In this document: positions 1 to 64,000 of the stretch, piece after piece
Position numbering within the stretch: the stretch's first letter is position 1
How the letters are laid out: each line of letters begins with the position of its first letter
NCBI GenBank assembly: GCA_016196825.1
Contig: JACPWY010000051.1
Location: 37,294 to 101,293, forward strand
Direction of reading: 5' to 3'
Source of the DNA: Deltaproteobacteria bacterium
Lineage (GTDB): Bacteria; Bdellovibrionota; FAC87; UBA2466
Length of the DNA: 64,000 bases
The notes under the pieces: generated by a model
Told to the model about the DNA's origin: nothing
What the model saw: only the letters and a program-made list of their open reading frames with translations
The model's database searches: none
Translations under genes and position numbers: made by a program

Positions 1-295
1 AGGACCAACCACTGGGAAAACGCAGATCAATCGCAATAGTGCAATTTTTTGAACGCTCGTCTGCGGCCAGACCTGGTTCTGCGACCGCAATATATTGGTC
101 AAAAATCAACGTAAAGGCATGCGCGTCAGGAGAGAGCGAATGCGCCGTACTCCCACGGGGGCAACCACTACCAAGCGCCACCACGCTGTCGATGTAAACA
201 GTGTTCGGATCGGGAGCCTGCGCTAACGTCGCCGAGGTCATGAAAAGTAGGTGGAATACACTAGCGAGAGATGCAGAATGACTTCGCCACGGCAT
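1..295 (-). CDS. Exported DUF4360-like protein (partial, runs off left edge)
   Basis: Minus-strand frame from ATG at 295 is open to the window edge. It reads MPWRSHSASLASVFHLLFMTSATLAQAPDPNTVYIDSVVALGSGCPRGSTAHSLSPDAHAFTLIFDQYIAVAEPG..., matching the DUF4360 GSGCPxG...SPDxxxxTxxFxxY pattern. Not in the ORF track because it has no stop in the window. Confidence 0.65.
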   Translation of the reverse strand, partial: MPWRSHSASLASVFHLLFMTSATLAQAPDPNTVYIDSVVALGSGCPRGSTAHSLSPDAHAFTLIFDQYIAVAEPGLAADERSKNCTIAIDLRFPSGWS

Positions 296-583
296 GGTAC
301 TTCCTCCCCAAAAAGGTTTGGCCCCAGTGATCCCAATGAGTTGATAAGCAATTAATGAGCCATGTTGGGATTTTATTGGCGAGGGCTCGCTGGCCTGGGA
401 TCCCAAGTGGGCCGAGGTGAGCGCCTGGAAATCCGGTGTCCTTTTGATACCATCGACCGCGGACCCCCGCTTTGACCCTAAGGGCCCTAAGGTGACAGTT
501 TTTGTCTCGGAAAATTTTCGAGCCTCGATATTTTAGCCTCTTGGCGATGGTATAAGACACGCTCTTTCTTACTGGAGGGTGCA

Positions 584-2065
584 ATGGGTTACTCCAATGC
601 CATTGGTTTTTCTTTTTTCTTTGCGCTTGTCGCCTTTGCCGAATCACCGGCGCTTCAAACGGTTCTTGGCAAATGCGTTGCCTGTCACTCGACAAAGCTA
701 GAGGTGCCACTAGGCCTCAGAAAAGAAAAGGGCCTTCTCTGGGTTTTGCCACAGGTCAGCGACGGAGTTCTGGAGGATATGAGCGCGCGGGCAAAGCTGA
801 ATCTCGATGAGCGTCAGACCTTGGTCGAGTCGGTGAATCGCTTGCGATCGAGCGAGGGCGACCAGGCAAGTCCCACCTGCTTCCTTCCCGGCGTCGATCA
901 GAAGAGAAAACTCAACCGCCTTCCGTCGCTGAGCGCTGATAGTTCGGGACTCGCCCGCTGGGTTTTTGCCAACAAACATCGCATTCTTTTTTATGACAAG
1001 GTCTCGGTTCCGCGGACCTGGTTCGGCGATTTGCCGACGCAACATCTCAGCCCGGCGGCCCCAATCAATGCCACTCAGTACCGAGACAAGGGTTACCACG
1101 CGAATGCCGGCATGGAGTTTCCCTGGTTGCACCCCGCCGGAGTAGACTGTTCCCAAAACGCGAGCTCCGATAAGTTTGTCGTCCCTTCACCGGGCGGCAC
1201 CATCTTGAAGATGGTCGTTCGAACCAAATCCAGCCATCCCAAATACTTCGGAACCGAAGAAAATGTTCGAGGGCCGCTCCCCTCCTGGGATTTTTCGCCG
1301 GGAACCACCTTTGGCGAAGTGTTGAAGGTGGATGGTCTCCCCTTTGAGATTCGGCTGAGAAGTCGGCAGGAAGACGGCACATGGAAAATGGATGTTCTCA
1401 AACCCTTCGAGTCGACCGAAGAGTTGGTGGAGGGCCTGAGGGCCCTTTGCGCTCGAGCCTCTCATCCGGTCGGTTGCCAATCGATCCCTGCGATCATTGA
1501 CCGTCTGCAGTCGCCGAAAAGTGTGTTCGTCCCGAAACTCACCGACTACCTGAACACTGCTGCCTTAGGAACGAAACGTGACCCGCTAACATTGAGCTCT
1601 ACAGCACTCACGGCTCTTTCCGCCGAGGCTACGTTGCAGGATCTCCCGTCGTTTCCGCAGGATGTTAGACAGGCTCTTTTGACGGAAACACCATTCAAAT
1701 CGGTTTTTGGAAAGCCGTGGACCAAAGCCAACCCTCCGGGTTGGGCACCGACCTCAAGCAGTGAAGGGAGTCTCGTTCCCAAGGCCTATTTCGCAGGATT
1801 TCTTCCGATGACCGAGACCGCCTGTATGAAATGCCATGAAACGGCTGGACGCCACGTCAACAACTTCGACCCGAGTGCGAAACAGATGTTCGACCCCATT
1901 GCGGAAGACACTCCCCGTCCAAGGAGTTGGTATTTCTTCGTGCAGGGAGCAGACGGCATCCTCTCCTTCCACCCCTTCGAACCTAGGGCGATTCGGGAAA
2001 GGCGAGCGGCCGGGCGCGAGAATGTGCGCGAGTGCTTAGTGCAGTCTGGTTTAGTGATCGAGTAG
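584..2065 (+). CDS. Exported c-type cytochrome-like protein with two CXXCH haem motifs
   Basis: N-terminal signal peptide; motifs CVACH near the N-terminus and CMKCH near the C-terminus; RBS GGAGG. Confidence 0.6.
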   Translation: MGYSNAIGFSFFFALVAFAESPALQTVLGKCVACHSTKLEVPLGLRKEKGLLWVLPQVSDGVLEDMSARAKLNLDERQTLVESVNRLRSSEGDQASPTCFLPGVDQKRKLNRLPSLSADSSGLARWVFANKHRILFYDKVSVPRTWFGDLPTQHLSPAAPINATQYRDKGYHANAGMEFPWLHPAGVDCSQNASSDKFVVPSPGGTILKMVVRTKSSHPKYFGTEENVRGPLPSWDFSPGTTFGEVLKVDGLPFEIRLRSRQEDGTWKMDVLKPFESTEELVEGLRALCARASHPVGCQSIPAIIDRLQSPKSVFVPKLTDYLNTAALGTKRDPLTLSSTALTALSAEATLQDLPSFPQDVRQALLTETPFKSVFGKPWTKANPPGWAPTSSSEGSLVPKAYFAGFLPMTETACMKCHETAGRHVNNFDPSAKQMFDPIAEDTPRPRSWYFFVQGADGILSFHPFEPRAIRERRAAGRENVRECLVQSGLVIE

Positions 2066-2134
2066 CCGCTCGATTGATCGCATGCGTCATCGATGACCCT
2101 TGCTCTCTCGCGCGTAAGCGATTTTAATCATTTG

Positions 2135-3310
2135 ATGCTGAAAACTCTGATTCTTTTCCTGAGCGGTTCCATTCTTCTGTCATGCACCAAGACGTCCTCG
2201 AGTGGTGGCCAAAGCGACGGCATTCAGTCGTTAGGGGCGTTGCCCAAAGTGACAGCGGCTGTGAAGGCCAGCAGCGGAAGCAGTTTTCGTGCGGCGACCA
2301 GCGGCCTGAAGTTTTCAGAGGTGAGCACCCAGGCCTGGACGGGCAAGAGCCGCACCATGTGTTTCACCGGAGATGTGATTCGCAACATTATGGCGGAGGC
2401 GGGGGGGCCCGATCTGGCCCTTTGTAAATTGGGCGTTTTGGAGACTAACTCACTCTTGACTCCGACCTATGATGGCACTTCCCAATACTTCTCCGTTGCG
2501 GGCCTGGATGGCGCCGGGACGACGCGTCTTTTCAAATTCGACGCTACCAAGACAGGCTCATCGATAACCGATTTTCACATGTTTTCCTGTAAGAATTCGT
2601 CGGCACAAGACAGTTACCTGACGGCTACTTTTTCGCCCGATCCCACGGGATCCAGCAGCGGTCTCTTTGTTTCCATGCGCAGCTTGAGCCACTATTCATC
2701 GGGGGGCACGACCGGTAAGCAGATGGCTACGACCAGTGGCATGACCGATTCCGACGGGGACTGGTCGGAAAAAATGATCACCTATCAGGGAATCAGTTCT
2801 ACCACGACCTGGTCGCGCACCTCCTCCATGAGTATCACGCAAGCGAGCGATTCGCTCACGGTGTATGGCTCCTTTACCGGTGCCGCGGGTGGAACCAATG
2901 AAACGAATTGTTTTTGGGCGAAGACCCAGCTTCTGAATATGGAGACACTGGTCACGGCGGCGTTGGGCGATGGCTTTATGAAACATCAGCTCAACGTGGG
3001 AGGAACCACCTGCTCCGGTTCGACGACCAACGCCGCTTGGACAGGCGATGATCGAGCTGTCGTGGCCGATCCGACCACTTCGACCTACTACACGGCCTCT
3101 CAGGACATTATGGCGCTCGTCCCGGCGTTGGCCTCGGTTCCCGATGCCAACGTCTCCTTTACTTCCCAAGAGACATGGGATTGCACTGCGTCTGCACCGA
3201 CAACCATTGATCTCACAAGCCCCACCACTGCGGTGAGCGCTGCCCTTGCGGCGTGCGAGGAGAAATACTCGCTGAGCCGTGCGGGATCCAATTGCCAGTC
3301 CGGGAGTTAG
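2135..3310 (+). CDS. Lipoprotein of unknown function
   Basis: ORF 2093..3310; internal ATG at 2135 gives MLKTLILFLSGSILLSCTKTSSSGG, a lipobox. Ser/Thr-rich. Confidence 0.6.
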   Translation: MLKTLILFLSGSILLSCTKTSSSGGQSDGIQSLGALPKVTAAVKASSGSSFRAATSGLKFSEVSTQAWTGKSRTMCFTGDVIRNIMAEAGGPDLALCKLGVLETNSLLTPTYDGTSQYFSVAGLDGAGTTRLFKFDATKTGSSITDFHMFSCKNSSAQDSYLTATFSPDPTGSSSGLFVSMRSLSHYSSGGTTGKQMATTSGMTDSDGDWSEKMITYQGISSTTTWSRTSSMSITQASDSLTVYGSFTGAAGGTNETNCFWAKTQLLNMETLVTAALGDGFMKHQLNVGGTTCSGSTTNAAWTGDDRAVVADPTTSTYYTASQDIMALVPALASVPDANVSFTSQETWDCTASAPTTIDLTSPTTAVSAALAACEEKYSLSRAGSNCQSGS

Positions 3311-3366
3311 TGCCTATCAGCTAAAATGACTTGGATCGAGGACTCCGGATCAAATGGCAAAGTCGT

Positions 3367-3404
3367 CTATACTCTATTTTACTCGACACTAAATTAGAGT
3401 ATAG
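3367..3404. promoter_or_regulatory. AT-rich imperfect dyad (CTATACTCTATTTTA...TAAATTAGAGTATAG), putative operator/promoter of the ATPase gene
   Basis: 9-10 bp outer arms perfectly inverted, with further inner pairing. TTTACT-N16-TATAGT resembles -35/-10 boxes. TCTATTTTA is repeated at 3373 and 3405. Confidence 0.45.
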
Positions 3405-3467
3405 TCTATTTTAATAGAGCCAAGGAGACCCCCCATTCGGTATCTATCCCCAACAATAAAGGCCGAC

Positions 3468-4568
3468 ATGCGTCAAAAGATGATCCTGCTCGGCGGGCCA
3501 AGGCAGGTTGGAAAGACTACCTTGGCAACCAGCTTTCTCACTCCCCCAGGAATTGACCATCCCGCTTATTTCAACTGGGACTTTGTAAAAGACCGTCCTC
3601 TTATCTCATCCGGCGAGCTGCCCTGGCAGGAACCTGTAATTGTGTTGGACGAAATCCACAAGTTTGCTCGCTGGCGCGGCCTCCTGAAGGGATTTTTCGA
3701 TAAGTTCCATCGGAAAACATCTCTCCTGGTCACGGGATCTGCCAAGCTCGATCATTACCGCAAAGGCGGTGATTCAATGCTGGGTCGCTATCGATATTTT
3801 CGCCTGCATCCATTTAGCTTGATGGAAATGAGTTCCAATCCGAAAGCCACTGATCTGGACCATTTAATGAAGTTTGGGGGATTCCCGGAGCCCCTGAGCG
3901 GATCAACCGAACGAGAGCTGAGACTTTGGCAACTTGAGCGAACGTCCAAAGTAGTGCGCGAGGATTTGCGCGATCTCGAGAGCGTAAAAGAGATTTCGCT
4001 TGTGGAGCTTTTGGTGGAAGCCCTCCCCACCCGAGTGGGGGCTCCACTTTCAATCAAAAGTCTACGAGAAGATCTCGAGGTTGCCCATGAAACCGTGGAT
4101 CGATGGGTGGGTATTCTAGAGAACCTCTATTATTGTTATCGAATTGCGCCTTTTGGTTCACCCCGAATCAAGGCCGTGAAAAAAGAACAAAAACTGTACC
4201 TCTGGGACCACGCGCAAGTGCCCAACGATGGGGGATTTCGATTCGAAAATCTCGTAGCCAATCAACTCCTCAAATTCTGCCATTTTAGGCAAGACACTCA
4301 GGGGCATCGGATGGAGCTACGCTTCATTCGTGATGTCGATCGCCACGAAATTGATTTTATAGTCCTTGAGGAAAGGCGCCCGATATTTGCGGTCGAATGC
4401 AAGACGGGCGAGAAAATGGTTAGCCCATCGATCACCTATTTCAAACCAAGAATCGCCTGCCCTCGGTATTTTCAAGTCCATCGCGGAACCAAGGACTACG
4501 TTCATACAGGAACCGGCTGTCGAGTCCTCCCGTTCACAACATTTTGTCACGAAATGAAGATGCCATAG
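3468..4568 (+). CDS. P-loop ATPase of the AAA_14/DUF4143 type
   Basis: GGPRQVGKTTLA Walker A, VLDEIHK Walker B, C-terminal nuclease-like FAVECKTGEK. The true start may lie upstream at a non-ATG codon (see findings). Confidence 0.8.
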   Translation: MRQKMILLGGPRQVGKTTLATSFLTPPGIDHPAYFNWDFVKDRPLISSGELPWQEPVIVLDEIHKFARWRGLLKGFFDKFHRKTSLLVTGSAKLDHYRKGGDSMLGRYRYFRLHPFSLMEMSSNPKATDLDHLMKFGGFPEPLSGSTERELRLWQLERTSKVVREDLRDLESVKEISLVELLVEALPTRVGAPLSIKSLREDLEVAHETVDRWVGILENLYYCYRIAPFGSPRIKAVKKEQKLYLWDHAQVPNDGGFRFENLVANQLLKFCHFRQDTQGHRMELRFIRDVDRHEIDFIVLEERRPIFAVECKTGEKMVSPSITYFKPRIACPRYFQVHRGTKDYVHTGTGCRVLPFTTFCHEMKMP

Positions 4569-4682
4569 GGCAACGCCTAACCGGGGCCGAAATAGCCAAA
4601 TTGGACAAAACGATACCAAGTTTGCGCTCTATCCCCTCGAAGAACCCGTGGAACGCCCCTTGCATTCACTTGGGTGGGAGGA

Positions 4683-5702
4683 GGCACTATGAGGCTACTG
4701 TTAGTAAGTTTGTTCACTAGTTGGGCCTTCGGGGGACCAGCGGTATCCTTGTCCCAGCTTCGTTATTCCGGAACGGGCTGCCCAGCGGGCTCGACGAGCT
4801 CGCTCTTTTCGCCTGACGGAGAGGTCCTCACCCTGCTTTTTTCTGATTATGTAGCCTCCCCTAATGAAATCCGTTCTTGTGCGATTGATTTCGAGCTGAG
4901 CTATGAGCCGGGCTGGGCGTTTGCGGTGTACCGTACCGATCTTCGTGGCTACGCCACGGCAGAATCCGGCGCCTCGGCACTTCAGGATGTGGGCTTCCGG
5001 ATCGGTAACGGACCTTATCATTTGTTTGCGACTCAGACTCTGAGAGGACAATATGATTCCAATTACTTCTTTCGCTACGTCGTAGGGGGGAGCGACTTGA
5101 GTTTTTCGAGTTGTCCGTCGACTCAACAACGGATCAAGCTGCGCACGTCGCTAAGGACTCTCGGGAATGCCGTTATGACGGTTGATTCCATCGATGGGTC
5201 CGTGGAACAGCAGTACCGTATTGCTTGGAAACGCTGCGGAGATGCGCCTCCTGGCGCAGGCACTCTTCCACTTTATAGAGCGTATAACCCCAATGCCGAC
5301 TCTCACTTTTACACGACAAATCCCTACGAGTACCGTTCCGTCGTGGCACGAGGTTATCGCGGTGAGGGTGTTGCGGTCCTGGTGAGCCGAACAAAGAGCC
5401 ACCCTTCTCTTTCCGCTATTCACCGACTCTATAACCCCAATAATGGCCGCCATTACTACACCACCAATAGCGCAGAAAAAAACAGTCTGGTCACCCTGGG
5501 ATGGCGCCACGAAAAGGATGAAGGCTATTTGTACGTAACCCAGGTCGTGGGCACCGAGGTCGTTAATCGTCTCTACAATCAAAAAACCGGGGGACACCTC
5601 TTCACAGCTAATGAGGCAGAGGCCCATTACCTTCTCAGTTACCCTGGCACTCCATGGAAACTGCACAGTCCGTTGGGCTATGGGTTGACTGAGATCGAAT
5701 AG
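4683..5702 (+). CDS. Exported protein with DUF4360-like N-terminus and three DUF5648-like repeats
   Basis: RYSGTGCPAGSTSSLFSPDGEVLTLLFSDYVASP (DUF4360-like) followed by LYRAYNPNADSHFYTT, IHRLYNPNNGRHYYTT and VNRLYNQKTGGHLFTA repeats. Track ORF begins 4674; start near 4683-4689 is approximate. Confidence 0.65.
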   Translation, partial: GTMRLLLVSLFTSWAFGGPAVSLSQLRYSGTGCPAGSTSSLFSPDGEVLTLLFSDYVASPNEIRSCAIDFELSYEPGWAFAVYRTDLRGYATAESGASALQDVGFRIGNGPYHLFATQTLRGQYDSNYFFRYVVGGSDLSFSSCPSTQQRIKLRTSLRTLGNAVMTVDSIDGSVEQQYRIAWKRCGDAPPGAGTLPLYRAYNPNADSHFYTTNPYEYRSVVARGYRGEGVAVLVSRTKSHPSLSAIHRLYNPNNGRHYYTTNSAEKNSLVTLGWRHEKDEGYLYVTQVVGTEVVNRLYNQKTGGHLFTANEAEAHYLLSYPGTPWKLHSPLGYGLTEIE

Positions 5703-5723
5703 GTTGGTCGATTCTTGCGGTGA

Positions 5724-5746
5724 CTGGTTTCCATTTCTGAAACCGG
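5724..5746. promoter_or_regulatory. Dyad site A: CTGGTTTC-CATTTCT-GAAACCGG
   Basis: Read directly; 79 nt before the GTG start of the 5826 gene; shared with sites B, C and D. Confidence 0.6.
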
Positions 5747-5825
5747 TTCCTCCCATCCAAGAGCTTTTTGAATTAGCTGTTATCGGAGCGTGCTGGTATT
5801 CCTCAATCCGCCTGAGGAGTAAAAT

Positions 5826-6452
5826 GTGCAAAAGTCATTGGTAAGCTGTTTTGGAATAGTTTTTCTGCTGGCGTCTCCAGCTTTCGCAGAGGCCTTCGTC
5901 GGTTACTCTTGGAGTAACCAAGTGGTTGAGGCTGGTCCGGGCCAGACAGGCGTAGTCTATTTGGGATTTGGGAGTGCGCCAGTTTATGGAACCCCGCCTC
6001 CGATAAAAGTCATTCCCAGACCACCGACCAGTCAAAATTGCGCCGCGTTCGCGGGAAAATATCAATTATACGTCGAACCAGGAAAAAGATCCTGGCTCAT
6101 GCCTGGTTCTGTAATGCAGATCAATGCAGATTGCGGACTTTTGGCGAGGGCCAAATTGAACGGCATTCCCTACGTGTTTCATATGGAAGGCTACCTGAGG
6201 CGATACCCGGGGAGTAGTTCCTGGTACTACGATCCTGGCGCTTATAGCGCATGGCCGGGTTGCACCGCGAGGGCCGAGCTGTTCATCGAACCCCACGCAG
6301 CCGAGGGGATTGCAATTCCTCCCTACTATTCGAGCATCTCCGCAGCCCTCCGCTATGAAATTCCATATTCAGATGTCTGCCAGGTGGACTACACGGTAGA
6401 CACCAATTCCGACCACCTTTACAGAGTCGCCCAGGCATTGCCAGTTCCCTGA
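5826..6452 (+). CDS. Exported protein of unknown function
   Basis: GTG start with upstream GAGGAG; signal peptide MQKSLVSCFGIVFLLASPAFAEA. Confidence 0.6.
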   Translation: MQKSLVSCFGIVFLLASPAFAEAFVGYSWSNQVVEAGPGQTGVVYLGFGSAPVYGTPPPIKVIPRPPTSQNCAAFAGKYQLYVEPGKRSWLMPGSVMQINADCGLLARAKLNGIPYVFHMEGYLRRYPGSSSWYYDPGAYSAWPGCTARAELFIEPHAAEGIAIPPYYSSISAALRYEIPYSDVCQVDYTVDTNSDHLYRVAQALPVP

Positions 6453-6467
6453 GTGACTTTTCAGAAA

Positions 6468-6490
6468 CTGGTTCCAAACAATGAAACCAG
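6468..6490. promoter_or_regulatory. Dyad site B: CTGGTTCC-AAACAAT-GAAACCAG
   Basis: Read directly; 88 nt before ATG 6579. Confidence 0.6.
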
Positions 6491-6578
6491 AAATTCTTGA
6501 CGTGTCTCTCCGTGTTATTCAGATCCAGGTGCTAGCCTTGCCACAATAAAGTTCCATCTCAGCCACCGAGGAGCCAGT

Positions 6579-7524
6579 ATGAAATGCAATCGATCACCAT
6601 TAGCACCAATTGCAATGATCTTCTTCCACATCATCGCAGTCGGTGCGGCCGTGGCCGTTAATCCCGTAATTATTGAGAAGGATCGTCAGCAGGCGATGGC
6701 GGTAGCAACGGATGGGAAGAGGGTATTCTGGAGCGAATTCGAACGTTCTTCGTTTAGAGGAAGGATCATGTTATTTCCTATATTGGACTGTTCAAGGTCA
6801 ATCGAGCGGACAGCTGTTACGTTTTGATCTCCAAACCGGAAAGGCAATGGTCCTTGCGGAGTATCTGGCGAATGCCTTCGGCCTCACTCAGGACTCCGAG
6901 TATGTTTACTTTGGAACCGAGGACTACAACCACCTGGGTGGGGCAGACGCGAGCATTGTTCGAGTCGCCAAAGCTGGGGGAAAGGTCGAAACGATTGCGG
7001 CCCATCAGGTTTTCCCTTTTAGGTTAGCAATAGCTGGTGACTACGTTTATTGGACCACCTACCAGGAGTCAGGCCAACTCATGCGGGTGCGACGAGCTGG
7101 TGGACCAGTTGAACTTCGGGGCTATGGTATCCGTTACCCCGACGCCCTAGCCGTGGATTCAGACAATGTATACGTGGGCGGCCGTGGCGATCAGACAGTT
7201 TATGCCTTCGCTCACAACAATCAGCAGGAGCCGTCAGTTCTCTATAGAGGGGAGATAGCAACGGGAATCAGCGATATGGTCCATTTTGGAGAGAGTCTTT
7301 TCTGGGTCGATGACAGCAGCAGTGGTTTTGTCGCGCGCCTTCCGGTTGGGGCGCAGACGTCGGTGAATTCGCTGCCACAGACAGCAGCCCCCACGTCCCC
7401 TAGCTTGTCGTCGAGCTTTCCAAAATTGGTTTATAACCGTGATGAAAAACGGGAGGTGCGCGTACAGTCGGACGTGTTCCTTCCGTACCAAGTCGTGAGC
7501 AAGAGTCAGTTACGGTCCTATTGA
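6579..7524 (+). pseudogene. Exported beta-propeller-like (YWTD/NHL-like) protein split by a frameshift
   Basis: ORF 6579..6827 (signal peptide plus first blade, ATDGKRVFWSEF) continues in the +1 frame as ORF 6712..7524 (YFLYWTVQGQSSGQLLRFDLQTG...). The frame change lies at about 6740-6780. Confidence 0.6.
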
Positions 7525-7581
7525 ATCTTTGCTGAGAAATGAGCCTGTGAAATATTTGCAGTGTAGAAGAGTTCCTTGCCA

Positions 7582-8322
7582 ATGAGGCGACGGCATTTCG
7601 TCCTTGGGTGTTTCCTGGCAAGTTATATTGTGACTGCGAGAACAATTCTCGTTCTTGCGCCCCACCCGGACGACGCCGCCCTTTATGCAAGTGGAGTAAT
7701 CTACGCTGCTCATCAAAGAGGGGACGTGGTGAAGATCGCGTTTCTGACCAACGGTGATTTCTATACCGATATCGACGATCACTATGTTGAAAGAGGTTTG
7801 AAGCTTGAGGAAGAAACGGTGGCCTCCATGGCGGAGCTTGGGCCTCAGGCGGAGGACCTACTTTTTTTGGGCTATGGCGATACAACCACGGAGTTCATAT
7901 ACCATAGGAAGGACGAAACAAGCGTTGTCACCTCTCCTGCGGGCGTGAGTGCCACCTATGCGCAGTATGGGCTAAATCGGCAATCCTTTCATGAGACAGT
8001 GTTTGGCTCCCCCGCCCCTTATGTGAGAGGGAATATCCGCGCCGACTTCAGAAAGATTCTTGAGATCCATCGCCCCGATGAGATCTTTGCAACTCATTTG
8101 GTTGATGAAAACCCGGATCATGCCGGAGTGTACCTCTTCCTGTACGATGCCCTGGTTGCCTTTAGCCGTACCGAGATGGGGAAGTTTTATAACCCTGCGG
8201 TTTACTGTGGAATCGTTCATGCTCCCAATGAATCAGACTGGCCTCAAAAACCAGGATCACAATCAAAGCCCTTTGCCCGGCCGAAGTATCTGGAGCTTAC
8301 CGCTCGTCGGCCTGGTTTCTAG
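7582..8322 (+). CDS. PIG-L/LmbE-family deacetylase
   Basis: ILVLAPHPDDAALYASGVIYAA, the PHPDD signature, and later HPDH-like NPDHAGVY. Confidence 0.75.
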   Translation: MRRRHFVLGCFLASYIVTARTILVLAPHPDDAALYASGVIYAAHQRGDVVKIAFLTNGDFYTDIDDHYVERGLKLEEETVASMAELGPQAEDLLFLGYGDTTTEFIYHRKDETSVVTSPAGVSATYAQYGLNRQSFHETVFGSPAPYVRGNIRADFRKILEIHRPDEIFATHLVDENPDHAGVYLFLYDALVAFSRTEMGKFYNPAVYCGIVHAPNESDWPQKPGSQSKPFARPKYLELTARRPGF

Positions 8323-8334
8323 ATTGGAAACCAA
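8312..8334. promoter_or_regulatory. Dyad site C: CTGGTTTC-TAGATTG-GAAACCAA
   Basis: Read directly; overlaps the stop of the PIG-L ORF; 82 nt before ATG 8417. Confidence 0.55.
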
Positions 8335-8416
8335 TTACTTGGTTATGGCGCGTTAGTTGTGGACGCCATTTCCGTCGTTCTGCTATTGGTTCCGCTAACA
8401 AGTGCTGGAGCCAAAG

Positions 8417-8896
8417 ATGAGCAAATTACTTTTAGTTGCGATGGGGATGGTGATCGTCGTAAGCCAGGGGCGGGCAACCGATGAAGAGCCGGTAAAGAAA
8501 TTGGCGACGGGTAAGGACCTGGTCCAGACACTCTCAGAGATTCTTCCCGCTGAAACGGCTCGTGGAAAGCTTCGAAATGGGGATGACTGCCAGGTCACTT
8601 TTCATCACCAAGCTGTCAGCAAAGTGGCTGTGATTTCAATCGAAGGGATCCAGGATGATGATGTGCATTCGTTCATCGGAATTCACGCGAAAGATATTCT
8701 TACACTCACGGAAAGCTCGAATGAGGGCACCAGCTTTTTTCGATACGAATACTCCCCATCGAAGCGTCCGATTAATGTGACCCGAAATGCATTCTTTTTA
8801 ACACTGACCAAAAGCGATCTTGGTTTTGAAGTGACCCTCAGTAAAACGGGCAAGCGCCGTCACGCACTTACCTGTCGGGTGGGGTGGCGTGAATAA
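8417..8896 (+). CDS. Exported protein of unknown function
   Basis: Track ORF 8402..8896; ATG 8417 with GGAG RBS; MSKLLLVAMGMVIVVSQGRA signal. Confidence 0.55.
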   Translation: MSKLLLVAMGMVIVVSQGRATDEEPVKKLATGKDLVQTLSEILPAETARGKLRNGDDCQVTFHHQAVSKVAVISIEGIQDDDVHSFIGIHAKDILTLTESSNEGTSFFRYEYSPSKRPINVTRNAFFLTLTKSDLGFEVTLSKTGKRRHALTCRVGWRE

Positions 8897-8912
8897 TTGG
8901 AGGAGGTATCTT

Positions 8913-9314
8913 ATGAATCGATCGACTGCTCTGTTGATGGTGTGTGCTCTTTCTCTTCCGGCACTTGCCGGCCATCAGTCCCCGGAAACCGTCATTAAGG
9001 AGACTACTCTGACTTATTGTTACATTATTCCTGAGTATACAACCACACAGGCGGTGATTGAGAGAAACCCGGGGATATCTGGACTCCGCGCGATAACCAA
9101 CTATGGCGTCGGAGTGCGTGCAAGGGTGCTCATCTTGGTTGTGAACTCGTTAGGCACAATCGTGTACGAAAAGGAGCAAAACACCGAGGCGATTACCTTC
9201 AACAAGATTGCGAGCGATTACTTTGAGGCAGAAAATGAAGCCATCAGCCAACTCAGGAGGAGAGTCGAGGCCTATCGAACTGACCTCAAGCCGTTTGCGT
9301 GCGCCGGCAACTGA
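8913..9314 (+). CDS. Small exported protein of unknown function
   Basis: ATG 8913 after GGAGG; MNRSTALLMVCALSLPALAG signal peptide; 17-nt gap from the previous gene, so likely an operon. Confidence 0.55.
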   Translation: MNRSTALLMVCALSLPALAGHQSPETVIKETTLTYCYIIPEYTTTQAVIERNPGISGLRAITNYGVGVRARVLILVVNSLGTIVYEKEQNTEAITFNKIASDYFEAENEAISQLRRRVEAYRTDLKPFACAGN

Positions 9315-9385
9315 CGCAGTAAATGACGATTCCCCGTTTTGGCGGTGTTCAGGCACGGGAACAAATTGTGTCATCTCGAGCTCCG

Positions 9386-10414
9386 TCAGTTCCATCGGCA
9401 ATCATAGTTGGAGAAGCGCAACCGTATCTCGTCAACCAGCGCCGAGGCGCCCTGTTGGCGGTAATTGTCCAGGGGGGCCATTGTCAATTCTTCAATCTGG
9501 AAAGGGAGCGCGCCACCCAGGATGTCGGCCCATTGTTCTTTCTCTAACAGAAGAGCGGCTCCACCGGGTGGTTGTACGATGGGGACTGCGCGATTTCTAA
9601 TCAAGAAGCCCGATACAAATGAAGATTTGATTTTCAGGTTTGTGAATCCCTCGGTGCGGGACACCTGAAAGAGGTGACCGCGAGAATTGGTGCAGTGAAA
9701 CGTCTCCCCGGGAATGGACCCATATTGGCATTTCAGTGACTCGGCCAGCTTATGCCTGAGCCTGCCATCCTGAGGATTGATCGAAAGAAACGCATCGGCC
9801 CGCTCTGAATTATCTTCCGCAGGGGCCAATTCAAATGTGATTGTTCCGCTAATCACGGGCTCTGTGTCGGAGTCGTTAACAATTGTCCGATATTCGCAAA
9901 CAGGCAATTTGCCTTGATAATAACTGCCCCAGGTTGTAACCCTCGGGAAGGCACTGAGGACAATGATCTCAGAGATCGAGTAATCGTCATCGCGGCGATC
10001 GTTCATCAATGACACAACTTCATGAATCACCAGTTGCCACCGGCGGTGCTCATCTCGCAAGCTCTGCCAACGAGCTCGCTGAACGATGATCTTTTGGTAC
10101 CCTGGCTGGTTCTCAGCGTCCTTTTCTTTTCCATCAATTGTAATGATCTCAGAGGTTGATTCAATCTTGGCGGTTTCGATTATTCGGCAAAATTCTTCTG
10201 CTGATATGGAGCTTGGGTGCTCTAAGAGCCATTGGCATACCCTCCTGCCTGTGTTCCTGAATTCGGCCACGAAGCCATCGCCGCCGTGAGCATCATTTCC
10301 CTGAGGGGAAACAGTGGTGGGACTGCCCTGAGAGATTGTTCCCATCGGCGCCGTGGAATTAATGCGCGTGCATCCCAACGCTAAGGTTACCAAAGTTAGG
10401 ACTGCGTACTTCAT
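9386..10414 (-). CDS. Lipoprotein with GGDG-xxAEF and HEVVSL motifs; partner of the TIGR02147 regulator
   Basis: MKYAVLTLVTLALGC lipobox; HGGDGFVAEF; VIHEVVSLMNDRRDDDYSIS; overlaps the upstream regulator by 4 nt (ATGA). Confidence 0.65.
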   Translation of the reverse strand: MKYAVLTLVTLALGCTRINSTAPMGTISQGSPTTVSPQGNDAHGGDGFVAEFRNTGRRVCQWLLEHPSSISAEEFCRIIETAKIESTSEIITIDGKEKDAENQPGYQKIIVQRARWQSLRDEHRRWQLVIHEVVSLMNDRRDDDYSISEIIVLSAFPRVTTWGSYYQGKLPVCEYRTIVNDSDTEPVISGTITFELAPAEDNSERADAFLSINPQDGRLRHKLAESLKCQYGSIPGETFHCTNSRGHLFQVSRTEGFTNLKIKSSFVSGFLIRNRAVPIVQPPGGAALLLEKEQWADILGGALPFQIEELTMAPLDNYRQQGASALVDEIRLRFSNYDCRWN

Positions 10415-11181
10415 GAGTTCTCCTTCGAAGAGGCAAAGAGTTGAACGGTCAGATTGAAAACCTGGCGTGGCGTACCCAGCTGCTCGAGCTCACTTGTTAG
10501 TTCTCTGCGAAATGTTTGGATGCGGGCCTTGGCGTAGGGCAAGAGAGCGGGGTCCATCGCAAAGGTCGTGGAGGTGTGGTCACGTTTTTCGAGCGGTTCA
10601 TTTTCCAGAGATTCAACTGCCTTTTGGATCAGCTGGAGCTGAAACCTGCGTGTGGCCGTTGTAGAGTGCCGGGGATCCAATCGAAATGATTCTTTCGTCT
10701 GTCGCCAGCGGCCATCTTTATTTTGCGCGATAATTCCAAGCCGGATCAAGCGGTCGATCGCAAGCCCCGCTTCGAGTGGAGAGAGATTCAATTGCCGAGC
10801 AATCCACTGCGCCTCTAAACGGGCGTTGGGCAATTCCAGGAGGCTGAGGATCGCAAAATGGTACCACTCAGCGATGACCGCGAAGGTGTCCAGGTCCATC
10901 GGGGAGGGCTCACTGACAAATGCCGTCGTCCCATTTGAAGAAAACAAAGCCTGGGCTTCCGTCGGGCTCAGAGCGAGTTGAGCGGCAACGCTGATCGCAG
11001 CCTTTTTTGAGAGGGGGCGCTTGCCGGACAGCACAAGAGAAAGGACCGTGTGACTCATTCCTAGCGATCGGGCGAAGGCTCGTTGGCTATACCGTGGATT
11101 TTTTTCGCTACGGCGCTCGAGTTCCTCCTTCAAAAGCTGCCGTGGCTCGAGGCGTGAGGTCTGTGACTTAACTGGCTCCAT
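10411..11181 (-). CDS. TIGR02147/DUF4423-family regulator
   Basis: N-terminal HTH RYSQRAFARSLGMSHTVLSLVLSGKRPLS, plus central LSPLEAGLAIDRLIRLGIIAQNKDGRW. Confidence 0.75.
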   Translation of the reverse strand: MEPVKSQTSRLEPRQLLKEELERRSEKNPRYSQRAFARSLGMSHTVLSLVLSGKRPLSKKAAISVAAQLALSPTEAQALFSSNGTTAFVSEPSPMDLDTFAVIAEWYHFAILSLLELPNARLEAQWIARQLNLSPLEAGLAIDRLIRLGIIAQNKDGRWRQTKESFRLDPRHSTTATRRFQLQLIQKAVESLENEPLEKRDHTSTTFAMDPALLPYAKARIQTFRRELTSELEQLGTPRQVFNLTVQLFASSKENS

Positions 11182-11229
11182 CGAGGCAAGGGGAATAACA
11201 TATTGGAATCTTGAGTCTCAACACCAAAA

Positions 11230-11247
11230 TGAAACCAGTTGGTTTCA
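11230..11247. promoter_or_regulatory. Perfect dyad TGAAACCA-GT-TGGTTTCA upstream of the TIGR02147 gene
   Basis: Read directly; 48 nt upstream of the 11181 start; same GGTTTC/GAAACC half-sites as sites A-D but with inverted arrangement. Confidence 0.6.
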
Positions 11248-11339
11248 AAGCTAATCACTGGCCCAATAACTTATAAATTCAATTACTTCTGCCAGCATTA
11301 AGGCGAGGGTTTAATGCAATTGTTTCAGTCTTGGGAATA

Positions 11340-12239
11340 TCAAGGGTTGTTGAATTGGGGAGGGACGGTGGTCTGACCATATTCATTGTCTCCCCAGCAT
11401 GTCACCGTGCCAGCATCTAGAGCACAGGTGTGTTGTCCACCCGCAGACACCTGGCGAGGGTTTCCAAAAATGGGAACACTGTTCCCACCATTGCCATCAA
11501 ATCCCCAACACTCTAGCCCATCAGCACCTAGCGCGCAGACATGCCCACCACCCACGGAAATTGTGTTTGGTTCTCGGACAGAGGGAACATTGGTCTGGCC
11601 CCACCCATTATATCCCCAACATTTCACGCCATCGGCATCCAGCGCACAGGCGGTTAAACTATTTGTAGATATTTGGCGTGGGTTTCGAAGAGGGGGAACA
11701 TTACTCTGGCCCCATTCATTATATCCCCAACACTTAACTCCATCGGCATCCAACGCACAGGTGTGAAGGAAACCTGCTGAAATTTGGAGTGGTTTTCTAA
11801 GGGAAGGAACCACGGTTTCTCCTCTTGGATTATTTCCCCAGCACTTAACTCCATCGGCGTCCAACGCGCAGGTATGAAGGAAACCTGCTGAGATTTGGCG
11901 TGGTTTTCTTAAGGGAGGGACGCTAGTTTGACCAAATTCATTGTCTCCCCAACACCTTGCTCCATCGGCATCCAGCGCACAGACATGCTTACCGCCGGCG
12001 GATATTTGGCGTGGTCTTCGAAGGCGGGGAACGTTGATTTGGCTAAACTGATTATCTCCCCAGCACTTTACTCTTCCTTTTTTCAGTCCACAGGAAAAAT
12101 AATTCCCGCTTGAGAGCATTACCTGTGCGGAAGCTACGTCTTCGACCAACTGAGTATGATGGTCGCCACCGAAACAGGATTTTGGATGAGTAACAAGTTC
12201 CCCAAGCAAAAGTAATAAGATTAATCCAAAATGTCTCAT
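11340..12239 (-). CDS. Exported RCC1-like repeat protein
   Basis: Tandem 37-aa repeats CWGDNxxGQxxVPxLRxPRQISAGxxHxCALDADGVK. Confidence 0.75.
   Translation of the reverse strand: MRHFGLILLLLLGELVTHPKSCFGGDHHTQLVEDVASAQVMLSSGNYFSCGLKKGRVKCWGDNQFSQINVPRLRRPRQISAGGKHVCALDADGARCWGDNEFGQTSVPPLRKPRQISAGFLHTCALDADGVKCWGNNPRGETVVPSLRKPLQISAGFLHTCALDADGVKCWGYNEWGQSNVPPLRNPRQISTNSLTACALDADGVKCWGYNGWGQTNVPSVREPNTISVGGGHVCALGADGLECWGFDGNGGNSVPIFGNPRQVSAGGQHTCALDAGTVTCWGDNEYGQTTVPPQFNNP
11345..12090. repeat. 111-bp tandem repeats inside the RCC1-like gene
   Basis: Neighbouring units keep long identical stretches, e.g. cacttaactccatcggc[ag]tccaacgc[ag]caggt[ag]tgaaggaaacctgctga. Confidence 0.6.
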
Positions 12240-12333
12240 TGATATTCTCCCAAGACGCCGCTGCTCTTTTCCAGATTAGGATGGGGGAGAATCTCTAGTG
12301 ACATTGAGTATAAAACAGCACCGATTGAATAAT

Positions 12334-12356
12334 GTGGTTTCACATTTTGAAACCAC
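12334..12356. promoter_or_regulatory. Dyad site D: GTGGTTTC-ACATTTT-GAAACCAC
   Basis: Read directly; extends outward to TGTGGTTTC/GAAACCACA; 94 nt upstream of the 12239 start; TATACT lies 21 nt further downstream on the minus strand. Confidence 0.65.
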
Positions 12357-12425
12357 ATCGCATGCGACGGAGTCACCCGATGCGATGATGAATTGTACGC
12401 CCTCTCTCAATGAGGCGCTGCTAGG

Positions 12426-13850
12426 TTAGTGGGCGGCCTTAACGGTGAGTTCCATTGGCGTGGTTTCCAGATCGCGCTCGGGCGCTTGTGGGGGTGAAGC
12501 GTTTCCTTCGGCGGCCGGATGCCGAGTGCCCTTGAGTTCCTGTTTCATTTCTGGTGTGAGGCCGTTGAGCTCGACGAGGTTCATACTTCCAGTCTTGATC
12601 TGCCACTGATTGACCTCTTTGTCGTTGGAAGGAAGATTGGGTGACAAAACTGATAGGGCCTTGACCCGTGCAGCGGAATCGGCCACGGCCTGATTATAGG
12701 TGCCAATCTGTTCGGCGTTGGTCTGGCGGTTGATCTGGTATTCCTTGCCGCCCACTTCATAATCGGCCACATCGCTAGAAATGTCTTCTTTGCTCAGGGC
12801 GAGTTTCGAAGGTTTGGGGAGTGAATTGGGATCGATCCCCGCGTAATCGATGGCCGCGATGTTGGCGCGGATTCGCCAGGAATCGATCGCCTCCGCCTCT
12901 TTGCTGCCGGGTTTCACCTGGTCACCTTGAATCGTTGGGTTGACCGCGTAGACGCTCTGGCGTTTCATCTGAATGCACAGGTTATAGCGGCGCTCTAAAT
13001 CCTCGGCGCGGGTCAAAGGATCGAGAAGCGGCTGAACCCGAATGCGCTCCTCCACACCCATGGGATCGGGATCGCGCTTCAGGTCGATGAGATAGGCGTC
13101 GCAGTCGGCTTTGTCTTCACCGAGCATAAACTGGATCGGCTGCTGGGCCGATCGAGTTTCCCCCTGGACTGTCACGAGCCGGTTGCGAAACATCTTTGTC
13201 CAGCGGCTCGCCATGGTCCGAAGCGATTCCATGTTGGGCATCGTATTACCCTTTCGCTCCTCGGCGTCCTCGTCGTAGGTGAGGCTCATCTGACGATTGG
13301 CGGTATTGGTACCCACCTGCTCGACCTGTTTTTTTACATCGGAGGTGAGTTCCCATTTGGAGAGGCCGCCGCGATCGAGTTTGCCATCGACATCGGTCAC
13401 CGAGCCTTCAGCTTTCACGTTCCAGATCTTGTACTGCTCCGGAGAAACCTTCTTTTCGTTCGCCATCCAGGCCTGAGCCACGGCGGCCTCAAGCGGCGAT
13501 CGCTCGGCCGTCATACCGTGCATCGCGACGTAGGGATCGAGCCAGCGCTCACAGACGCGGTTACCGATCCAATTGAGACAATAGTCCCACACGTAGCTGT
13601 GGTAGGTGGTGTCGGAGGTAAAGCTATTGCCGTCGTTTCGGTTGAAGGATTGTCCGCCTCCCGTTGCCGAGTCTTTGTTGCTCGCCTCTTTCATGTCGAG
13701 CGAGGAGCCAAGTCGTTGTAGCTTTTCTGCTAGGGCGATCTTGGCTTTGAGCTCTTTGTTAGCTTCATCAAACGAGCCGGTCTTGGCGAAAAGAAAAGCG
13801 GTGAGCAAAGCTGCCGCGAGAGTGATTTGAATGGCGGTCGAGTTCCCCAA
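12426..13850 (-). CDS. Hypothetical exported/membrane-anchored protein
   Basis: 474-aa ORF with TTG start and N-terminal hydrophobic segment MGNSTAIQITLAAALLTAFLFA. Confidence 0.5.
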   Translation of the reverse strand: MGNSTAIQITLAAALLTAFLFAKTGSFDEANKELKAKIALAEKLQRLGSSLDMKEASNKDSATGGGQSFNRNDGNSFTSDTTYHSYVWDYCLNWIGNRVCERWLDPYVAMHGMTAERSPLEAAVAQAWMANEKKVSPEQYKIWNVKAEGSVTDVDGKLDRGGLSKWELTSDVKKQVEQVGTNTANRQMSLTYDEDAEERKGNTMPNMESLRTMASRWTKMFRNRLVTVQGETRSAQQPIQFMLGEDKADCDAYLIDLKRDPDPMGVEERIRVQPLLDPLTRAEDLERRYNLCIQMKRQSVYAVNPTIQGDQVKPGSKEAEAIDSWRIRANIAAIDYAGIDPNSLPKPSKLALSKEDISSDVADYEVGGKEYQINRQTNAEQIGTYNQAVADSAARVKALSVLSPNLPSNDKEVNQWQIKTGSMNLVELNGLTPEMKQELKGTRHPAAEGNASPPQAPERDLETTPMELTVKAAH

Positions 13851-14078
13851 AAAGGTATCCCCCTAGGGTCTAGATAAGCAAAGCCCGTACCGGTCTAACC
13901 TCTGGAAATCACATAGGCCTGCCCATGGGTGTATGCGGGCCTTCTGGACGCCCGCTACCGGTTGCCGTTTTTCCATGAAAATCCAGACACTTAGACTGTA
14001 TACCGCTTCGACGCCCGGGCTGAGCCTGGGGTCAATAGCGTTTACAATCCCGGAGGAGGCCGCAATACTCCGCAGTTG

Positions 14079-16472
14079 ATGACCCCCATGCTGGCCCAAT
14101 ATCGATTAATCAAAGGTCAGGTTCCCGACGCCATCCTCTTTTATCGGATGGGGGATTTCTATGAGATGTTTTTCGAGGATGCGCTGAGAGCGGCACCCAT
14201 ACTCGACGTGCAGCTCACCTCACGCGACAAGAGCAGCGAGAACCCGATTCCGATGTGTGGAGTGCCCCACCACTCGGCCATGGTCTACATCCAAAAACTG
14301 ATCGAGAAGGGGATCAAAGTTGCGATCTGCGATCAGCTTGCCGTCGATCCAAAATCGAAAGGGCTCGTCCGGCGCGAAGTGACACGCATTGTAACTCCTT
14401 CACTCATTGCAAATCCCGAAATGCTCTCTGAGACGGCGACACCGATCCTGATGGCGCTTCAGCCGGAGGGGGACAGGTTTTCGGTCGCTGCAGCTGATCT
14501 CATGAGTGGACGAGTTTTGACCGGAAGTTCGCTGTCGATCGATGAGCTGAGCGATCTTCTGACGCGGTTCACTCCGCGCGAAATCCTGCTCTCTCATTCG
14601 CCGGAAGAGGGTTCAGCGCTTTTCGAATTGCTCAAGACCTGGACTGGGGCGCCGCTGACGGTGAGGGCCTATTTTCAAGAGGGGCCATCGGGGGCGGTGA
14701 AGAAATATGTTGTGGAGACCCAAGGGGCCTCTGCCGAGGCCACTCTTTCCGATCCGCAGCCGCTCTTTGATTCTGGCCGCTTGGCAATCGACGCAGTAGC
14801 GCTAAAGTCACTGGAGGTTTTGGAGAGCAATTCTGCCGATAATCCCGAGGCCAGTCTTTTTGGGTGCATTGATCGTTGCGCGACCTCGATGGGGCGGCGG
14901 TGTCTTAAGGAATGGCTGGCCCAGCCACTCAAAAGTGAGTCGGCGATTAATCGGCGACTGGACGCCGTCGAGAAGTTTTTTAAGACGCCCGCACTCGCGG
15001 ATCAGGTACTTTCGAAATTGAGAGGGCTACGGGATCTCGAGCGACTCGCGACAAAGACCGCTTTGGGGTTGGCCCAACCGCCCGATGTGGTGGCCATCCG
15101 CACCGTGCAACAGGCTCTGCCGGAATTGCAGTCTCTTCTCTTGCAAATGGGCGTGGCTGAACTCGTCGACTTTGCTCAGCGGATTGACCTTCTGGGCCCG
15201 CTCGTTTCCGAACTGCTCAAGGCCTTCAACGATGAAGTTCCGGCGAGCTACCGTGACGCTGGAATTTTTCGCGATGACTACAGGCCCGACATTGCAGAGC
15301 TGCGCGCAGTCACTCGGGACGCCAAGAGCCTGCTTTTGGCGCTCGAGAAGCGTGAAAAGGACAGGACCGGCATTAGCTCCCTCAAGGTGCGATACAACCG
15401 CGTTTTTGGCTACGGCATCGAGGTGACGAAGACCCACCTCGCGAAGGTGCCAGACCACTTTATTCGTCGACAAACACTCGCCAACGGTGAGCGATACGTG
15501 ACCGAAGAGCTCAAGAAGCTGGAGGGTCAGATTCTAACGGCGGAGGACCGCCTCAAACGACTCGAGGAGCAGCTCTTCCTGGATTTTCGCGCTCAGCTGG
15601 CGAGGGTGCATGGGGCGCTCAAGCAAAATGCCCGAGTGATTGCGGCAGTCGATGTGTTGATCTCCTTTGCTCGCATTGCCCGAGAGAGGGGCTTCGTGCG
15701 ACCAACCCTCTCTTCAAGTTGGGAGTTGGAAATTGTTGAGGGGCGTCACCCCGTGGTCGAGGCCCTTCTTCCGCCCGGGAAATTCGTCCCCAACGACATC
15801 CGATTTCATCCGGAGGAGGCCCGTACGATGGTGATCACCGGGCCCAATATGGCTGGGAAGTCGACGATCATGAGGCAGGTGGCGTTGATTGCGATTTTGG
15901 GTCACGCTGGAAGCTTTGTCCCCGCTCGGAGCGCCCGAGTTCCACTCATCGATTCAATCTTTACCCGGATTGGGAGTTCGGATGATTTGGCCCGCGGGCG
16001 ATCGACCTTCATGGTGGAGATGTCGGAGGTGGCGCAGATTTTGAAACGGGCCACCCGGCGCAGTTTGATTCTCATCGATGAAATTGGTCGGGGCACAAGC
16101 ACCTATGACGGTCTTTCGCTGGCCTGGAGTCTGCTCGAGCATCTTCACGGCGAAGTTTGCGCCAAAACTCTATTTGCCACACATTTTCACGAACTGACTG
16201 CGCTCGAGAAATCCTTGCCGGGTCTTGTGAATGCGAACGTTCTCGTGAAAAAAATGGGAGACGAAATCGTTTTTCTCCACCGTCTCGACAGTGGTGGGTG
16301 CTCACAAAGTTATGGAGTGGATGTCGCTCGCCTGGCGGGTCTCCCGTCGAAAGTCTTGCTGCGAGCGAAAGACATTCTAACCGTTCTGGAATCCCAATCT
16401 CAGCGCGGCTATCGAGCTAGAGGCAGGGCGTTAGGATCATCCGATCAACAAATGGGTTTTTTGGAGATCTGA
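14079..16472 (+). CDS. mutS: DNA mismatch repair protein MutS
   Basis: MLAQYRLIKGQVPDAILFYRMGDFYEMF; GPNMAGKSTIMRQ Walker A; DEIGRGTSTYDGLSLAWSLLEHL; FATHFHELT. Confidence 0.97.
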   Translation: MTPMLAQYRLIKGQVPDAILFYRMGDFYEMFFEDALRAAPILDVQLTSRDKSSENPIPMCGVPHHSAMVYIQKLIEKGIKVAICDQLAVDPKSKGLVRREVTRIVTPSLIANPEMLSETATPILMALQPEGDRFSVAAADLMSGRVLTGSSLSIDELSDLLTRFTPREILLSHSPEEGSALFELLKTWTGAPLTVRAYFQEGPSGAVKKYVVETQGASAEATLSDPQPLFDSGRLAIDAVALKSLEVLESNSADNPEASLFGCIDRCATSMGRRCLKEWLAQPLKSESAINRRLDAVEKFFKTPALADQVLSKLRGLRDLERLATKTALGLAQPPDVVAIRTVQQALPELQSLLLQMGVAELVDFAQRIDLLGPLVSELLKAFNDEVPASYRDAGIFRDDYRPDIAELRAVTRDAKSLLLALEKREKDRTGISSLKVRYNRVFGYGIEVTKTHLAKVPDHFIRRQTLANGERYVTEELKKLEGQILTAEDRLKRLEEQLFLDFRAQLARVHGALKQNARVIAAVDVLISFARIARERGFVRPTLSSSWELEIVEGRHPVVEALLPPGKFVPNDIRFHPEEARTMVITGPNMAGKSTIMRQVALIAILGHAGSFVPARSARVPLIDSIFTRIGSSDDLARGRSTFMVEMSEVAQILKRATRRSLILIDEIGRGTSTYDGLSLAWSLLEHLHGEVCAKTLFATHFHELTALEKSLPGLVNANVLVKKMGDEIVFLHRLDSGGCSQSYGVDVARLAGLPSKVLLRAKDILTVLESQSQRGYRARGRALGSSDQQMGFLEI

Positions 16473-16641
16473 TTTGCTCCAAGAGCCGCTCTCCGCGCGG
16501 ATTACATTTTTCCGCAAGAAACCATATTGACAAGAATTTGTCAGGATTTTATCAATACCGGGTTGCGCATTAAATTCAGCTGTTTAGGATTTGGTTCCAT
16601 AAAGGTTGTGAGCAGGCTCGGATAGTTGGGTAGTGGAAGGA

Positions 16642-16664
16642 GTTATCCACAGAATGTGGATAAC
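16642..16664. promoter_or_regulatory. Inverted pair of DnaA-box consensus sequences (TTATCCACA / TGTGGATAA)
   Basis: GTTATCCACA-GAA-TGTGGATAAC, a perfect 10-bp inverted repeat; each arm contains the consensus DnaA box. Confidence 0.6.
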
Positions 16665-16789
16665 TAGTTCGGTAGCAGACTCGCCGTTCTCTCCCTCTCA
16701 AGTACTGAAATCGCACCAATATCGGGCAACCCCTTAGACTTACACGTATCTTGTTTGTTGCGCCTAGACATGATGCTATGAGTCACTAG

Positions 16790-17635
16790 ATGACTGGGCC
16801 TACCAAAGTTTTCCACACTGTCAGTCCGCTGCTGTTCAAAAGAGTCCATATTGTCCTCGTTCGCCCCGAGCAGTCGCAAAATGTGGGAGCGGTCGCCCGT
16901 GCTATGGCCAACATGGGTATTTTGACCCCATTAAAGATTGTTTCCGCCCCTGAGATCCTCTCTCCGGAAGCGTTTCGATTGGCGCGCCATGCCAGCGCTG
17001 TGCTTGAAAAAGCTCAGATCATCCCCATTCTAAAGAATGCCTTCGATTTTCCGGAGGGAGTTGAGGTCTGCAAGATGGCTATAACAGCCCGAGTGGGTTC
17101 ACCCGATCGGCCGCACCCTGTTTGGTTGCCTGAAGCGATGCCGAATGTGGTTGCCAAGATGAATGGGCGAGGTGATTGGCAGCTGGCAATGGTCTTTGGG
17201 CCGGAGAGTGACGGTCTGTCTAATGATGAGGTGGCCGCCTGTGATGCGATCATGCGCATCCCTTCCGATACCGAATATCGTTCGCTCAACCTTGCCCAGG
17301 CCGTCATGGTCTGTTGTTACGAGTTTCGGCGCGCTAATCTTATGGCTGCCAATGAGGGCGTTGCCCTCGCTACCCCCCAGGGGCAGAAGGATCGTCTGAT
17401 TCAACACATCTTGCAGGTGGCCGAGGCCGTGGGATTTGTCCTCCCGGGCGACCCTTATAAGATGAAGGGGCGACTCACCGAGATCCTATCGGGGTTGCCC
17501 AACCATTTGAAAGATATTAAGACGTTGCATGGCCTGCTGGATCAGGTCGCACGTTCCCTTAAGAAGCAGGCCCCCGATTTCAAGGGGCGTTACCGTAATC
17601 GATTAGAACGCGAGGCAGACAGTGAAAGAGTCTAA
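16790..17635 (+). CDS. trmJ: TrmH-family RNA methyltransferase, TrmJ-like
   Basis: HIVLVRPEQSQNVGAVARAMANMG; MVFGPESDGLSNDEVAACD; IPSDTEYRSLNLAQAVMVCCYE. Confidence 0.85.
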   Translation: MTGPTKVFHTVSPLLFKRVHIVLVRPEQSQNVGAVARAMANMGILTPLKIVSAPEILSPEAFRLARHASAVLEKAQIIPILKNAFDFPEGVEVCKMAITARVGSPDRPHPVWLPEAMPNVVAKMNGRGDWQLAMVFGPESDGLSNDEVAACDAIMRIPSDTEYRSLNLAQAVMVCCYEFRRANLMAANEGVALATPQGQKDRLIQHILQVAEAVGFVLPGDPYKMKGRLTEILSGLPNHLKDIKTLHGLLDQVARSLKKQAPDFKGRYRNRLEREADSERV

Positions 17636-18188
17636 GACCGAATCGAAAGGTAATGGCGAAGAGCTGAAAAACAACTCTGAATCGGAATTGGTTGAGGAGG
17701 CGGCGCCTCTCTCGGATGAAGAGGGTTCGGCAGTAGCGGCTGAAGACGCGGGCGAATCGGCGAAGAAAGAGTTGTTGTACATGCGGGCCGAGTTCGACAA
17801 CTACCGCAAGCGGATGATCCGAGACCAGGAGCAGATGGTCCGCTTTGCCAATGAAAAATTGATCAGGGAGCTGCTCACAATCGTCGATCTCTTCGATCGT
17901 GCCTTAGAGCATGCCGAAAAGGTGAAGGGTGAGGGCACGCCCAGCGTGAAGACCTTTGTGGATGGAATCGAGATGACCAGTCGCGAATTGGGGCAGCTTC
18001 TGATTCGTTTTGGCGTCGAGTTTGTCGGGTCGATCGGAGATAGATTTGATCCCGCGAAGCACGAAGCGATCTCCGAGGTGCTTGGTGGGGAGCCTGGAAA
18101 AGTGGTGGCCGTTCTGAATCGCGGTTGCAATCTCAATGGACGCCTCCTTCGGCCTGCGAAGGTCGTGGTGTCGAAACAAAACGGATAG
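17622..18188 (+). CDS. grpE: Nucleotide exchange factor GrpE
   Basis: LLYMRAEFDNYRKRMIRDQEQMVRFANEKLIRELLTIVDLFDRAL. Confidence 0.9.
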   Translation: MKESKTESKGNGEELKNNSESELVEEAAPLSDEEGSAVAAEDAGESAKKELLYMRAEFDNYRKRMIRDQEQMVRFANEKLIRELLTIVDLFDRALEHAEKVKGEGTPSVKTFVDGIEMTSRELGQLLIRFGVEFVGSIGDRFDPAKHEAISEVLGGEPGKVVAVLNRGCNLNGRLLRPAKVVVSKQNG

Positions 18189-18200
18189 ACTTTCAAAAAG

Positions 18201-19292
18201 ATGAAACGAGATTACTATGAAATTCTCGGCGTGGTCCGGGGTGTGAGCGAGGATGATCTCAAAAAGGCCTATCGAAAGGCCGCGGTGCAGTACCACCCCG
18301 ATCGAAATCCGGGTGACAAGACCGCCGAGGAAAAATTCAAAGAGGTGAATGAGGCTTATCAGGTCTTGAGCGATCCCAAACGCCGTTCGGCCTACGACCA
18401 ATTTGGCCATTCAGCGTTTCAGGGCGGTGGTTTTGAGCAGGGGTTTTCATCGGCAACGTTCACCGATATTTTTGACAACATTTTTGGCGATATCTTTGGG
18501 GCCTCTGGAGGCGGAGGTCCGAGCAATGGTGTGGATCTCCGTTACAACCTGGAAATTACGTTTGAAGAGGCGGCCTTTGGCGTTGAGAGGCAGATCACCT
18601 TTGAAAAGGCGGCACCCTGCAGTCCGTGCCAGGGGTCGGGCGCTAAGCCCGGCACGAAGCCGAAGACCTGTCGAAATTGCAAGGGCACCGGCCAGATTCG
18701 CCTGAACCAAGGTTTTTTCACGCTCGCGCGGACCTGCACGAGTTGTTTTGGGCGCGGGACGACGATTGAGGAGAAGTGCCCGGAGTGTCGCGGGAAGGGG
18801 CGGGTCCAGCGCCCCCACTCGGTGTCGGTGAAGATTCCGGCGGGTGTCGATGCGGGTCAGCGGTTGCGCCTTCGGGGAGAGGGCGAGATTGGAGAGTCGG
18901 GAGACCACTTTGGGGATCTCTTCGTCGTGATTCACGTTAAGGAGCATGCGCTCTTCAAAAGAGACCAGGAGAGCATTCATCTCGAGTTTCCGATCAGCTT
19001 TGTTCAGGCGGCGTTGGGGGCGGAGCTGGAAGTGCCCATACTTGGCGGGGCGAGCAGCATGAAGGTGCCGGCTGGGACACAGTCGGGAGAGGTGTTTCGT
19101 TTGAAAGGGAAGGGAATTAAGCGACTCAATGGGTCAGGATATGGAGATCAGTTTGTCCGGATTCTCGTGGAAACCCCCACAAATCTCTCCGGTAAACAGC
19201 GCGACCTGTTGCGGGAGTTTGAAAAGATGGCCACGGCGGAGTCGCAGCCCGGCATCACAAGCTTTCTCAACAAACTCCGAGATCTGCTGTAG
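18201..19292 (+). CDS. dnaJ: Chaperone DnaJ
   Basis: J domain with HPD; four CxxCxGxG-type zinc motifs; 12 nt after grpE. Confidence 0.96.
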   Translation: MKRDYYEILGVVRGVSEDDLKKAYRKAAVQYHPDRNPGDKTAEEKFKEVNEAYQVLSDPKRRSAYDQFGHSAFQGGGFEQGFSSATFTDIFDNIFGDIFGASGGGGPSNGVDLRYNLEITFEEAAFGVERQITFEKAAPCSPCQGSGAKPGTKPKTCRNCKGTGQIRLNQGFFTLARTCTSCFGRGTTIEEKCPECRGKGRVQRPHSVSVKIPAGVDAGQRLRLRGEGEIGESGDHFGDLFVVIHVKEHALFKRDQESIHLEFPISFVQAALGAELEVPILGGASSMKVPAGTQSGEVFRLKGKGIKRLNGSGYGDQFVRILVETPTNLSGKQRDLLREFEKMATAESQPGITSFLNKLRDLL

Positions 19293-19306
19293 GATACTGA
19301 ACTTGA

Positions 19307-21310
19307 ATGCGACTCCGACGGCTGGCCATTCTCGCTTGGGCTTTCTCTGTGCTGCTGAGCTTTACGCATTGTGCCCATAAAGAATCCAAGGACAGCGCCG
19401 AGAATCTCACTCCCGCGAACGAAGCCGCACAACTTTTCCAGAAGGCTGAGGCGGCGTTTAAGGTTCGCGAAAGTGAACGCGCCCTGAATCTCTTCCGGAA
19501 GGTCAAGGCCAAGTACCCAGGGACCCGAATCGCTCGGCTCTCGCTTTATCGTTTGGCCTCGGCGGCCTACCACAAACGCGACTACCCGCTGGCGGCCCAA
19601 CTTTTTCAGGAGATGTTGAAGCCGGCCGCAGATGGGACTGTGACCGGCGTCGATGAATTCCGGGTGGATGCGACCTATAACTGGGCCGCCAGTGAGTTTC
19701 AGCAAAAGCATTACGAAAGAGCCTACGAGGTTTTGGCGAGCATCGATCTCAATTCGCCGGCAAACCGAGACACCAAGCGGTTGGAGATGGTCTATGCGCT
19801 CGTAGAACGGACGGCGAAGAAGTTGGGGGATGCGCCGGGTCTTCTTGCTGCGACAGCCGCGCACGCACAGCTGCCGCTGACGCAGGCGCAGATTCAGCCT
19901 TTGGAGAAGGAGATCGACGGTCTCTTATCGGCGATTCATGAAGTGGCGCTCCTCAGTGGAATTCTGACCGCCGACACGGGTGGGCGTGTTCGCCCCGTGG
20001 CGGTTGTGCAGGATCCGGTTGTCCGCGCCAAGATCCAGGACAGGATCCGGAGCCTTTCGGGTGAGTCGTCGTCGGCGCCCGAGGTGGTGGTGGAGTCGAG
20101 CCCGTCGCCGGATGTGGTGGCGGAAGCGCCGCGGGTGATCCGAGTGGGATCGGGGAACGTGGGTGTGCTGTTGCCGCTCTCGGGAAAATTCGCACTTGTG
20201 GGGCGTCGGGCGCTCGATGCGATCCTGCTGTCGGCCGCGGTGTTTGACAGTCGCTCCACCTCCAAACTCAAACTTTTTATCGAGGACACGGGGTCGAACG
20301 AGGTTGAGGCGGAGCGCGCGGTGGCGCGGCTCGCGAATCAGCAGAATGTGAGTGCAATCATTGGCCCGGTGAGCGCGCGTGAAGCGACGGTTGTGGCCAA
20401 GAAGGCCCAAGAGCTCGGGGTGGTGAACCTTTCGCTGACCTCGCGCGAAGGCGTGACGGAGGCTGGGGGGCTGGTTTTCCAAAATGCCCTCATCCCGCGG
20501 GTGCAGATCGAAAGCCTGGCCGAGTATTGCATCCAGGAAAAAGGGTTCAAGAGGTTTGCTATCTTGGCCCCATCCGATCCGTTCGGGACCGACATGGCGA
20601 TGCAGTTTTGGGATGCGATCGAAAAACGTGGCGGAATTGTTTCGGCGATGGAAACCTACGCACCCGAGGACAACGACTACCAGGTGCAGATCCAGAAGAT
20701 GGTGGGGCTCTACGATTCGCCGAAACTTCGCAAGACCGAGCTCGATAAGATCGCCGATTACCAAAAGGAAATGAAGCAGAAGAATCCGAGGGCCAAGGAG
20801 AAAAGAATCCGCCTTCAGGCAATCGTCGATTTCGATGCGATCTTTATCCCTGATATTCCGAAGGTGGTTTCGCAGGTTGTTCCGAATTTGGCCTACTTCG
20901 ATGTGACAGGAGCCACACTTTTGGGAACGGCGGAGTGGGGGACGAATCAGCTCTACCGACGTATTGGGAAAGGGATTGTGGGCGCGCTCTTTCCGGTGGC
21001 GATCCAGCCCGAAACGCATCGCCCGGTGCAGTTTGCGTTCATCAATCTCTACAAAGATGCCATGGGGTTTTTCCCCGATCTCTTGGCTACGCAGGCCTAT
21101 GAAGCGATGGAGATCGTAGGCGTGGGCCTCAATAAGGCTGGTGGCTCGAGTTCTTCTGCTCTGGCCTCGGCCATCGCTGGCGCCGGAACAACGGAAAGCC
21201 CACTCGGTGCATTTTCCTTCGACCAGAAACGAATCGCGACGCGGAAACTCCCCGTCTTCTCCATAGATTCGTCTGGGTCTCTCATCGAGATGTCCAAAGC
21301 GATCGATTAA
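19307..21310 (+). CDS. TPR plus periplasmic-binding-fold lipoprotein (LpoA/penicillin-binding protein activator-like)
   Basis: Lipobox VLLSFTHC; N-terminal TPR-like region; C-terminal GNVGVLLPLSGKFALVGRRALDAI...AIIGPVSAREA (Peripla_BP_6-like). Confidence 0.75.
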   Translation: MRLRRLAILAWAFSVLLSFTHCAHKESKDSAENLTPANEAAQLFQKAEAAFKVRESERALNLFRKVKAKYPGTRIARLSLYRLASAAYHKRDYPLAAQLFQEMLKPAADGTVTGVDEFRVDATYNWAASEFQQKHYERAYEVLASIDLNSPANRDTKRLEMVYALVERTAKKLGDAPGLLAATAAHAQLPLTQAQIQPLEKEIDGLLSAIHEVALLSGILTADTGGRVRPVAVVQDPVVRAKIQDRIRSLSGESSSAPEVVVESSPSPDVVAEAPRVIRVGSGNVGVLLPLSGKFALVGRRALDAILLSAAVFDSRSTSKLKLFIEDTGSNEVEAERAVARLANQQNVSAIIGPVSAREATVVAKKAQELGVVNLSLTSREGVTEAGGLVFQNALIPRVQIESLAEYCIQEKGFKRFAILAPSDPFGTDMAMQFWDAIEKRGGIVSAMETYAPEDNDYQVQIQKMVGLYDSPKLRKTELDKIADYQKEMKQKNPRAKEKRIRLQAIVDFDAIFIPDIPKVVSQVVPNLAYFDVTGATLLGTAEWGTNQLYRRIGKGIVGALFPVAIQPETHRPVQFAFINLYKDAMGFFPDLLATQAYEAMEIVGVGLNKAGGSSSSALASAIAGAGTTESPLGAFSFDQKRIATRKLPVFSIDSSGSLIEMSKAID

Positions 21311-21349
21311 TCTTCCCGTCCTGTCGTTGGGGGGCGGGCAAATAAGCAA

Positions 21350-21409
21350 CGGCAATCACCGCACACAGTGTGCAGTTTGTCTTGCCAAACTTGTGCGTTT
21401 TGATTGCCG
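21350..21409. repeat. Inverted-repeat region CGGCAATCA...TGATTGCCG containing the dyad GCACAC-A-GTGTGC
   Basis: Read directly; lies between the 21310 stop and the TIGR02147 remnant. Confidence 0.5.
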
Positions 21410-21440
21410 CCTCGGCAAGGCTACTGTTAGGTTTTTTGTT

Positions 21441-21659
21441 GTGGAGGCGTTCACAATTTATCAGTTCGATAATTTCCGAAATTATCTGCTCGTGACAGGT
21501 CAGCGGTGCTTTTCCCGTCGCAATCGTCGGATCTCGCTGGATGAATGGAGTTGCAAGCTCGGCTACCGTTCTCCGCGCAGTGTGGCCATGGTTCTGAAGG
21601 GGCAACGTTTTCCGAGCTCGGAAATGCGGACATTCTCGCAACCGAGCATACGTGGATAG
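21441..21659 (+). pseudogene. 5' remnant of a TIGR02147-family regulator
   Basis: VEAFTIYQFDNFRNYLLVTGQRCFSRRNRRISLDEWSCKLGYRSPRSVAMVLKGQRFPSSEM matches only the N-terminal HTH region of the family, then the frame ends. Confidence 0.6.
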
Positions 21660-22138
21660 AAACCGCCACCGCTGCATGTGCTCATACCGATTTGACGGCG
21701 AGGGCACCCATCACGCTCTCGTACGTAACGTGTCGGGATACCGCCGCCGTTCGCAAAGACATTTGGAAAGTTCTCATTCACGAGTCGGTTCACCACCTCG
21801 GTGTCGATGACGAGTCATTTGCCGATGCTGTTGCCGAGGAAGTAGTGAAGGCCAAGGGTGAAGAGTCTCCCGTGGGCTGCGTCGCGTCCGTTGCCGTCGC
21901 GGGCAGCACTCCCGTCACAAAAGAATTCGAAGTCCCCTATCGTTTGGAGAAGGGAATCACCATCCAAGGTGCCAATTTCGGGGTGTCACACTACCCCGAC
22001 TATAATTTGGAGATTCGTCTTGCGGGTGCTATCGCGAGGTCTGGCGGTCAGGATGGTCTTCAATCGGCCGACAATGTGATGGCCGTAACAGCCGATCGAA
22101 CTGCGAGTCTCGAGTGCTATTTTTCACGGGGACGGTAA
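21600..22138 (+). pseudogene. 3' remnant of an exported protein with HExxH-like motif (HESVHHLGVDDE)
   Basis: ORF 21545..22138 has no signal peptide; VLIHESVHHLGVDDESFADAVAEEVV. Its 5' end overlaps the regulator remnant out of frame. Boundary approximate. Confidence 0.5.
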
Positions 22139-22192
22139 TGAAACACGGAATTCAATTCGTTGTCTTCGCTGTGCGATAACTGGAAAAACACG

Positions 22193-22624
22193 CTAGGTGA
22201 GGTGCCCGCAGTAGAGAGTAGTTTCGTAAGACATTGTGACGGAGTTGCTGACCGCGTGTTGGAGAAAGATCTTGTTTAGCTCCTCAAGCATGGGTTTGTG
22301 GTCGTGGTGAGTGGGACCGGGAGCGTAGGAGGCAGAGAGCAAGCGTCCTTTTAACCCTTCGAAATTGAAATGTTGCTCGTTGGCAAATTTCCGGACTCCA
22401 CAGCCGGCCGCTCCAAAAAAATTCGCCGGCCTCTCCGGGTCCTCGTTATTTTTCTTTCTCACGTCGCGATAGTCCGTTCCGTAGGGTTCGAGCAGTCGTT
22501 CGTACGCCTCAAGAAACGGCGTGCCGGTGTCTACGCGTTCATTCCACAGGAGAACCAGCCAGCCGTCAGTTTTCAGAATCCGCTGAAACTCGCGGCGCGC
22601 CTCCCCAAAACAAACCACCCCCAC
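22193..22624 (-). pseudogene. 5'-truncated SAM-dependent methyltransferase remnant
   Basis: REFQRILKTDGWLVLLWNERVDTGTPFLEAYERLLEPYGTDY is the C-terminal half of a class I methyltransferase; the SAM-binding N-terminus is absent. Confidence 0.6.
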
Positions 22625-22753
22625 TTTGCCTCAGAATGGCCGGAACGACGGTTCTCATTCCAACACCCGCAGGCCCCGCCACCTCTCCCGCTTCTCCCCC
22701 CAAGTTCCCCTTGATAACTCCCGACCTCCCGGATAATCCTGATCGGCAGTTGG

Positions 22754-23620
22754 GTGCGGGGGAGTTTCTTGAAGATTTTATCCGATTTCGATGGTGTACT
22801 CACCAATTTGACCGAAGAGGCCGAGAGGGCGCGGCAGCTTTTCGATGCCTATCTCTTTGAAATTGCGGGGGAAGAAATCTCTCGCCAATGTATTGCTGCG
22901 GCGCAAGAAAAAATCCGACAGTCGCCCCATCTGAATGGCTGGCGCTCTCGAGGACGGGTGACGGCCTTTGCGGACGAAGACGGATTTATCTACGTCAATG
23001 GGCTGGCCGCGTGTCTGGATGATCAGGCGCGAGAGCCGGGTTTGGCGGCGGATCTCCTGACCCAGTTACGTAAGATCGGGCTTGATCAATTTAGCCATTT
23101 AGCAGGTCGGGCGTATGCCGCAATGGTGAGAGAGACCGAGTCGGGTCGGATGAAACCGATGGACGAGGGAGCTGGACGGGTATTGAAAGAGCTCATTCAC
23201 CGAGGCCACTCCATTGTTGTGGTTTCGAACTCGGGTACCGATCGCATTCGCAAGATCCTGGCTGACTCCGATGTCGGAGAGGAGCTCAGAAAACAAAACG
23301 GCAGCATCCGTATTCGTGGTGACGCCAGAAAGTTTGAGTTGGGGGAGGCGGCCGAGACTCTTCTCGTTGAGAACTACACCATTCCAGTGGATAGGCCCGT
23401 TTACCGAAACATCATTCTCGAGGAACGCCCGGACGTTGTGATCGGCGATGTTCTTTCTTTGGATTTGGCTCTCCCCATTCATCTTGGTGGGGCCACGCGA
23501 ATATTTCTCCGACGACGCGACTACACTCCGAGTTGGTCGCTGAACTTCATGGAAAAACGGCAGAAGGGGGCCCCTGGTGGCATACTCGAACAGTTCGACG
23601 ATCTCCTCGCTTTGGCTTAG
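22754..23620 (+). CDS. HAD-family hydrolase
   Basis: LSDFDGVLTNLTEEA motif I; IVVVSNSGTDRI motif II; start approximate. Confidence 0.7.
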   Translation: MRGSFLKILSDFDGVLTNLTEEAERARQLFDAYLFEIAGEEISRQCIAAAQEKIRQSPHLNGWRSRGRVTAFADEDGFIYVNGLAACLDDQAREPGLAADLLTQLRKIGLDQFSHLAGRAYAAMVRETESGRMKPMDEGAGRVLKELIHRGHSIVVVSNSGTDRIRKILADSDVGEELRKQNGSIRIRGDARKFELGEAAETLLVENYTIPVDRPVYRNIILEERPDVVIGDVLSLDLALPIHLGGATRIFLRRRDYTPSWSLNFMEKRQKGAPGGILEQFDDLLALA

Positions 23621-23634
23621 AGTGACAGCCACTG

Positions 23635-24944
23635 TGATTCAGCGACGTGAAGGGGCACCCGAGCACACACGAGCATTTCGATCTCGCCGCGCGGTGAATT
23701 GGCTCACCTTGGGCTTCACCTATTCCGCGATGTACATGGGGCGGTACAACCTCTCCTTTGCCAACAAGGCGCTCTCATCGTCCTTTGGTTGGGACAAGAC
23801 CCAGATCGGGGCGATCATCACGACGGCCCTCACCATTTACGGCTTTTCGGCGATCTTCAATGGCCCTATCGCTGATAAAATCGGCGGTCGGCGCGCGATG
23901 CTCATCGGCAGCATCGGAACCGTGGTGTTTAACTTTCTCTTTGGTCTTGGCGCCTATTTCGGATTTCTCGGCACCGGCACCTTTCTCTTGGGTTACTTTG
24001 CGACCGTATGGGGGATGAACTCCTATTTTCAGTCCTACAGCGCTCTTGCCCTCATCAAGGTGAATGCTGGCTGGTTTCACATCAAGGAGCGGGGGGTTTT
24101 CTCGGCGATTTTTGGTTCCATGATCCAAAGCGGTCGTGCGCTCATCTTCATCATCGGAGGAATTGTTGTCACGCTCCTGCCGTGGCAGTGGGTATTCTTC
24201 ATTCCGGCGGCGATCGTGGCCGTAATGGCATTTCTCACCTATCGCTTCGTGCGAAATAACCCCGAGGATTGTGGTCTGCCGGAGCTGGATGTGCAGGATG
24301 CCTCCAGCGGGGATGTTGGGAAGGTGACCGTGTCATATGTTCTGAAAAAGGTGCTCACCAACCCGGTGACCCTCACCATTGCGGTTGCGGAGTTTTGCAC
24401 TGGGGTGGTGCGCCACGGGTTTGAACAATGGTTTCCCCGCTATATGATTGAGGCCCAACATCTGAGTCTCGAGTCGGCGGTATTTCAGAAGGGGGCGCTC
24501 TCGGTTGTTTTGGCTGGAATTGCCGGGGCCTTTGCGGCGGGCATGATGTCCGATTGGATCTTCAAAGGGCGACGAACTCCGGTGGCCTGTTTGGGGTACT
24601 TCACTCAGATCATCTGTCTTTATGTCATTTGGCGAGCTCCGAGCATGAGCATGGTCATCTCGGCGTTTGTTCTCAATTCATTCGCGATCTCGATCGTTCA
24701 CTCGATGCTTTCTGGAACGGCATCGATGGATTTCGGCGGGAAAAAGGCGGCTGCCACCGCCGCTGGGATTTTTGATGGCATGCAGTACCTCGGCGGCTCC
24801 GTTGTGGGTATTGGCATGGGCTATATGCTGGATCACCTAGGCTGGGGGTCGTGGGGCCCCAGCATGATCGGCTTCTCGGCGATCGGGGCCGTCTTGATGA
24901 TCGTCTTGTGGAACGCCCGTCCGAAAACGAATGCCGCCCACTAG
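23635..24944 (+). CDS. MFS transporter (organophosphate:Pi antiporter/GlpT-like)
   Basis: Multiple TM segments; YMGRYNLSFANKAL...GWDKTQIGAIITT; PIADKIGGRRAM. Track ORF begins 23577, overlapping the HAD gene; start approximate. Confidence 0.75.
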
Positions 24945-24990
24945 CAGTCTCCCTCAATTACCCATTTGGGGTAAAAAAATGCTTTTTCGG

Positions 24991-25215
24991 CTACGCCTTC
25001 GTCAGACTCACAAAAGGTCCTCGACGGCCCGGCGAACACATCTTGAAGTAGCCCTCGATGACAAAAACTGAATCCGGGTAGTCTTTGCTGTGAAAATATT
25101 TGCTCGGATCGGGGTGGTTTATCCACTCGCGCTCAAACAGTACGGACGTCCTTTTGAGGAAAGGGCGACGGGCCGATGGGAGAGGGGGGTCTTCTATCAG
25201 CCCGAGTCTTTTAGG
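24991..25215 (-). pseudogene. Cryptic C-terminal coding remnant absent from the ORF track
   Basis: Minus-strand frame with no ATG reads PKRLGLIEDPPLPSARRPFLKRTSVLFEREWINHPDPSKYFHSKDYPDSVFVIEGYFKMCSPGRRGPFVSLTKA*, protein-like composition. Confidence 0.4.
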
Positions 25216-25714
25216 CGACGTGTTTTTCGTCGGCCTTTTTGCCCTTCACAAATTTTGCGAAGAGGCCGGATTCTTCACTGCCCACCGCGATCTTTTTGGG
25301 TTTTGCCGCCTCTGATTTTGGCACCGCAATTGTCAGAACGCCGTCTTTGTAGAGGGCCTCGATATGATTGCCATCAGTCGCACCCGGCAGCGTGAAATAC
25401 CGATGGAAGGTCCCATAGGATCGCTCTTCGTAGTAGCTTCCCTTCGACTCTTTCTTCTCTTCACGTTTGCGCTCGGCCTTTACACTCAAGTGGTCATTTT
25501 CCAGACTGATTTCGATGTCCTCCTTCTTTAGTCCTGGCATATCGAGCGTGATCAAGTAGTGGCCGTCGGTTTCCTCAGTGCTGCACTCCGGAACAACAAA
25601 ATTCTCTTTGTTCCGCCTGGGCGCAACGTCAAAGAACCGCTCAAAATCCCCCCAATCACCCACCCGACGCAAACGATTAAGATCCCGATTAAAAACATCA
25701 ATTAAAGTGCTCAT
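25211..25714 (-). CDS. Hsp20/alpha-crystallin family small heat-shock protein
   Basis: YLITLDMPGLKKEDIEISLENDHLSVKAERK...FHRYFTLPGATDGNHIEALYKDGVLTIAVPK. Confidence 0.93.
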   Translation of the reverse strand: MSTLIDVFNRDLNRLRRVGDWGDFERFFDVAPRRNKENFVVPECSTEETDGHYLITLDMPGLKKEDIEISLENDHLSVKAERKREEKKESKGSYYEERSYGTFHRYFTLPGATDGNHIEALYKDGVLTIAVPKSEAAKPKKIAVGSEESGLFAKFVKGKKADEKHVA

Positions 25715-25846
25715 ATATTTCTCTCCTCATTTTTTGTGGAGCTTATTGGCTCCGTTCACTTTTCAAGATGGGGAGTGATGGAAAACTGTCAAGGTAAGTA
25801 GCCCCGTTCTGCCATGAGGTCGGCTCCGCCCGCCACCAATCTCAAT

Positions 25847-27229
25847 TCAGAACGAGGAAACGATCCTACGGAAATGGTCGCCACGCTCTTCGTAATTGCG
25901 GAACATGTCCTGACTCGCGCAGCCAGGGGAGAGCAATACAATGTCTCCCGAGCGGGACTTTTGGTATGCTAGATAGACGGCTTCCTCGAATGTGCCGACG
26001 AGAAATGTCTCGCTCAAATCACCGATTGAGCGGTTCATCTTTTCTTTCGCTTCACCGACGAGAATCAGATTCTTCACCCGCTTTTTGATCGCGTCGCTGA
26101 GCTGAGAGTAATCCTCGCCCTTATCTTTTCCACCGGCGATGAGAATCACCGGCTCGCTGAAGCTCTCCAGCGATCGCAGCATGGAGTGGATGTTGGTCCC
26201 CTTTGAATCGTTGTAGAAGTACACCTGGTTTTTCTTTCCCAGGAACTCCATGCGATGGGGCAGCGGCTTAAACGTCAACAGAGTCTTCTGGATGGACTCG
26301 TTCGTGATCCCAGCAAGCTTAGCCGCCAGAGTGGCCGCCATCATGTTCTCGCGGTTATGAAGGCCGCGAAGAAGCGAGCCCTGGAAGGTGAAGTCGTGAT
26401 CCTTCCAGCGCGTTCCTTTCAAATGCATCATCGAGACGGGCTCCAGATAGGTCCCCTGGAAACGCTCCGCATAGTGCGGCGAAATATTATTGAACGTATC
26501 GGTCGTGAAATAGAGTTGCTTCGGCCGCGTAGCCGAGAGCAACGTCATTAGCTTTGCGTCACGCAGATTCACAACGATGTGATCATCCTCCGTCATGTTG
26601 GAGCACATCCTAATCTTGGCGCCGATATACTCATCAAAGGATGGATACCGATCGAGGTGATCGGGTGCGAGATTCAAGAAGACCGACACCGATGGCCGGA
26701 ACGTATAGGTGGTGTCCATCTGAAAGCTGCTGACTTCAGCCACGACAAAGTCGCACCGTTCACGGCGAGCGGCATACTCTGAAAGCGGTGTGCCGACGTT
26801 GCCCCCCAGAAACACAGTTTTTCCACCGGCCTTGATCATCTCAGCGATGAGATGGGCCGTCGTAGTCTTTCCGTTCGTGCCAGTGACCGCGATGATGGGC
26901 TCGGTGATGAATTGGGTTGCTAGCTCAAGCTCACTAATGATGGGCACCTTCAGGCGTCGAGCGTGATCCAGTGGCTTGATATCCGAGCGGACGCCCGGGC
27001 TGACGACAATAAAATCGGCGTCCGAGAAACTTTTGAGGACGTGCTTACCCAGCTCCTGGTCGAAGTCGAATGACTTCAGGGCTTCCAGGGCATCTTTCAG
27101 GTCGGTTTTGTTCAGCTCGTCGGTAACGGTGACCTTTACGCCTTTGCGACACAGAAGTTTGGTCGCACCAATTCCTGAACGGCCGAGGCCGACCACCAGT
27201 GCCTTCATTCCCTTTTTGACTTTAACCAT
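25847..27229 (-). CDS. murD: UDP-N-acetylmuramoylalanine--D-glutamate ligase
   Basis: Mur ligase ITGTNGKTTTAHLI; NLAPDHLDRYPSFDEYIGAK; HRMEFLGKKNQVYFYNDSKGTN. Confidence 0.93.
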   Translation of the reverse strand: MVKVKKGMKALVVGLGRSGIGATKLLCRKGVKVTVTDELNKTDLKDALEALKSFDFDQELGKHVLKSFSDADFIVVSPGVRSDIKPLDHARRLKVPIISELELATQFITEPIIAVTGTNGKTTTAHLIAEMIKAGGKTVFLGGNVGTPLSEYAARRERCDFVVAEVSSFQMDTTYTFRPSVSVFLNLAPDHLDRYPSFDEYIGAKIRMCSNMTEDDHIVVNLRDAKLMTLLSATRPKQLYFTTDTFNNISPHYAERFQGTYLEPVSMMHLKGTRWKDHDFTFQGSLLRGLHNRENMMAATLAAKLAGITNESIQKTLLTFKPLPHRMEFLGKKNQVYFYNDSKGTNIHSMLRSLESFSEPVILIAGGKDKGEDYSQLSDAIKKRVKNLILVGEAKEKMNRSIGDLSETFLVGTFEEAVYLAYQKSRSGDIVLLSPGCASQDMFRNYEERGDHFRRIVSSF

Positions 27230-27242
27230 TGTGCTACTCCCT

Positions 27243-28319
27243 CTATCTCAATTTAAGCGTGGCAAGACCCAGCATGGCCAACACCAGCGAAACTATCCAG
27301 AAACGGACGGTAACCTGTGGTTCCGCCCAGCCGCTGAGTTCGAAGTGGTGATGAATCGGGGCCATTCGGAATACCCGCTTCTTCGTCATCTTATAAGAAA
27401 TCCGTTGGGCGATGACCGACACCGCCTCCATTACAAAAATTCCGCCAATCAATCCCAGTAAAATCTCGTTCTTGGTGATAACGGCAATCGTACCAATGCC
27501 AGCGCCCAGAGCGAGCGCTCCGACGTCCCCCATGAACACCTGCGCCGGGTAGGTGTTGAACCATAAAAACCCCATGCCTGCGCATACAATAGCCGAACAG
27601 ACGATGGCAAGCTCACCGGCGTCCTTAACGTAGGGGATAAACAGATACTCCGCGAAGGATGAGTGGCCGGCGAGATACGAAAGAATCGCGAAGGCCATTG
27701 CCGTCGATATCACCGGTCCAATTGCCAGGCCGTCGAGCCCATCGGTGAGATTCACCGAATTGGAACAGCCCACGATGATAAACCACGCGAGCGCCACGTA
27801 ACCCAAACCCAGGTCGGGTGAAAAAAGCCGCAGAAAGGGAACAAAAAGCTGCGTGTCGACGTTGATCCATTTCACCAAGATAAAGCCGAGGATGAGGGCG
27901 AAGACCGTCTGCAGACGCATCTTGGATTTTTCCGAGAGCCCCTTCGAATTCGCCTCCCGAATTTTCTTAAAATCATCGAGGAAGCCGATGAATCCAAAGG
28001 CGACCATGGAAAAGAGTGTGATCCAGACAAACTTGTTGGAGAGATCCGCCCAGAGAAGGGTTGAAATAATCACACTGAAGAGAATGAGGATGCCACCCAT
28101 GGTGGGTGTTCCCGATTTCTTCAGATGAGATTGGGGGCCGTCATCGCGGACCATCTGGCCGAGCTGATTCTGCGCGAGAAAACGGATCAGAGCCGGCCCG
28201 ATCGCAAGACTGATCGCTAAGGCCGTAAGCCCCGCAGATAGCGAGCGAAACGTAATGTACCGAAATACATTGAATGCGCTCACACTTGTGTGGAGCGGGT
28301 ACAAAAGATGGTACAGCAA
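27243..28319 (-). CDS. mraY: Phospho-N-acetylmuramoyl-pentapeptide-transferase
   Basis: HLKKSGTPTMGGILIL; NLTDGLDGLAIGP; APIHHHFELSGWAEPQVTVRFWI. Confidence 0.97.
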   Translation of the reverse strand: MLYHLLYPLHTSVSAFNVFRYITFRSLSAGLTALAISLAIGPALIRFLAQNQLGQMVRDDGPQSHLKKSGTPTMGGILILFSVIISTLLWADLSNKFVWITLFSMVAFGFIGFLDDFKKIREANSKGLSEKSKMRLQTVFALILGFILVKWINVDTQLFVPFLRLFSPDLGLGYVALAWFIIVGCSNSVNLTDGLDGLAIGPVISTAMAFAILSYLAGHSSFAEYLFIPYVKDAGELAIVCSAIVCAGMGFLWFNTYPAQVFMGDVGALALGAGIGTIAVITKNEILLGLIGGIFVMEAVSVIAQRISYKMTKKRVFRMAPIHHHFELSGWAEPQVTVRFWIVSLVLAMLGLATLKLR

Positions 28320-28422
28320 AACTCTCTCCCGCGAACTTGTTACTGCACACCCACCCGAGGGGCAACTAATAATTCATAAACTATTGAAACCAAAAGAGAT
28401 ATACCACAGCAGTTATGTTTCC

Positions 28423-29841
28423 TTAAGGGATTTCCCCTGACGCGAGGTGCGGAATCAGGCGGTCGAGCTTAACTCCCCGAGACCCTTTAAGAAATACCAC
28501 ATCTTGAGGCTGGAGAAGGCCGAGGAGTGTCGGGGTCGCCCTTTCCACATCCATTTTGCACCGCGTTGCAACCAGGGGGCTCGTGAGATGGGCCACCAGT
28601 TTTTCGGTGGCGGGGCCTACCCCCAAGACGACGACGGGCCTTCCCCTCCGAATGAGCCACTCAGCGAGTTTCTTACCCACGCGAACGTGCTCCTCATTGG
28701 TGAAATCACCGAGCTCCCGCATCTCTCCGATGACGATCACCAGACGGCGGCCCGAATCGACCCGCATCAGGCTTTCCAGGGAGGAGAGGAGAGCGGTTGG
28801 ATTGGAATTGTAGCTTTCATCGATCAGCGTGCGACCCTCGGGGAGAGCGATGACCTCTCCGCGGTGGCTCGCCGGTCGGAGGTTTTTGGCTCGTGATTGG
28901 ATGTCGTTGAGAGTCACATGATTCAGGCGAGCAAGGGCCACGGACGCCGCGAAGTTTTGTACATGGTGAGTGCCGAAAATGGGGATGGTGCACGAAAGCG
29001 GTTGCCCCTCGACCCGAACCTCCACAGTGAGAAATGCCGTCTTCGGATCGAACTGGGATTTCAAGACGGTGACATCGGCTTGGGATTGGGCATGAGTTGA
29101 ATAGGTGATCGTCGAAATCGTTTGTCCGGTGAAGGCCTCATCAAATGCTTTGAGGACGAGAGGGTCATCCGTGTTCAGTGCGACGCCGCGAGCGCGTTGA
29201 GAAGAGGCCAGAAAATCGAAGAGCTCCTTTTTGGCCCGATAGATCCCCTCTCGACCACCGAGCTTGCCCATGTGGGCGTCACCGATGTTGGTGATAGCTC
29301 CGATCTCGGGTCCAAAGCTCCGGCAAAGCTCAGCGATCTCGCCAAAAGCATTCATTCCCATTTCGAGAACGAGGTTCTGAGTGTCATCCTGGAGGAGGCA
29401 TATCGTTTTGGAAACCCCGAGCAGGTTGTTAAAGCTTGCGGGTGAGGCCACTGTGTTTGGGCCAAGGAGTGTCGCGACCATCTCTTTGGACGAGGACTTT
29501 CCGGCGCTGCCGGTGATGCCGACGACAGGGCCGTGGAAAAGCGCTCGCATCTCTCGGGCGATGGCGATCAGGGACTGAAGAGAATCGGAAACCTCGAGAT
29601 AGGGAACGTTTCCCTTGGGTTTTCCCTGGGCGATGACGGCAGCCGCTCCCCGCTTTGTCGCTTCCTCGACGAACGCGTTTCCGTCGAAACTATTGCCCTT
29701 GAGAGCGAGAAAAACTTCACCTGGTTTCAGAGTGCGCGTGTCGCTATTGATGGCTGGAACCGGGGAATTCGTGTCGAATCCATGGTGGGGTGTGCCGTTG
29801 CACCAGGCGGTGACCTTACGATATGTGACCTGGCTCAGCAT
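28423..29841 (-). CDS. murF: UDP-N-acetylmuramoyl-tripeptide--D-alanyl-D-alanine ligase
   Basis: VVGITGSAGKSSSKEMVATLL; ITNIGDAHMGKLGGREGIYRAKKELF; LIDESYNSNPTA. Confidence 0.94.
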   Translation of the reverse strand: MLSQVTYRKVTAWCNGTPHHGFDTNSPVPAINSDTRTLKPGEVFLALKGNSFDGNAFVEEATKRGAAAVIAQGKPKGNVPYLEVSDSLQSLIAIAREMRALFHGPVVGITGSAGKSSSKEMVATLLGPNTVASPASFNNLLGVSKTICLLQDDTQNLVLEMGMNAFGEIAELCRSFGPEIGAITNIGDAHMGKLGGREGIYRAKKELFDFLASSQRARGVALNTDDPLVLKAFDEAFTGQTISTITYSTHAQSQADVTVLKSQFDPKTAFLTVEVRVEGQPLSCTIPIFGTHHVQNFAASVALARLNHVTLNDIQSRAKNLRPASHRGEVIALPEGRTLIDESYNSNPTALLSSLESLMRVDSGRRLVIVIGEMRELGDFTNEEHVRVGKKLAEWLIRRGRPVVVLGVGPATEKLVAHLTSPLVATRCKMDVERATPTLLGLLQPQDVVFLKGSRGVKLDRLIPHLASGEIP

Positions 29842-31342
29842 GGGTAATTGAGGGAGCCTGGTAATAGTCTCGAATCACCTTCCGATCGTCAAAAGGAAGC
29901 TTTTCACGGCCGATGATCTGGTACGCTTCGTGCCCTTTGCCGGCAATCAGCACGATATCGTCGGTTGAGGCGAGAGAAAGGGCTAGCGCGATCGCTTCCG
30001 CCCGTTTCGAGTTTCGAAAATAGCGACCCGGGAGGTGTTTCATTCCTTTTTCAATCTCATCAATAATCGATTCTGGATTCTCAGTGCGGGGGTTGTCGGA
30101 GGTGGCCACCGTGATATCGCTGAGCTGGGCAGCGGCCTGCCCCATGAGGGGTCGCTTCAATCGATCGCGATCGCCTCCACATCCGAATACCGTGATGATC
30201 CGGCCGTTGGAATGGGCGCGGGAGCGGAGCTCTTTCAGCGAGTGAAGAACATTCTCGAGGGCGTCGGGCGTGTGGGCGTAATCGACGAAAATGCTCGGCC
30301 CCTTTGGACCGGAGAAGACACGTTCCAGGCGGCCAGGAGCACCGGTAGCGGATCGCAGAGCTTCGAGGACGGTGGTGAGCGAAATGTCGAGCGCGACAGC
30401 GACTCCGATGACGCCGAGGCAGTTCATCAGATTGTGTTGGCCGATGAGTGGTGAGGTCAACTCGACCTCCTTTCCAAGAACGTTCACCATGGCTCGCAGG
30501 CCCTGTAGGTCATAGCGCACCGAGACGGGTGTGATCTGAGCGGTTGGGAGCAGACCGTATGTGATGGGCTTGAGTGATAGGGACATCTCGGCGAGGAGTC
30601 GCCGCCCCCACGGATCATCGGTATTGATGACAGCCGTGCGGGCCTTGTAGTCGGTGAAGAGTCGTCGTTTGGTTTTGTAATACTCTTCGAACGAGCCATG
30701 ATAATCGAGGTGATCTTGAGTCAGGTTGGTGAAAAGAATCGAGGCGAATTCCGTGCCGTCGCTGCGGCACTGATCCAAAGCAATTGAGGAGACCTCCATT
30801 GAGGCGTGAGTCACGTTCTGGTCGCGCATTTCGGCAAGGAGGGACTGGAGTTGCAATGGACCGGGCGTGGTGAGGTCCGATTCCCGGGTTTGGGATCCTA
30901 ATCGATACTCCACCGTTCCAATGAGGCCTGAGGCAAAACCGGCCTTTTGAAAGATCGATTCGAGGAGAAAGGTGGAGGTCGTCTTGCCGTTGGTGCCCGT
31001 CACTCCCACGACAGACATTGTGCTGGCCGGGTGTTCGTGCCACTCACACGCAGCGAGCGCAAGTGCGGAGCGAGTGGAGGGGATGAGCACTGTCTTAGGA
31101 AAGCGATCAAAAAGCGCTTGGGAATCGACGATAAGAGCTGCGACGCCGCGAGCCAAGGCGGCTTCGATGAATTGCGCGCCGTCCGTGTGCTTCCCAGAGA
31201 CTACAAAAAAAGCGTGATGGGCCTGGGCTTCGCGCGAATCATTGGCGAGGCCGCTGATGGGGGTGGTCAGATCAATCTTCGATCGTTGCGGCGCGGAGAG
31301 GATCTGACCGAGTGTTTTCATCGCTCGGGTAGTCGTAGCCAA
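29816..31342 (-). CDS. murE: UDP-N-acetylmuramoyl-tripeptide synthetase MurE
   Basis: GVTGTNGKTTSTFLLESIF; TNLTQDHLDYHGSFEEYYKTK; FVDYAHTPDALENVL; ATSDNPRTENP. Confidence 0.95.
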   Translation of the reverse strand: MATTTRAMKTLGQILSAPQRSKIDLTTPISGLANDSREAQAHHAFFVVSGKHTDGAQFIEAALARGVAALIVDSQALFDRFPKTVLIPSTRSALALAACEWHEHPASTMSVVGVTGTNGKTTSTFLLESIFQKAGFASGLIGTVEYRLGSQTRESDLTTPGPLQLQSLLAEMRDQNVTHASMEVSSIALDQCRSDGTEFASILFTNLTQDHLDYHGSFEEYYKTKRRLFTDYKARTAVINTDDPWGRRLLAEMSLSLKPITYGLLPTAQITPVSVRYDLQGLRAMVNVLGKEVELTSPLIGQHNLMNCLGVIGVAVALDISLTTVLEALRSATGAPGRLERVFSGPKGPSIFVDYAHTPDALENVLHSLKELRSRAHSNGRIITVFGCGGDRDRLKRPLMGQAAAQLSDITVATSDNPRTENPESIIDEIEKGMKHLPGRYFRNSKRAEAIALALSLASTDDIVLIAGKGHEAYQIIGREKLPFDDRKVIRDYYQAPSITHAEPGHIS

Positions 31343-31378
31343 TGAGGCGAAAGAAGTCCAGGGCTGGGCATCTATACT

Positions 31379-33310
31379 CTACCCCTCCGGACTGAAGACG
31401 AGGGTGATGGGGAAGTTTGCGCTCACCTCCGAACCGGGCGTTGGAGATTGGGACACGAGATAGCCCGAGCCGACGATCCTGATGTGCTTAAAGTAACCTT
31501 CTGCGGTCGCCAAAACGTCGCGCATCGCCTTTCCCGCGAAATTGGGCATCTTGCCATTCACCGATTCCCGTGAGGGCGGGATTGTGGTCGCAATTTTTTC
31601 CGGACTTCCAAAGGGTGAGGCGTTCGCAACGAGGGTCTTGGGCATCTTGCCCAGGACCTGCATCGAGCGTTCGGCAATTTTTTTGAAGAGCGGCGCGGCT
31701 ACTTGAGAAGCGTAGAAGGGCCAGTGGGGTTCATCCACCATCACAGAAATGAGGAGCTCCGGCTTCTCTGCTGGCAAAAATCCAATAAATGTAGAGAAGT
31801 ATTTGCTCCCGCCGTACCCAAGGCCAGCGATATACTTTTGCGCGGTGCCCGTTTTTCCGGCGACACGAAATCCGGGCATGGCCGCATTGTTTCCCGTTCC
31901 CCCTTTCTTCTCGACCACACTCACCAAAAGGGATCGCAGGGTGGCGACCGTGTTGGGAGAGAGCACCCGCTGGCCTTCCTGATAAGACCGAGTCTTGGAG
32001 GGCTGTTCTCCTAGGACGATCTTAGGCCGCACCCGGTATCCGCCGTTGGCAATGGGGGCGTAGGCCGCGACCAATTGAAGCGGGTTGATTGAGATCCCCT
32101 GTCCAAAGGCCACGTTGGCCAGTTGAACCGGCTTCCAAAAGGCATCCTCTTTCGCCGTTGAGGAGGCTTCGCCCGGCAAACGAACACCGGTTTTCTCGGT
32201 GAACCCATATTTATCAAGAACCTCCCGCACGCGTTCGGAGCCGAGGTATTGCGCGATCTTGACCGCCCCAATGTTGCTCGAGAAGGCGAGGACGTCAGCG
32301 ACCGACAGTCGACTGAAACGGTGTTCCGACTCGGCTTCATGAATGATGCGATCGCCGACCCGGAACTCACCATTCTCGCAATCGATCGACGTGGTTTCGT
32401 CGAGAAGGCCGAGTTGGAGCGCCTCACCGATGAAAAAGGTTTTGAGAGTGGAGCCAGGTTCAAAGAGATGAGACACTGTTCGATTGGTCAGGGATTGGGG
32501 ATCGCTGTCGCTCGCTCGGTTGGGATCAAAGGACGGCCTTTGTCCCATCGCGATCACCTCTCCATTGCGGGGATCCATCACAATAGCCATTGCCGCTCTG
32601 GATCCCGTGAGCATCAGAGAGATGTCCAGTTCATCCTCGACTATGTGTTGGACACGCCGATCGAGGGTGAGGGAAATGCCGGCTCGGCCGGGTTCAACAG
32701 CCGGTTTTGAGGGATCAATGTAAGAAGGATTTCCTCGGCCGTCGCGAGGCATCCGGAATTCGGTTGAGCGCTGAAGGAGATCATCGTTAAAGGAGAGCTC
32801 TGCGCCAGCGAGTCCGTTGCCATCGATATCGGTGAAGCCGATCACATGAGAGGCAAGATTTCCATTTGGGTAGATGCGTTTGTTTTCGGCCTCCACGAAG
32901 ATCCCGGGGAGACGGTATCGCGCGAGTTCGCGAGCGATCTCCTCCTTCGCCTGACGTTCAATCCAGATAAAGGAACGATCGGCTTTCAGTTTGCTCAGCC
33001 ACTTGGTGTTGGGGCCGCCCATCACCTTGGCCAGGATCTTCGCTGTGTAGCGCTTGCGTGTAATGAGCTTGGGGCGCGCAAAAATGGAGCTCATTGGAAT
33101 GCTGACGGCGAGCTCCTCTTCATTACGATCGTAAATGGGGAGACGAAAAGGAGAAGTTTTGGAAACCTTTTGGAATTGGCGAGTCGCGAGTTCCTCAAGA
33201 GTGGGGTTCCTGATCACCTGAAGTTGAATCAAGCGAAAGCCAATGAGTGAAAGAAAACAGACGAGGCTTAAGTAGACCACCCCGATCCGAAATCCTATCC
33301 AGCGGTTCAC
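31379..33310 (-). CDS. ftsI: Penicillin-binding protein 2/3 (FtsI) with PASTA-like C-terminus
   Basis: EPGSTLKTF (SxxK); SSN; AGKTGTAQKY (KTG); dcw context. Confidence 0.92.
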   Translation of the reverse strand: MNRWIGFRIGVVYLSLVCFLSLIGFRLIQLQVIRNPTLEELATRQFQKVSKTSPFRLPIYDRNEEELAVSIPMSSIFARPKLITRKRYTAKILAKVMGGPNTKWLSKLKADRSFIWIERQAKEEIARELARYRLPGIFVEAENKRIYPNGNLASHVIGFTDIDGNGLAGAELSFNDDLLQRSTEFRMPRDGRGNPSYIDPSKPAVEPGRAGISLTLDRRVQHIVEDELDISLMLTGSRAAMAIVMDPRNGEVIAMGQRPSFDPNRASDSDPQSLTNRTVSHLFEPGSTLKTFFIGEALQLGLLDETTSIDCENGEFRVGDRIIHEAESEHRFSRLSVADVLAFSSNIGAVKIAQYLGSERVREVLDKYGFTEKTGVRLPGEASSTAKEDAFWKPVQLANVAFGQGISINPLQLVAAYAPIANGGYRVRPKIVLGEQPSKTRSYQEGQRVLSPNTVATLRSLLVSVVEKKGGTGNNAAMPGFRVAGKTGTAQKYIAGLGYGGSKYFSTFIGFLPAEKPELLISVMVDEPHWPFYASQVAAPLFKKIAERSMQVLGKMPKTLVANASPFGSPEKIATTIPPSRESVNGKMPNFAGKAMRDVLATAEGYFKHIRIVGSGYLVSQSPTPGSEVSANFPITLVFSPEG

Positions 33311-33606
33311 GGCAATCCTCGTGTTTTGGGGGCGGGGTGCAGTCGCACGACTTGAGTCATCTTGGGGGCCGCAAGGCCGAGATGACGAGCCAAAAGCTCA
33401 AGCTTTTTCGGCGATGTGAGTTTGAGCCATTTCACCCGTTCGGCCTGAAGCTCCTGTTGAAGACGATTGAGCTCCTTTTGATTCTGTACGTAGGTGTAGG
33501 TGTTTTTCACCGTTCCGATGCGCATCCAGGTGACAGCGCAGGCCGCGACGACGCACAGAATGGAGAGCCCTATGACCTGCGTGCGCGCCGGGCTTCGAAT
33601 GGACAT
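33307..33606 (-). CDS. ftsL: FtsL-like division protein
   Basis: Small single-TM plus coiled-coil protein between rsmH and ftsI. Confidence 0.75.
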   Translation of the reverse strand: MSIRSPARTQVIGLSILCVVAACAVTWMRIGTVKNTYTYVQNQKELNRLQQELQAERVKWLKLTSPKKLELLARHLGLAAPKMTQVVRLHPAPKTRGLP

Positions 33607-33640
33607 TGTGTATCAATTCTATTGGGGTGCGGGGGCATTT

Positions 33641-34543
33641 TCAATCGACGCGCATCACACCGCGCAATTTGGCGCTGCGTGATCGAGGGTTTGAGCGCTG
33701 CTCAGCGCGGGAGGGAGTTAGGGGCTTGTCGAAGAGCGGCCGGGCCCGCTCGATCTTAGGGCATTGGCAAACGGGAGAATCGCAAACGCACTTCCCGCTG
33801 AGGGATGCGAGGATTCTTTTGATCAGGCGATCTTCGGAGGAGTGAAAGGTGATGACCAAGAGTCGTCCGTTTGGAGTGAGTTTATCGATGAGTGCTGGCA
33901 CGGCCAGAGATATCTCTGAAAACTCCTGATTCACGAGCAGCCGTATTCCCATGAAAAGCTGCGTCGATGGGTGACGGGCCCGCGAGCCCCCTCCGCCGAT
34001 TTCGGCGAGGTCGGCAGTGGTATTGAGACGCCCGGCCTGAAGCCGATCCTTGATCTCTCGAGCCACTTTGTGGGGCTTTTTGACGTCGGCAAACTCCAGT
34101 TGCTCGACGATATCATTGATTGAGGCTTTCTTAAGGGCTTCGAGAGCGGTGGGAGAGTTCGCTGAGCGATCCATTCGCATATCTAGGGCGTTCTCCCCGC
34201 TGAAAGAGAAGCCCCGGTCGGGGGAAAGCAGCTGGCGGGTGCTGACGCCGAGGTCCAGAAGGATGCCATCAAATCTCTCAGTGGAGTCCTGGGTTGCAAA
34301 TTCGGAAAATGGGGCGTGGATCAATTGGAGCCGGGGATCTTCACGGAATTTTCCGGAGCGAAGGTACTCCTTGAGGGTTTCTTCATCGCGATCCACTCCA
34401 ACAATGCTATGCGCCATTAATTCTAAAATCATGTCGGTATGGCCACCATCACCAAAGGTGAGATCGGCAAAATTACGTCCCGGTATTTCTCCTATATTTT
34501 CAATCACTTCTTGTGACATCACTGGAATGTGTCGGGACGGCAT
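33641..34543 (-). CDS. rsmH: 16S rRNA (cytosine(1402)-N(4))-methyltransferase RsmH
   Basis: HIPVMSQEVIENI; FADLTFGDGGHTDMIL; ILLDLGVSTRQL; ITFHSSEDRLIKR. Confidence 0.96.
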   Translation of the reverse strand: MPSRHIPVMSQEVIENIGEIPGRNFADLTFGDGGHTDMILELMAHSIVGVDRDEETLKEYLRSGKFREDPRLQLIHAPFSEFATQDSTERFDGILLDLGVSTRQLLSPDRGFSFSGENALDMRMDRSANSPTALEALKKASINDIVEQLEFADVKKPHKVAREIKDRLQAGRLNTTADLAEIGGGGSRARHPSTQLFMGIRLLVNQEFSEISLAVPALIDKLTPNGRLLVITFHSSEDRLIKRILASLSGKCVCDSPVCQCPKIERARPLFDKPLTPSRAEQRSNPRSRSAKLRGVMRVD

Positions 34544-34575
34544 GGAGGTAGTGTTAAACCATTTTAATAAAGTTC

Positions 34576-34602
34576 TAAAGCAATATGACGCGTCGCCGAT
34601 AA
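34576..34602 (+). promoter_or_regulatory. Sigma-28 (FliA)-type flagellin promoter: TAAAGCAA-N11-GCCGATAA
   Basis: Matches the sigma-28 consensus TAAA(GTTT)-N11-GCCGATAA with exact 11-nt spacer, 56 nt upstream of the flagellin start. Confidence 0.85.
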
Positions 34603-34658
34603 AGCACTCAGACGGATTAGATGCGGCGCGTTAAAACGGGCCGTCGGGTAGTTTTTTT

Positions 34659-35498
34659 ATGGCGATCTCACTGCTGACGAATACGACGTCGATGGGAATT
34701 CGCAATCTCCTCAACAAGAACAGCGAGGAGATCACGCGTTCCATGGAAAGAGTGGCATCGGGCCGGCGAATCAACCGCGCGGGCGACGACGCTGCCGGTA
34801 TGGCGCTGGCCTCTCTATCCGAAGGCAAGATCCGCAGTGCGCAGCAGGCCGAGCGCAACGCGCTCGATGCTCTTTCATCGGCTCAAGTGGCCGAGGGCGG
34901 CATGAATGAGATTGATAACCTTTTGATCCGAATGCGCGAGCTCGCGATCCAGGGCGCCAGCGACACGCTCGGCGGCAATGAGCGAGGAGCGCTGGGCATC
35001 GAAATGAAGGAACTGATCTCCGAAGTCGACCGCATTTCGCATGCGACAAAATATTTTGGAACGACGTTGTTGGATGGACAGGGCAGCGAGTTCACTTATC
35101 AGATTGGTGTCGAAAACGATGCTCCCAGCCGAATCACCTATGATGGTGGAATGGTAGACCTGCGCGCGAGTTCGCTCGGAATCTCCGGAATCAATGTCGA
35201 AGACTCGGGCTCTGCTCGGGATGCATTGGGTGCAATCGATTCGGCAATCTCCAAGGTATCTATCCCAAGAGCTCAGCTGGGTGCCATTCAAACTAGACTC
35301 AATTCCGTGATTCACACCATGGGTTCCTATACCGAAAATATGTCGGCGGCATTGTCACGCATTCGTGACGCGGACCTAGCGAGTGAGACCTCTAATGTGG
35401 TGCGAAACCAGATTCAGGTGAAAGCGGCCGCTGCAGTGCTCTCGCAGGCCAACACGCTGCCCTTGATGGCCCTGGATCTCGTTAAGGGAATCACGTAA
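34659..35498 (+). CDS. fliC: Flagellin
   Basis: N-terminal LLTNTTSMGIRNLLNKNSEEITRSMERVASGRRINRAGDDAAGMALA and C-terminal YTENMSAALSRIRDADLASETSNVVRNQIQVKAAAAVLSQAN. Confidence 0.95.
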   Translation: MAISLLTNTTSMGIRNLLNKNSEEITRSMERVASGRRINRAGDDAAGMALASLSEGKIRSAQQAERNALDALSSAQVAEGGMNEIDNLLIRMRELAIQGASDTLGGNERGALGIEMKELISEVDRISHATKYFGTTLLDGQGSEFTYQIGVENDAPSRITYDGGMVDLRASSLGISGINVEDSGSARDALGAIDSAISKVSIPRAQLGAIQTRLNSVIHTMGSYTENMSAALSRIRDADLASETSNVVRNQIQVKAAAAVLSQANTLPLMALDLVKGIT

Positions 35499-35525
35499 TC
35501 TCGCCGATAGTGATTGTGGAACCCC

Positions 35526-35852
35526 ATGGACATCAAATCAGTACAGAAGATGGTTGATGTGGACATCAAGGCCACGAGCGAAACTCGTGATCGCAATCGC
35601 AAAGAACAATCTGAGAAACGAAAACGGAGTCAAAAATCTGTCGGGCCCCCAGGCCCGCGAGAAGCCGATACAGGTCGATCGGAGGGTGATGACGGGGCAC
35701 CTCTCGGTCAAAGCATTGACAGTGAGCGTGTGCTCAATCTTCTTTCGAGAATTCCCGCTCAGCCGAAGGAGAGGGTTCAGGCCTCCTTCGAGAGTCGCCG
35801 CGCCACGCAGCCGGCTGCGGGCGCTACCCGCAAGATCGACAAGGCCTTTTAG
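35526..35852 (+). CDS. Small charged protein in flagellar operon
   Basis: ATG 35526, MDIKSVQKMVDVDIKATSETRDRNRKEQ; between fliC and fliD. Confidence 0.5.
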   Translation: MDIKSVQKMVDVDIKATSETRDRNRKEQSEKRKRSQKSVGPPGPREADTGRSEGDDGAPLGQSIDSERVLNLLSRIPAQPKERVQASFESRRATQPAAGATRKIDKAF

Positions 35853-35982
35853 AGGCTCCTCATCGACGATGATCCGTAGCGACTCTTTCGATTTTCACGT
35901 ATAATTGATTTAGGGTCGATAGTTTCTTCCGACCTTCTCTCCTTCTTCCAACTTTTTGAGGCAAAACTTGGCTGGCGTCTCC

Positions 35983-37353
35983 ATGGACGGGATCTCGTCA
36001 CTTACACCAGAATTGCAGCAGGCCTTTGCTCGTGCATCGCAAGCGGAGCGGAAACCGCTCGCCGCGATGGAAACGAAAAAAAGCAACATGCAGGAACGTC
36101 TGAAGTTGATGAACGACGTGATCGGCAAGGTAGAGGCCGTGAAGGGGGCGTTGAGGCCCATTGCGAATGCCTCAGCCATTCGGGAATTATCGGTTCTGAG
36201 CTCCGACGAAAAGGCCATCACAGGAGTCGTCGACAAGTCATTGGCAGTGCCCGGAAAATATTCTTTTGAGGTAGATCGGCTCGCCTCGGCGGCGGCTGCC
36301 ACAAGCAATGGTTTCCCAGACAGGGATCGCACTAGTGTAGGCAGCGGCTACCTGACTTTTGAGACGAAGACAGGCGATTCCCAGGAAATATTCATTGATG
36401 ACGACCACGCGACCCTCCAAGGGGTCGCGAGCTCTATCAACGCAGCTGGGCTTGGTGTGCGGGCGAGTGTTATCAACGATCAATCGGACCCCGATAATCC
36501 GTTTCGACTGATGATCACTGGGCAAAACAGCGGGGATCGCAATTCAATCACCTACCCGGAGTTTTATTTTGTGGATGGGGAGCAGGAACTCATTATTGAG
36601 ACCGAGCGCCCGGCCACCAACGCCCTCCTTCGCTATCAAGGGATGGATTTCGAACTCGACACCAACGAGGTGAAGGATGTCATCCCCGGACTCAGTTTGA
36701 GTCTCAAGGGGGTAACCGAACCTGGGCGACCCACACACATCACCATTGAGCAGGACACCAAGAAGGCCGCGATCAAGGTGAAGGACATGGTGGAAAAGTT
36801 GAATGATGTTTTCAATTTCATTCAAAACCAAAACAAGCTCGACGAACACACCCAGACGGACAAAACATTGGGGGGAGACTACGGCATTCGGATGGCCGAG
36901 TCCCGCCTGCGAAACAGCATCTCCGGGAGCGCGTTCTTCACCGCCGAAGGCACGATGAGAAGTCTGTCGGAACTTGGAATTCAATTCACACGTGAAGGGA
37001 CGCTCCAGCTTGACGAAAAGAAATTCGACGCGGCCATAGGTGCAGACTATGAACGGGTGGTCGATTTCCTCTGTGGGGATGGGGTGTCGACCGGCTTGGT
37101 GAATCGACTCAACCGCACACTCTCGACGATCTCTGGAAGTAGCGAAGCGCTCCTGCAGTCCCAGAAGAAGACGCAGTCGGAAGGCGTGCGCAAACTTGAT
37201 GGCGACATCAAGGATCGCGAAAAAAAGATTAAGGACAAAGAAGAGACCCTGAAGCAGAAACTGGCTCGTGCTAACACCGCACTCGAGGCCCTCAAGGGCC
37301 AGGGAATGGCGTTCGCAGCCTCAGAAGGCGCCTCGCCCGCGCTATTCAAATAA
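35983..37353 (+). CDS. fliD: Flagellar hook-associated protein 2 (filament cap)
   Basis: MDGISSLTPELQQ start (track ORF from 35956); FliD-type KYSFEVDRLA, SSINAAGLGVRASVIND; followed by fliS. Confidence 0.88.
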   Translation: MDGISSLTPELQQAFARASQAERKPLAAMETKKSNMQERLKLMNDVIGKVEAVKGALRPIANASAIRELSVLSSDEKAITGVVDKSLAVPGKYSFEVDRLASAAAATSNGFPDRDRTSVGSGYLTFETKTGDSQEIFIDDDHATLQGVASSINAAGLGVRASVINDQSDPDNPFRLMITGQNSGDRNSITYPEFYFVDGEQELIIETERPATNALLRYQGMDFELDTNEVKDVIPGLSLSLKGVTEPGRPTHITIEQDTKKAAIKVKDMVEKLNDVFNFIQNQNKLDEHTQTDKTLGGDYGIRMAESRLRNSISGSAFFTAEGTMRSLSELGIQFTREGTLQLDEKKFDAAIGADYERVVDFLCGDGVSTGLVNRLNRTLSTISGSSEALLQSQKKTQSEGVRKLDGDIKDREKKIKDKEETLKQKLARANTALEALKGQGMAFAASEGASPALFK

Positions 37354-37362
37354 CAAATAGAC

Positions 37363-37761
37363 ATGGATACAAAAAAGCAGACAAAAAGTGGCATCAATTC
37401 TTATCAGAAGACCGATGTTCTCACGGCCAACAGGGAAACCATACTTCTGATGCTCTATTCGGGTGCCGTTCGGTTTCTCAAGCTCGGTATCGCCGGCGCC
37501 GAGAAAAACGATCGGTCCATGAAGTGCGAGAATATTACGAAGGCCCAACGAATCGTCAGCGAACTGAGGGCGACGCTCAACTACGAAGCGGGCGGGGAAA
37601 TTGCGAAAGGGCTTGAGTCCCTGTATTCCTTTGTCACTCGTCGTTTGGTCGAGGGGGTCATGACCGAGGACACACAAGGACTCCAAGAGGCATTGAAGAT
37701 TCTTGAGGACCTGGCTTCCACATGGGAGCAAGCAATCAATAAACTGAAATCCGGCGAATAA
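37363..37761 (+). CDS. fliS: Flagellar export chaperone FliS
   Basis: SYQKTDVLTANRETILLMLYSGAVRFLKLGI. Confidence 0.92.
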   Translation: MDTKKQTKSGINSYQKTDVLTANRETILLMLYSGAVRFLKLGIAGAEKNDRSMKCENITKAQRIVSELRATLNYEAGGEIAKGLESLYSFVTRRLVEGVMTEDTQGLQEALKILEDLASTWEQAINKLKSGE

Positions 37762-37772
37762 GGGAGGCGTGA

Positions 37773-38207
37773 ATGGAAGATGTGTTGGCGTATCTGGAGC
37801 TCAAAAATCGTTATTACGAGAAATTTCTCAATCTGACCGAGAAGTTTCTGGTTGGGGCAAGGCAGAACCGATGGGAGGGCCTTGAACTCTTCGTGGATAG
37901 CCGTGAGCGTATCCTCAACATCATTCGGTCGTTCGATTTCAAGATCGCACAGGCCTTTGAGGCGGCTAAACTGGACAATCAACAGATCGAGTTTTTTCGC
38001 CCCCAGGTTAAGGAGCTCATGGATCGGCGCGATAGTCTGGTGAGCAAGATTGTTTCGGTTGATTTGGATCTGATGCAGCATCTGGAAGATGTTCGGTCGG
38101 AAACCATACGGGATCTCAAGAAGACCATCTCCGTCGGTCAGAAGATTCAGTCGTTCGAAGAGAGCGAGAGTCCCGAGATCCGCAAACAGTTCAAACACAC
38201 CGCTTAG
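37773..38207 (+). CDS. Probable flagellar chaperone-like protein (FliT/FlgN-like)
   Basis: Small helical protein directly after fliS; no diagnostic motif. Confidence 0.45.
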   Translation: MEDVLAYLELKNRYYEKFLNLTEKFLVGARQNRWEGLELFVDSRERILNIIRSFDFKIAQAFEAAKLDNQQIEFFRPQVKELMDRRDSLVSKIVSVDLDLMQHLEDVRSETIRDLKKTISVGQKIQSFEESESPEIRKQFKHTA

Positions 38208-38297
38208 CGCCAAAGTCTTGACGCCTCACCGGTTCTCCTGACGTCACACCACCTCCCGGAAACAGGAGCGGTGTTGAAATCTTTGCCTAATTAGTTG

Positions 38298-38338
38298 CTC
38301 ACTGAGGTCGTGCAGTGGCACGCACCTTGCTCAGTGAG
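38298..38338 (+). promoter_or_regulatory. Nested hairpin abutting the RBS of the TPR gene
   Basis: CTCACTGAG-GT-CGTGC-AGTG-GCACG-CACCTTG-CTCAGTGAG, followed by GGGAGTGTG (RBS and GTG start). Confidence 0.5.
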
Positions 38339-38343
38339 GGAGT

Positions 38344-39402
38344 GTGTCCTCCCTCCAAAACATCCAGGCGTTGGCGAAAACGGCGGCCGAGATTCTGGTC
38401 GCCGAAACCCCTTTCTCAAACGAGTCGGAGAGAGTCTTCGAGGTCCGTCTCAAGGGAACTCGCGTTGCCCGCCAGTCGCTTGAATCGGTTATTAATGAAG
38501 ATTACCCCACCGACTACCTGATCCGCACCGCGGTACTTCTCGAGCAATCGGGCGATCTGTTTCTGGCGCGGACCGTCTACACGTTTGTTCTGGCAAAAAA
38601 AGATAGCCGAAGTATCCCGGCCCTGATGGGGCTTGGGGCCTGCCATTTCAAGATGGGGGACATCGAGGCTGCCCTCAAGACGTTCATTCAACTGAATGAA
38701 GCCGATCCAAGCTCTCAGGTGACTCTCTGGCTCGCGCGGTGCTGGGCTGAGCAGGGCAAAGAGATCATCGCGATCGAAACCCTACGCCGGATGGAACGTC
38801 CGGAAGAATGCGGGAAGGAATTCGCTTTCGAGCACCAGAAACTTTTGGGCAACTGTTTGACGCGAGTCGGTCGAATTTCCGAGGCGGAGACCGCCTTCTG
38901 CCTGGCCCTGCAGCTCAAACCCCAGAACGATGTGGTTCGAGTGAATCTTGGGATGCTGGAGCTCAAACGCAGGAATTTGAATGGCGCGCGAGATTCCTTT
39001 CTCGAGGCGTCACGCTGCAATTCGAAGAATGTGAAGGCAATCAACGGGCTGGGGCTTGTGGCCGTAGGGGAAGGGGATTGGGGACGCGCTGAAGCCCTCT
39101 TTCACCAGGCTCTCGACATTGACCCTCGAAACACGACGGCCATTGCGCAATTATTCTCGCTCACGCGCGAAGGGCGTCCGGCGGATCTGATTGTGGCGCG
39201 GACCGAGCGCCTTCTCGAACTTGAACCAGACAATTGCGAGGCCCGCTATTACTTGGCCGCCTGGCATTTGGAGCGCAGGCGTTGGACGGAGTGTGAGCGG
39301 CAGCTTTTGGCAATTCTTCAGAAAAAACCAGAACACGAACGGGCCAAAAAGCTTTTATCGGAAATCCGATCGAATCTCCAAAAAAGAGGGGGCGTCTTAT
39401 GA
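38344..39402 (+). CDS. TPR-repeat protein
   Basis: GTG start; repeated TPR-like units, e.g. ALFHQALDIDPRNTTAIAQL. Confidence 0.75.
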   Translation: MSSLQNIQALAKTAAEILVAETPFSNESERVFEVRLKGTRVARQSLESVINEDYPTDYLIRTAVLLEQSGDLFLARTVYTFVLAKKDSRSIPALMGLGACHFKMGDIEAALKTFIQLNEADPSSQVTLWLARCWAEQGKEIIAIETLRRMERPEECGKEFAFEHQKLLGNCLTRVGRISEAETAFCLALQLKPQNDVVRVNLGMLELKRRNLNGARDSFLEASRCNSKNVKAINGLGLVAVGEGDWGRAEALFHQALDIDPRNTTAIAQLFSLTREGRPADLIVARTERLLELEPDNCEARYYLAAWHLERRRWTECERQLLAILQKKPEHERAKKLLSEIRSNLQKRGGVL

Positions 39403-40022
39403 CTCGAGTGTCGATTGATTCTCAAAATGACTCTGTTGACGTCTCCAATGCCAAATCGGTAGGAGACGCACTGGACCAGGCCCTCACGGTCATCCCTCAG
39501 ACCCGATTTGTCAGTGAGATCGAGGTGGATGGCCATCGCATCCGCCATTATCTCTCTGAGGATGAGGTCCATCGCCTGATCGACTCTGTTCAGGAGGTGA
39601 AGATCTACACCGCGGATCGCGCTCAGTGGGCCGCTAATGGATTCGATGTTGCTCTTTCCTCACTTGAGCAGATTCAACGCACATTGATCGTTACGGCGGG
39701 TCTTTTCCGGGAGTCGCAGAGTCTAGAGGCCAATCGCCTCTTCGCCCGATGTATGGATGGGCTCGAGCGGTTTTGGGATGCAGTGACAATGACCCGAACC
39801 GCCCTCAAGCTCGAGTTCAAAATGGTCCAGGTGAATACCGCCTGGACCTTGGCGGATCTTGAGATTCAGTTCCTAGACATAATCAAGGGATTCGTTGAAC
39901 TCCAGAACGGCCAATTCTACGAGGCGCTGGCCGACAAGGTGGAGTTCGAACTCATTCCTCACCTCTCTCGTTGGTCTGAGGCCCTTTGCCGCTTGCGGAC
40001 GGCCCAGAGTCAAGATTCCTAA
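39399..40022 (+). CDS. Hypothetical protein, overlaps TPR gene by 4 nt
   Basis: 207-aa ORF coupled to the TPR gene. Confidence 0.55.
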   Translation: MTRVSIDSQNDSVDVSNAKSVGDALDQALTVIPQTRFVSEIEVDGHRIRHYLSEDEVHRLIDSVQEVKIYTADRAQWAANGFDVALSSLEQIQRTLIVTAGLFRESQSLEANRLFARCMDGLERFWDAVTMTRTALKLEFKMVQVNTAWTLADLEIQFLDIIKGFVELQNGQFYEALADKVEFELIPHLSRWSEALCRLRTAQSQDS

Positions 40023-40026
40023 TTTA

Positions 40027-41010
40027 CTATCGAATAATCTGAATCGTGCAGCCCTCTTCGGGAGTCGTGGCGAAAACGACTTCGTTCATGCTGGCGTCGT
40101 AATACCATTCTGGCGTGGTCAATTGCTGCCCATTCTTAGTGATGAGCACCTGCAGAGGATGGGTGGGCACTCCGCCCAGCTTGAATCGATTGGGGAGAGT
40201 CTTCAAGCGAATGCCAGAGAGATCGATTGAAGAGGCAAATCCGCCGCAGAGCCCACCCGTCGACCCACTCAGCCCTTGAGCTAACAGAAAATAGGGATTG
40301 TTCGTGTGGGTCGGGTCATTCTGAATATCGGTGTGGTATTCGGTAGCACAGTTGTCGCTCGTGCTGTTGTAGTTGATCGAATAGACGCGGAGAAGTTCCG
40401 TCTTGTTATTCATGATCTTCAAGAGCTCTCCGGTGTAATAGCTGGTGATGGAGCTGGCCGAGCTAGGAATATTCGACACATCGTACGAGTCGGAAAAGAA
40501 AACGAGAATCATCGGAACGCCGGCCTGCGGTTGAAAATAGTTTGTGAGCGCGACATCGGCGGCTTCGATTCCCTGAGAGAGCCCACCAGTCTTGAGATTG
40601 ATGATGTTCTGAAAGGTTGAAGCAAAAAGCCCCGTCCGGAGGGTGAGATCGCCGATGCCTTTGGTGAGCGGCGAAGCGATCTTGAGCGCGCCCTTAGCGT
40701 ATTGCATGTCGGTGCTGATGAATTCCATTCGGTATCGAGCGGTCGAAGCATCGAGGCGCTGAAAAAAGGCGGTGGCCTCGCTCACCAGATGCGAAGAGGC
40801 CCGGGCCATTGGAGAACGGTCGTCTACGACCCACAAAACGTCGAAATACGGCGGATTGAAATCCTGAGTGAAGAAATCGCTCACGGGAACGGTCGAGACC
40901 GTCACCTTGTCGGTGCAGCCAATTGCTACCAAAAGCCAAATTGTGAAGACGGCACCCAGCCGTCTGCGTGAACGCGGAAAACCCACGACCCACCTCTCCA
41001 AAGGGGTCAT
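40027..41010 (-). CDS. Lipoprotein with von Willebrand A-like fold
   Basis: Lipobox LLVAIGC; PYFDVLWVVDDRSPM resembles a degenerate MIDAS DxSxS; MILVFFSDSYD. Confidence 0.55.
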   Translation of the reverse strand: MTPLERWVVGFPRSRRRLGAVFTIWLLVAIGCTDKVTVSTVPVSDFFTQDFNPPYFDVLWVVDDRSPMARASSHLVSEATAFFQRLDASTARYRMEFISTDMQYAKGALKIASPLTKGIGDLTLRTGLFASTFQNIINLKTGGLSQGIEAADVALTNYFQPQAGVPMILVFFSDSYDVSNIPSSASSITSYYTGELLKIMNNKTELLRVYSINYNSTSDNCATEYHTDIQNDPTHTNNPYFLLAQGLSGSTGGLCGGFASSIDLSGIRLKTLPNRFKLGGVPTHPLQVLITKNGQQLTTPEWYYDASMNEVVFATTPEEGCTIQIIR

Positions 41011-41114
41011 AATGCAAGGCTACGGCCAAGGTCGGTGCTGCGGGGGTGAGCTTGAAGACCGGAGGTGTACAGACATTGAGTTTGCGACTTGTTGAACAGG
41101 GCTGACAAACTTTG

Positions 41115-42023
41115 TCACCCGGCTTTGGCTTTGGCCATAAGCTGACCAACGCGCTCATCGACCTTATAGGGATCCCACGATGGCCTCTTACGATTGTGGG
41201 CAGTGGCGATGAATCGATTGAAATAGTAACTGGCGGAGCTCTTACTGGCCATCTCATTGAGTTTTCCGAGATAGTACCAAGCAATGGGGTTTACGATTTC
41301 ACGCTGTTGCGAGAGCGCATTGAAAATCGTCCGGGCTCCGTCCCAATTTCCCGTTTCGTAAAGGCTCACACCATAGGCTAGCTGCACTCCCTCCGTCTTG
41401 GGGATGCCCGAGGGGGTGCCAAAAAATTCGAGTGCCTGTGTAGCCTTCGATTCGTGAAGCAGGGCCTCCACAAGTTGCAATCGGAGGGACCAGTTACCGG
41501 GATCAATCGCCACGAGGCTCTTTTGAGTTGTGATGTATCTCTCAATTTCTCGTTGGGCGAACTGGCATTCTGCGAGACTGAGTAGCACTGCCGTGTTCGA
41601 GTCCTCCAGACGATTCGCCGAATTGAGAAGAGTTTCCGCTTTGGCGAAATCCTTGAGCCCCAATCGAGTTCGCGCCTGCAGATAATTGGATTGACCATCA
41701 TCGGTCAGAAACTTGGCGTTGATGATGTGAAGGTGTTGGGTGACAATCTCCACACCTTCGGGCGTGAGTCGACCGCTTTGAACGGCAGCGATCAATGTGT
41801 CGCGCGCGCGAATCCTCCCTAGAAGAAGGAGCTGGTGATCTGCGAGCTTCGTCAGGATCTGGGGGTTGTAGGGATAGCGCTCGTTGAGATCCTCCCAGGC
41901 CTTCATAGAAATGACGAATTGATGTTTTTCGAAATAGTATTCGGCCGAACCGACGAGGGGATCGGAAGGGAGCGCGGCAAAGAGCCACGCTGAAAACAAA
42001 CATCCAACGAGTGTCTTGATCAA
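41115..42023 (-). CDS. Exported TPR-like protein
   Basis: Signal peptide; TPR-like helices; overlaps the upstream gene by 4 nt. Confidence 0.6.
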   Translation of the reverse strand: MIKTLVGCLFSAWLFAALPSDPLVGSAEYYFEKHQFVISMKAWEDLNERYPYNPQILTKLADHQLLLLGRIRARDTLIAAVQSGRLTPEGVEIVTQHLHIINAKFLTDDGQSNYLQARTRLGLKDFAKAETLLNSANRLEDSNTAVLLSLAECQFAQREIERYITTQKSLVAIDPGNWSLRLQLVEALLHESKATQALEFFGTPSGIPKTEGVQLAYGVSLYETGNWDGARTIFNALSQQREIVNPIAWYYLGKLNEMASKSSASYYFNRFIATAHNRKRPSWDPYKVDERVGQLMAKAKAG

Positions 42024-43450
42024 AATTTCAGACCGAATGTGGTTTGGAAACCAAACACGGTGGGCGTTGACGTGCCCCCAAGCCCTCGACCGGGTGTGAG
42101 AACCGCCATCGTTAACCCAACGTCAAAATTCTTGTAGACCGAGTACTCGGTGCCGATGTCGATCTCAAGTCCGAGGCTGCGATCCTCTCCGTCTTGAACG
42201 GCCGCCTTCTGGGCCCAGATCACCTCGACACCAGTGGACCAAGTCGGGGACCAATCCATGCGAAGTCCGGGTCTCAGGTAGTAGACCCCCGAGAAGCTAC
42301 CGGTGTTTCCATAAGCGAACATCGAGCCAGAGTTGGCTGTGTCACCGTTGTAGGGTCCGAGGAGCTCACGCCCAAGCAGAATTCCAGCCCGACGATTGCG
42401 GTGCATGATCGCAAAGCCGGTCATGGCCCCATTTGACATATCGCTGTCGCCGCTCGCATACAGGAATTCGAGAAAGGTCTTCAGCCGGTGGTATTCATAC
42501 GACGCACTGAAGAGGAAACCCCACGCATTCAGATCGAGAGTATTTGTGCTGACGGGATAAGTGGTGGCGCTCCCAGAAAGCCAAGTGACCTCGCCGCCGA
42601 AGGTGAAATGGCCGGTGCTCTTCTTGGCGTAGATATCCAAAATGGTGTCGGAGAGGGGCGCCGCGAGGCCGCTCGACGACAGCGGAAAGGCGCGGGTCGG
42701 TGAATAAGGAGCCTGCCCGAATCCGTATGGACTGGCGTAGGGATTGGACGAGCCGGGGCCCGTGGCCGTTCCATTAGTGGCTCCGCCCAGAGCGCCGGCC
42801 TGCGAAATCGATCGATTCTGTTTCTCGTAAAGGCCGCCAAACTCCATATCCAGCTCGGGGTTTTCGTACTTGATCGAGACCGTGTAATGGTCGGCGTCGT
42901 CGTCGCTCGCCATGAGCGAACCCTTGCGGGGCTTGGAATAGGCCAAAGTGCTCACGAGGTGGCCGAAGTGAAGACGGTACTCGATCCGATCAATAGTCGA
43001 TTGCCAATCGTCCCACATCCCGTTGCCGGCATCCCAGACGAGCCCGTAACCCCATGCCACTGGCACTCTCCCCAATCGGAACACGCCGAAGTCGGAGGTC
43101 CATTCCATCCAAGCTCGACTTAAGGTCATGAATTTCGCGTTGGGATCGCCATACACCCAACCGCCTTGGCCGTTGCCACCCGAGAAGGTGCGGTTCGGGA
43201 GATAGTACGGCGAGTCGACGAGCGACCACTGCGACTTCACAGCAAAATGGTCATCGATGACGAGCGACGGATAGATGAGCGCTCGGCCATCCAGATAGGT
43301 CTTAGTGGAGCTCACGGTCGGCTCGTTCAAATTGCCATTTTGAAGATAGTTGGCTCGCGAGCGAAACATTCCAGAAAAGTTCGCCGTGACACCCAGAAGC
43401 TGTGGCGCAACGAGGAAAAAACCGAGGGCGACCAAGAAGGATCGAAGCAT
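42020..43450 (-). CDS. Predicted outer-membrane beta-barrel protein
   Basis: Signal peptide, alternating aromatic/polar strands, C-terminal FGFQTTFGLKF ending in F. Confidence 0.55.
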   Translation of the reverse strand: MLRSFLVALGFFLVAPQLLGVTANFSGMFRSRANYLQNGNLNEPTVSSTKTYLDGRALIYPSLVIDDHFAVKSQWSLVDSPYYLPNRTFSGGNGQGGWVYGDPNAKFMTLSRAWMEWTSDFGVFRLGRVPVAWGYGLVWDAGNGMWDDWQSTIDRIEYRLHFGHLVSTLAYSKPRKGSLMASDDDADHYTVSIKYENPELDMEFGGLYEKQNRSISQAGALGGATNGTATGPGSSNPYASPYGFGQAPYSPTRAFPLSSSGLAAPLSDTILDIYAKKSTGHFTFGGEVTWLSGSATTYPVSTNTLDLNAWGFLFSASYEYHRLKTFLEFLYASGDSDMSNGAMTGFAIMHRNRRAGILLGRELLGPYNGDTANSGSMFAYGNTGSFSGVYYLRPGLRMDWSPTWSTGVEVIWAQKAAVQDGEDRSLGLEIDIGTEYSVYKNFDVGLTMAVLTPGRGLGGTSTPTVFGFQTTFGLKF

Positions 43451-43527
43451 AAGTGTTAATGCCTACGGTACGTCAAAGAGCCGACTAAGTTAAGGAAAAA
43501 AATCGAAGGGTTACGAGGGGGAACGGG

Positions 43528-43791
43528 CTATTTCCGCTTCAGCTCTTCTTCGTAGTATTTGCGATAGAGAGTCTCCCACTGGCTGCTGTGCTCAGGGGGG
43601 GCGTTCTTTTGGGAAAGTATTCGCTTACGCGCCGTTTCAGCAACTGAGTCGAGCATTTTGAAATGATCCCCGAAGGCCTTGCGCCCCTCGCGGGTGGCGC
43701 GCTCCTTATCGGAGAATGTGGCGAGCCCTTCACGCTGCAGGCCATTGAGGATCAAGTGGAGAATGTGCGAAACGCGTTCATCGGAAAGCAT
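43528..43791 (-). CDS. DUF507-like protein
   Basis: MLSDERVSHILHLILNGLQREGLATFSDKERATREGRKAF. Confidence 0.7.
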   Translation of the reverse strand: MLSDERVSHILHLILNGLQREGLATFSDKERATREGRKAFGDHFKMLDSVAETARKRILSQKNAPPEHSSQWETLYRKYYEEELKRK

Positions 43792-44108
43792 TAGATGATG
43801 ATCCCTTTGTCCTTGATCAGTTGCTTCTTAATCATTTGAAACATCTTTTCCTTATCGAAGGAGGCACCCATCTTTGCGGCGTATTGTTGCATGAGTTTTT
43901 CAACTTCGCGGTTCAGATCATCTTCCGCGCGGAGATTGCTCATGAAAATCTCGACCATTCTCTTAAGAATATCGGCCTCTCCGACGCGTAAAGTAATGAG
44001 TTGATTTGATCTCAACGTCAGCAGTAGCTTTTGACACAGGTGCTTTACCTGGGGCTCTTGCAGGCGCATAGTGACCGGAAGCCTAATTCCGAATTCAGGC
44101 ATTTTCAA
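43791..44108 (-). CDS. DUF507-like protein (tandem paralogue)
   Basis: MRLQEPQVKHLCQKLLLTLRSNQLITLRVGEADILKRMVEIFMSNLRAEDDLNREVEKLM. Confidence 0.65.
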   Translation of the reverse strand: MKMPEFGIRLPVTMRLQEPQVKHLCQKLLLTLRSNQLITLRVGEADILKRMVEIFMSNLRAEDDLNREVEKLMQQYAAKMGASFDKEKMFQMIKKQLIKDKGIII

Positions 44109-46255
44109 TGAACATCGATAGGCGTCGACTCGTGATCCTGGTGGCCATTTCGTTTATCGGTACCGCGCTGATGAGCGTTGTATTGATGTTTTCATATGGC
44201 GTTTGGGTCTCTCAGCAGATCAATGCACAGTTCGACCAGCTTCGGGGTAAACGCCCATCCCGGATCTATGCAGCCTGGCCGGGCTGGACGATCGGCACTC
44301 AGTTTCGGTTGAGCGAACTGGAGCGGCTCCTCACAGACTATGGCTACCAGGCGGGAGCGGGTGAGGAAATCTGCTCGTCGTGCTTCCACCTGACGGGGAC
44401 GGAGCTCACGGTTCACCGGGCGGAATCGACCATTCCTGGGGCGGCCCTCGGAGAGGAAACCTTCAAGATCCAGCTCGACGTGAGCGGGCCCTTGGCGACA
44501 GTCCAACTGATTACCGATCGCACCGGCGGAGAGGTGGTTCGCGTGGATCACCGCCCATTGCGTGTGGGTGTATTTAGCGCCGGTCGTTTGCGAACCCAAG
44601 ACTTTGTTCCGATGGCCGAGATTCCGGTCTATCTGCGGCTCGCCGTGATGGGGATTGAAGACGCCAGTTTTCTTGAGCACTCGGGCGTGAGCATGAAGGC
44701 AATTCTGCGGGCCCTGTGGCGGGATCTCACCGCTCGGCGATTCGCGCAGGGAGGGAGCACGATCACACAACAGCTGATGAAGAATCTCTTTTTTTCCCAC
44801 GAGAAGGTCATGACGCGCAAATTCAAGGAGGCCTTCTATGCCCTCCTCGCCGAATACGGTCATTCTAAGGAGGAGATTCTTGAGGCGTATCTGAACGAGG
44901 TCTATCTCGGGCAATGGAGCAGTCATGAGATTCATGGGGTGAACGAAGGGGCGCGCTACTATTTCAATACGCGGGCGGCCGATCTTTCCTTGGCCCAAAG
45001 TGCGGTTCTCGCGGCCCTCATCCAGGCTCCCAATTTTCACGATCCCAAGAGAAACCCCGAGCGATTGAAAAGCCGAAGGGATCTCGTGCTCAAGCGAATG
45101 TTTGAGTCGAATTTTATCGTCGAGGAAGAGTACCGGATGGCTGTCCTGGAGCCGCTAATCGTTTCCAATACGGACGCGGTGATTGAGGGGATCGATTACT
45201 ATCTCGAGCTTGCGCTTTCGGAGATGCCCGAGAGTCTGCGAGGTCGTCTGGACACTGGAGCGCTCACACTTCTTCTTCCAATTAACCCCCGTCTCCAACA
45301 GGAGGCCGCCGTTGCGATTCGTATCCATCTCAAAGAGCTTGAGGATCGCATCGCGAAGATGCGCAAGAAGAATCCGCCGCACGTCTCGCTCGAGGGGGCG
45401 CTGATTGCCGTGAGTGTGCCGAATTGCGAGGTTCTCGCGACTCAAGGCGGGCGAGGTTATCGGCTGAGCCCGTTCAATCGTATCCTTCAAGGCCGGCGAC
45501 AGCTGGGGTCGCTCGCCAAGCCGTTTGTTTTTTTGGCGAGTTTGTTGTCCTCCGATCCGATCAAGCCCGACACGATGCTCTCCGATAGCCCGTTCGAGTG
45601 GGAATACGATCGGCAGATCTGGAAGCCTAAAAACTATGAGAACGAATTTCTGGGCGATGTCACGGCCCGAGAGGTCCTCGAAAAATCTCTGAACGTCCCC
45701 ACCGCTCGCCTGGCGCAGATGGTGGGGGTGCCCGCTATCGTCGATACGATGAAAAAGGCGGGTGTCACATCAGATTTCATGCCCGTCCCGTCCATCGCGT
45801 TGGGGAGTGAAGAACTTTCGCCCTACGAACTGGCCGAAGCCTATCTCACGATAGCGCGCCAAGGAAAATCATGCCGGATGTCATCGGTGCTAAAGGCCTA
45901 TGATGAAAATGGAAACGAACTCTACAACCGCGAACTCATGGAGAAGGAGGTCTTTCCGAAAGATTCCACCAGCACGCTCATCGATATGATGCACGGAGTG
46001 CTCACTCATGGCACCGCCAAGTACGGCGCCGCACCCCTGGGAGAAGAGCTCAATTACTTCGCCGGCAAAACCGGCACTACTAGTGAATACCGCGACGCCT
46101 GGTTCATTGGATTCTCGCCCGACCTTCTCGTTCTCGTCTGGGTCGGCTACGATGAGCGAGAGCTGGTCGGCCTCACGGGCGCTTCGGCCGCGCTCCCCAT
46201 CTGGACGTCGTTCCTGAAGGCCGCCAAGCCGTATTATCTGCCTCGCGGCTATTAG
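44108..46255 (+). CDS. Class A penicillin-binding protein (PBP1-type)
   Basis: GT51 EDASFLEHSGVSMKAILRALWRDLTARRFAQGGSTITQQLMKNLF; transpeptidase SLAKPFVF, SLN, GKTGTT. Confidence 0.93.
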   Translation: MNIDRRRLVILVAISFIGTALMSVVLMFSYGVWVSQQINAQFDQLRGKRPSRIYAAWPGWTIGTQFRLSELERLLTDYGYQAGAGEEICSSCFHLTGTELTVHRAESTIPGAALGEETFKIQLDVSGPLATVQLITDRTGGEVVRVDHRPLRVGVFSAGRLRTQDFVPMAEIPVYLRLAVMGIEDASFLEHSGVSMKAILRALWRDLTARRFAQGGSTITQQLMKNLFFSHEKVMTRKFKEAFYALLAEYGHSKEEILEAYLNEVYLGQWSSHEIHGVNEGARYYFNTRAADLSLAQSAVLAALIQAPNFHDPKRNPERLKSRRDLVLKRMFESNFIVEEEYRMAVLEPLIVSNTDAVIEGIDYYLELALSEMPESLRGRLDTGALTLLLPINPRLQQEAAVAIRIHLKELEDRIAKMRKKNPPHVSLEGALIAVSVPNCEVLATQGGRGYRLSPFNRILQGRRQLGSLAKPFVFLASLLSSDPIKPDTMLSDSPFEWEYDRQIWKPKNYENEFLGDVTAREVLEKSLNVPTARLAQMVGVPAIVDTMKKAGVTSDFMPVPSIALGSEELSPYELAEAYLTIARQGKSCRMSSVLKAYDENGNELYNRELMEKEVFPKDSTSTLIDMMHGVLTHGTAKYGAAPLGEELNYFAGKTGTTSEYRDAWFIGFSPDLLVLVWVGYDERELVGLTGASAALPIWTSFLKAAKPYYLPRGY

Positions 46256-46265
46256 GCGCCGGCGA

Positions 46266-46625
46266 TCACATGCAACCACCGGCCGCCAACGTGCAGGGGG
46301 TGCCGTCGGCACGGGTCCCCGTACAAGACCACGCTAGAGTGGCCAGATCCTGTACCTTTGCGCAGCTTCCACCCATTCCTGGCATGGTGGGAGGTGGCGC
46401 CGTCGGGGCTTTGCAACCGTTTGAAATACCGTAGGTTTCCGCACAACCGTCGTCACTATGGCACATTGTATCATGCGTCATACTCCAGGCAGCGGAGTAC
46501 GAACTTTGATCGCAAGTGGTGCCCCCGCTGCATGCACCGCCACAATTGGGAGGGGGCATTTCGCCCCAGGCGAGGTTCGGGGCTAAATAGAAAAAAATAC
46601 TCATCACAAAAAGGATTCTCCGCAT
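46266..46625 (-). CDS. Small Cys-rich exported protein
   Basis: MRRILFVMSIFFYLAPNLAWGEMPPPNCGGACSGGTTC signal plus cysteines; in-frame within track ORF 46266..46727. Confidence 0.45.
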   Translation of the reverse strand: MRRILFVMSIFFYLAPNLAWGEMPPPNCGGACSGGTTCDQSSYSAAWSMTHDTMCHSDDGCAETYGISNGCKAPTAPPPTMPGMGGSCAKVQDLATLAWSCTGTRADGTPCTLAAGGCM

Positions 46626-46838
46626 ACGTCCTCCAAACAGGGCAGGCCGCCCCACCGCGATTCTCACCAGAATAGCCGACAACTTTGCTGGAATTGTGCC
46701 GCTTTTGCGGCCGTGTGTGATTACCAATGTGAATGGCCTGCTTTGTCACTTGCCTGGCGTACAACGGCCGTCGAACAAAAGGCGCGGCTTTACTTTGCAT
46801 AGTCATTTACCACATATAGAGGCCTGAGGAGGTTCCCG

Positions 46839-47477
46839 ATGTTTCACCTTTATGGAGCTAAGGCGCCTTGGCCGTTTTTGCAGGGTTTGATTCGCGACAA
46901 TCGCCCCGTCTCTTTTTTCGAAGAAACGGGATTGCCCTACGAGCGCATCTCCCTTGATCCCATGAAAGGGGAGAACCGCAGTGACGAGTACACCAAGCTC
47001 AATCGGTTTCAGAAGGTTCCGACGCTCGAGCACGATGGCTTTGTGCTGACTCAAAGCGCGGCCATTCTCCATTACCTAGCCTCCTCGACAGGGAAGCTTT
47101 ACCCCACCGAAGCCAAGGAACAGGCGAAGCATCTGGAGTGGATGTTTTTTGCAATGACCGATGTCGAACCCCACTCGGTTCAGATTGCCGCTCTTATTCC
47201 GATGACCGATGAGGCTGATCTTGAGCATGCGAAATGGATGGTCAAACGCGCGGAGAAGATCATAAGCCGAGCGCTCAATTATCTCGAGGTCGAGCTGGCG
47301 GGGAAACAATTCCTGATGGGTGACACCTTCTACGCCGCTGATATTTTACTTGGCTGCTGCCTCTATCCGATCCGCGCACACCAGCTCGTCGCGGAGAGGC
47401 CCAACATTCGCACCCTCCTCGGACGCTACGTGGATCGCCCCGCATTTCAGAGGATGTTGAAGATTAACGGCACGTGA
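46839..47477 (+). CDS. Glutathione S-transferase family protein
   Basis: KVPTLEHDGFVLTQSAAILHYLAS (GST N-terminal domain). Confidence 0.85.
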   Translation: MFHLYGAKAPWPFLQGLIRDNRPVSFFEETGLPYERISLDPMKGENRSDEYTKLNRFQKVPTLEHDGFVLTQSAAILHYLASSTGKLYPTEAKEQAKHLEWMFFAMTDVEPHSVQIAALIPMTDEADLEHAKWMVKRAEKIISRALNYLEVELAGKQFLMGDTFYAADILLGCCLYPIRAHQLVAERPNIRTLLGRYVDRPAFQRMLKINGT

Positions 47478-47687
47478 GACGCACTCCCCGATCAATTTTT
47501 CGTTGCCGATCTCTTTCTTCGCCAGTTGGCGGAGAAGTTTGTCAGAGGTGAGAAACGTGTCGGCCAATTGAGCACGCCCCAACCAATTGTGAGGGCCTCA
47601 ACACAATCCACATTTTTACACTGACTAATGAGCTTTAGTTTTTGACGTAACAGGTCGATCCCCCTACGGAGATTCCCGGAGGTACCA

Positions 47688-48662
47688 ATGTTGAAAATCA
47701 GCCTGGCGCCCTTGTTCGTGTGTGCGTTCGCTTTGAGCGCAGAGGGTCCCCCAAAGAAAAATGACGGCGCCCACGCCGAGACAACAAAAACAGAGAAGGC
47801 TGAGGAGGGGCGCGACTCCCGTTTGCGACGATGCCTTCGCGCTCGGAGCATAGGCTCCCAGTATCCATCAGACCTCGAAAAACTCGGTACGCACCTTGTG
47901 GAAGGCTACGACCTCAAACTCAAGGAGAACGATCCTCCACAATACTGGTTGATCAATCCGCAGGGATTTTTCAAACTGGCCCCGCCCTACCCCAAACAAC
48001 GTCCCGTGCGCCTGAGTATTCAGTTTGGAACCAAGGTGCTCGAGCGAGTCTTATACACTGACCCGAACGGACACGACCGACTGAAAACACTTAGCGAAAT
48101 GGAAAAAGCGCCGAATGTAAAGATCGAGGCCCTGCCAAAAGGGTTGCAAGAGGCGGAAGCGGTGTTCCGCCCTCTTGTGGAGGCCCAATTCCAGTCGGAG
48201 TATCAGCGCACAGCGGACTCGATTCGGAAATCGATTCTGTGCACCGAACGAAGGCAAGTTCTCGACGTCAAAAGAAGGATGCACCGCCTCCTGAAGATTG
48301 ACGATGGTAATAAGTGGAATTGGGATTGCGACTCGTTGTTGGAGGGAAAGAGCGAGTATGGAAAAACGAAATTCCCCTCTCTCGACGCCAAAGGAACCGC
48401 TCGCCTCAAGGACCTCCAAAACGAGCTTAGAGAGCTACTGAAAGTTGAATTGAATGAGGAGGAGATGAAATTCTACAACAAAAGAGCCACTCTGGTTCGC
48501 TCGGCCTATTCAAAGAGCCATGCAAAAAACCTCTTGAATCCACACGAGGCCTGCCGCGAATTCTTATCGGAACACACCAACAAGATGCTCGATGCTTTCT
48601 GGAATCGATTCACTCCTGAAGAGCAGATCGCCATTGATCCCGATGGAAAACTACCAGAGTGA
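47688..48662 (+). CDS. Exported protein of unknown function
   Basis: Signal peptide MLKISLAPLFVCAFALSAEG; RBS GGAGGT. Confidence 0.5.
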   Translation: MLKISLAPLFVCAFALSAEGPPKKNDGAHAETTKTEKAEEGRDSRLRRCLRARSIGSQYPSDLEKLGTHLVEGYDLKLKENDPPQYWLINPQGFFKLAPPYPKQRPVRLSIQFGTKVLERVLYTDPNGHDRLKTLSEMEKAPNVKIEALPKGLQEAEAVFRPLVEAQFQSEYQRTADSIRKSILCTERRQVLDVKRRMHRLLKIDDGNKWNWDCDSLLEGKSEYGKTKFPSLDAKGTARLKDLQNELRELLKVELNEEEMKFYNKRATLVRSAYSKSHAKNLLNPHEACREFLSEHTNKMLDAFWNRFTPEEQIAIDPDGKLPE

Positions 48663-48758
48663 TCGGACCGCTACCCCGCCCTGGCCGAAATTCAGTTTCC
48701 GCGAGCTGGGCTGCCTGGTTTTGTCTTAAGACATATTGATTGTTAGACTCGCATCACT

Positions 48759-49205
48759 TTGAAAATCGTGGAATTATCCAAATCTCCAGTATTCCTCAAC
48801 ACGATCGTGGATTGGAATCTAATGGAGTGGCCTGAGCCTAAACGGAGTCGCGAGGACGTGATAGTGCGGATTTTCGGGGCCGGAAAGGAAGACCAGTTGC
48901 CGCAAACGTTGGTTCTCCACGAAGAGGCAGGTCCGATCGGCTATTCGACGATCCTTCTTTATGAAAAGGGACGTTCCTCTGGCCAAATCCACTGGATAGA
49001 TGCCGTCTACGTAAAGCCGGAAAAACGAAAAAGGGGACTATGGACAAAGCTCATCCTTGCCGCTGAAGGGAAGGCGAAGGCATTGGGAGCCTCGGAGGTT
49101 TTCGCCCTCACAGATATTCCCATCCTCTATCAAAAACTCAGCTGGACCATCTGCGAAACTCGAACTGGAACCGCCTCCGGTTCAGTCATGTCGAAGAAAC
49201 TTTAA
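48759..49205 (+). CDS. GNAT-family N-acetyltransferase
   Basis: IDAVYVKPEKRKRGLWTKLILAAEGKAKALGASEVFALT. Confidence 0.7.
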   Translation: MKIVELSKSPVFLNTIVDWNLMEWPEPKRSREDVIVRIFGAGKEDQLPQTLVLHEEAGPIGYSTILLYEKGRSSGQIHWIDAVYVKPEKRKRGLWTKLILAAEGKAKALGASEVFALTDIPILYQKLSWTICETRTGTASGSVMSKKL

Positions 49206-49235
49206 GAGCGTTCGCCCAATAAGATAAACCCAACG

Positions 49236-49877
49236 CTACTGCGTGAGGTAGCTTCTCATCATGCGGGTGAGCTGAGCTTTTAGCTCTTCGTCTGACATCA
49301 CGGGTTTATCAATGATGGAATGGATCTGGATGATACCCATGAAGGCGTGCACGCAGAGGAAGATCTTTTTTTGCGCGGTTTCACGATCGATGTGATTTTT
49401 TTCCACGAGAAGCTGCGCGAGGAGATCGATAGACTTTCCGCGGGCTACAATGATTTCTCCCATCTGATCGAGACGTGGGGCCTGCATAAAGAGTTCTTTC
49501 ATCAGCCCTTTCTTGCTTATGAAGAGGCAGAAGGTTCTGTCGACTAGCGTCTCTACGATCTCTTCGAAACTTTTCTCGCGCTCCTGCATGAGCAGCGCGG
49601 TGACCTCAGCGAGATGTGCCCCCAATTCGCGCTCAATAAGACTCGCGAAGATCGCTTCTTTGCCCGAAAAATATTGGTACAGCGATCCAATGCTAACCCC
49701 GGCCTTCTCAGCGATTTTGTTTGTAGTTGCGCCGGTGTAGCCAAGGGCGGGCAAAATGCGAGCAGCTGACTCCAAGATCGTGTTGAAGAGCGTTCTGGAT
49801 CGGTCTTGTGTGGGGATTTTCTTGGCTTTTTCGATCATCCTTCGCTCCCGAATGCGAGTAGCGGCTCTGTGAGCCAA
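49236..49877 (-). CDS. TetR-family transcriptional regulator
   Basis: ILESAARILPALGYTGATTNKIAEKAGVSIGSLYQYFSGKEAIFASLI. Confidence 0.9.
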   Translation of the reverse strand: MAHRAATRIRERRMIEKAKKIPTQDRSRTLFNTILESAARILPALGYTGATTNKIAEKAGVSIGSLYQYFSGKEAIFASLIERELGAHLAEVTALLMQEREKSFEEIVETLVDRTFCLFISKKGLMKELFMQAPRLDQMGEIIVARGKSIDLLAQLLVEKNHIDRETAQKKIFLCVHAFMGIIQIHSIIDKPVMSDEELKAQLTRMMRSYLTQ

Positions 49878-49908
49878 TGCCTATAGTGATTACAGGATGG
49901 AGGCAAAA

Positions 49909-50607
49909 ATGACCAACGCAATTGCAAAGTTGAAATTTGGCAAAGCCTTTTTGACGCTAATCAAGAATCCCAAGAAGACGGATAGCATCTTTGATATGGC
50001 CGATTATTTCATGGGGAAGAGGCTCGACTCCTCGGCGCTGGAAAAGCAGCTCAATATTCGACAAGAGTTTCGGCGGCTGTATGAAGAGCGATACCTGCCA
50101 GAAGTGAATGTTGTAGAGCTGGGGACGCTACCAGAGGGAACACTTGGGCGTGAGTTTGCTGATCACATGAAGCGTAACAACCTGGCTGTGGATTTTTACC
50201 GCAAGATTGAGGCAACGAATCTCATCAAGTATCTTTCGCTCAGAATGCGACAGACGCATGATATCTGGCACGTCGTGACGGGTTTCGACACTTCGCTGGC
50301 CGGTGAGCTCGGGCTCCAGGCCTTCAACTTCGCACAGATCCGATCCGGCCTTGGTGTTCTCATCATCGCTGGAGGACTTCTCCACATTCTGCGGTACGAC
50401 CCACAGAAAATGCCAGAGGTCTTCGACGCAATCGTTGAGGGCTACCTCAGCGGCAAAAAATCGGCATATCTCCCCGCGTTCAAACTCGAAGAAAACTGGA
50501 ACACTCCACTCTCCGACCTGCGTAGCCAACTGAACATTTCTTCCAGTAAGTCATGGCTGGCCGAAACAGACCAGAACCATTTCCAGAGGAAATCACGATC
50601 TAAGTAA
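49909..50607 (+). CDS. Coq4-family protein
   Basis: RMRQTHDIWHVVTGFDTSLAGELGLQAFNFAQ; ATG 49909 after GGAGG. Confidence 0.8.
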   Translation: MTNAIAKLKFGKAFLTLIKNPKKTDSIFDMADYFMGKRLDSSALEKQLNIRQEFRRLYEERYLPEVNVVELGTLPEGTLGREFADHMKRNNLAVDFYRKIEATNLIKYLSLRMRQTHDIWHVVTGFDTSLAGELGLQAFNFAQIRSGLGVLIIAGGLLHILRYDPQKMPEVFDAIVEGYLSGKKSAYLPAFKLEENWNTPLSDLRSQLNISSSKSWLAETDQNHFQRKSRSK

Positions 50608-50739
50608 GAAGAGTGCTGGGCGATGTTCTGTCGGCGAAAGAATGGCCCCGGCGCGAGGGCCAGGCCCTTTGTCCGTTATCCCATTGCCAACCTGAATCCT
50701 CGGCTCATGATCTTGACTCATCATTAACGAGGAGCATCC

Positions 50740-51198
50740 ATGCAAAGAGTCGTCTTAATTGCCGTTGGGTTTTTGGCCGTTCCCCTCTTCGCGAAAACCT
50801 ATGAATGTCAGGTCTCGCGCGAGGACTTCATCGATCTCATCGACAAGACCCACATCGTCCAAACCCAACTCGGAGCATTCACGTTCGATTCCGACAATAA
50901 GAAACCAACCCCATTTTTTGTAATCAATACCAATATTGAAAAAGCCGCTATCTTCTGCTTGGGTAACTCCGGGTGCACGGGTGGACCCGCAACCTGGGTG
51001 AGCTGTTCCTACTTTGGCGACTCTAGTTCCACGCAGGCCGCCCTCGATCAGCTTGAGGCCGGTGGGTGCCTGGAACGATGGTACCGGATCCGACCGGTAA
51101 ACAGTGCCAGCGCCGATGTTGGTGCGAATCACATTGCTCTTGAAGCGCTGCACGACTCGCGCGCCGCTTACGTTGTGGCCTGCAGGGCCAAGGGATAA
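50740..51198 (+). CDS. Small exported protein
   Basis: MQRVVLIAVGFLAVPLFAKTYECQV signal; GAGGAG RBS. Confidence 0.5.
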   Translation: MQRVVLIAVGFLAVPLFAKTYECQVSREDFIDLIDKTHIVQTQLGAFTFDSDNKKPTPFFVINTNIEKAAIFCLGNSGCTGGPATWVSCSYFGDSSSTQAALDQLEAGGCLERWYRIRPVNSASADVGANHIALEALHDSRAAYVVACRAKG

Positions 51199-51271
51199 TC
51201 ACCTCAAAACCCAATCGGCAAAGGGACGCAAACCACATAGGTTAGGTAAAGAAGCCCCCATGGGCAGACCT

Positions 51272-51291
51272 GATATTCGACTCAGGACACT
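51272..51291 (+). repeat. Dispersed 20-bp repeat copy 1 (GATATTCGACTCAGGACACT)
   Basis: 19/20 identical to 56049..56068, same orientation. Confidence 0.45.
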
Positions 51292-51420
51292 AGGAATGCC
51301 CGAGCTCCCGCGCGCTCCCGATCGTTTGCAGAATGAGTAAACGAAATGATTTCTCCTCCACTTGCTCCGAAATTCCACGTGGGTTATTGGCAGTGGTGAA
51401 TTAGATGATGGAGGCGAAAA

Positions 51421-52794
51421 ATGATGAATTCGGTGCGACAGAGTGTGCTTTTTCTATTGTTGATCTCAATCTCCGGTGTGGCCGACTCTTGTGACGACTT
51501 CAACAAGCTTTCCGGCCCAGAGAAGGTAACTTACATCCAACAAAGACAGGTAGATTCGGTTTTAACAAGGTGGTCCATGGTCCATGGGGGTGGAGGCGAT
51601 TACGATTGGTCTGGAATCGCTATCGCAAGCGGAGGCGGTGCGCGTGGGTCTGAGCACCTGAAATTTCGCTATGTCGAGGATTCATTGGGCAGTTGGGTTC
51701 TGGGTTTTTTTCGCAGAGCGCACGCCGATGTTCAGGCACTTAAAGCTACGGCAAAGTTTTTGTCACCGGACATCAGCGAGACAAAGGGTTTTCGAAGTCT
51801 CAAGCCAACCTTTACTAGAAATTGTGAGTTCTTAGAGAAGCCGGAGGTCAAAAAGGTGCACGCCCTCGGTGCTCTTTCTTGGGCTCGGATGGTTCTGTAC
51901 CCAAAACTCCGAGTTTTAGGGAAAGAAGATGTCGTTGTCGGCGAGATTGCGAATCCGTGGACAGGACTCCTGAATCCAGAAAAGAGTCCGATCACTCCGC
52001 TCTTTCTTCGATTTTCGATCGCCAACCCGATTGCAGACACGGTTTCGATCCCGACGCCGAAGGGGCGCAAGTCACTCGCGCTCGAGTTTATTCCTGGCGT
52101 CGGGATGAAGTTTATTATCCATCGACGTCGGAGCGTCGATCTCGTGGCGATGGATTCCTTGGCCGGTCAGGGCAAGAACCAGAACTTTTTTGCATACGAG
52201 TTTTCCCCTGATTTCTCGGCGCGCGCCCCAGAGGCGTATAACACTGCCGCCGGACGGGCGAAGGAAGAGATTCTAAAACGGTACAAGATGAATCCTACCA
52301 ATCACCATGTGATGGGCCTTGTGGGAAAACGTTTTGCCGAGGTGATCCCGCTCATCACGAAATTGAAAGGCCCAATCGACCCCCACTCCAATGTGGGACC
52401 GCACCCCTTCATCATGTCCATTGCCGAACTGGCAGCGGTAGATGTGGGCGGGGATGGGGTGCCGGTGGAGGATCAACGACGCCCCTGGCGCTTGGTCTTC
52501 AAACCGAAGGTGAAGACTCATAACACGGATGACCGAGCTAAACTGGTGGATTCCACCCCTTATACGCCGGGCAAACATCACACGGACTTCCGCTACAAGC
52601 TCGCCCATTTCGTACCTGGCGACACAGTTTTCGAGGTGATTGGGGAGACGAAAGCCGGGCAGCGGTACGCGCTGGGAGAAATTGTGCTTGAGACCCCCGT
52701 GGCAATGAGCGATTTCGCCGATCAACTGGTTTTTGTCCAACACCAGTTGGAGATGGGGCGTATCTCTGGGCAGACGATCGTCGATCCTCGGTAG
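51421..52794 (+). CDS. Exported protein of unknown function
   Basis: MMNSVRQSVLFLLLISISGVADSC signal; GGAGG RBS. Confidence 0.55.
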   Translation: MMNSVRQSVLFLLLISISGVADSCDDFNKLSGPEKVTYIQQRQVDSVLTRWSMVHGGGGDYDWSGIAIASGGGARGSEHLKFRYVEDSLGSWVLGFFRRAHADVQALKATAKFLSPDISETKGFRSLKPTFTRNCEFLEKPEVKKVHALGALSWARMVLYPKLRVLGKEDVVVGEIANPWTGLLNPEKSPITPLFLRFSIANPIADTVSIPTPKGRKSLALEFIPGVGMKFIIHRRRSVDLVAMDSLAGQGKNQNFFAYEFSPDFSARAPEAYNTAAGRAKEEILKRYKMNPTNHHVMGLVGKRFAEVIPLITKLKGPIDPHSNVGPHPFIMSIAELAAVDVGGDGVPVEDQRRPWRLVFKPKVKTHNTDDRAKLVDSTPYTPGKHHTDFRYKLAHFVPGDTVFEVIGETKAGQRYALGEIVLETPVAMSDFADQLVFVQHQLEMGRISGQTIVDPR

Positions 52795-52810
52795 GGTGAT
52801 TGCTGCCATG

Positions 52811-52827
52811 GTAAACGCATTGTTTAC
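52811..52827. promoter_or_regulatory. Dyad GTAAAC-GCATT-GTTTAC upstream of second TIGR02147 regulator
   Basis: Read directly; 63 nt upstream of the 52891 start. Confidence 0.5.
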
Positions 52828-52890
52828 AACGTCTTGATCCGAGAGTGGGCTCGGTGTTAGTAACGACCCCATCAAGGAAAGAGACCATCG

Positions 52891-53688
52891 ATGAGCCCAG
52901 CGGAAAAAAAACGCTCATATTTTCGGCAGTCTGAGACCCAGGAGTTCATTCGGGGGTTTCTCCTCAACGAGCTTCTCAAGAGGTGTAAGACCAACCCTAG
53001 ATACTCCTTGCGATCCTTCGCGAAGCGAATCGGTATGAGCCCGGGAATGCTTAGCCAAGTGCTCAAATCGAAGAGAAACCTCTCAGAAAAGCTCGCTCAA
53101 AGGGTGAGTAGATCCTTGGACTTCAAGCTGCCCCTTGGGGCGGCAGAATCGCTTCAGTTTAATCGACTTTTGGGTGACCATTTTAGGGTCATCACCGACT
53201 GGTACAACTTCGCCATCCTTGAACTCCTGAGCATCAAGGGCACGGATGCCGATCCGAAAGCTATCGCCAAGACTCTGCACATTTCTCCCGCTGAGGCCCA
53301 GACTGCGATAGCCTGTTTGGCGCGCTTGGGTCTGATTGAGCAGACGAAAGAGGGGAGTTGGCACAATGTCTCCGGTCACAACACAGTACTGGACGACGAG
53401 AGTGTTGCTGACGCACGTAGGCTGCAACAGATCCAGATTCTAAAGAAAGCACTGGAGGCTTTGGAAAATGTTCCTATCGCCCATCGGGACCAATCATCGA
53501 TGATCCTAGCCGTCGATAGAAAGCTGCTTCCGGAGGCTCGGCGGCGCCTCACGAAAATGCGACGGGAGCTGACCCAGTTTCTCCAGAGTCAGGGAGAAAC
53601 GAACGATGTCTATTGCCTGTCTTTCTCCTATTTTCCACTCACGACTCTTTTCGAGGCGGAGGAGCCCAATGCTAGAAAACACCATTAG
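52891..53688 (+). CDS. TIGR02147/DUF4423-family regulator
   Basis: NPRYSLRSFAKRIGMSPGMLSQVLKSKRNLSEKLAQRV; LHISPAEAQTAIACLARLGLIEQTKEGSW; same layout as the 10411..11181 protein. Confidence 0.75.
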   Translation: MSPAEKKRSYFRQSETQEFIRGFLLNELLKRCKTNPRYSLRSFAKRIGMSPGMLSQVLKSKRNLSEKLAQRVSRSLDFKLPLGAAESLQFNRLLGDHFRVITDWYNFAILELLSIKGTDADPKAIAKTLHISPAEAQTAIACLARLGLIEQTKEGSWHNVSGHNTVLDDESVADARRLQQIQILKKALEALENVPIAHRDQSSMILAVDRKLLPEARRRLTKMRRELTQFLQSQGETNDVYCLSFSYFPLTTLFEAEEPNARKHH

Positions 53689-55975
53689 AGCGAACCTGAT
53701 TCTGATTCTGCTCGGAGCTCCGCTTTTCGGGGGCCAAGAGAGTAACGGCGGCGGAATCTTGCAGCTGGCTGAGTTTCTCAATGGGCCGCCACAGGCCGCC
53801 CAGAAACCGGCCTCCCAGCCAAAATCCACGACGGGTCCGGAACGAGAAGCCATCCTCAGATCCTTTTACGGACACGCCGACTGGGGGCTTCAGATCCTCG
53901 AGTCACTTCACGCGCTCGGATACTCGTTTCATCAATGGAATCGATCCCCCCCTCTCTCACCAGAAGTGATTGCAAAGGCGCGCAGACTTCTGAAACAGCT
54001 CAAATCCAGCGATGCGATCAGTTTACAGGAAGGGCTCGTGGATAAGACCGGGCAGGAGTTGTGGGCGGTCAATCGAAAAATTTCCAGCACCATCTCGCTG
54101 AATAGCGAGCTTTGGACGCCATCCAGCCAGGGTTTTTTCGAGTCCTGTGCCCAGTTCTATCCCTTCATGGTCGATTCGCAGACTCGGCTTTTGAAAGCAC
54201 AGATCTCCCAGCTGAGCCATTGTTACAGCATGGTGACCTCCGCCATTGCCGTCCACGAGGTCTTGAGTCTTTTGGATATCGAATCAGACCGGCAGTATCC
54301 GTATTCATCGGCGCTGCTCGTCTTCCTGGGAACGCGCGAGAGCCTCAAGGGCAGTCGGTGGGAGACGCTGCTCAGTGAGCGGGAACGGGTTTTCGCTCTC
54401 GCTTCCAACAACGTGCGTAGTTTCATCGATAGATATCGGGCATACGTGGCTGACCATATGAAAGGGAAGCGGCACCCGAACTATAATCCGGAAACAGAAT
54501 TGGTCCCCTGGGTAACCGCGATACTGGCTCTCTACTCCGGATCACGCGGCGACATCGTTGATAAGCTGATTGCTAGGACAGACATCGTGGATTCATTGAA
54601 TGCCCCGCACGGCACAAGTCCCTTTGCTCTTCTGCCAGTCAGCACGGAAAGAACTGAAGCGGCGAACCCCCGGATGGCTCCCTTTCTTAGCGGAGACCCG
54701 AATTACGGAGATGTGAAACCGTTGGTCATTGCGCTCGACGATTCGCGGGCAATCTTGCTCAAGGCAATGGAGGAGCTGGGACTTGAATGGCACCGCTTTC
54801 CATCTTTCCCGAAACGGGTTTTTTATCTTCCCCAGGAGATTATGATCCGTGGACTCAACGTTAAGAGCGAATTTCTTTCTCTTGATCCTGATTACGAGAC
54901 TCCGGCGGCCGCGAGTGCCGCTGAAGCGCAAGGGCTGGTGTCTGCGATATTATCAAAGGAAAAGGAATCGCGAACTTTGGAAGGGCAGGTTGATCGGCTC
55001 GCTGCTGCCCAAGCGATCGTCGAAAAGTTATTTGCTGAAATCAGCTATTCCCGGACTGAAGCGGGTTACTCCATTCTGGTAATTGATCCTGTCGCCGGTT
55101 TGCTCAAACAGGGGGACCTGACTGCCGATGGAGAACGAAACCTCCAGGCGCGTTGGCACGAATTAAAAACTGTTGGACTCATTCTTCGCAAAATGGCCCT
55201 CAAGGAGAAGCGTCCCTTTTTGGAGCCCCGAACATTCGATCGGTTGCTTTTCATTATGAATTCTCTCAATTCCAAAGCCAGATTCCTGAATAATCAGCGA
55301 GGTGGACTCACTTTATCTTCCCGGAGGTTGCTCGACGAGACGCTGCGGTGGCTCGAAAAGACCGATCTGAAAGTGGAAGTGATAGGAGGTTTTGCGCTAA
55401 GCGATCGCAGCGGCTGCGATGACATGCCTTGGACTGTGACAGTTCCGAGTGCGCGGGGTGCCTATTTTTCGGCGGAAAATTATCTGCAGGATAGCCTGGC
55501 CCTCTACTTCTCCACCGGGACAACCCATCTCGATCACGCCGGGGTCCGTCTTCAATTTTCAAAAACCGCCGATGGCTATGTGATTACCCATTTTGGAGGC
55601 GATCCTGTCTACATGACACTAGAAAAGTTGACGAAGAAACTCGACTATTACAAGGAGTGGAAAGTTTCCAATTCTAGCTACGATCCCCCAAAGAAGAGCG
55701 CATTTTGCGATAGACTCCTGGCCTATCTTAAGAAATATCCAGGGCGTTTTTCGGAAGGGCAAAGGATCGCCGGTGTAGAACTTCAGTATGCGCAACACTT
55801 GGGGCACTGGGCGTTTTTCAGCCGCAGTTCGAAAATGCCCACGCTATTTGGAGCGAAAGGTCCCTTACCCGAGTACGTGAGAATCTCTTGGGCGCCTGGG
55901 GACACCGCGACGTTGGAAAAAGAGTTGAGCGAGCGGCGCCTGAGGTTTGTCGCTCCATTGGCAAGTCTGGACTGA
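53669..55975 (+). CDS. Large exported protein with GGG-xxxLAEF and HEVLSL motifs; partner of TIGR02147 regulator
   Basis: ATG 53669 overlaps the regulator by 20 nt; ESNGGGILQLAEF; AVHEVLSLLDIESDRQYPYSS. Confidence 0.6.
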   Translation: MLENTIRANLILILLGAPLFGGQESNGGGILQLAEFLNGPPQAAQKPASQPKSTTGPEREAILRSFYGHADWGLQILESLHALGYSFHQWNRSPPLSPEVIAKARRLLKQLKSSDAISLQEGLVDKTGQELWAVNRKISSTISLNSELWTPSSQGFFESCAQFYPFMVDSQTRLLKAQISQLSHCYSMVTSAIAVHEVLSLLDIESDRQYPYSSALLVFLGTRESLKGSRWETLLSERERVFALASNNVRSFIDRYRAYVADHMKGKRHPNYNPETELVPWVTAILALYSGSRGDIVDKLIARTDIVDSLNAPHGTSPFALLPVSTERTEAANPRMAPFLSGDPNYGDVKPLVIALDDSRAILLKAMEELGLEWHRFPSFPKRVFYLPQEIMIRGLNVKSEFLSLDPDYETPAAASAAEAQGLVSAILSKEKESRTLEGQVDRLAAAQAIVEKLFAEISYSRTEAGYSILVIDPVAGLLKQGDLTADGERNLQARWHELKTVGLILRKMALKEKRPFLEPRTFDRLLFIMNSLNSKARFLNNQRGGLTLSSRRLLDETLRWLEKTDLKVEVIGGFALSDRSGCDDMPWTVTVPSARGAYFSAENYLQDSLALYFSTGTTHLDHAGVRLQFSKTADGYVITHFGGDPVYMTLEKLTKKLDYYKEWKVSNSSYDPPKKSAFCDRLLAYLKKYPGRFSEGQRIAGVELQYAQHLGHWAFFSRSSKMPTLFGAKGPLPEYVRISWAPGDTATLEKELSERRLRFVAPLASLD

Positions 55976-56048
55976 GAGTCTATCGCAAAATCCCTTCTAC
56001 TCGGCGCGGCCAAAATGGCCGGGATGAAGCACCCGCGATTTGTAACGA

Positions 56049-56068
56049 GATATACGACTCAGGACACT
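56049..56068 (+). repeat. Dispersed 20-bp repeat copy 2 (GATATACGACTCAGGACACT)
   Basis: See 51272..51291. Confidence 0.45.
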
Positions 56069-56110
56069 CGTGCGTTATGGGTTGTTTTTGCGCACTCAGG
56101 AATCCTTTAC

Positions 56111-57376
56111 TTACTCCTTCACCCTTTCAACATCGACGTCCAGGGCCTTCAGCTTCTCGTCTAGGCGCTGGTACCCGCGGTCCAGGTGGTAGATGCGACT
56201 AATCTGCGTCGTACCCTGAGCGCACAGGGCGGCGATCACCAACGATGCACTCGCCCGAAGGTCTGTCGCCATAACAGGAGCGCCCTTGAATTGGACCGGC
56301 CCCTCAATCGTTGCGAGGTTGCGCCGAACAGATATCTTGGCGCCCATGCGGCGGAGTTCGGCGACGTGCATGAAGCGGTTTTCGAAAATTGTTTCGCGGA
56401 CGCGGCTGGTGCCTTTGGCGAGGCAGGCGACAGTCATGATCTGGGCCTGCATGTCGGTGGCAAAGAACGGGTAAGGCGCTGTTTGGACATCGATGGGGAG
56501 AAAATTATTGCCGGGCATGACCTCAATCACCGATGGGTCTGGCACTCGAATCTCAGTGCCCATCGCGCGAAAGGCGTCGAGGACCGAACTCAACTTCGAA
56601 GCGTCAGTGTTGCGAATCGTGAGGTGGCCTCTCGTTGCGACCGCAGCGGCTACCCACGTGCCGGTTTCAATTCGATCCGGAGAAATGACAATGGGACCCG
56701 GAGGTTGAGAGAGCGAGGTGCCCTCGATATCAATCACGGGTGTTCCGAGTCCCGCGATCTTGGCTCCGCACGCACGGAGCATTTCTCCCAGTGCGACCAC
56801 CTCGGGCTCGCAGGCCGCGTTCTCAATCTTGGTGTGGCCCTCAGCGAGCGTGGCGACGAATAGAATATTCTCTGTGCCCGTGACCGTGACTTGCGGAAAG
56901 ACAATGTGGGCGCCTTTGAGTTGGCCTCGCACCTTCGCGACGACATAACCCTCTTCCACATCCAACGTGACGCCAAACTGCTTCAGCGCATCGATGTGAA
57001 AGTTGACCGGCCGCGCGCCTATGGCACACCCGCCGGGAAGGCTCACGCGAGCCTCTCCAAACTTGGCGACGAGCGGCCCCAGCGCGAGGATACCGGCCCG
57101 CATTCGGCGAACGAGATCATAGGGTGCCTCTCTCTTGGTGATCGTGGGCCAAATGGTGACCCGGGCCGCCTCTTTATTCCACTCGCTCTGCGCTCCCATT
57201 GATGCCAGGAGGCTGAGGGTGGTCTCGATGTCCCAAAGCCGGGGGACATTTTCAAAAACAACCGGCTTGTCGAATAGAATAGAGCCGAACAGTAAGGGCA
57301 AGGCCGCGTTCTTCGATCCACTCACCGAAATGGCGCCGGAAAGCCGTGCAGGGCCTTTGATGCGAAGTGTGTCCAA
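56111..57376 (-). CDS. murA: UDP-N-acetylglucosamine 1-carboxyvinyltransferase
   Basis: ISVSGSKNAALPLLFGSIL; LPGGCAIGARPVNFHIDALKQFG; YPFFATDMQAQIM. Confidence 0.95.
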   Translation of the reverse strand: MDTLRIKGPARLSGAISVSGSKNAALPLLFGSILFDKPVVFENVPRLWDIETTLSLLASMGAQSEWNKEAARVTIWPTITKREAPYDLVRRMRAGILALGPLVAKFGEARVSLPGGCAIGARPVNFHIDALKQFGVTLDVEEGYVVAKVRGQLKGAHIVFPQVTVTGTENILFVATLAEGHTKIENAACEPEVVALGEMLRACGAKIAGLGTPVIDIEGTSLSQPPGPIVISPDRIETGTWVAAAVATRGHLTIRNTDASKLSSVLDAFRAMGTEIRVPDPSVIEVMPGNNFLPIDVQTAPYPFFATDMQAQIMTVACLAKGTSRVRETIFENRFMHVAELRRMGAKISVRRNLATIEGPVQFKGAPVMATDLRASASLVIAALCAQGTTQISRIYHLDRGYQRLDEKLKALDVDVERVKE

Positions 57377-58231
57377 TTAGCCCCTCACCGCCGTGACCAC
57401 CCGATCGATCCCCGAAAGATCCTGGAAGAATTCAATCTGGGTGAATCGCGTGCGTTCCAATAGATTTTGCACCGCCCAGCGCTGCTCTTCGCCGATCTCA
57501 AAAGCAATGAGCCCCTGTGGTTTCAAAAGTCTCGAGGCGCGCTCGACAAACTGCTCAATCACCTTCAGACCATCCGGCCCGCCATCCAGGGCGAGTACGG
57601 GCTCTTTTTGAACTTGTGGAGAGAGCGACGGAATCAGCTCGGAGGCGACATAGGGCGGGTTTGAGACGACAGCATCCCATTCCCAATCATTCAAAACGGC
57701 CGTGAGAAAGTTACCCTTACGGATCTGATACGTGGTGGAGTTGCCGAGGATGGAGCGGGCATTGAGCTCGGCGTAAGAAGCTGCGATGGGGCTTAGCTCC
57801 CACGCGTACCATTCCCAATCGGCCCGCTCACTCAAACAAGAGACACCGATATTTCCCGAGCCGGCCCCGAGCTCAGCAAATCTGCGATGTCCCCTCGGGC
57901 ATTTCTCCAAAATTTTTTCAACAAGGAGTTCGGTCTCGGGTCGCGGAATCAAAACACCGGGCCCAACCTGGAACGCGCCCTTCCAAAACCACTGCTCACC
58001 CGTGATGTATTGGGTGGGTTCCCCGGCGTTCGCGCGTTCCACCATGGAAGCGATGCTCTGCAGCGCTTCGCCCGCAACCGGTGCGTCGGGGTTCAGAAAA
58101 AAATCTTTGTGGGTGAGGCCGGCGGCCTTCCTAAAAAAAGCTCTCAGCTGGGACCGGGGATCATCGTTGTGACCAGGTTGTTCTTTGACTTTGGGCAGAA
58201 TCGTGTCGAAGGTTTTTGAAAGGAGTGTCAT
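57377..58231 (-). CDS. prmC: Release factor glutamine methyltransferase PrmC
   Basis: VLIPRPETELLVEKIL; DAVVSNPPYV. Confidence 0.94.
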   Translation of the reverse strand: MTLLSKTFDTILPKVKEQPGHNDDPRSQLRAFFRKAAGLTHKDFFLNPDAPVAGEALQSIASMVERANAGEPTQYITGEQWFWKGAFQVGPGVLIPRPETELLVEKILEKCPRGHRRFAELGAGSGNIGVSCLSERADWEWYAWELSPIAASYAELNARSILGNSTTYQIRKGNFLTAVLNDWEWDAVVSNPPYVASELIPSLSPQVQKEPVLALDGGPDGLKVIEQFVERASRLLKPQGLIAFEIGEEQRWAVQNLLERTRFTQIEFFQDLSGIDRVVTAVRG

Positions 58232-59304
58232 CGTCGAGCCTCGGTTTGGGATTGAAGAGCCTCGGCTTCATAGAAGAGGGTAAGTTTCGACACCATTTCG
58301 TCGATATCACCCTCCATGAAGGTGGCGAGCTGGTGGCTCGTGAAACCAATTCTATGATCGGTGATTCGGCCCTGCGGGAAGTTGTAGGTGCGAATCTTTT
58401 CGCTGCGGTCACCAGTGCCCACCTGACTCAGACGATCGCTGGCGATTTTTTGTGACTGTTCCTGCTGCTTGAGATCGAGAAGGCGCGTCTTGAGAATCTT
58501 GAGCGCCTTGGATTTATTCTTATGTTGCGATTTTTCATCTCGGCAAATGACGACCATTCCAGACGGAATGTGGGTCACGCGCACGGCGGAGTCGGTCGTA
58601 TTGACGCTTTGTCCGCCAGGGCCCGAGCTGCGAAAAACGTCGAATCGCAACTCATTGGGCTCGATGTTGAGCTCAACGTCCTCGGCCTCGGGCAACACTG
58701 CCACCGTAACGGTGCTGGTGTGGATGCGCCCTTGGGTTTCGGTCTTTGGCACCCGCTGCACGCGATGCACGCCACTTTCTCGTTTGAGATAGCTGTACAC
58801 TCGATCGCCCCGGATCATGCCGATCACCTCCTTGAGTCCACCGACGGCATTTTCGGAAATGCTCATCACCTCAACCTGCCACCCGCGCTTTTCCGCATAC
58901 TTGGAATACATGCGGTAGAGATCACCCGCAAAAATGCCGGCCTCGTCGCCCCCCGCGCCAGCGCGGATCTCGAGGAGAATGTTTTTGTCATCGTTGGGAT
59001 CTTTGGGGAGCAGAAGGACTCGAAGCCGCTGCTCCAGTAAAGGGATCTCGCTCGTCAAGGATTTGTTTTCATCGAGTGCCATCTCGCGTAGCTCACCCGA
59101 TTCCGAGCCAATGATCTGCTCATTGCTGGCGATCGAGGACTTCACCTTGCGATACTCGCGGTAGGTGGCGACCAGATCGGAGAGATTCTTGTGCTCTTTG
59201 CTCAGTTTTTGGAAAAGGGCCTGGTTAGAAATGGTCTCTGGCGAAGTGAGCCGCTTCTCAATATCTTGAAAGGCGGACTCAACCTCATCGAGTTTCTCAA
59301 ACAT
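58228..59304 (-). CDS. prfA: Peptide chain release factor 1
   Basis: EIRAGAGGDEAGIFAGDLYRMY; FRSSGPGGQSVNTTDSAVRVTHIP (GGQ). Confidence 0.96.
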   Translation of the reverse strand: MFEKLDEVESAFQDIEKRLTSPETISNQALFQKLSKEHKNLSDLVATYREYRKVKSSIASNEQIIGSESGELREMALDENKSLTSEIPLLEQRLRVLLLPKDPNDDKNILLEIRAGAGGDEAGIFAGDLYRMYSKYAEKRGWQVEVMSISENAVGGLKEVIGMIRGDRVYSYLKRESGVHRVQRVPKTETQGRIHTSTVTVAVLPEAEDVELNIEPNELRFDVFRSSGPGGQSVNTTDSAVRVTHIPSGMVVICRDEKSQHKNKSKALKILKTRLLDLKQQEQSQKIASDRLSQVGTGDRSEKIRTYNFPQGRITDHRIGFTSHQLATFMEGDIDEMVSKLTLFYEAEALQSQTEARR

Positions 59305-59322
59305 GGCGGAGGGGGAGTCGAA

Positions 59323-59532
59323 CTAATAAGTACGTTTGTTGCCGTACTTCTTCATGAAGCGCTCAACGCGTCCTTCGGCATCGACCAGTTTCTGCTTTCC
59401 GGTGTACAGCGGATGGCAGTTCGAGCAAATTTCTACGCGGATATTCTTTTTCGTGGCTCGGGTGACGAACTCGTGGCCACAAGCACAACGGATGGTTGTT
59501 TCCACGTACTCGGGGTGAATCTCTGGTTTCAT
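59323..59532 (-). CDS. rpmE: 50S ribosomal protein L31
   Basis: MKPEIHPEYVETTIRCACGHEFVTRATKKNIRVEICSNCHPLYTGKQKLVDAEGRVERFMKKYGNK. Confidence 0.95.
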   Translation of the reverse strand: MKPEIHPEYVETTIRCACGHEFVTRATKKNIRVEICSNCHPLYTGKQKLVDAEGRVERFMKKYGNKRTY

Positions 59533-59607
59533 CGAAATGCTCCTAACAAGAGCGGTAATCTCGCACAACTCACTGCAGCTTGCAACGGGCAGCCTAGGGG
59601 TGGGGCT

Positions 59608-59973
59608 CTACCGGCAGGTCTGGGTCTCGACCACGGTGACATCGCTCCCTTCGGCTTTGGCCATGGAGTCGATCGAGCTTCGAAAGGCCTTGTAGCTGTC
59701 GAGCTGCTTTCCAAACCGAGAGTTCATCGGCTCGATTTCCACGCAGATCACCTCAAGCACCCTGCCCTGCGTTTCGCGCATAACTTTCAGAACGACTCCT
59801 TCAGTGAAGGCCTTGGCGACAGCCACCCGCACGGCGGCCTTTTGCGCCTCAATGGGGGAGTGGCTCGTGGTCGAGGTCTCAATGATGAGCGCTGAGGGGG
59901 TCAGGATTGTGTAAGAGTCGTCGGCCAGACTACTGGCAGAGATAAAGGCAAAGATTCCAATGAGATAATTCAC
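59608..59973 (-). CDS. Small exported protein (start approximate)
   Basis: VNYLIGIFAFISASSLADD signal within ORF 59608..60171. Confidence 0.45.
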   Translation of the reverse strand: MNYLIGIFAFISASSLADDSYTILTPSALIIETSTTSHSPIEAQKAAVRVAVAKAFTEGVVLKVMRETQGRVLEVICVEIEPMNSRFGKQLDSYKAFRSSIDSMAKAEGSDVTVVETQTCR

Positions 59974-60007
59974 TTTTAGGCTCCTGTTTGTCTTTACGGC
60001 AGGCGCT

Positions 60008-61024
60008 TTATAGCACATTGAGTCCGTCTGAATATAGGGGGTGCGGCGATCTGACCGAACTTTCAAAAAGTGGGCAAAATCGGTAATGATCCCCCTCGAG
60101 GCCCGAAAGCTCAATGACCTGTCGGATCGATCTTTGAGCCCCGCACTTTTCCAGGTGGACCACGGCTCCAATGGCCGAAGCCACCCACTGCCTCACGACC
60201 AGCGGGTTGAGGGAAAAACCGGTGAGGAGGACCAGGGCCTCGACGCGTCTGAGGGCGTCGAGACAAGAATTGGCGTGGATGGTCCCCAGGGAGCCAGAAT
60301 GGCCGGTGTTGAGAGCCTGAATCAAATCAAACGCCTCCTCGCCCCGGCATTCTCCCAGGACCAATCGATCGGGACGCATCCGAAGAGCATTGCGCAAGAG
60401 CTCCCGGGCGCTCACAGCGCCGACCCCTTCGGGGGTGAGTGGCCGGGTTTCCAGCCGGATGGAGTGAGGATGGGTGGTTTGGATCTCGGACGACTCTTCA
60501 ATGAGCACGAGCCTTTCAGTGGCCTCGATGCGATCGAGAAGTCGTCCCACGAGAGTAGTCTTCCCGCTGCCCGTTCCCCCGCCGATCAGAATATTGGTTC
60601 GGCATTGAATGGCGCTGTGAAGCCAATGAATCGCACGGCGATCGCCAAAGTGATCGAGCGAAATGGCGGCCGACGGGCGCGGCTTACGTATGCTGATACA
60701 GGGGCCATCCACCGCCAAGGGTGGCAGGAGGATATTGAACCGGCCTCCATCGGGGAGGCGACCGTCGAGGTAGGGGCGGGCAGCATCAATACGACGGCCG
60801 ATCGGGAGGAGCAGGCGCTCGATGAAATCGAAAAGGTCGGATGGGCTCTCAAAGGGGGAGGGGATTGGCGTGAGCGCGCCGTCTTTTTCAATATAAAGAC
60901 TCTTCGTTCCATTGATCAGAATGTCGGTCACGTCGGGATCCGTGTAGTGGGGAAAGAGAGGTTGAGCGCGGCCGGCGAATTGTTGCTTGAGATCAATCAT
61001 GAAATTTCGATCGAAACCGATCAA
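60008..61024 (-). CDS. CpaF/VirB11-like secretion ATPase
   Basis: [66 protein letters not shown]. Confidence 0.9.
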
Positions 61025-62015
61025 GTCGCGTGGTCTCGCGCGCCGGATTCGAGATGGAAAATGTCATGGCGGCAATGAGCTGTTTTTCATCGGCCACTCG
61101 GACCGTGGAGGAGAAGAGGTTTCCGAGCAGCGGAATGGAGGAGAGAAATGGGGTTCCCTCTTTTTTCTCAGAGGACCGCTGTTTGAGGAGCGCGGAGAGG
61201 ACGACGGTGGCGCCATCGACCGCGTCCATCTTGGTTTCGATTTTCTTTCGGTTCATTCCTGGGATGCCGTCGAGTGCATTCTCTTGGGTGATCTCCGAGA
61301 TATCGATCTTCACGTCGGAATGGATTCGATAGCCATCTTCGCTCGATGGACGCACCTGAATTGAGAGGCCAAAAGGCTTCCACTCTACCTTCTTGTAAAA
61401 GCCGCCGAGATTTTGGTGGCCCGTGGGAATAGGGATCTCACCACCGGAATGGAATGAGGCCGTCTCTCCGGTGCGGACGAAGAGCTCAGGGTTGGCGAGC
61501 GTTCGAGCAAATCCTTCGCGCATCAGGAAATTGATCATCGTTTTGGCGGTGAGGCCGTTGACCGAGTAATTGAGGCCCGACGTATTCCCTGCCGCGCTCG
61601 CCGAACCCGCGAGTTGGAGGGTACCGCTCAGTTCCAGTGAGGTCGGCCACTGAATTCCCATTTCGCGAGCAGAAACGAGATCGATTTCCATAAACTCCAT
61701 GGAGATCTTAATCACCCCTTCGGAAGGGACCTGATTGAGCGAGCGGGCGTTGGTGGGTTCGAGAACGCGCACCGTGTAGGCCGTCTCAACGCCGGCGCCA
61801 TGCCACACGCGCACCATCGTGGCCCCAGCCCTTTTTCCGGTTAGAAGAAGTTCGTCGGCCCCGATGGTGCGCAATCCAACAATCTTGGAATTCGCGACGG
61901 CCGCGCGGACAATGCGTGGATGTCGAATCGTGTGATTCATCGATTGCCCCAGAAGGATGTCAGCAAAGACGCGCCCCGTGAGCAGAACTAGAAGAAGACC
62001 CGCGCGGTAACCCAC
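60993..62015 (-). CDS. CpaC-like secretin / pilus assembly protein
   Basis: HTIRHPRIVRAAVANSKIVGLRTIGADELLLTGKRAGATMVRVW N-domain; secretin C-terminus IPLLGNLFSS; overlaps cpaF-like gene. Confidence 0.85.
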   Translation of the reverse strand: MGYRAGLLLVLLTGRVFADILLGQSMNHTIRHPRIVRAAVANSKIVGLRTIGADELLLTGKRAGATMVRVWHGAGVETAYTVRVLEPTNARSLNQVPSEGVIKISMEFMEIDLVSAREMGIQWPTSLELSGTLQLAGSASAAGNTSGLNYSVNGLTAKTMINFLMREGFARTLANPELFVRTGETASFHSGGEIPIPTGHQNLGGFYKKVEWKPFGLSIQVRPSSEDGYRIHSDVKIDISEITQENALDGIPGMNRKKIETKMDAVDGATVVLSALLKQRSSEKKEGTPFLSSIPLLGNLFSSTVRVADEKQLIAAMTFSISNPARETTRLDRFRSKFHD

Positions 62016-62100
62016 TCGCAGGGGAGGAGCAAGAAACGGGCCACGCAGAGTGGCTTCAATTGGTGTGGTGGTGGGTCCAGAAACCAGACGTTGGAAAGAA

Positions 62101-62904
62101 TTACAGACCTGAAATGCTGAGACTGTGTGCGGAATTCACGCCGCTCAGAAAGCCGCGGTTGTCGGATCGGGTGAGATCGATGTACTCGGAGACGTATTCC
62201 GAGGAGGTGACGCCGCCGGCGTGGGTGACCCCCACAACATTATAAGAGGAGCCCTTTGCCGCAAGAGCAGGTCCGCCCGAGTCGCCGAAGCAGGAGGCCA
62301 CGCGATTGGAGGGGCCCAGGATGCGCTGAGTGGAGGTGGCGACGCTCGATGAGCTGATAGGGGTCAGAAAAAAGAGGAAGTCATCGATCTGGGCTACCTG
62401 GTTTGAGCCGGCCCTCTTCACCCCGGCCCCGCTCTTCGTATTGATATCGTTGCAGCCATATCCCACAAGGTCGAGCGACTGCCCGTTTGAGACGGTGGAT
62501 CCAATATCATAAATGTTTGCGCTTCCCGATGTGGTGATGGGTGAGCTGAAAATCAGGACTGCAATGTCATTAGTATCGCCCACCGTGCCGGGGCCGAAAG
62601 ATTCCGTGGTGGTGGTTGTGGCGGAGAATGTGCCTTGGCCAAAGTCGCCCTGGATCGTATAGGTGCCGGATACTTTGGTGCAGTGGGCTGCAGTGAGGAC
62701 AGCGGTGGGGCTGACAATCGTTCCCGAGCAGATGCCTGTGCCACCCGGCTCGATCACCATTACCACCGGGGTATACCCCGAAGTCATGTTCGCCTGAATT
62801 CGACTCGGGTCGGAGAGGCTTGAACTGAGGTTGCCGCAAGCGCTCAACAGCGCAAGCGCAAGAATGACGACTCCTATGAGAAAGCTACCAACGTTCCGTT
62901 TCAT
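62101..62904 (-). CDS. Trypsin-like serine protease (S1), lipoprotein
   Basis: Lipobox LALLSAC; GICSGTIVSPTAVLTAAHC; DIAVL; CFGDSGGPAL catalytic triad motifs. Confidence 0.88.
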   Translation of the reverse strand: MKRNVGSFLIGVVILALALLSACGNLSSSLSDPSRIQANMTSGYTPVVMVIEPGGTGICSGTIVSPTAVLTAAHCTKVSGTYTIQGDFGQGTFSATTTTTESFGPGTVGDTNDIAVLIFSSPITTSGSANIYDIGSTVSNGQSLDLVGYGCNDINTKSGAGVKRAGSNQVAQIDDFLFFLTPISSSSVATSTQRILGPSNRVASCFGDSGGPALAAKGSSYNVVGVTHAGGVTSSEYVSEYIDLTRSDNRGFLSGVNSAHSLSISGL

Positions 62905-63291
62905 ATTCCCACTTTTGGATTGTCATTAGAGGGTGCAATGGGTGGGCCGAGAATTGTGGAGATTCAGAGGTGGTTGAGATCGCGAATCTATCGCCCGTAT
63001 TCGACGAGAATTCAGACAGTCGTTTACCGGTCATTCAGCTGTCGTAATTATTGGCAGGGGAGTCTTCACAATTTGAAAGTCGAATAGGAATCAAAGAGTT
63101 GATTGCCCCGTCAGGGGCGTGACAGCGGCTCTCGGTGGCCTCCAGTCGGCCAATTCCTCCAATTTCATGGGAATTTCGCGATTGTGAAGGGCCGCCCCGC
63201 CAAACCATTCGACAAAAAACACAATTGATCGCGCGCCAATGGGCCCCGCTTGCGTGAATTAGGCGCCGTCGCTAGATTGTGGGTTAGCTTT

Positions 63292-63363
63292 GCCCCTGTA
63301 GTTAAATGGATATAACGAGGGATTCCTAATCCCTAATTACAGGTTCGATTCCTGTCGGGGGCA
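63292..63363 (+). tRNA. tRNA-Arg (anticodon CCT)
   Basis: Acceptor GCCCCTG/CGGGGGC, D-arm GTTA..TAAC, anticodon arm AGGGA-TTCCTAA-TCCCT (CCT at 63325-63327), T-arm ACAGG-TTCGATT-CCTGT. Confidence 0.92.
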
Positions 63364-63410
63364 GATCTGTTGGTACACATACCAATAAAATCAACCACTT
63401 ACAGCCTCTC

Positions 63411-63433
63411 ACCGCTAATTAAAAATTAGCGGT
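63411..63433. repeat. Inverted repeat ACCGCTAATT-AAA-AATTAGCGGT between tRNA-Arg and the integrase-like ORF
   Basis: Perfect 10-bp arms; preceded at 63370 by TTGGTA-CACA-TACCAA. Confidence 0.6.
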
Positions 63434-63470
63434 TTAGCGGTGGCTTTATGCCGCCGATGAAGAGGTTGAT

Positions 63471-63917
63471 ATGAGTTTCCAAGTTAGAAAATCACACTAC
63501 GCAAAAAAAGTTGGCGGTAAATGGATCTACAAATGGAACGGTAGATGGAATGTCGTTTACCAAAAAGACTCCGGTAAATCGGGAAAGAAACAAGACGCAC
63601 TCAAGAAGGGGTCCAAGGAATTTTTGGACAATGGGTTTAGGCTTGATATGGATTTTGAGCGGGCCAAAGAGGTTGCGGAGCGCCTCAACTCCGAAGAAAA
63701 AATAAAACGAGAGCATGAGAAACAACTTCGCGTTCAGGAGCGCGTAAGAAAATCGGACCTCATACGTTCGGCATATCTGCCTAAGAAGCTCGTCTTGGAG
63801 TTTGAGTCCACCATCATGGTCGAAAAGAATCTCAACGCTTCCCACTGGCTGAAAGCGATTAGCGGTTTTCACCGATCTGACCCCCTCGATTTCACGTATT
63901 TGACCCCCGCCTCTTAG
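63471..63917 (+). CDS. Integrase-like N-terminal fragment, possibly truncated
   Basis: Basic protein immediately downstream of a tRNA; MSFQVRKSHYAKKVGGKWIYKWNGRWNVVYQKDSGKSGKKQDALKKGSKEF...EFESTIMVEKNLNASHWLKA; no catalytic domain before the stop. Confidence 0.4.
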   Translation: MSFQVRKSHYAKKVGGKWIYKWNGRWNVVYQKDSGKSGKKQDALKKGSKEFLDNGFRLDMDFERAKEVAERLNSEEKIKREHEKQLRVQERVRKSDLIRSAYLPKKLVLEFESTIMVEKNLNASHWLKAISGFHRSDPLDFTYLTPAS

Positions 63918-63968
63918 CGGACCGAAGGGACGCTGGTGTTCTATTTCACGAGGGGTCAGTTCGGGTCA
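63878..63968. mobile_element. Possible mobile-element end: alternating TGACCCC / GGGGTCA repeats
   Basis: TGACCCCCTCGATTTCACG, TTTGACCCCC, ATTTCACGAGGGGTCA and GGGTCAA in about 90 bp, continuing to the window edge. Confidence 0.35.
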
Positions 63969-64000
63969 ATGCCTTTCCCCTTCTTCGCGTATTGTTTGCC

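Follow-up and report, generated by a model that had tools for sequence, protein, structure and literature searches.

Four inverted GGTTYC-N7-GRAACC dyads, clustered within 6.6 kb of the window (the whole stretch of DNA analysed, 64,000 nt), are very likely operators of the neighbouring TIGR02147/DUF4423 protein, which would regulate itself, its partner and a set of exported proteins. Sites, positions, conservation and the recognition-helix code were established by comparative sequence analysis, with pattern searches for all genome-wide statistics. Start codons were assigned by rule, and exported status was called from hydrophobic N-termini (hydrophobicity rule, not SignalP). G000 denotes the genome of the window (3.54 Mb, 74 contigs) and G003 is Bdellovibrionaceae bacterium nzgw169, another genus of the same family; G367, G149 and G260 represent three further families of the phylum.

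Inverted dyads and predicted exported target genes

The earlier note had placed four dyads in the window, and all four were verified at the following coordinates, listed with their targets.

Dyad A: 5724..5746, + strand, CTGGTTTC-N7-GAAACCGG, upstream of the exported 208-aa protein at 5826+
Dyad B: 6468-6490 (feature 6464..6490), + strand, CTGGTTCC-N7-GAAACCAG, upstream of 6579+
Dyad C: 8312..8334, + strand, CTGGTTTC-N7-GAAACCAA, upstream of 8417+
Dyad D: 12334..12356, - strand, GTGGTTTC-N7-GAAACCAC, upstream of the RCC1-repeat exported protein at 12239-
Target A: 5826..6452, + strand, exported 208-aa protein
Target B: 6579..7524, + strand, exported protein, frame broken between 6712 and 6827
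Target C: 8417..8896, + strand, exported 159-aa protein
Target D: 11340..12239, - strand, exported protein with RCC1-type repeats

Distances of 79, 88, 82 and 94 nt to the start codons had been proposed and were borne out when measured from the 23-bp dyad (81, 90, 84 and 96 nt from the 19-mer). Third half-sites were found at dyad A (GGTTCC, 5745-5750) and dyad B (GAAACT, 6464-6469), and the preceding PIG-L ORF runs into dyad C with its last codons. Gene B (6579+) stays open for just 82 codons, its continuation at 6712-7524 being in a different frame. Shine-Dalgarno sequences and leaders are present at the target genes. A promoter fixed just downstream of the dyad, suggested by TATACT at site D, was not upheld: this element is absent at the other dyads, and a common promoter position was rejected, with no significant -35/-10 placement relative to the dyads. 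Around the regulator, exported genes are abundant regardless of dyads.

The exact pattern was counted four times in the window versus 0.02 expected from dinucleotide shuffles, in agreement with the earlier judgement that chance is unlikely. The genome holds seven exact matches in all, of which the three found elsewhere than in the window, on contigs C19, C43 and C44, fall within ORFs. For four of seven matches within 6.6 kb the Poisson P is ~1e-9, calculated for a cluster picked after being seen. When GGTTTC-N0..20-GAAACC was scanned over the genome, only spacer 7 recurred at non-coding sites with unrelated spacer sequences; the four spacer-10 copies were mostly one sequence repeated.

A genome-wide scan, proposed earlier as a check for random placement, was carried out with at most one mismatch to TGGTTTC-N7-GAAACCA and yielded six sites each in G000 and G003. 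They are not scattered: 10 of the 12 (five of six per genome) are located 66-118 nt upstream of signal-peptide genes. Besides A-D, the G000 set has C19:32619, which precedes an exported protein by ~96 nt, and one site that falls in coding DNA. The G003 sites are C309:5159 (66 nt before an exported protein), C304:2788, C387:27119 and C431:6412 (69, ~80 and 118 nt upstream of signal-peptide genes, respectively), C309:603 (117 nt before the gene start, or 96 nt if counted to the first start codon in frame) and a sixth in coding DNA. With a background of ~2% of positions lying 60-120 nt upstream of a signal-peptide-like start, five of six in G003, a genome that was not picked by any reader, corresponds to P ~2e-8.

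Among 39 related genomes no relative of target A was found, and the sole relative of target C is encoded in second place in an operon headed by a dyad, on contig C309 of G003; the regulon is thus not wholly private. No distal dyads at non-autogenous targets were detected within ~10 kb in G149, G260, G367 and G202, which limits the wider regulon to two genera, those of G000 and G003, as far as it has been shown. Across the genomes compared, the regulator is kept while its predicted exported targets turn over.

Candidate regulator, partner and predicted autogenous site

The candidate regulator is encoded between targets C and D and is followed by a partner gene.

Regulator: 10411..11181, - strand, TIGR02147/DUF4423 protein, 256 aa
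Partner: 9386..10414, - strand, exported lipoprotein-like protein (GNDAHGGD...), start codon overlapping the regulator stop
Everted autogenous operator (predicted): 11230..11247, - strand, TGAAACCA-AC-TGGTTTCA, 48 nt upstream of the regulator start codon
Predicted regulator promoter: 11193..11221, - strand, -35 TTGAGA (11221-11216), 17-nt spacer, -10 TTATTC (11198-11193)

As a whole protein, the regulator scored 108.7 bits with the TIGR02147 profile (curated cut-off 50) and 130.4 with DUF4423 (curated cut-off 30). The Pfam HTH_3 score of 21.8 is slightly below the cut-off of 23, and that of the HigA model (17.2) is below its cut-off of 47.7. In a structure model (pLDDT 90), the N-terminal HTH superposes on DNA-bound HigA with 2.1 A over 68 columns. 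Helices predicted at residues 13-27, 33-40, 44-52, 59-68 and 73-81 would form a five-helix XRE helix-turn-helix, in which residues 44-52 are the putative recognition helix with His44 as first residue (LGMSHTVLS). The C-terminus is modelled as a winged-helix-like domain.

The everted site, which is absent from the earlier note, consists of the dyad half-sites placed back to back and is the one match to TGRAACC-N4-GGTTYCA in G000. The predicted -10 element lies 11 nt before the start codon, a near-leaderless arrangement as in the TIGR02147 family. With a predicted operator in its own promoter that is conserved in orthologues, the regulator is very probably autoregulating.

In a test for a HigBA system, no HigB toxin neighbour was recognised beside the regulator; the partner carries an export signal and its product had no Pfam or NCBIfam match. 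A partner orthologue (43% identical) occupies the equivalent position in G003, and the bicistronic layout of regulator and exported partner recurs in G149, G260 and G295. That all partners belong to one family was rejected: the G003 partner is a clear orthologue, the G295 partner is weakly similar, and that of G149 is without significant BLASTP similarity.

The regulator orthologue of G003 is 75% identical, with the same everted site 47 nt upstream, also unique genome-wide. Upstream of more distant orthologues, the following arrangements were found.

G001 (52% identical): TGGTTTC-N6-GAAACCA-CAT-TGTTTTC
G367 (~50%): TGGTTTC-ATTTTTT-GAAACCA-CTT-TGTTTTC
G149 (~50%): TGGTTTC-ATCATTT-GAAACCA-CTT-TGTTTTC
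G260 (~50%): CGGTTTC-N8-GAAACCA-GTT-TGTTTTC

The single GGTTTC-N7-GAAACC of the G149 assembly is located in the regulator promoter; no perfect palindrome was found upstream of the close orthologue in G202. Conservation of the half-sites in related genomes, which the earlier note had made a touchstone, is therefore seen upstream of TIGR02147 gene orthologues in five other genera and four families. These upstream arrangements therefore unite the inverted dyad with the everted site in a single composite operator.

Predicted operators and recognition-helix code across the family

TIGR02147 matches were counted in 59 genomes, with 18 in G000 and a maximum of 22 per genome. The intact G000 paralogues examined each have a private palindrome or none (C2, TGTTTC-N7-GAAACA; C58, TGTTCC-N7-GGAACA; C47, GTATCC-N7-GGATAC; C43 and C60, TGGTGA/TCACCA). 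A dyad on C43, 286 nt upstream of the closest paralogue, was considered as an operator and rejected, as it lies inside a 535-aa ORF. Palindromes with arms >=6 within 80 nt were found at 55% of 117 TIGR02147 genes (59 genomes) versus 24% of 176 controls. About half of the TIGR02147 genes have no recognisable palindrome; imperfect sites are skipped by the scoring, and the true proportion of operator-bearing genes is at least as high as the counted one.

An everted core, ACA-N3-TGT, was present upstream of 29% of the first set of 117 genes versus 2.7% of controls, and little or no excess was obtained with the same letters at spacer 2 or 4 or with other letters at spacer 3. In a fresh set of 109 genes from unused genomes it was found in 33 (30%), giving a pooled count for the phylum of 67/226 TIGR02147 genes versus 6/220 controls (p=4e-16). 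Inverted TGTnnn/nnnACA pairs have spacers of 7-10 and everted pairs of 3. N7 as a universal TIGR02147 spacer was accordingly rejected; everted N3 dominates, together with inverted N7-N10. The letters flanking the core are private to each paralogue.

For 72 genes with an everted core, the distance from core centre to start codon has a median of 52 nt and a mode of 51-54. Alignment on the core revealed TTG(A)C at +16 and TAaaaT at +39, with 17-nt spacing and the end ~7 nt before the start codon, and a Shine-Dalgarno-like tetramer was present in only 2 of 36 regulator genes with everted core. TIGR02147 regulators are probably transcribed leaderless, because the -35/-10 pair ends so close to the start codon.

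In the structure model His44 opens helix 3 of the HigA-like HTH, the place through which XRE repressors such as 434 contact bases. Among proteins of the first set whose recognition helix begins with His, the palindromes had GGT/ACC-type over TGT/ACA-type half-sites at 6:0, and non-His proteins at 1:35. The prediction was fixed beforehand for the 109 fresh genes, where His proteins gave 9 G : 4 T and others 1 G : 33 T (p=4.8e-6). Counting by 45%-identity clusters gave p=2.6e-6. Helix position 44 was the best single predictor of half-site type when compared with 14 other helix positions; 4 of 19 scorable His proteins are exceptions and carry TGT-type palindromes. As read from these correlations, the His code binds protein family to site family more directly than proximity does. 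The earlier suggestion that the TIGR02147 protein is the binder is thus backed independently by the putative autogenous site, by its conservation and by the correlation of helix residue with half-site.

Alternative readings, mechanism and relation to known systems

Binding of the dyads by another regulator, for instance one of the other TIGR02147 paralogues among the 18 matches in the genome, is improbable. The family is large and related, and a recognition helix beginning with His is found in the C43 paralogue (50% identical) too. However, the other paralogues (C43, C60, C58, C2 and C47) carry the private palindromes given above, the GGTTTC everted site is found in the promoter of this gene only, and GGTTTC tracks its orthologues across families. 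Slightly less probable still is that the dyads are RNA hairpins of the preceding genes, acting as weak intrinsic terminators or 3'-end stabilisers. They would form perfect 8-bp stems with 7-nt loops and fold at -7 to -12 kcal/mol, and a stop codon precedes A by 22 nt and B by 16 nt, with one G003 site also within 16-22 nt. Yet no U-tract (T-run) characteristic of an intrinsic terminator follows A-D, the same six letters recur across genera and families, ahead of the regulator gene as well and also everted, none of which a terminator would require, and the half-site letters covary with the regulator recognition helix. Chance clustering in a repeat-rich or AT-rich stretch, a concern for a cluster chosen by a pattern-seeking reader, is refuted almost entirely by replication across genera, as shuffles give 0.02, the pattern is repeated in two unselected genomes and the helix-code prediction held on fresh genes.

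With the dyads read as operators of the TIGR02147/DUF4423 protein, the N-terminal XRE-type HTH would read the half-site GGTTTC/GAAACC, and His44, as first residue of the recognition helix, would select GG(T), most paralogues taking TG(T). The inverted arrangement with a spacer of ~7 nt would serve at target promoters and at the regulator promoter of several orthologues, and the everted one, with 2-4 nt between CA/TG ends, at the regulator's own promoter. Both could share a half-site, as in the composite TGGTTTC-N7-GAAACCA-ctt-TGTTTTC. At the regulator's own promoter, G000 and G003 show nothing but the everted form, which requires that a single protein accept both arrangements. The regulator would in this way act on its own expression, on the exported partner transcribed with it and on a small, rapidly changing group of exported proteins. 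Binding, sign of regulation and signal are what we infer here. Activation is favoured by an operator immediately upstream of the -35 box; because family operators adjoin this box on the upstream side, we lean towards an activator contacting RNA polymerase, the protein otherwise being a repressor.

HigA and other autoregulatory XRE antitoxins and phage repressors (lambda cI, 434) are similar in their N-terminal HTH fold and in short palindromic operators in their own promoter. In 434, specificity is set by the first recognition-helix residues, and the helix code suggests the same for TIGR02147 proteins. Unlike in these systems, the regulator has a fused second, winged-helix-like domain, its operators are placed upstream of the -35 and not over the promoter, and the gene transcribed with it encodes an exported partner. 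Rgg/ComR-type XRE activators combine an XRE HTH with a larger C-terminal regulatory domain, use an operator abutting the -35 and have exported products among their targets. The TIGR02147 regulator resembles them in its XRE HTH and C-terminal domain, an operator abutting the -35 and exported targets; it differs in carrying DUF4423 as C-terminal domain instead of TPR peptide-binding repeats, and in that no peptide pheromone gene was identified here.

An XRE-type autoregulator with palindromic operators is a known kind of system; the family, the composite operator and the layout appear undescribed. A literature search, with subscription papers mostly outside its reach, found no paper naming TIGR02147 or an operator, target or function for it, and one mention of DUF4423, in a Bdellovibrio proteome table (PMC12546842). 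The regulator belongs to TIGR02147 (Fsuc_second)/Pfam DUF4423, which is among the most expanded regulators here and gains an operator architecture, a predictive helix position (a partial recognition code), a promoter layout and a first regulon. With these, orphan regulators of predatory bacteria and their kin become assignable to targets computationally and checkable by few binding assays.

More broadly, in a proposal that we regard as evenly balanced, the family may constitute a large, expanded set of mutually insulated Bdellovibrionota regulators. Each would have a private composite operator (inverted N7-N10 plus everted N3, with a shared half-site) at a fixed distance to a leaderless promoter and its own small exported-protein module, with half-site letters partly readable from the helix. 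If true, sequence could serve to predict how dozens of orphan regulators are wired in each genome. The same lettering rules recur among hundreds of related regulators, which makes this large orphan regulator family testable.

Coding features near the dyads

Target B, the exported-protein gene downstream of dyad B (6579-7524), was represented by two overlapping open frames, 6579-6827 with the signal peptide and 6712-7524 with the remainder. The split reflects either a frameshift in the gene or an assembly error.

4674-5702: protein with joined DUF4360 and DUF5648 domains

Each half has relatives of its own, encoded apart from those of the other half at loci of dyads or paralogues (L077, L086).

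Other TIGR02147 loci

52951-53634, +: second TIGR02147 gene of the window, with its own upstream palindrome (GTAAAC-N5-GTTTAC)

At L086 (source genome, contig C2:40300-41400), a composite operator, TGTTTC-N7-GAAACA-N3-TGTTTC, is followed by a small exported-protein ORF and then its TIGR02147 gene, the reverse of the partner order in the window. Locus L083 (7200-8597) carries two divergently oriented TIGR02147 genes, one apparently truncated, and their common region contains TTCACCAGAT-N7-ATCTGGTGAA and TGGTGA-N6-TCACCA.

N10 repeat

Four copies of GGTTTCGTAGCGAGCGGAAACC (N10) were located in the source genome, on contigs C16, C20 (twice) and C43. Their constant spacer marks them as copies of one repeat that has no relation to the N7 dyads.

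Follow-up and report, generated by a model that had tools for sequence, protein, structure and literature searches.

The window, the 64-kb stretch of DNA that was analyzed, carries on its minus strand a gene (10411–11181) for a 256-residue regulator with a helix-turn-helix and a DUF4423 domain (TIGR02147). The protein exceeds the cut-offs of the TIGR02147 (Fsuc_second; 108.7 bits, cut-off 50) and DUF4423 (PF14394; 130.4 bits, cut-off 30) models and lies below the gathering cut-off of HTH_3 (21.8 versus 23 bits), with the helices of a helix-turn-helix nonetheless present in the structure model. Besides its N-terminal helix-turn-helix, it has a winged-helix-turn-helix-like segment and two long helices. 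A helix spanning residues 44–51 follows that of residues 33–40 in the AlphaFold2 model (mean pLDDT 84.5), as expected for a recognition helix, and the residues concerned are S43-H44-T45-V46-L47-S48-L49. Searches of the PDB by sequence and by fold returned nothing significant and no close solved structure. The partner gene on the same strand (9386–10414) encodes a 342-residue exported protein or lipoprotein with a GNDAHGGDGFVAEF motif, and its start overlaps the stop of the regulator gene by 4 nt (10411–10414). Downstream of the related regulators L059 and L087, and overlapping the end of each, there are also exported proteins whose glycine-rich motif is GG..GGD-like. Both of these are His44-type regulators surrounded by genes for exported proteins and with a TGGTTAC convergent site nearby.

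TIGR02147 proteins form a paralogous family in the genome to which the window belongs (23 matched stretches in more than 15 genes), and matches above the cut-off occur in 173 of 192 genomes of the phylum. Elsewhere in the window, a short reading frame at 21327–21659 shows a weak TIGR02147 match to the N-terminal region only (C4:58746) and is perhaps the remnant of a regulator gene. A second paralogue in the window (53161–53643) has no perfect family-type operator, and an 8-bp dyad with N11 spacing lies at 52723–52749, ~400 nt upstream of the matched domain. A regulator of the Bdellovibrionota type that is 46% identical to the window protein was found on a contig labeled as a Rhodoglobus MAG (L086), which probably is misbinned.

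A perfect dyad, TGAAACCAGTTGGTTTCA, termed here site E, is located at 11230–11247, with 48 nt between it and the regulator ATG (11181). The first-pass annotation had described this dyad correctly and had assigned it to 11182–11260; that interval contains the dyad and spans the whole intergenic stretch, whereas the dyad itself occupies only 11230–11247. The site has the form TGAAACCA-GT-TGGTTTCA on the forward strand and TGAAACCA-AC-TGGTTTCA on the minus strand, which is the coding strand for the regulator. As a bare palindrome site E proves nothing because perfect inverted pairs whose arms reach at least 8 occur 21 times in the window. On sequence comparison, its significance is in the match of its half-sites to those of four neighboring sites, A–D, in its uniqueness in the genome and in its conservation before an orthologous regulator gene. 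With three or fewer mismatches allowed, 0.02 matches to TGAAACCAGTTGGTTTCA are expected. The dyad is the sole perfect copy in the 3.5-Mb genome, in which perfect 8+8 copies occur once per arrangement.

Orthologues of the regulator retain the dyad. The first-pass annotation had named absence of the dyad before orthologous regulators as evidence against its proposal, and the dyad instead was found at the same distance in one orthologue and as a version with three half-sites in another. The closer orthologue, from another genus of the same family (G002, a Bdellovibrionaceae MAG according to a search of named genomes), is 76% identical to the window regulator, and its partner protein is 43% identical to that encoded in the window. 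Upstream of the G002 gene lies TGAAACCA-CA-TGGTTTCA, 47 nt before the ATG, with the candidate −35 element TTGAGC 8 nt past the last half-site. The second orthologue (G001, a groundwater 'Deltaproteobacteria' MAG by the same search) is 52% identical and is preceded by TGGTTTCA-AAAT-TGAAACCA-CAT-TGTTTTCA, a full trio of half-sites that is followed by TTGCAT-N17-TAATAA.

The arrangement in G001 corresponds to an operator design found for TIGR02147 regulators throughout the phylum: half-site 1 faces half-site 2 across N5–8, half-site 2 and the outward-facing half-site 3 are separated by N3, and a −35-like hexamer follows 7 nt later. Perfect TG-anchored 7-bp inverted pairs were present in 30 of 90 sequences upstream of TIGR02147 genes compared to 0.75 in dinucleotide shuffles, with about two thirds of these 90 sequences lacking a perfect dyad. 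The same test applied to other genes gave 9 of 191, and four of these nine, with a TIGR02147 gene close by, resemble targets. Spacing of the divergent pair was N3 in nearly all cases, and that of the convergent pair was N5–8. Among 36 regulators with a convergent pair, a third half-site located exactly N3 further on matched at a mean of 5.1 of 7 positions, whereas other gaps gave about 2.5 at most. A −35-like hexamer lies 17 nt past the convergent pair. For 25 divergent sites, the hexamer exactly 7 nt past the dyad matched −35 at a mean of 2.80 of 6 positions, the maximum in 1000 shuffles being 2.44, and a weaker −10 signal was evident 30 nt past the dyad (p 0.057). An in-frame start codon is positioned 41–48 nt past the dyad in 20 of the 30 sites listed, nine of them at 43 nt, with the start chosen by the analyst where several in-frame starts exist. 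As the start codon typically is 43 nt past half-site 3, this operator-to-start geometry implies that many TIGR02147 mRNAs are leaderless or nearly so. The Bdellovibrio bacteriovorus strain kdesi regulator (L090, ~7884–8010) has several TGTGTCA-type half-sites followed by a −35-like TGGATC and a −10-like TAAACC, the latter 8 nt ahead of an ATG, and would be a convenient experimental model. The L090 orthologue is encoded at about 173508–174296 of NZ_CP102930.1.

Read on the minus strand, site E comprises half-sites 2 (GAAACCA, 11240–11246) and 3 (TGGTTTC, 11231–11237) of the family operator, that is, divergent half-sites before a regulator gene, with a spacer of N2 instead of the usual N3. Half-site 1 is absent upstream of site E and of the G002 site, and is present in G001. 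A candidate −35 element, TTGAGA (11216–11221, minus strand), is 9 nt past half-site 3 compared to the family norm of 7 nt, and the candidate −10 element TGTTATTC (11193–11200, minus strand), which was located by sequence and family geometry, is weak with at best 4 of 6 matches. The regulator ATG is 49 nt past the 7-mer arm of site E, the family distance typically being ~43 nt.

Sites A–D contain the same half-sites, as the first-pass annotation had noted, with a spacing of seven bases from GGTTTC to GAAACC in each. Site A (TGGTTTC-N7-GAAACCG, 5725–5745) and site B (TGGTTCC-N7-GAAACCA, 6469–6489) are located 80 and 89 nt before signal-peptide reading frames that begin at 5826 and 6579, respectively. 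Site C (8313–8333) and site D (12335–12355) are perfect copies of TGGTTTC-N7-GAAACCA, and the arms of site D reach 11 bp if extended. Site C is 68 nt before a plus-strand gene for an exported protein with a homologue in G002 (8402–8896), and site D is 95 nt before a minus-strand gene for an exported protein with RCC1 repeats (11340–12239); both proteins are predicted regulon members. A frameshift seems to affect the gene behind site B, the signal-peptide frame 6579–6827 overlapping a weakly SinM-like frame (6712–7524) in another phase. That sites A–D show the opposite arrangement to site E was borne out, and the cause, which had been missed, is that three alternating half-sites contain both arrangements: site E retains half-sites 2 and 3, sites A–D retain 1 and 2, and the G001 orthologue has the complete set.

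The extent of the regulon was assessed by searching for TGGTTTC-N7-GAAACCA in the window's own genome (G000), G001 and G002 and reading the neighborhoods of the matches. Sites with at most one mismatch numbered six in G000 and six in G002. Ten of the 12 lie 65–102 nt before reading frames with a signal-peptide-like N-terminus, a property that about 25% of other genes display in a more stringent form of this crude test, and the other two are within long reading frames. Four of the ten are on contigs other than that of the regulator. The genes behind the sites mostly are unrelated to one another, and therefore the sites were not carried by gene duplication. Exact convergent sites numbered two in G000, two in G002 and one in the other 57 of the 59 relatives searched. 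With N6 spacing, there were no matches with at most one mismatch in G000 and few elsewhere. Placement of −35 and −10 elements common to targets A–D and their relatives gave no clear signal among ten sites. A reading of TGAAAC as an ECF-sigma −35 element was rejected, there being no consistent −10 element at 16–17 nt in the target upstream regions. The small regulon in two genomes supports the proposal in the first-pass annotation that the regulator may control neighboring exported proteins.

The bases of the half-sites covary with residues of the recognition helix across TIGR02147 regulators, which ties the regulators to the dyads. Four helix/half-site rules and a detection rule were fixed before 58 further regulators were read, of which 24 had a site. 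Because matches to the TIGR02147 model in the phylum favored another subfamily, the window protein itself was used to select the test set. Among the new regulators, an acidic residue 43 occurred with G at base 4 (8 with both features, 2 and 2 with one or the other, 12 with neither; p=0.002), as did His44 with G at base 3 (4, 1, 1 and 18, respectively; p=0.002). The two rules for residue 49 (P3 and P4) gave p values of 0.44 and 0.25, with too few cases under the fixed detection rule. A trio-aware reading that was chosen afterwards and applied to 51 distinct pooled sites yielded p values of 5e-7, 3e-6, 4e-6 and 0.005 for the four rules, or 2e-5 to 0.012 when identical combinations were collapsed. 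All of these values ignore shared ancestry, and the test set includes a few duplicates or near-duplicates of training genes. The window protein, with S43 and H44 and the half-site TGGT, fits both of the confirmed rules. The code has several exceptions (L311, L293, L038 and L032), and the His44-type regulators L011, L015 and L004 of the same genome have no perfect upstream site. Binding of the half-sites by the regulator, as originally suggested, is thus supported comparatively by the family-wide operator and by the covariation.

Site E very probably serves the TIGR02147/DUF4423 regulator as its autoregulatory operator, with the convergent sites marking a regulon of exported proteins. The N-terminal helix-turn-helix would read the half-site TGGTTTC, and the regulator would bind as a dimer, occupying at its own promoter two outward-facing half-sites that immediately precede the −35 element, and at the promoters for exported proteins two inward-facing half-sites 7 nt apart. 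It would thereby activate its own leaderless or nearly leaderless regulator-lipoprotein mRNA in a positive autoregulatory circuit. Physical binding, which we infer, is well supported by sequence comparison, namely by the presence and conservation of the sites, their common design, the fixed distances to the −35 element and start codon, and the helix covariation. The N2 spacer of site E, the missing half-site 1, the candidate −35 element 9 nt away and the weak −10 element count against this explanation. The sign of control is judged from the position of the site: activation seems the likelier because the site holds a constant position immediately before the −35 element (about −43 to −59). Small helix-turn-helix regulators frequently autorepress, and the same regulator bound to the same operator upstream of or over the −35 element could instead block RNA polymerase, for which the closeness of site E to a weak promoter and the departure of the G000 and G002 variants from the family spacing can be cited. 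Yet in 25 promoters the gap between half-site 3 and the −35 element is a constant 7 nt, a geometry that suits contact with polymerase, whereas a blocking repressor requires no fixed distance and usually overlaps the −35, −10 or +1 positions. Autorepression has an appreciable but smaller probability.

Departures from an autoregulatory operator altogether fare worse. It is improbable that the half-sites are read by a paralogue or an unrelated factor with the window regulator as just one target: the genome does offer more than 15 TIGR02147 paralogues, but the half-site bases track the helix of the adjacent regulator family-wide and the exact convergent sites are concentrated in genomes with a close orthologue. 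The dyad might also form an RNA hairpin in a 5′ leader, acting as an attenuator or weak terminator, since a TTTT follows it on the minus strand and it scores as terminator-like. However, terminator-like matches in the region do not exceed those in shuffles, deviations in A–D and relatives mostly break the stem without compensation, and the dyad would not be transcribed because the family geometry sets the transcription start ~42 nt downstream, so that this idea merits very little credence. A chance palindrome, for which the 21 perfect dyads in the window would speak, is next to negligible, being already contradicted by the orthologue test: position and sequence are conserved in another genus, the half-site is common to A–D and the pattern is that of the family.

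Beyond autoregulation of the window regulator by way of site E, it can be proposed tentatively, and with considerable doubt, that TIGR02147 proteins are phylum-wide dedicated switches for exported proteins, that the middle half-site shared in three-half-site autoregulation lets only one of the two pairs, upstream or promoter-proximal, be occupied at a time, and that every regulator recognizes a half-site of its own by a simple amino-acid/base code at residues 43, 44 and 49.

In agreement with the first-pass annotation, no DNA target or regulon of TIGR02147/DUF4423 proteins was found in the open-access text searched, where no paper mentioned TIGR02147 and one listed DUF4423 in a Bdellovibrio proteome table. 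DdiA of Myxococcus (PMC12288472), considered as a possible characterized relative, was set aside: in the passages found it is an XRE-type helix-turn-helix protein with two C-terminal helices, and the term 'DUF' occurs nowhere in the text. The window regulator resembles XRE/HTH_3 proteins of the lambda/434 repressor type in that a helix-turn-helix recognition helix would read inverted half-sites and in that the divergent half-sites are 10 bp apart center to center, about one helical turn. It differs in its sub-cut-off HTH_3 score, its second, winged-helix-turn-helix-like domain and its three alternating half-sites. LysR-type activators similarly combine a promoter-distal recognition pair with a promoter-proximal site beside the −35 element, autoregulation and neighboring targets, but the protein is unrelated by all searches and the order and spacing of sites differ. 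Class I/II activators such as CRP likewise bind operators whose distance to the −35 element downstream is fixed, whereas their fold and half-site differ and activation by the window regulator is proposed from site position. The regulator is a member of a named family, for which the operator design and the code linking helix to half-site seem to be new. Genomes of Bdellovibrionota, Bdellovibrio among them, encode TIGR02147/DUF4423 regulators in large numbers, and the operator design and code should allow binding sites and regulons to be predicted from sequence and tested in B. bacteriovorus. The patterns suggest that, in these lineages known for predation, exported proteins are governed by many small, dedicated controllers.

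Other features of the window include a tRNA gene (63292–63363) with a 23-bp dyad 47 nt past it (63411–63433) that probably is a terminator. An Rfam search of the window matched only a tRNA. A further element at 16641–16665, AGTTATCCACAgaaTGTGGATAACT, is a perfect inverted pair of the DnaA-box-like TTATCCACA and lies between a mutS-like reading frame and a reading frame at 16790.
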